Shown in pieces: positions 1-11,997 of a stretch of DNA of 11,997 nucleotides (position 1 is its first letter; each line of letters opens with the position of its first letter). Both the position numbers and the translations under genes were made by a program. This stretch comes from JBFMHD01 sp040752395 [NCBI: Candidatus Hydrogenedentota bacterium] (GTDB lineage Bacteria > JBFMHD01), in NCBI GenBank assembly GCA_040752395.1, contig JBFMHD010000075.1, positions 1 through 11,997 on the forward strand, given 5' to 3'. The notes under the pieces are model-generated. The model searched no databases. It was not told where the DNA came from and saw only the letters and a list, made by a program, of their open reading frames with translations.

Positions 1-345
1 CAATATTTATCACATTCTGAGCATGATGGCAATTATGTTGTAAGTGGTACAAATTACACCATAGAAGGTGATTTAGATGAGTGGCAGGTTTCTTTAATAG
101 TTGCTTACCAGTATATCCAGGCATTACCCTATGCAGGTATTAAATTCAGTGATTGGGATACTGACTGGGCTATATGGCAGACAGATGTACCTGCTACACG
201 AAGTTCTGGTCAAGACGAGGCAGAGGATAATTTTGGTGTAATAGTTGGTTGTGATTTTTATTTTGAGCGAGACTGGAAACTGAATTTAGAGGGTAGATTC
301 TGTGACGAGACCGCGTTTTCAGCCTCGTTAGGTTATACTTTCTAA
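1..345 (+). CDS. C-terminal part of an outer-membrane beta-barrel protein (5' end outside window)
   Basis: An open frame enters from the left edge in frame 1 and encodes 114 residues before TAA at 343-345. The visible part alternates hydrophobic and polar residues, as in membrane beta-strands (WQVSLIVAYQYIQ, NFGVIVGCDFYF, WKLNLEGRF), with acidic and Asn/Gly-rich loops between. It ends ASLGYTF: a terminal aromatic Phe closing the last strand is the classic signal read by the BAM assembly machinery. It therefore looks like the last four or so strands of a small barrel protein in the outer membrane. The transported substrate or role cannot be told. It is followed by a hairpin and an intrinsic terminator, so it is probably the last gene of its transcript. 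The barrel assignment rests on strand pattern and C-terminus, not on a recognised family. Confidence 0.7.
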   Translation, partial: QYLSHSEHDGNYVVSGTNYTIEGDLDEWQVSLIVAYQYIQALPYAGIKFSDWDTDWAIWQTDVPATRSSGQDEAEDNFGVIVGCDFYFERDWKLNLEGRFCDETAFSASLGYTF

Positions 346-357
346 GATAATATAGAC

Positions 358-377
358 ACTTTATTTCAGGATAAAGT
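358..377 (+). other. Small perfect hairpin after the barrel gene
   Basis: ACTTTAT (358-364) and ATAAAGT (371-377) form a 7-bp perfect stem with a six-base loop TTCAGG. It begins 12 bases past the stop codon of the barrel gene. It has no T-tract, so it is more likely an mRNA 3'-end stabilising structure or chance than a terminator. Confidence 0.35.
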
Positions 378-417
378 AGAAAACAAAAAGCCACGGCCGT
401 TATAGATAATTACATTT

Positions 418-460
418 AAAACCCCGGGTATTTTATTAAGTTCTCGGGGTTTTATATTTG
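418..460 (+). terminator. Intrinsic terminator after the outer-membrane barrel gene
   Basis: AAAACCCCG (418-426) pairs perfectly with CGGGGTTTT (445-453), a 9-bp stem with four G:C pairs, an 18-base loop and a T-rich tail. The A-tract before and T-tract after make it potentially bidirectional. It separates the barrel gene from the region leading to flgI. Confidence 0.75.
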
Positions 461-526
461 TAATTCATCAGAACCTAATTCAATTTCAGGTACATTTTGA
501 AAATATCACAGGGGATGAAATTAATT

Positions 527-777
527 ATGACAATAACGAATGCAAAAGATGCAACGATAAGATCAAAAATACAAAATGTTGTTAAACAATTGGTAGAAAA
601 ATATAGTCCTCATAAAATAATATTATTTGGTTCAATGGCTGATAAAGCAGAGCAGCTATAGATTTTCGTTATCCTGGTGAGGTTGCTGACAAGAATGAAG
701 CAGAAGAATGTATAAGAATTGCTTGTTATATGAGAGATGAGATTAGAAGAGCCCTTTTACCCCAAAAAAGCCTTTAA
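527..777 (+). pseudogene. Decayed minimal nucleotidyltransferase/HEPN remnant
   Basis: ATG at 527 opens 44 codons ending in TAG (659-661). The peptide contains YSPHKIILFGSMADKA, the start of the MNT (minimal nucleotidyltransferase) fold with its Gly-Ser motif, but it stops before the Asp-x-Asp catalytic pair. Immediately after, in another frame (661-777), comes DFRYPGEVADKNEAEECIR followed by an amphipathic helix, which resembles the C-terminal end of HEPN-domain proteins. The HEPN RX4-6H active-site region and the rest of the MNT domain are absent. I infer that an MNT/HEPN pair, often a toxin-antitoxin module, collapsed by an internal deletion plus a frame change, leaving both outer ends. 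The MNT end is clear. The HEPN end is judged by resemblance only. Neither piece should be functional. Confidence 0.6.
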
Positions 778-801
778 GTTAAGTTTACATAATGCCGAAA
801 A
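775..801 (+). promoter_or_regulatory. Candidate sigma-28 (FliA-type) promoter for flgI
   Basis: TAAG at 775-778, then exactly 15 bases, then GCCGAAAA at 794-801. The flagellar sigma-28 consensus is TAAA-N15-GCCGATAA, so the match is 3/4 and 7/8 at the right spacing. It lies about 110 bases before the flgI start, and a GCCGA box is not expected often in such AT-rich DNA. A TATAAT at 802-807 gives a competing sigma-70 reading, but with only a poor -35 (TTAAGT or neighbours). Confidence 0.45.
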
Positions 802-880
802 TATAATAAGAACCGACTCACATTTTTTCATAAGAGTTGATATGATATTCCTTACTTTTGCCTTTTAACTTTTTATAGGA

Positions 881-901
881 GTTACAAAGTTTTTCAGAGG
901 G
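881..901 (+). repeat. Leader repeat core, copy E, carrying the flgI ribosome-binding site
   Basis: GTTACAAAGTTTTTCAGAGG (881-900) is identical to 3009-3028 before purC. Its AGAGGG end is the Shine-Dalgarno, eight bases before the flgI ATG. Only the core is clearly present here. The longer upstream part seen before purC and purD (TTGATATTATTATAG) is replaced by related but diverged AT-rich sequence. Confidence 0.85.
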
Positions 902-909
902 TTTGTGAG

Positions 910-2010
910 ATGACAAGATTTAAAAGAATAATTTTGTTATTAATATTAATCCTGTTTTTTTCAAAAGCAGGTGCAGGACCGCTTGTGAGGATAAAGGACA
1001 TATCGCGGTTTGATGGTGTACGTGATAACCAGCTCATAGGTTATGGTCTTGTTGTAGGTTTAGCAGGCACAGGTGATAGTGCCAAGAATTCATTTACTGT
1101 TTCTTCGATAGTAAATATGTTAACGACGCTCGGGATACCTGTTGATAAGAACGTTCTTACGACTAAAAACATTGCTGCGGTTCTTGTTACCGCGACTTTA
1201 CCACCATTTGCAAAAGAAGGCTCAAAAATAGATGTTATAGTATCAGCGATAGGAGATGCATCGAGTTTAAGAAATGGTACTCTTTTACAGACACCGCTTC
1301 GTGCGGCTAATCGCGAGATATATGCAGTAGCACAGGGACAGATATCATTAGGTGGGACAACAGGTATGGGTAGAGGCGGTGGTGGAACTACACACCCGAC
1401 CGTGGCACGGATACCTGAAGGCGCTATTATTGAAATGGGTTTACAAAACGATATTGTTAAGGAAGATGGTAATTTGAAACTTTTACTTTTAAGACCCGAT
1501 TTTACAACTTCATCGAGAATCGCATCTGCTATAAATCAGAATTTTAAAAATAATGTAGCTAAAGCTGTTGATGCAAATCAGATTGTAATTAGTATCCCGG
1601 ATAAATATAAACAGGATGTAATTACTTATGCCTCTATGATAGAAGAGCTACTTGTTGAACCTGATAATTATGCAAGAGTGGTTATAAATGAGAGAACAGG
1701 GACAGTGGTGATGGGCAATGATGTAAGGATAGACGCTGTGGCAATAACACATGGCGATTTAACTGTTACCGTGAGAAGAGAAGAAGAGATGGAATTACTT
1801 CCACAAACTCAAACAGCTCAAACTGAGCGACGTGCCACAAGAAGAGAAGCAGAAAAAAAGGATTCAGTTGTTGTTTTACAATCAGGTGCTTCAATATCAG
1901 ATTTAGTGAGAGCCTTGAATACAATAGGTGCTAAACCAAGGGATATTATAGCAATCCTTCAGGCAATCAAAGAAGCAGGTGCATTGAAAGCTGAACTGGT
2001 ATTTATTTAG
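910..2010 (+). CDS. flgI: Flagellar P-ring protein FlgI
   Basis: Encodes 366 residues, the usual FlgI length. FlgI polymerises in the periplasm around the flagellar rod at the peptidoglycan layer and acts as a bushing. Residues 1-22 form a Sec signal peptide (basic MTRFKR, a long Leu/Ile core, probable cleavage after KAGA). The mature protein begins with the family hallmark VRIKDISRFDGVRDNQLIGY GLVVGL region (26-51). Other signatures are VNMLTTLGI (68-76), a Gly-rich stretch at 153-159, VINERTGTVVMGNDVRI (258-274), and the conserved C-terminus ending AIKEAGALKAELVFI. The ATG is set by AGAGGG eight bases upstream, inside a dispersed repeat. A rod-binding gene follows 24 bases later. The L-ring gene flgH and the chaperone gene flgA, common upstream partners, are not adjacent. 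A P-ring implies a diderm cell envelope. Confidence 0.96.
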   Translation: MTRFKRIILLLILILFFSKAGAGPLVRIKDISRFDGVRDNQLIGYGLVVGLAGTGDSAKNSFTVSSIVNMLTTLGIPVDKNVLTTKNIAAVLVTATLPPFAKEGSKIDVIVSAIGDASSLRNGTLLQTPLRAANREIYAVAQGQISLGGTTGMGRGGGGTTHPTVARIPEGAIIEMGLQNDIVKEDGNLKLLLLRPDFTTSSRIASAINQNFKNNVAKAVDANQIVISIPDKYKQDVITYASMIEELLVEPDNYARVVINERTGTVVMGNDVRIDAVAITHGDLTVTVRREEEMELLPQTQTAQTERRATRREAEKKDSVVVLQSGASISDLVRALNTIGAKPRDIIAILQAIKEAGALKAELVFI

Positions 2011-2034
2011 AAGCAAGAGCCGGGCTAAGATTTT

Positions 2035-2451
2035 ATGATTGAGAAATCTTTGTTGAATCTCAAGGAAGCTGAACTTAATAATATAAAGGATAAATATTTA
2101 TCTTTACAGAAGAGAAGAGGCGAGAGGTTTGAGATAACAAACAAACCTGATGCAGAAAAGAATGTATACAAAGCTCCCTCTGATGTGCAAAAAAAATTAA
2201 AACAGGTCTCCTGTGATTTAGTATCTTTTCTTGTTCATCAGATGGTAAAAGAGATGCGTAAAACTTTAGATAAAGAAGATGATATGTTTTATGCAGGGTT
2301 CACAGAAGATGTTTTTACTGATATGCTTGATTATGAATATTCTAAATCCCTGGTTAAAAATACAAGAATGAGCATAGTTGACAAAATATACGAACAATTA
2401 TCAAGACATATAAATCCTGGGAACAACAACCAGATTGATATAAATAGATGA
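2035..2451 (+). CDS. flgJ: FlgJ-type flagellar rod-binding protein (no muramidase domain)
   Basis: Encodes 138 residues. Residues 1-50 are charged and low in recognisable features. Residues 52-125 match the rod-binding domain of FlgJ: a helix VSFLVHQMVKEMRKT, then FYAGFTEDVFTDMLDYEYSK, then a closing helix IVDKIYEQL. In gamma-proteobacteria FlgJ also carries a C-terminal glucosaminidase that opens peptidoglycan for the rod. Here the protein ends just after the rod-binding domain, as in many other phyla, so a separate hydrolase must supply that activity. No clear Shine-Dalgarno precedes the ATG (the upstream sequence is AAGCAAGAGCCGGG), which suggests coupling to flgI, 24 bases away. The gene ends before the purine leader region and no terminator is obvious directly after it. 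Confidence 0.85.
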   Translation: MIEKSLLNLKEAELNNIKDKYLSLQKRRGERFEITNKPDAEKNVYKAPSDVQKKLKQVSCDLVSFLVHQMVKEMRKTLDKEDDMFYAGFTEDVFTDMLDYEYSKSLVKNTRMSIVDKIYEQLSRHINPGNNNQIDINR

Positions 2452-2571
2452 TGAAATGAGACATGGAGGATTTTTAAAATATATAAAACAATAAAGCCCT
2501 ATTTTATCTATTTTAGGTTTGAATATCTTAAAAATTAATACAAAAAAATTATAAAAAAATAAATTTAAAAC

Positions 2572-2598
2572 TTGACAAAAAAACAAATTAAATATTAG
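2572..2598 (+). promoter_or_regulatory. Promoter for the riboswitch leader of the purine cluster
   Basis: A perfect -35 TTGACA (2572-2577) is followed 15 bases later by TATTAG (2593-2598, 4/6 to TATAAT). Transcription would start near 2604, a few bases before the 5' strand of riboswitch stem P1. The -35 is strong and the placement is right, but the -10 is imperfect and the spacer short. The preceding stretch 2452-2571 is very AT-rich and I see no gene in it. Confidence 0.6.
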
Positions 2599-2605
2599 TA
2601 AAGCC

Positions 2606-2711
2606 TTTAACTCATATAATCTTGGTAATTGGTCCAGGAGTCTCTACAAAGAGGCCGTATAACCTCTTTACCACCACACCAATTAGTGTGGTGGTGGTAA
2701 CTATGAGTAAA
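2606..2711 (+). promoter_or_regulatory. Purine (guanine-class) riboswitch aptamer with an inserted hairpin
   Basis: P1 is ACTCATA (2610-2616) with TATGAGT (2702-2708). J1/2 is TAATC. P2 is CTTGG/CCAGG (2621-2625, 2634-2638). L2 contains GG (2631-2632). J2/3 is AGTCTCTAC (2639-2647), matching the family AGTTTCTAC except at the flexible position 48. P3 is a perfect 7-bp stem, AAAGAGG/CCTCTTT (2648-2654, 2663-2669). L3 begins CCGTA, whose CC can pair with the L2 GG. J3/1 ends AACTAT, putting C (2701) at the specificity position 74, which predicts guanine/hypoxanthine rather than adenine. The oddity is a perfect 10-bp hairpin (2670-2679 with 2686-2695) between P3 and J3/1, where the family normally has no extra stem. 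The location before a purine biosynthesis cluster fits the function. Confidence 0.88.
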
Positions 2712-2742
2712 TAGACAAATGCTCAATTAGACCTTTTAAGGG

Positions 2743-2803
2743 GGTCGGGCGAGATCTATTTTACGGTTAGAATGGCTTCCATGGATCTCGACCGACCTTT
2801 TTT
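2743..2803 (+). terminator. Riboswitch-controlled intrinsic terminator before purC
   Basis: 2743-2756 pairs with 2784-2797 over 14 positions with a single G/A mismatch, followed by six T (2798-2803). The loop is 27 bases. This is the expression platform. Ligand binding should stabilise P1 and leave the terminator free to form (OFF switch). A plausible alternative fold uses TGAG of P1 (2704-2707) with CTCA (2722-2725) and GACC (2730-2733) with GGTC (2743-2746), which would hold the terminator's 5' arm. The terminator is clear. The alternative fold is inference. Confidence 0.85.
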
Positions 2804-2881
2804 GTCTTTAAAGGTAAAGAGAACCGTCGTAAAAAACACTACTGACCAATTATTAATAATATAAAGACAGAAGACATTAGG

Positions 2882-2946
2882 GTTCAGGAGTTGAGGAGTT
2901 GAAGAGTTACGAATCTTTAAACACTTTAACTCTTGAACTCCTGAAC
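2882..2946 (+). repeat. Imperfect inverted repeat in the purC leader
   Basis: GTTCAGGAGTT at the left and AACTCCTGAAC at the right are perfect inverted complements. AAGAGTT/AACTCTT also pair closer in, and the left arm holds an extra eight bases from a tandem GAGTTGAG/GAGTTGAA duplication. The rest of 2804-2967 is AT-rich with no gene. There is no T-tract, so it is not a terminator. It lies between the word AAGACAGAAGACAT (2864-2877) and leader repeat copy A. Confidence 0.6.
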
Positions 2947-2967
2947 TTATCAACTTTATGTTTGTTT

Positions 2968-3030
2968 ATCTTGCTTCTTGCCTCTTGCTTCTACTTGATA
3001 TTATTATAGTTACAAAGTTTTTCAGAGGAG
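2968..3030 (+). repeat. Leader repeat, copy A (full length), carrying the purC ribosome-binding site
   Basis: This is the longest copy, 63 bases. It has a pyrimidine-rich CTTGCTTCTTGCC-type part, then TTGATATTATTATAG, then the core GTTACAAAGTTTTTCAGAGG (3009-3028). Its AGAGGAGG end is a near-perfect Shine-Dalgarno seven bases before the purC ATG. TTGCCT and TATTAT inside it are 15 bases apart and could act as a weak promoter downstream of the riboswitch terminator, but this is only suggestive. Confidence 0.9.
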
Positions 3031-3037
3031 GTAATAT

Positions 3038-3748
3038 ATGGCTTTATTGTACGAGGGCAAAGCAAAGAGGATGCACACAACCACTGACCCGGAACAGCTT
3101 ATTATGGAGTTCAAAGATTCAGCTACAGCGTTTAATGGCAAGAAGAAAGCTGAATTAAAAAACAAGGGTAAAATCAATAAAAAACTGACGTTATATTTTT
3201 TTGAGATGCTTGAAGACCACGGCATACCAACACATCTTATCAGAGATTTAAGTGAGAATGAAATACTTGTAAAACGTGTTAGCATTATACCGGTTGAGCT
3301 TATTGTTCGCAACATAGTTGCTGGTAGTCTTTCTAAACGTTCAGGGCTACCCGAAGGGACTGCGCTTGATTTTCCAGTTATTGAATATTATTATAAAAGC
3401 GATGAGTTAGGAGACCCTATGATTAATAGTGACCATATATTGGTTTTAAATTTAGCAACAGAAGAAGAGTTGCAGATAATGAGAAGTATGGCTTTAAAAA
3501 TTAATGAGATCCTTTCTTTATTTTTTGATAAAGCAGGTATATTACTTGTTGATTTTAAACTTGAGTTTGGTAAGACTTCGCTTAATGAGATAGTTTTAGC
3601 TGATGAGATATCACCTGATACCTGTAGGTTCTGGGATAAAGAAACAGGTAAAAAACTTGATAAAGACAGGTTCAGACGAGATTTAGGCGATGTGATAGAG
3701 AGTTATATGGAGGTTTTAGGGAGAGTAGAAAATGCATTGTGTTGTTGA
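3038..3748 (+). CDS. purC: Phosphoribosylaminoimidazole-succinocarboxamide synthase PurC
   Basis: Encodes 236 residues, the normal size for bacterial PurC. It condenses CAIR with L-aspartate using ATP to give SAICAR in the cytoplasm. Visible signatures are LLYEGKAKRMH (3-13, the N-terminal nucleotide-binding strand), DSATAFNGKK (27-36), SIIPVELIVRNIVAGS (82-97, a family signature), LLVDFKLEFG (169-178) and LADEISPDTCRFWD (187-200, the second signature, with acidic metal/substrate residues). The ATG has AGGAGG seven bases upstream, provided by leader repeat copy A. It is the first gene after the riboswitch terminator, so its expression should fall when guanine is abundant. Its last 17 bases overlap the start of purS. 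Nothing in the protein looks damaged. Confidence 0.97.
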   Translation: MALLYEGKAKRMHTTTDPEQLIMEFKDSATAFNGKKKAELKNKGKINKKLTLYFFEMLEDHGIPTHLIRDLSENEILVKRVSIIPVELIVRNIVAGSLSKRSGLPEGTALDFPVIEYYYKSDELGDPMINSDHILVLNLATEEELQIMRSMALKINEILSLFFDKAGILLVDFKLEFGKTSLNEIVLADEISPDTCRFWDKETGKKLDKDRFRRDLGDVIESYMEVLGRVENALCC

Positions 3749-4211
3749 AATTATTAATAGATTCTCATCCCCTAAAGATTTACAAGAGATAATCTATGAT
3801 AGAACCGTTACAGGTTATTCGTATGCAAAGACTAAGGTATATGTAATAGAATATGAAGGTGAGGAGAGTTTAATAAAGAAGTTTGTTGAAATGGTATTTG
3901 CTGATAAGGTTGTAGATAATAAAGAGTATAATGGCAAGCCTTTTTATTCCGATGCTATTTACATTATAGATGTTGAATTAAAACCAGGGGTTCTTGATTT
4001 AGAAAAAGAATATGCTTTTAGATATAAGGACATTTTATCAAACGAGGGGCTGGTTATAAAAGATTTGAAAATTTCACAAAGGTATTATCTTTTTGGTAAA
4101 CACAGTGAAAGGGTAAAAGAGGTGTTTATAAAATCAGGTCCGATTAATTCTGTGATACATAGTTATAAAGAAGTAAGAAGTATCAGAAAAAAGAAGCAAG
4201 AAGCAAGATAA
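3732..4211 (+). CDS. purS: PurS-like FGAM synthase subunit with two tandem PurS-type halves
   Basis: Encodes 159 residues, about twice a usual PurS (~80). PurS bridges PurL and PurQ in formylglycinamidine ribonucleotide synthase. The second half (75-147) is recognisably PurS, with the AIYIIDVELKPGVLD strand followed by helix and strands. The first half (1-68), with KTKVYVIEY and a helix ending FADKVV, looks like a diverged first PurS unit, as in the N-terminal domain of large one-piece PurL proteins, where one chain imitates a PurS dimer. I infer a detached N-terminal domain of a large PurL rather than a classical PurS. The ATG lies 17 bases inside purC, indicating coupling. The C-terminal tail RKKKQEAR is encoded by repeat sequence (4194-4214, an inverted copy of the CTTGCTTCTTGC word), so the original end of the domain was probably altered. 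Confidence 0.82.
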   Translation: MHCVVEIINRFSSPKDLQEIIYDRTVTGYSYAKTKVYVIEYEGEESLIKKFVEMVFADKVVDNKEYNGKPFYSDAIYIIDVELKPGVLDLEKEYAFRYKDILSNEGLVIKDLKISQRYYLFGKHSERVKEVFIKSGPINSVIHSYKEVRSIRKKKQEAR

Positions 4212-4275
4212 CGGAAAGGAAAGAAAAGGTAAAGGTTGAGGTTGATATTATTAGAGTTACAAAGTTTTTCAAAGG
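4194..4275 (+). repeat. Leader repeat, copy D, rearranged, at the purS/purL junction
   Basis: The core GTTACAAAGTTTTTCAAAGG (4256-4275) differs from the purC copy at one base and is preceded by TTGATATTATTAGA (4242-4255). To the left, AGCAAGAAGCAAGATAACGG (4194-4213) is close to the reverse complement of the CCGTTATCTTGCTTCTTGC word at 11946-11964, so the pyrimidine word is inverted relative to the core. The repeat supplies the last codons of purS, and its AAAGGGGGG end gives the purL Shine-Dalgarno. Confidence 0.82.
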
Positions 4276-4288
4276 GGGGCAGATAAAT

Positions 4289-6721
4289 TTGCAATTTGCA
4301 ATTTATAATGGAGCGAAGCGACAAGAAGAGATGGATAGCGAACTAATTCCGATACTTGAGATGACTGATAGCGAGCTTGGGGAGCTATTTTTTAAGAGGA
4401 AACTATCTTTATCTAAATTTGATCTACGTGTAATCAAGGATTATTTCAGAGAGATAAAGAGAAATCCGACCGAACTTGAGATAGAGGTCATAGCGCAGAC
4501 ATGGAGTGAACATTGTAAACATCGGATCTTCAATGGAAGAATTTTACATAATGAAAATAATAAGATGAAGGTTATAGATGGTATTTTTAAAACTTATATA
4601 AAGGGGGTAACAGAAAAGATAATAAAAGAGCGAGATGGTTTTGTTTTATGTGCATTCGAGGATAATGCAGGATTTATAAAACTTGATGATGAGTTATCTG
4701 TCTGTTTCAAAGTAGAGACTCACAATCATCCCTCAGCGATAGAGCCATACGCAGGTGCGAATACCGGTATAGGTGGTGTTATAAGAGACATTCTTGGTGC
4801 TGGACGTGGTGCAAAACCCGGCGCCTGTATAGATGTTTTTTGTTTCGGACCACCTGATTGTGATATCGCAAATATAGAAGAAGGTGTAATACATCCACAA
4901 AGCATATTAAGGGGTGTAGTAAAAGGTGTAAGAGATTATGGTAATCGTATGGGCATACCTACTCTATGTGGCGCGATACATTTTAATAAGGTCTATACCT
5001 ATAACCCACTTGTTTATTGTGGTAGTGCAGGCATTATACCTATAAAGGATATCAAGAAAGAAGTTTATAAGGGTTTGAGTATAGTTCTTGTTGGTGGGAA
5101 AACAGGCAGAGATGGTTTACGGGGGGCTACTTTCTCATCTGCTTCACTTAGAGAAGATAGCAGAACTGAAGACATAGTTGCAGTCCAGATAGGAAACCCG
5201 ATAGAAGAAAAGAAGATACTTGACTTTGTATTAAAAGCCAGGGAAAAAGGATTGATAGAATATATAACTGATTGTGGTGGTGGTGGTTTATCAAGTGCTT
5301 GTGGGGAAATGTTAAAAACTACTGGTGGTAAGATATATCTTGAGAAGGTTCCGCTGAAAGAGCCGGGTATGAAATCCTGGGAAATATTTTTATCAGAGAG
5401 TCAGGAACGTATGGTTCTGGCAGTGAAAGATGAAAATTTAAAAGAATTATCTTATCTTACTACAATATACGATATTGATTGCACAGAGATAGGTGAGATA
5501 ACAGATACCAAAAGACTCGAGGTATATTATTTTAATAATAAAGTCTGCGATTTAGAGTCTGAGTTCCTGCATAATCCACCTTATAAAGTTTTAGTATCAC
5601 ATTATAGAGACAATAATCTGAAAGCAGAGATTACTTCAAATTATAACGAAAATGAAATCTCTAATTTATTTAAACGTGTTCTTGCTGATATAAATATCGT
5701 CTCAAGGGAACCTGTTATTCGGGAATACGATTTCGAAGTACAGGGTAATACAGTTGTAAAACCTTTAATCGGCGGTCTTGGTGATATGCCACAGGATGGC
5801 GTTGCCATACGGGTTGATGGTAGTAAGAAGTATATAGGTTTAGGATGCTCGATTTTACCCTCGTATGCTTTAATCGACCCATATAATATGGGTTTATCCA
5901 CACTTGACGAAGCGGTTCGACAGATAATAGTTACGGGTGTTAATCCTGAAAAGATTGCGTTACTTGATAATTTCTGTATAGGTAATCCGGATGATTCTTA
6001 TGAACTTGGCAGATTAGTAAAATGTGCCGAGGCGATATCTTATGTTGCATTATGTTATAAGACGCCGTTTATCTCAGGCAAAGATTCATTCTACAACTAT
6101 TATATCTCAGAGAATGGTATACAATCGATACCTGTAAGTCTTTTGATAAGCTCTATTGGGATAATTGATGATAAATCAGATATTACAACGAGTAATATAA
6201 AGAGCGGTAATTCTCTTTTATGTATTGTTGGTTATACCAAAAAAGAGTTAGGTGGCAGTATATATTATAAGATTTTAGATATTAATGGTGGTCGGGTGCC
6301 AGGATTAGACCCGCAACTCGCTTTAAAAATTTATCAGCAGTTTTATAAATGTATTAAAGACAGATTAATTCTTGCAAGCCATGATGTTTCAGAGGGTGGC
6401 GTTATTGTGGCATTAACCGAGATGGGTTTTGGAATAAATTGTGGGATTGAGATAGATGTTGATAGGATAATCAAAGAAGAGGATATGAGTATATCAGAAC
6501 TATTATTTTCAGAATCGAATTCGAGGATAGTTTTTGAGATAGAAGAATCAAATCTTTTTAAGATAAAAGAGCATTTTAAAGATTTACCGTTTACGGTTAT
6601 AGGCAAAAGTGTTAATAATCACAGAAAAATTATAATTAAAAATAAGAACAATATTGTAGTTGAAGAAAGTTTAGAGGAGCTTAAGAATATATGGAAGAAA
6701 GGGTTAGAAGTTTACTATTAA
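4289..6721 (+). CDS. purL: Phosphoribosylformylglycinamidine synthase, synthetase subunit PurL
   Basis: Encodes 810 residues, longer than the ~740-residue small PurL of Bacillus. It converts FGAR, ATP and glutamine-derived ammonia to FGAM together with PurQ and PurS. Signatures are AQTWSEHCKHRIF (69-81), KVETHNHPSAIEPYAGANTG (141-160), TGRDGLRGATFSSA (272-285), TDCGGGGLSSACGEM (328-341), SESQERM (369-375) and SGKDSF (596-601). SEHCKH, the extra segment at 85-130, and SGKDS instead of the SGNVS-type motif of small PurL point to the large PurL clade whose N-terminal PurS-like domain is normally fused. Start: TTG at 4289 is nine bases after the repeat's GGGGGG. The next in-frame start, ATG 4331, lacks a good Shine-Dalgarno, and residues 1-14 look non-native, so both remain possible. 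The 3' end overlaps purQ by 31 bases. Confidence 0.95.
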   Translation: MQFAIYNGAKRQEEMDSELIPILEMTDSELGELFFKRKLSLSKFDLRVIKDYFREIKRNPTELEIEVIAQTWSEHCKHRIFNGRILHNENNKMKVIDGIFKTYIKGVTEKIIKERDGFVLCAFEDNAGFIKLDDELSVCFKVETHNHPSAIEPYAGANTGIGGVIRDILGAGRGAKPGACIDVFCFGPPDCDIANIEEGVIHPQSILRGVVKGVRDYGNRMGIPTLCGAIHFNKVYTYNPLVYCGSAGIIPIKDIKKEVYKGLSIVLVGGKTGRDGLRGATFSSASLREDSRTEDIVAVQIGNPIEEKKILDFVLKAREKGLIEYITDCGGGGLSSACGEMLKTTGGKIYLEKVPLKEPGMKSWEIFLSESQERMVLAVKDENLKELSYLTTIYDIDCTEIGEITDTKRLEVYYFNNKVCDLESEFLHNPPYKVLVSHYRDNNLKAEITSNYNENEISNLFKRVLADINIVSREPVIREYDFEVQGNTVVKPLIGGLGDMPQDGVAIRVDGSKKYIGLGCSILPSYALIDPYNMGLSTLDEAVRQIIVTGVNPEKIALLDNFCIGNPDDSYELGRLVKCAEAISYVALCYKTPFISGKDSFYNYYISENGIQSIPVSLLISSIGIIDDKSDITTSNIKSGNSLLCIVGYTKKELGGSIYYKILDINGGRVPGLDPQLALKIYQQFYKCIKDRLILASHDVSEGGVIVALTEMGFGINCGIEIDVDRIIKEEDMSISELLFSESNSRIVFEIEESNLFKIKEHFKDLPFTVIGKSVNNHRKIIIKNKNNIVVEESLEELKNIWKKGLEVYY

Positions 6722-7422
6722 AATTCCCGGGCACTAATTGTGACAGCGAGACTGATAGAGCATTAAGAACAGCCGGGTTTGATAATGATATCATCCCTAT
6801 TAATTTACTTAACAGAGATATGATTTTTGAATATTCGATGGTGGTTATACCCGGAGGCTTTAGTTATGGCGATTATATTAGGGCTGGCAGGCTTGCTCAA
6901 CTTGAGCTTGGCTTAAAGATAGGTGATGCGTTGTTTGAGTTTAAAGAAAAGGGTGGCTTGATACTTGGGATTTGTAATGGTTTTCAGATATTATTGCAGC
7001 TTGCTCTTTTGCCGCAAGCTAGTCTTACGACGAACATCTCTGGAAGATTTATCTGTAAATGGGTAAAATTAAAAATTATAAATAGAAAAACACCGTTTTT
7101 ATATCTTTTACCTTGGAAGTTTGAACTACCTGTTGCTCATATTGAGGGCAGATTTGTGACAAGTGAGAATAAAGCAAATGAATACGTTGATTCTGGGTTA
7201 GCTTCGCTTGTATATGAAGAAAATATAAACGGCTCAGAATGTGGAATAGCAGGCTTGAATGATGAGACAGGCCGGGTATTTGGTTTGATGCCGCATCCTG
7301 AACGATTTTTATTTTATGATGATTATTACAATATTGATAAAAGTAGTAATGAGAGGTATGGTAGTGGTTATATATTTTTTAGGTCTGTGTATGAATATCT
7401 GAAAGTAGGGGGTAAAATGTAG
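6691..7422 (+). CDS. purQ: Phosphoribosylformylglycinamidine synthase, glutaminase subunit PurQ
   Basis: Encodes 243 residues. This class I glutamine amidotransferase hydrolyses glutamine and feeds ammonia to PurL. FPGTNCD (12-18) is the PurQ N-terminal motif, and VVIPGGFSYGDYIRAG (51-66) holds the oxyanion-strand region. The nucleophile is Cys95 in LGICNGFQ, and the His202/Glu204 dyad lies in LMPHPERF, so the triad is intact. The protein is a little longer than the ~227 residues of Bacillus PurQ, through a YYNIDKSSNERYGSG segment near the C-terminus. The start lies 31 bases inside purL, with AGAGGAG (6673-6679) eleven bases before the ATG. No later start would keep the first strand. It ends with TAG directly against the purF ATG. 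Separate PurQ alongside PurL and PurS gives a three-subunit enzyme. Confidence 0.96.
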   Translation: MEERVRSLLLKFPGTNCDSETDRALRTAGFDNDIIPINLLNRDMIFEYSMVVIPGGFSYGDYIRAGRLAQLELGLKIGDALFEFKEKGGLILGICNGFQILLQLALLPQASLTTNISGRFICKWVKLKIINRKTPFLYLLPWKFELPVAHIEGRFVTSENKANEYVDSGLASLVYEENINGSECGIAGLNDETGRVFGLMPHPERFLFYDDYYNIDKSSNERYGSGYIFFRSVYEYLKVGGKM

Positions 7423-8814
7423 ATGGAGCTTAAGGACAAATGCGGGCTATTTGGGGTATATAACAGTCCGACCGCTTCGAAAGACATATATTTAGGCCTT
7501 TATGCACAGCAGCACAGAGGCCAGGAAAGCGCTGGAATGGTTGTCTGTTCAGAGGATGGGTCATTCAATGTTCATAAAGGAATCGGGCTTGTTACAAATG
7601 TCTTTAATGAATCCACAATAGAGAAACTTAAAGGTGGATTTGGTATAGGACATGTTAGATATTCTACATCAGGCGATACAGACATAAAAAACATACAGCC
7701 TATTGTTGTTAGCTACAGAAACAATGTATTGGGACTTGCACATAACGGGAACCTTATCAACGCATTAAGGTTAAGGGAAGAACTTGAGGATAAAGGCTCG
7801 ATATTTACAACCACAAGTGATACAGAGGTAATGCTTCATAAAATTGTAAAATCACAAAAAGTAAAGCCAGTGGATAAAATAGTTGAGGGTCTCTATGGTG
7901 TAGAGGGTGCATTTTCTATCCTACTTTTATTTGAGATGGGGATAGCTGCTGTAAGAGACCCGTGGGGTTTCAGACCTTTATTTTTCGGGAAACGGGATGA
8001 TTCATTTTATTTTGCCTCTGAAACCTGCGCATTTGATTTACTCGGTGTCAATGATTATAGAGAAGTTGAGCCAGGCGAGGGTTATTACATATCAGAGAAA
8101 AGGATTGAGAAATTCAGGCTTTTATCTTTTGCGAGACGATGTTTATGCATTTTCGAGCTTATATATTTTTCAAGACCTGATAGTACTTATAAAGGTTCAT
8201 CGATACATAATTATAGACTCAAATTAGGGATGCAGCTTTATAAAGACCAGAAAGCAGAAGCTGATATGGTTATAAGTGTACCTGATTCCTCCAATTCCGC
8301 AGCGCTTGGTTATTCTTTAGCATCAGGGATACCATTTAATATAGTAATGATAAGGAGCCATTATACAGGCAGGACATTTATAGCACCTTATCAGAGTATC
8401 CGGGATTTTAAAGTAAAGAAAAAGTTTAATATTATAAAAGACGTTGTAAAAGATAAGCGAGTTGTTGTTGTAGATGACTCGATCGTTCGTGGTACCACTG
8501 CAAAAAAGATTGTGAAATTAATAAGAGAGAGCGGCGCAAAAGAGATACATTTAAGAATAGCATCGCCTATGATTAGATACCCCTGTTATTTTGGTATCGA
8601 TATGCCTGATTTTAATGAACTTTTTGTAAATAAAATACCATCAGATAAATTTAATGGCTACATCGGCGCTGATTCAATCGGTTATCTGAAATTAGAGAGT
8701 TTGCAGAGCATATTTGGTAATAAATTTTGCAAAGCTTGTTTTGATGGTCAGTATCCGATGGAGATAAAAAATATCGAAGATACACTTATTAAAAAGACAA
8801 AGCAAGGTAGATGA
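7423..8814 (+). CDS. purF: Amidophosphoribosyltransferase PurF (iron-sulfur type)
   Basis: Encodes 463 residues. It performs the committed first step, PRPP plus glutamine to phosphoribosylamine. The N-terminal Ntn-hydrolase glutaminase begins at Cys7 (CGLFGV) after a six-residue propeptide, so maturation by propeptide removal is expected. Other glutaminase motifs are YAQQHRGQESAGM (27-39), HVRYSTSG (77-84) and LAHNGNL (105-111). The phosphoribosyltransferase half carries the PRPP loop VVVVDDSIVRGTT (347-359). Cysteines 242 (CIFELIYFSRPDS), 388 (RYPCYFG), 436 and 439 (FCKACF) match the four [4Fe-4S] ligands of the Bacillus-type enzyme, unlike the cluster-free E. coli type. The start codon directly abuts the purQ stop, so translation is probably coupled. 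The end overlaps the purM frame by four bases (ATGA). The product is the usual feedback target of AMP/GMP. Confidence 0.97.
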   Translation: MELKDKCGLFGVYNSPTASKDIYLGLYAQQHRGQESAGMVVCSEDGSFNVHKGIGLVTNVFNESTIEKLKGGFGIGHVRYSTSGDTDIKNIQPIVVSYRNNVLGLAHNGNLINALRLREELEDKGSIFTTTSDTEVMLHKIVKSQKVKPVDKIVEGLYGVEGAFSILLLFEMGIAAVRDPWGFRPLFFGKRDDSFYFASETCAFDLLGVNDYREVEPGEGYYISEKRIEKFRLLSFARRCLCIFELIYFSRPDSTYKGSSIHNYRLKLGMQLYKDQKAEADMVISVPDSSNSAALGYSLASGIPFNIVMIRSHYTGRTFIAPYQSIRDFKVKKKFNIIKDVVKDKRVVVVDDSIVRGTTAKKIVKLIRESGAKEIHLRIASPMIRYPCYFGIDMPDFNELFVNKIPSDKFNGYIGADSIGYLKLESLQSIFGNKFCKACFDGQYPMEIKNIEDTLIKKTKQGR

Positions 8815-9806
8815 GGGACAGGATGTTTACTTATAAACAGGCAGGCGTAAACATAGATACAGCTGAGAAAATCGTGGGAGAGATAGCTGTGCTCCAAAAA
8901 AAAACAGAAATAACTAAAAAATTGTTAAATAAGTTTGGTTTTTTTTCTAGCTGCTATGTTTTAAAAGGATATAAAAACCCTGTGATGGTGGCAACCTGTG
9001 ATGGTGTCGGAACCAAACTTAAATTGCTAAAAGATTATGATTTGATAGAAACAGCTGGTTGGGACGTCGTTGCTATGAATATCAATGACATCCTTACAAC
9101 AGGTGCGATGCCTTTAATGTTTTTAGATTATATAGGGATGAATAAGATTGATAGTGTATTAATAAAGAGGTTGATTAAAGGCATTACATCTGCTTGTGTT
9201 GAGAGTGAATGTATTCTGGCTGGTGGCGAAACAGCTGAAATGCCAGGACTTGTTAAACCAGATTCTTTTGAATTGGCTGGTTTTTGCGTTGGAGTTTGTG
9301 AAAAGGATGAATTAGTAAAACCTGAAACTATAATAGAAGGTGATATAGCTTTAGGATTTAAATCAAATGGTTTTCATTCAAATGGGTTCAGTTTAATTAG
9401 AAAGATATTAGAAGAGAGAAAAAAAGACTTTAATATAAAAGAGATAAAAAATTTACTTAACAGAACTAAAATTTATTATAAGGAGATAAAAAGGTTAAAA
9501 GAGCTAAAAGTAATGATTAAAGGGATAGCTCATATTACAGGTGGCGGCATCCCGCGTAACTTATCCAGGATTATTAATAAAGGTTTGGGGGTTAGAATAA
9601 AATTACCCAGGATACAATGCGAGAGTATCATAAAAATATTGAAATATGTTGATAAAAGAGAGGCTATAAATGTTTTTAATATGGGGATCGGATTAATTAT
9701 TATCTGCGATAAAAAATATTATGATAAAATTGTAGAGAATTTCAAAGAGATTTATTTTCTTTCCGAGGTGGAAAAATCAGATATTACTTGCAGGGTATTT
9801 ATATGA
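8811..9806 (+). CDS. purM: Phosphoribosylformylglycinamidine cyclo-ligase PurM (AIR synthetase)
   Basis: Encodes 331 residues from ATG 8811, or 327 from ATG 8823. It closes the imidazole ring: FGAM plus ATP gives AIR. It belongs to the same fold superfamily as PurL. Family motifs are YKQAGVNID (8-16), ATCDGVGTKLKLL (61-73), NINDILTTGAMPLMFLDYIG (90-109), LAGGETAEMPGL (136-147), GFKSNGFHSNGFSLIR (182-197), GIAHITGGGIPRNL (238-251) and VFNMGIGL (288-295). Two starts compete. ATG 8811 overlaps the purF stop as ATGA but has only AAGG three bases away. ATG 8823 has AGGG (8814-8817) five bases upstream and begins closer to the conserved core, so it may be the real one. The 3' end overlaps purN by four bases. 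Length and motifs look complete. Confidence 0.96.
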   Translation: MRDRMFTYKQAGVNIDTAEKIVGEIAVLQKKTEITKKLLNKFGFFSSCYVLKGYKNPVMVATCDGVGTKLKLLKDYDLIETAGWDVVAMNINDILTTGAMPLMFLDYIGMNKIDSVLIKRLIKGITSACVESECILAGGETAEMPGLVKPDSFELAGFCVGVCEKDELVKPETIIEGDIALGFKSNGFHSNGFSLIRKILEERKKDFNIKEIKNLLNRTKIYYKEIKRLKELKVMIKGIAHITGGGIPRNLSRIINKGLGVRIKLPRIQCESIIKILKYVDKREAINVFNMGIGLIIICDKKYYDKIVENFKEIYFLSEVEKSDITCRVFI

Positions 9807-10396
9807 CCATAAAACTCGCAGTACTTGCCTCAGGCAGAGGTTCCAATTTTCAAGCTATATTACAATCGATTCTAAAAAATGAGCTTGATGCAACTATTAA
9901 AGCACTTATCTCAGATAATAAAGATGCAAAAGCTTTAACTATCGCAAAAGAAAATAATATACCCACATTTTATATTCCGTATGATAAAAATAATCGGATT
10001 GAGTTTGAGAAGAAAGCCATAGAGATTATTGATAGTTATTCCTGTGATTTAATAATTCTTGCTGGCTTTATGAGGATACTCACTTCTTTTTTTGTAAAAT
10101 ATTACGAAAATAAGATACTCAATATCCATCCATCGTTGCTACCAGCTTTTAAGGGGCTTGATGCTCAGAAACAGGCACTTTTATATGGCGTGAAAATTAC
10201 TGGCTGTAGTGTTCATATAGTTACAGAGAATCTCGATGATGGTCCGATTTTGGCACAGAGAGCTGTCCCGGTGTATGATAATGATACAGTGGAATCGCTT
10301 TCTCAAAGAATATTAGAACAAGAACATATATTGTATGTGGAAGCAATAAAGATTTATGAAAAGAAATATATAGATGGTAGAAGACAGAAGACATGA
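9803..10396 (+). CDS. purN: Phosphoribosylglycinamide formyltransferase PurN
   Basis: Encodes 197 residues. It transfers the formyl group of 10-formyltetrahydrofolate to GAR, giving FGAR. Motifs are LAVLASGRGSNFQAI (5-19, phosphate-binding loop), LISDN (35-39), LILAGFMRIL (84-93), then ILNIHPSLLPAFKGLDAQ (105-122) with catalytic Asn107 and His109, and LDDGPI (144-149) with the catalytic Asp. I place the start at ATG 9803, which overlaps the purM stop as ATGA and has AGGG seven bases upstream. An in-frame TTG at 9788 would add five residues and is less likely. The last codons (IDGRRQKT) contain the word AAGACAGAAGACAT, also found at 2864-2877, so repeat DNA has run into the 3' end. PurN dependence means the cell needs folate one-carbon units rather than formate plus PurT for this step. 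Confidence 0.95.
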   Translation: MTIKLAVLASGRGSNFQAILQSILKNELDATIKALISDNKDAKALTIAKENNIPTFYIPYDKNNRIEFEKKAIEIIDSYSCDLIILAGFMRILTSFFVKYYENKILNIHPSLLPAFKGLDAQKQALLYGVKITGCSVHIVTENLDDGPILAQRAVPVYDNDTVESLSQRILEQEHILYVEAIKIYEKKYIDGRRQKT

Positions 10397-10405
10397 AGTC
10401 AAACT

Positions 10406-10476
10406 TCTCACTTTTTCATTATCTTGCCTCTTGCTTCTACTTGATATTATTATAGTTACAATGTTTTTCAGAGGAG
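10406..10476 (+). repeat. Leader repeat, copy B, carrying the purD ribosome-binding site
   Basis: 10421-10476 repeats copy A almost exactly (pyrimidine word, TTGATATTATTATAG, core GTTACAATGTTTTTCAGAGG at 10455-10474 with one base changed). Its GAGGAG end lies six bases before the purD ATG. Resemblance to the window-end copy C extends further left, starting at CTCACTT around 10408. Confidence 0.88.
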
Positions 10477-10482
10477 AAACAA

Positions 10483-11739
10483 ATGAGGGTCGCAGTACTT
10501 GGTAAAGGTGGCAGAGAACATTGTATAGTGTGTGAATTAATTGAATCAAAGACCAGACCCGAGATATATGTATATCCAGGCAGCGATGCAATGTTAAAAA
10601 TAGCAAAAAGAATTGAGATACCACAAGCGAGTACTGGTTGTGATGAACTTGTTAAAACAATGAAAAAGATAAGGATAGATTTATGTATTGTAGGTTCTGA
10701 ACAGTATCTTGAAGATGGAATAGCTGATAGATGTATAGAGAACAGGATTGCGGTGTTTGGACCCGTTAAATCATCAGCAAGATTAGAGACAAGTAAGGTT
10801 TTTGGTAAAGAATTTATGAGAAGAAACAATATACCAACCGCTGATTTTAATATAGCTTATAATGATAAAGAACTAATGAATTTGATAAAAGTGTATCCTG
10901 TAGTATTAAAATACGACGGTTTAGCAGCTGGCAAAGGCGTATCTATTTGCTATGATGAAAAAGAAGTAAAAAATTACATCAATGATGTCTTTACGTTAAA
11001 AAAGTTTGGACAGATTAAACCTGTTATAGTTGAGGAGTGTTTACAAGGAAAAGAACTATCAGTAATCTGTGCTGTATCAGATGGCGCATATCGGATTTTT
11101 CCATGTGCAAGGGATTATAAAAGATTATTCGATGGAGATAAAGGACCGAATACTGGTGGGATGGGAGCGGTTGCTTCTACTTCACTTATTACAGCAAATC
11201 TTTTTCTTGAAATAAAATCTAAAATAATCGAACCTACTATCAAAGCACTATTGAAAAATGAATTGTCTTATCGTGGATTTTTATATTTCGGATTAATACT
11301 AACGGATGCTGGACCAAAAGTATTAGAATATAATTGCAGGTTCGGGGACCCTGAAGCCCAGGCTATACTACCATTGATTGATGGTGATTTTACTCGTTTT
11401 ATATATAAAGCTGCAAAAGGGGTGATTGATGATAGTTTAATATCATCAAGGAAGGGCTGGTGTACCTGTCTTGTATTAGCTTCACAGCGATACCCTTATG
11501 AATCAGATAAAGGTGCTGAAATAAAAGGACTCGAAGCTATTCGTATGGCAAGGGTTTATCACTCAGGAACATATTTTGAGAATGGTTGTTATAAAGTTTC
11601 AGGTGGCAGAGCATTAAGTGTGAGCGCTATTGGTTATAATCGAGAGAGTGCTGTAAGTAGAGTGTATTCTGAGATAGAAAAAATCTATTTTGAAGGTATG
11701 CAATATCGTAGAGATATAGGCAGGTTACACTTTGAATAG
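10483..11739 (+). CDS. purD: Phosphoribosylamine-glycine ligase PurD (GAR synthetase)
   Basis: Encodes 418 residues, within the usual PurD range. It is an ATP-grasp ligase joining glycine to phosphoribosylamine, the second pathway step. The N-terminal domain has VLGKGGREH (5-13), a variant of the usual GSGGREHA loop. The ATP-grasp part has VVLKYDGLAAGKGV (140-153), VIVEECLQGKELSV (181-194), CARDYKRLFDGDKGPNTGGM (208-227) and LEYNCRFGDPEAQAILP (281-297, metal and ATP ligands). At 70-77 the normally GPE-x-PL motif reads VGSEQYLEDG, an unusual substitution in the substrate-binding domain. The start is fixed by GAGGAG six bases upstream, inside repeat copy B. It is separated from purN by 86 bases, unlike the tightly packed genes before it. 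purH, often found between purN and purD in other bacteria, is absent here. Confidence 0.96.
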   Translation: MRVAVLGKGGREHCIVCELIESKTRPEIYVYPGSDAMLKIAKRIEIPQASTGCDELVKTMKKIRIDLCIVGSEQYLEDGIADRCIENRIAVFGPVKSSARLETSKVFGKEFMRRNNIPTADFNIAYNDKELMNLIKVYPVVLKYDGLAAGKGVSICYDEKEVKNYINDVFTLKKFGQIKPVIVEECLQGKELSVICAVSDGAYRIFPCARDYKRLFDGDKGPNTGGMGAVASTSLITANLFLEIKSKIIEPTIKALLKNELSYRGFLYFGLILTDAGPKVLEYNCRFGDPEAQAILPLIDGDFTRFIYKAAKGVIDDSLISSRKGWCTCLVLASQRYPYESDKGAEIKGLEAIRMARVYHSGTYFENGCYKVSGGRALSVSAIGYNRESAVSRVYSEIEKIYFEGMQYRRDIGRLHFE

Positions 11740-11769
11740 CCTACTTATTTTTTCGAGGTAGTCAATATA

Positions 11770-11837
11770 AGCGCGGTTTGCGCTCTACACTATTGGGTTC
11801 TTGGGTTCTTGGGTTATTGCGTTTTTGCGCTTTACAC
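11770..11837 (+). repeat. Compound short repeats after purD
   Basis: AGCGC/GCGCT (11770-11774, 11780-11784) forms a small hairpin. TTTGCGCTCTACAC (11777-11790) recurs as TTTGCGCTTTACAC (11824-11837), 13 of 14 bases identical. Between them are three direct 8-base units, TTGGGTTC, TTGGGTTC and TTGGGTTA (11793-11816). I see no gene in 11740-11997 and no convincing intrinsic terminator directly after purD. Confidence 0.75.
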
Positions 11838-11889
11838 AACGTATGAAAAACTAAAGATGATATGTTGGCTTCAGGCTCCGGGCTTTTGG

Positions 11890-11922
11890 CTCCAGCCGGC
11901 TGGAGTCCGTAGCCTGTAGCCT
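11890..11922 (+). repeat. 16-bp perfect palindrome and GTAGCCT tandem repeat
   Basis: CTCCAGCCGGCTGGAG (11890-11905) is a perfect palindrome, extended on both sides by a wobble and a G:C pair. Two GTAGCCT units follow (11909-11922). This G+C-rich patch stands out against the AT-rich surroundings, as dispersed intergenic repeat elements often do. No T-tract follows. Confidence 0.7.
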
Positions 11923-11933
11923 GTCCTGATACC

Positions 11934-11997
11934 TCTCACTTCTTCCGTTATCTTGCTTCTTGCCTCTATTTGATATTATTAAAGTTACAATGTTTTT
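11934..11997 (+). repeat. Leader repeat, copy C, cut by the window end
   Basis: CTCACTTCTTCCGTTATC, then the CTTGCTTCTTGCC pyrimidine word, TTTGATATTATTAAA and the core start GTTACAATGTTTTT (11984-11997). In every other copy a start codon lies within about 10-35 bases of the core, so a gene is predicted to start just beyond the right edge. Confidence 0.85.

Follow-up and report, generated by a model that had tools for sequence, protein, structure and literature searches.

The window analysed here, i.e., the whole stretch of 11,997 nucleotides at positions 1 to 11,997 of contig JBFMHD010000075.1 (assembly GCA_040752395.1, Candidatus Hydrogenedentota bacterium), carries flgI and a FlgJ-like gene, the latter with a weak NCBIfam match under the cut-off, followed by a purine operon in the order purC, an open reading frame (ORF) at 3732, purL, purQ, purF, purM, purN and purD. 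The ORF at 3732 has no NCBIfam match and occupies what we take to be the place where purS usually stands. PurL (4289–6721) counts 810 residues from its first start codon, TTG, and about 40 of these stand N-terminal to the region matched by the small PurL model. Between the FlgJ-like gene and the purC start (3038) lie 586 bases, in which a match to the purine riboswitch family ends 314 bases 5′ of purC. A promoter scan gave no good promoter 5′ of this leader; the TTGACA at 2572–2577 was not listed and has no adequate −10 element. An inverted repeat with 27-nt arms, 85% complementary and containing short GAGTTGA-like units, occupies 2882–2946, and tandem units of 7–8 nt are also seen at 2969–2992 and 11793–11827. 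The best 80 of 582 PurC relatives in species genomes are 54–61% identical and come from several phyla, and two distant PurC relatives (40–41%) occur in viral contigs. FlgI relatives are at most 47% identical, were present in 4 of 12 genomes tried and were not found in viral contigs. Distant blastn searches for the leader itself found no relative in plasmids or phages.

The Rfam search placed the Purine riboswitch family (RF00167) at 2592–2723 on the forward strand with 45.9 bits (cut-off 37, E = 3.4e-5), and RF00167 is the sole Rfam family above cut-off in the whole window. The alignment spans the entire model and opens a long insertion around P3. The score is low for the family, most surveyed matches scoring 55–98 bits. 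The element belongs to RF00167 by its score above the curated cut-off, by its helices P1, P2 and P3, all of which are present, and by its core bases, i.e., the conserved joining bases U22, U51, C74 and their neighbours, present by alignment. C74, U22 and U51 are ligand contacts in the purine class (PMC9295807, from the portion available). The 2dG-II family (RF03165) was not reported for the window, which returns RF00167 alone when the best of overlapping clan matches is kept. The coordinates and pairings given by the sequence-only reading are correct on direct reading of the sequence. Its remark on an extra base in L3 also holds, since L3 has 8 nt vs 7 in the common CCGTAAA form. The short L2 had gone unmentioned: inside its T-T ends the loop has 6 nt (AATTGG), one below the common 7. 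Loops L2 of 6 nt are known in ordinary aptamers (e.g., L247 and L254), but are paired there with an L3 of 6 nt. The L2 GG and the L3 CC are both present, with L2 one base short and L3 one long, and the L2–L3 contact may be weakened by the altered loop lengths.

The purine riboswitch is a textbook compact three-way junction. In this leader, the perfect 10-bp hairpin that the sequence-only reading had described between P3 and J3/1, hereafter P4, is found both in the sequence and in the minimum-energy fold (MFE). Thirty nucleotides separate P3 from A2700, 26 of them in P4 and then GGUA, and each arm of P4 is unique within the window. The structure that had been named in advance as fatal to this description, with the P4 bases forming a standard P3, was checked and is ruled out, since P3 is perfectly paired without P4. 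The lowest-energy fold of 2600–2716 has these four stems, one pair passing from P3 to P4; the fold z-score is −4.47 for this stretch and −6.00 for 2600–2820, which includes the terminator, none of 200 shuffles being as stable in either case. The alternative P4 register pointed out by the sequence-only reading (2668–2677 with 2691–2700) does have 10 perfect pairs. The drawn register is worth −17.6 kcal/mol (−18.9 with two extra foot pairs) vs −13.7 for the shifted one, a penalty of about 4–5 kcal/mol, and the suggestion that the shift might by itself constitute a second switch is weakened by this cost. Positions of all features are collected in Table 1.

Table 1. Features of the purC leader and its surroundings, in window coordinates.
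Feature	Position	Strand	Remarks
flgI	910–2010		
FlgJ-like gene	2035–2451		NCBIfam match weak, under cut-off
TTGACA, possible −35 element	2572–2577	+	read from sequence, just 5′ of aptamer
Purine aptamer with flanks	2592–2723	+	RF00167
P1, 5′ strand	2610–2616	+	ACTCATA
J1/2	2617–2619	+	Rfam alignment; 2617 presumably the U22 equivalent
P2 hairpin	2620–2639	+	stem TCTTGG 2620–2625 / CCAGGA 2634–2639
L2	2626–2633	+	TAATTGGT / UAAUUGGU; GG would meet L3 CC
J2/3	2640–2647	+	GTCTCTAC / GUCUCUAC; found in ordinary aptamers too
P3 hairpin, 7 bp	2648–2669	+	AAAGAGG 2648–2654 / CCTCTTT 2663–2669
L3	2655–2662	+	CCGTATAA / CCGUAUAA
P4, extra hairpin	2670–2695	+	10 perfect pairs, ACCACCACAC 2670–2679 / GTGTGGTGGT 2686–2695
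P4 apex	2678–2685	+	ACCAAUUA; loop plus two stem bases, exact complement of all 8 nt of L2
P4 loop	2680–2685	+	CAATTA (CAAUUA in RNA)
P4 to J3/1 linker	2696–2699	+	GGUA; GGU pairs with ACC 2731–2733 in antiterminator fold
J3/1	2700–2701	+	A73 and C74 equivalents (A2700, C2701) by Rfam alignment; C74 would pair with guanine
P1, 3′ strand	2702–2708	+	TATGAGT
Alternative hairpin	2705–2725	+	2705–2710 / 2720–2725; captures P1 3′ strand
Antiterminator strand	2737–2745	+	UAAGGGGGU; pairs (including G-U) with 2662–2670
Intrinsic terminator	2738–2803	+	2738–2748 / 2792–2802, upper stem 2750–2759 / 2781–2790, six T 2798–2803
purC	3038–3748	+	first gene downstream of riboswitch

An insert like P4, judged by match length, occurs in none of 288 Rfam Purine matches across three phylum samples, in large searches whose stricter filters can lose weak or long-insert cases. 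The sequence-only description, a purine aptamer of guanine type that bears an additional hairpin between P3 and J3/1, is supported. The samples comprise 199 genomes of the G016 phylum (176 matches, 175 of them with coordinates, the third match of G145 being left out), 198 of the G011 phylum (30 matches) and 103 of the G003 phylum (83 matches). Two matches cover the core only (71 nt) and the others span 95 to 111 nt, vs 132 in the window; the extra bases of the 111-nt match are located in P2/L2. Printed alignments were inspected for 21 of the fetched aptamers (13 aligned with the four-stem model described below and eight with Rfam), and in the eight Rfam alignments inserts at the P3/J3-1 border reach 2 nt at most. 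RF00167 had no match in 198 genomes of the G020 phylum or in 136 of the G012 phylum. Spans reach 104 nt among the matches listed for a further sample of 249 genomes, whose handles are largely those of the G016-phylum set.

A four-stem model built from the window alone (R1) was run on sets of 101, 101 and 398 genomes, of which the last two overlap, and on 86 loci that came from other searches. Its long hits were rejected as further cases of P4; where alignments were printed, they place the model P4 over bases 3′ of an ordinary aptamer. Rfam recognized 39 ordinary Purine aptamers and one 2dG-II aptamer in 40 fetched stretches (35 long R1 hits and five other matches). Among the remaining long hits, G237:C10 and G026:C19 are ordinary in the Rfam surveys, an RF00167 match of 102 nt was obtained for each of L044, L052 and L058, the lengths of L086 and L096 are ordinary, and the weak hit L035 has no Rfam match. 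For viral contigs, a scan with a long-insert pattern gave at least 120 stretches, and R1 on the 80 listed loci reached at best E = 0.18 outside the window; neither of the two loci behind these weak hits has an Rfam match above cut-off. L274, reached via the four-stem model, is a 2dG-II aptamer (RF03165, 62 bits); L299 and L300, both Purine aptamers, have two extra bases (UA) inserted at the P3/J3-1 border and are possibly guanine-II-like; and L295–L298 are four near-alike, low-scoring Purine aptamers (43–47 bits, 56–58% G+C) with a longer L2 and P3 mismatches, possibly a divergent group. On G270:C1, Purine matches at 576015–576115 and 576140–576241 lie on one strand with 24 bases between them and may form a tandem guanine riboswitch, and G300:C42 bears a similar pair (116–216 and 4–74, minus strand).

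Downstream of the aptamer lie a strong intrinsic terminator, absent from the list of a simple terminator scan, and an antiterminator, both unmentioned by the sequence-only reading. The two structures are mutually exclusive across 2738–2745. The antiterminator strand pairs with 2662–2670, which comprises the end of L3, the 3′ strand of P3 and the first base of P4, and both P2 and P4 survive in the antiterminator fold. When the growing transcript is folded, the MFE shifts back and forth from the aptamer to alternative structures. For transcripts that end at 2750 or 2790, it consists of the antiterminator (2662–2670/2737–2745) plus hairpin 2705–2725, and at ends 2740 and 2800 P1 is gone and P3 retained, so that there is no simple course from aptamer to terminator. 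In an energy model that holds neither tertiary contacts nor ligand, the antiterminator minus the aptamer amounts to −2.1, +0.9, +2.7, +2.4, 0.0, +1.3, −1.5 and +4.0 kcal/mol at eight ends from 2745 to 2802. The two structures are close in energy at the first seven of these ends, up to 2796 (−2.1 to +2.7 kcal/mol), and differ by +4.0 to +4.3 kcal/mol once the terminator can form. At ends 2760, 2770, 2780, 2790 and 2804, the same model gives differences of 2.7, 2.4, 0.0, 1.3 and 4.3 kcal/mol with P4 and of 4.2, 3.9, 1.5, 2.8 and 5.8 kcal/mol with P4 omitted, i.e., an effect of 1.5 kcal/mol at all five lengths that slightly favours the antiterminator. The MFE of the full leader contains a pairing of 2603–2610 with 2808–2815, which was set aside as its bases are transcribed after the decision point, outside the terminator. 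A switching path via both P1 and P3 would not be exceptional: of 37 ordinary leaders, which represent 36 places as L096 and L285 are one, 17 re-pair the 3′ strands of both helices downstream by a rough test, and the platform of pbuE is reported to reach through the P3 helix (PMC9756952, in part).

What is computed is the aptamer match, the four-stem minimum-energy fold and two competing structures of near-equal energy. The reading that best accounts for them, to which we give a probability of about two in three, is that of a cis-acting OFF guanine riboswitch on the purine operon, in which an antiterminator made with strands of P1 and P3 would compete with a terminator, and in which P4 would stay folded in both states as a side branch at the P3–J3/1 boundary that replaces no core base. 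We infer guanine as the ligand, the OFF direction and the succession of steps in strand exchange. When guanine is bound, P1 and P3 would hold, the antiterminator would be blocked and the terminator at 2738–2803 would halt transcription. Without guanine, strand exchange would begin at hairpin 2705–2725, which would take the 3′ strand of P1, and would then pass the foot of P4 and let the 3′ strand of P3 pair with 2737–2745; the antiterminator so formed would block the terminator, and purC would be transcribed. P4, which folds on itself, would be retained in the ligand-bound and free states alike. The behaviour of an OFF guanine riboswitch is likely, and P4 would be a tolerated or mildly tuning insert. 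In favour of this reading, J3-1 insertions are on record in a variant group that shares the junction (PMC9295807, in part). Counting against it are the low family score, the altered loop lengths, the lack of any relative of the leader in the searches, the scans that listed neither a good promoter nor the terminator, and the uneven course of the transcript folds. Of the possibilities raised by the sequence-only reading, the best fit is an insertion that is tolerated or serves for tuning, P4 being compatible with both folds and moving their computed balance by only 1.5 kcal/mol; a new subclass finds no support in the ordinary guanine-class joining bases, the ordinary gene context and the single sequence known. 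A natural purine riboswitch whose C74-bearing strand includes a fourth helix would test how far the pocket depends on the stacking of P1 on P3.

A larger part for P4 is suggested by an exact Watson-Crick complementarity, again unmentioned by the sequence-only reading, between the whole 8-nt L2 and the P4 apex. In a comparison of ten loop pairs the runner-up reaches 5 nt, between L3 and the terminator loop. In the 37 ordinary leaders (36 distinct places), no match of L2 to the following 150 nt is longer than 6 nt; the 37 are the rows of standard 102-nt span among 64 with coordinates, and the remainder were dropped, as position did not locate their L2. The probability of an 8-bp match is 0.002 when the 150 nt after P3 are shuffled, a random 6-nt loop is fully complementary to L2 with a probability of 0.0013, and permuting the real loop gives 0.017 for 6 nt and 0.0023 for 8 nt; all of these were judged post hoc, after all helices had been viewed, and hence are too kind. 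The slipped register of P4 frees exactly 2678–2685 in its loop. L2 might accordingly swap partners, kissing L3 when ligand is bound and the P4 apex when the aptamer is free, which would make P4 a working part of the ON state. L2 would at that point be available for pairing with P4, since P3, and hence L3, is undone in the antiterminator, in which P2 and P4 persist; the contact would count 6 bp with P4 as drawn and 8 bp if two pairs open or P4 slips by three. As a second switch the slip would make sense only if these 8 bp between L2 and the opened loop made up for its cost, a compensation that is no more than possible. The partner swap as a whole is nevertheless unlikely. The match was noticed after the fact, which flatters its probabilities, and the duplex energies are modest (−6.7 kcal/mol for the 8-mer and −3.0 kcal/mol for the 6-mer). 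ACCAATTA recurs at 2845–2852, beyond the terminator and with no obvious role there, so that the match may be an accident of an A+T-rich stretch, and no homologous leader that might show covariation came from plasmids, phages, the viral-contig loci listed or the genome samples. If it were true, the tertiary contact that preforms the pocket would itself be switched, the P4 insert would stabilise the antiterminated state, and the riboswitch would change its tertiary partner along with its secondary structure. The stretch 2844–2863, past the terminator and before purC, which includes the second ACCAATTA, is a near-complement of J1/2-P2-L2 (2615–2634), with 16 Watson-Crick and two G-U pairs in 20.

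Two further rival explanations may be considered. According to one, P4 was recently inserted by accident, through replication slippage or as a palindromic repeat, and impairs or even eliminates ligand binding in a riboswitch that is decaying. The low family score, the unusual pairing of L2 and L3 lengths, the GGT triplets in the 3′ arm of P4, which suggest slippage, and the lack of a second example in the surveys are all in keeping with such a history; however, the joining bases and the terminator/antiterminator pair are intact, which is unexpected in a decaying element, and the hairpin arms occur once each in the window. We regard decay as quite improbable. According to the other, P4 rebuilds the pocket and another purine derivative is sensed, as might be argued from published variants with J3-1 insertions whose selectivity is not that of the ordinary class (PMC9295807, in part). 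Those variants alter J2-3 too, whereas J1/2, J2/3 and A73-C74 read here as in ordinary guanine aptamers, and the downstream genes are those of de novo purine synthesis, all of which makes a new ligand class very improbable.

The OFF guanine riboswitch favoured here is closest to the guanine-I class (RF00167; xpt and yxjA of B. subtilis), with which it shares P1-P2-P3, J1/2, J2/3, C74, the GG/CC loop bases and an association with purine genes. A terminator with an overlapping antiterminator is also common to both, as in xpt and in yxjA (for the latter, PMC9756952, in part), and the leader would share the OFF control by transcription termination of guanine-I. Guanine riboswitches commonly control genes of de novo purine synthesis (PMC9295807, same portion). 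The leader differs from guanine-I in the 26-nt hairpin and four bases between P3 and J3/1, in an L2 one shorter and an L3 one longer than the common lengths, and it is called a variant because strict guanine-I has J3/1 directly after P3, where 30 nt stand here before A2700.

Substantial insertions in J2-3 and J3-1 are described for xanthine-II, and guanine-II reportedly has most of these changes; xanthine-II has 2 nt inserted in J2-3 and U51G, and guanine-II 1 nt in J2-3 (PMC9295807, in part). The J3-1 insertion is alike in the present leader, but J2/3 is ordinary and position 51 is a U, so that neither the joint J2-3 and J3-1 insertions of these classes nor the U51G of xanthine-II is found, and the part of PMC9295807 drawn on describes no 10-bp J3-1 hairpin for either. 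The open-licence PMC papers listed, by title and start of abstract, yielded nothing on a hairpin at P3–J3/1 of the purine class. The adenine riboswitch pbuE has, as here, a platform that overlaps through P3 (PMC9756952, in part), but it is an ON switch whose terminator breaks the junction, whereas in this leader disruption of the junction would fall to the antiterminator, and C74 is indicative of guanine. Stable stem-loops are accommodated by many riboswitches at particular positions, with the core left unharmed (PMC2258182); P4 resembles these insertions as a stem-loop, at a purine-class site that the accessible part of that paper does not describe, and even as a plain tolerated insert it would offer a natural attachment point for engineered aptamers.
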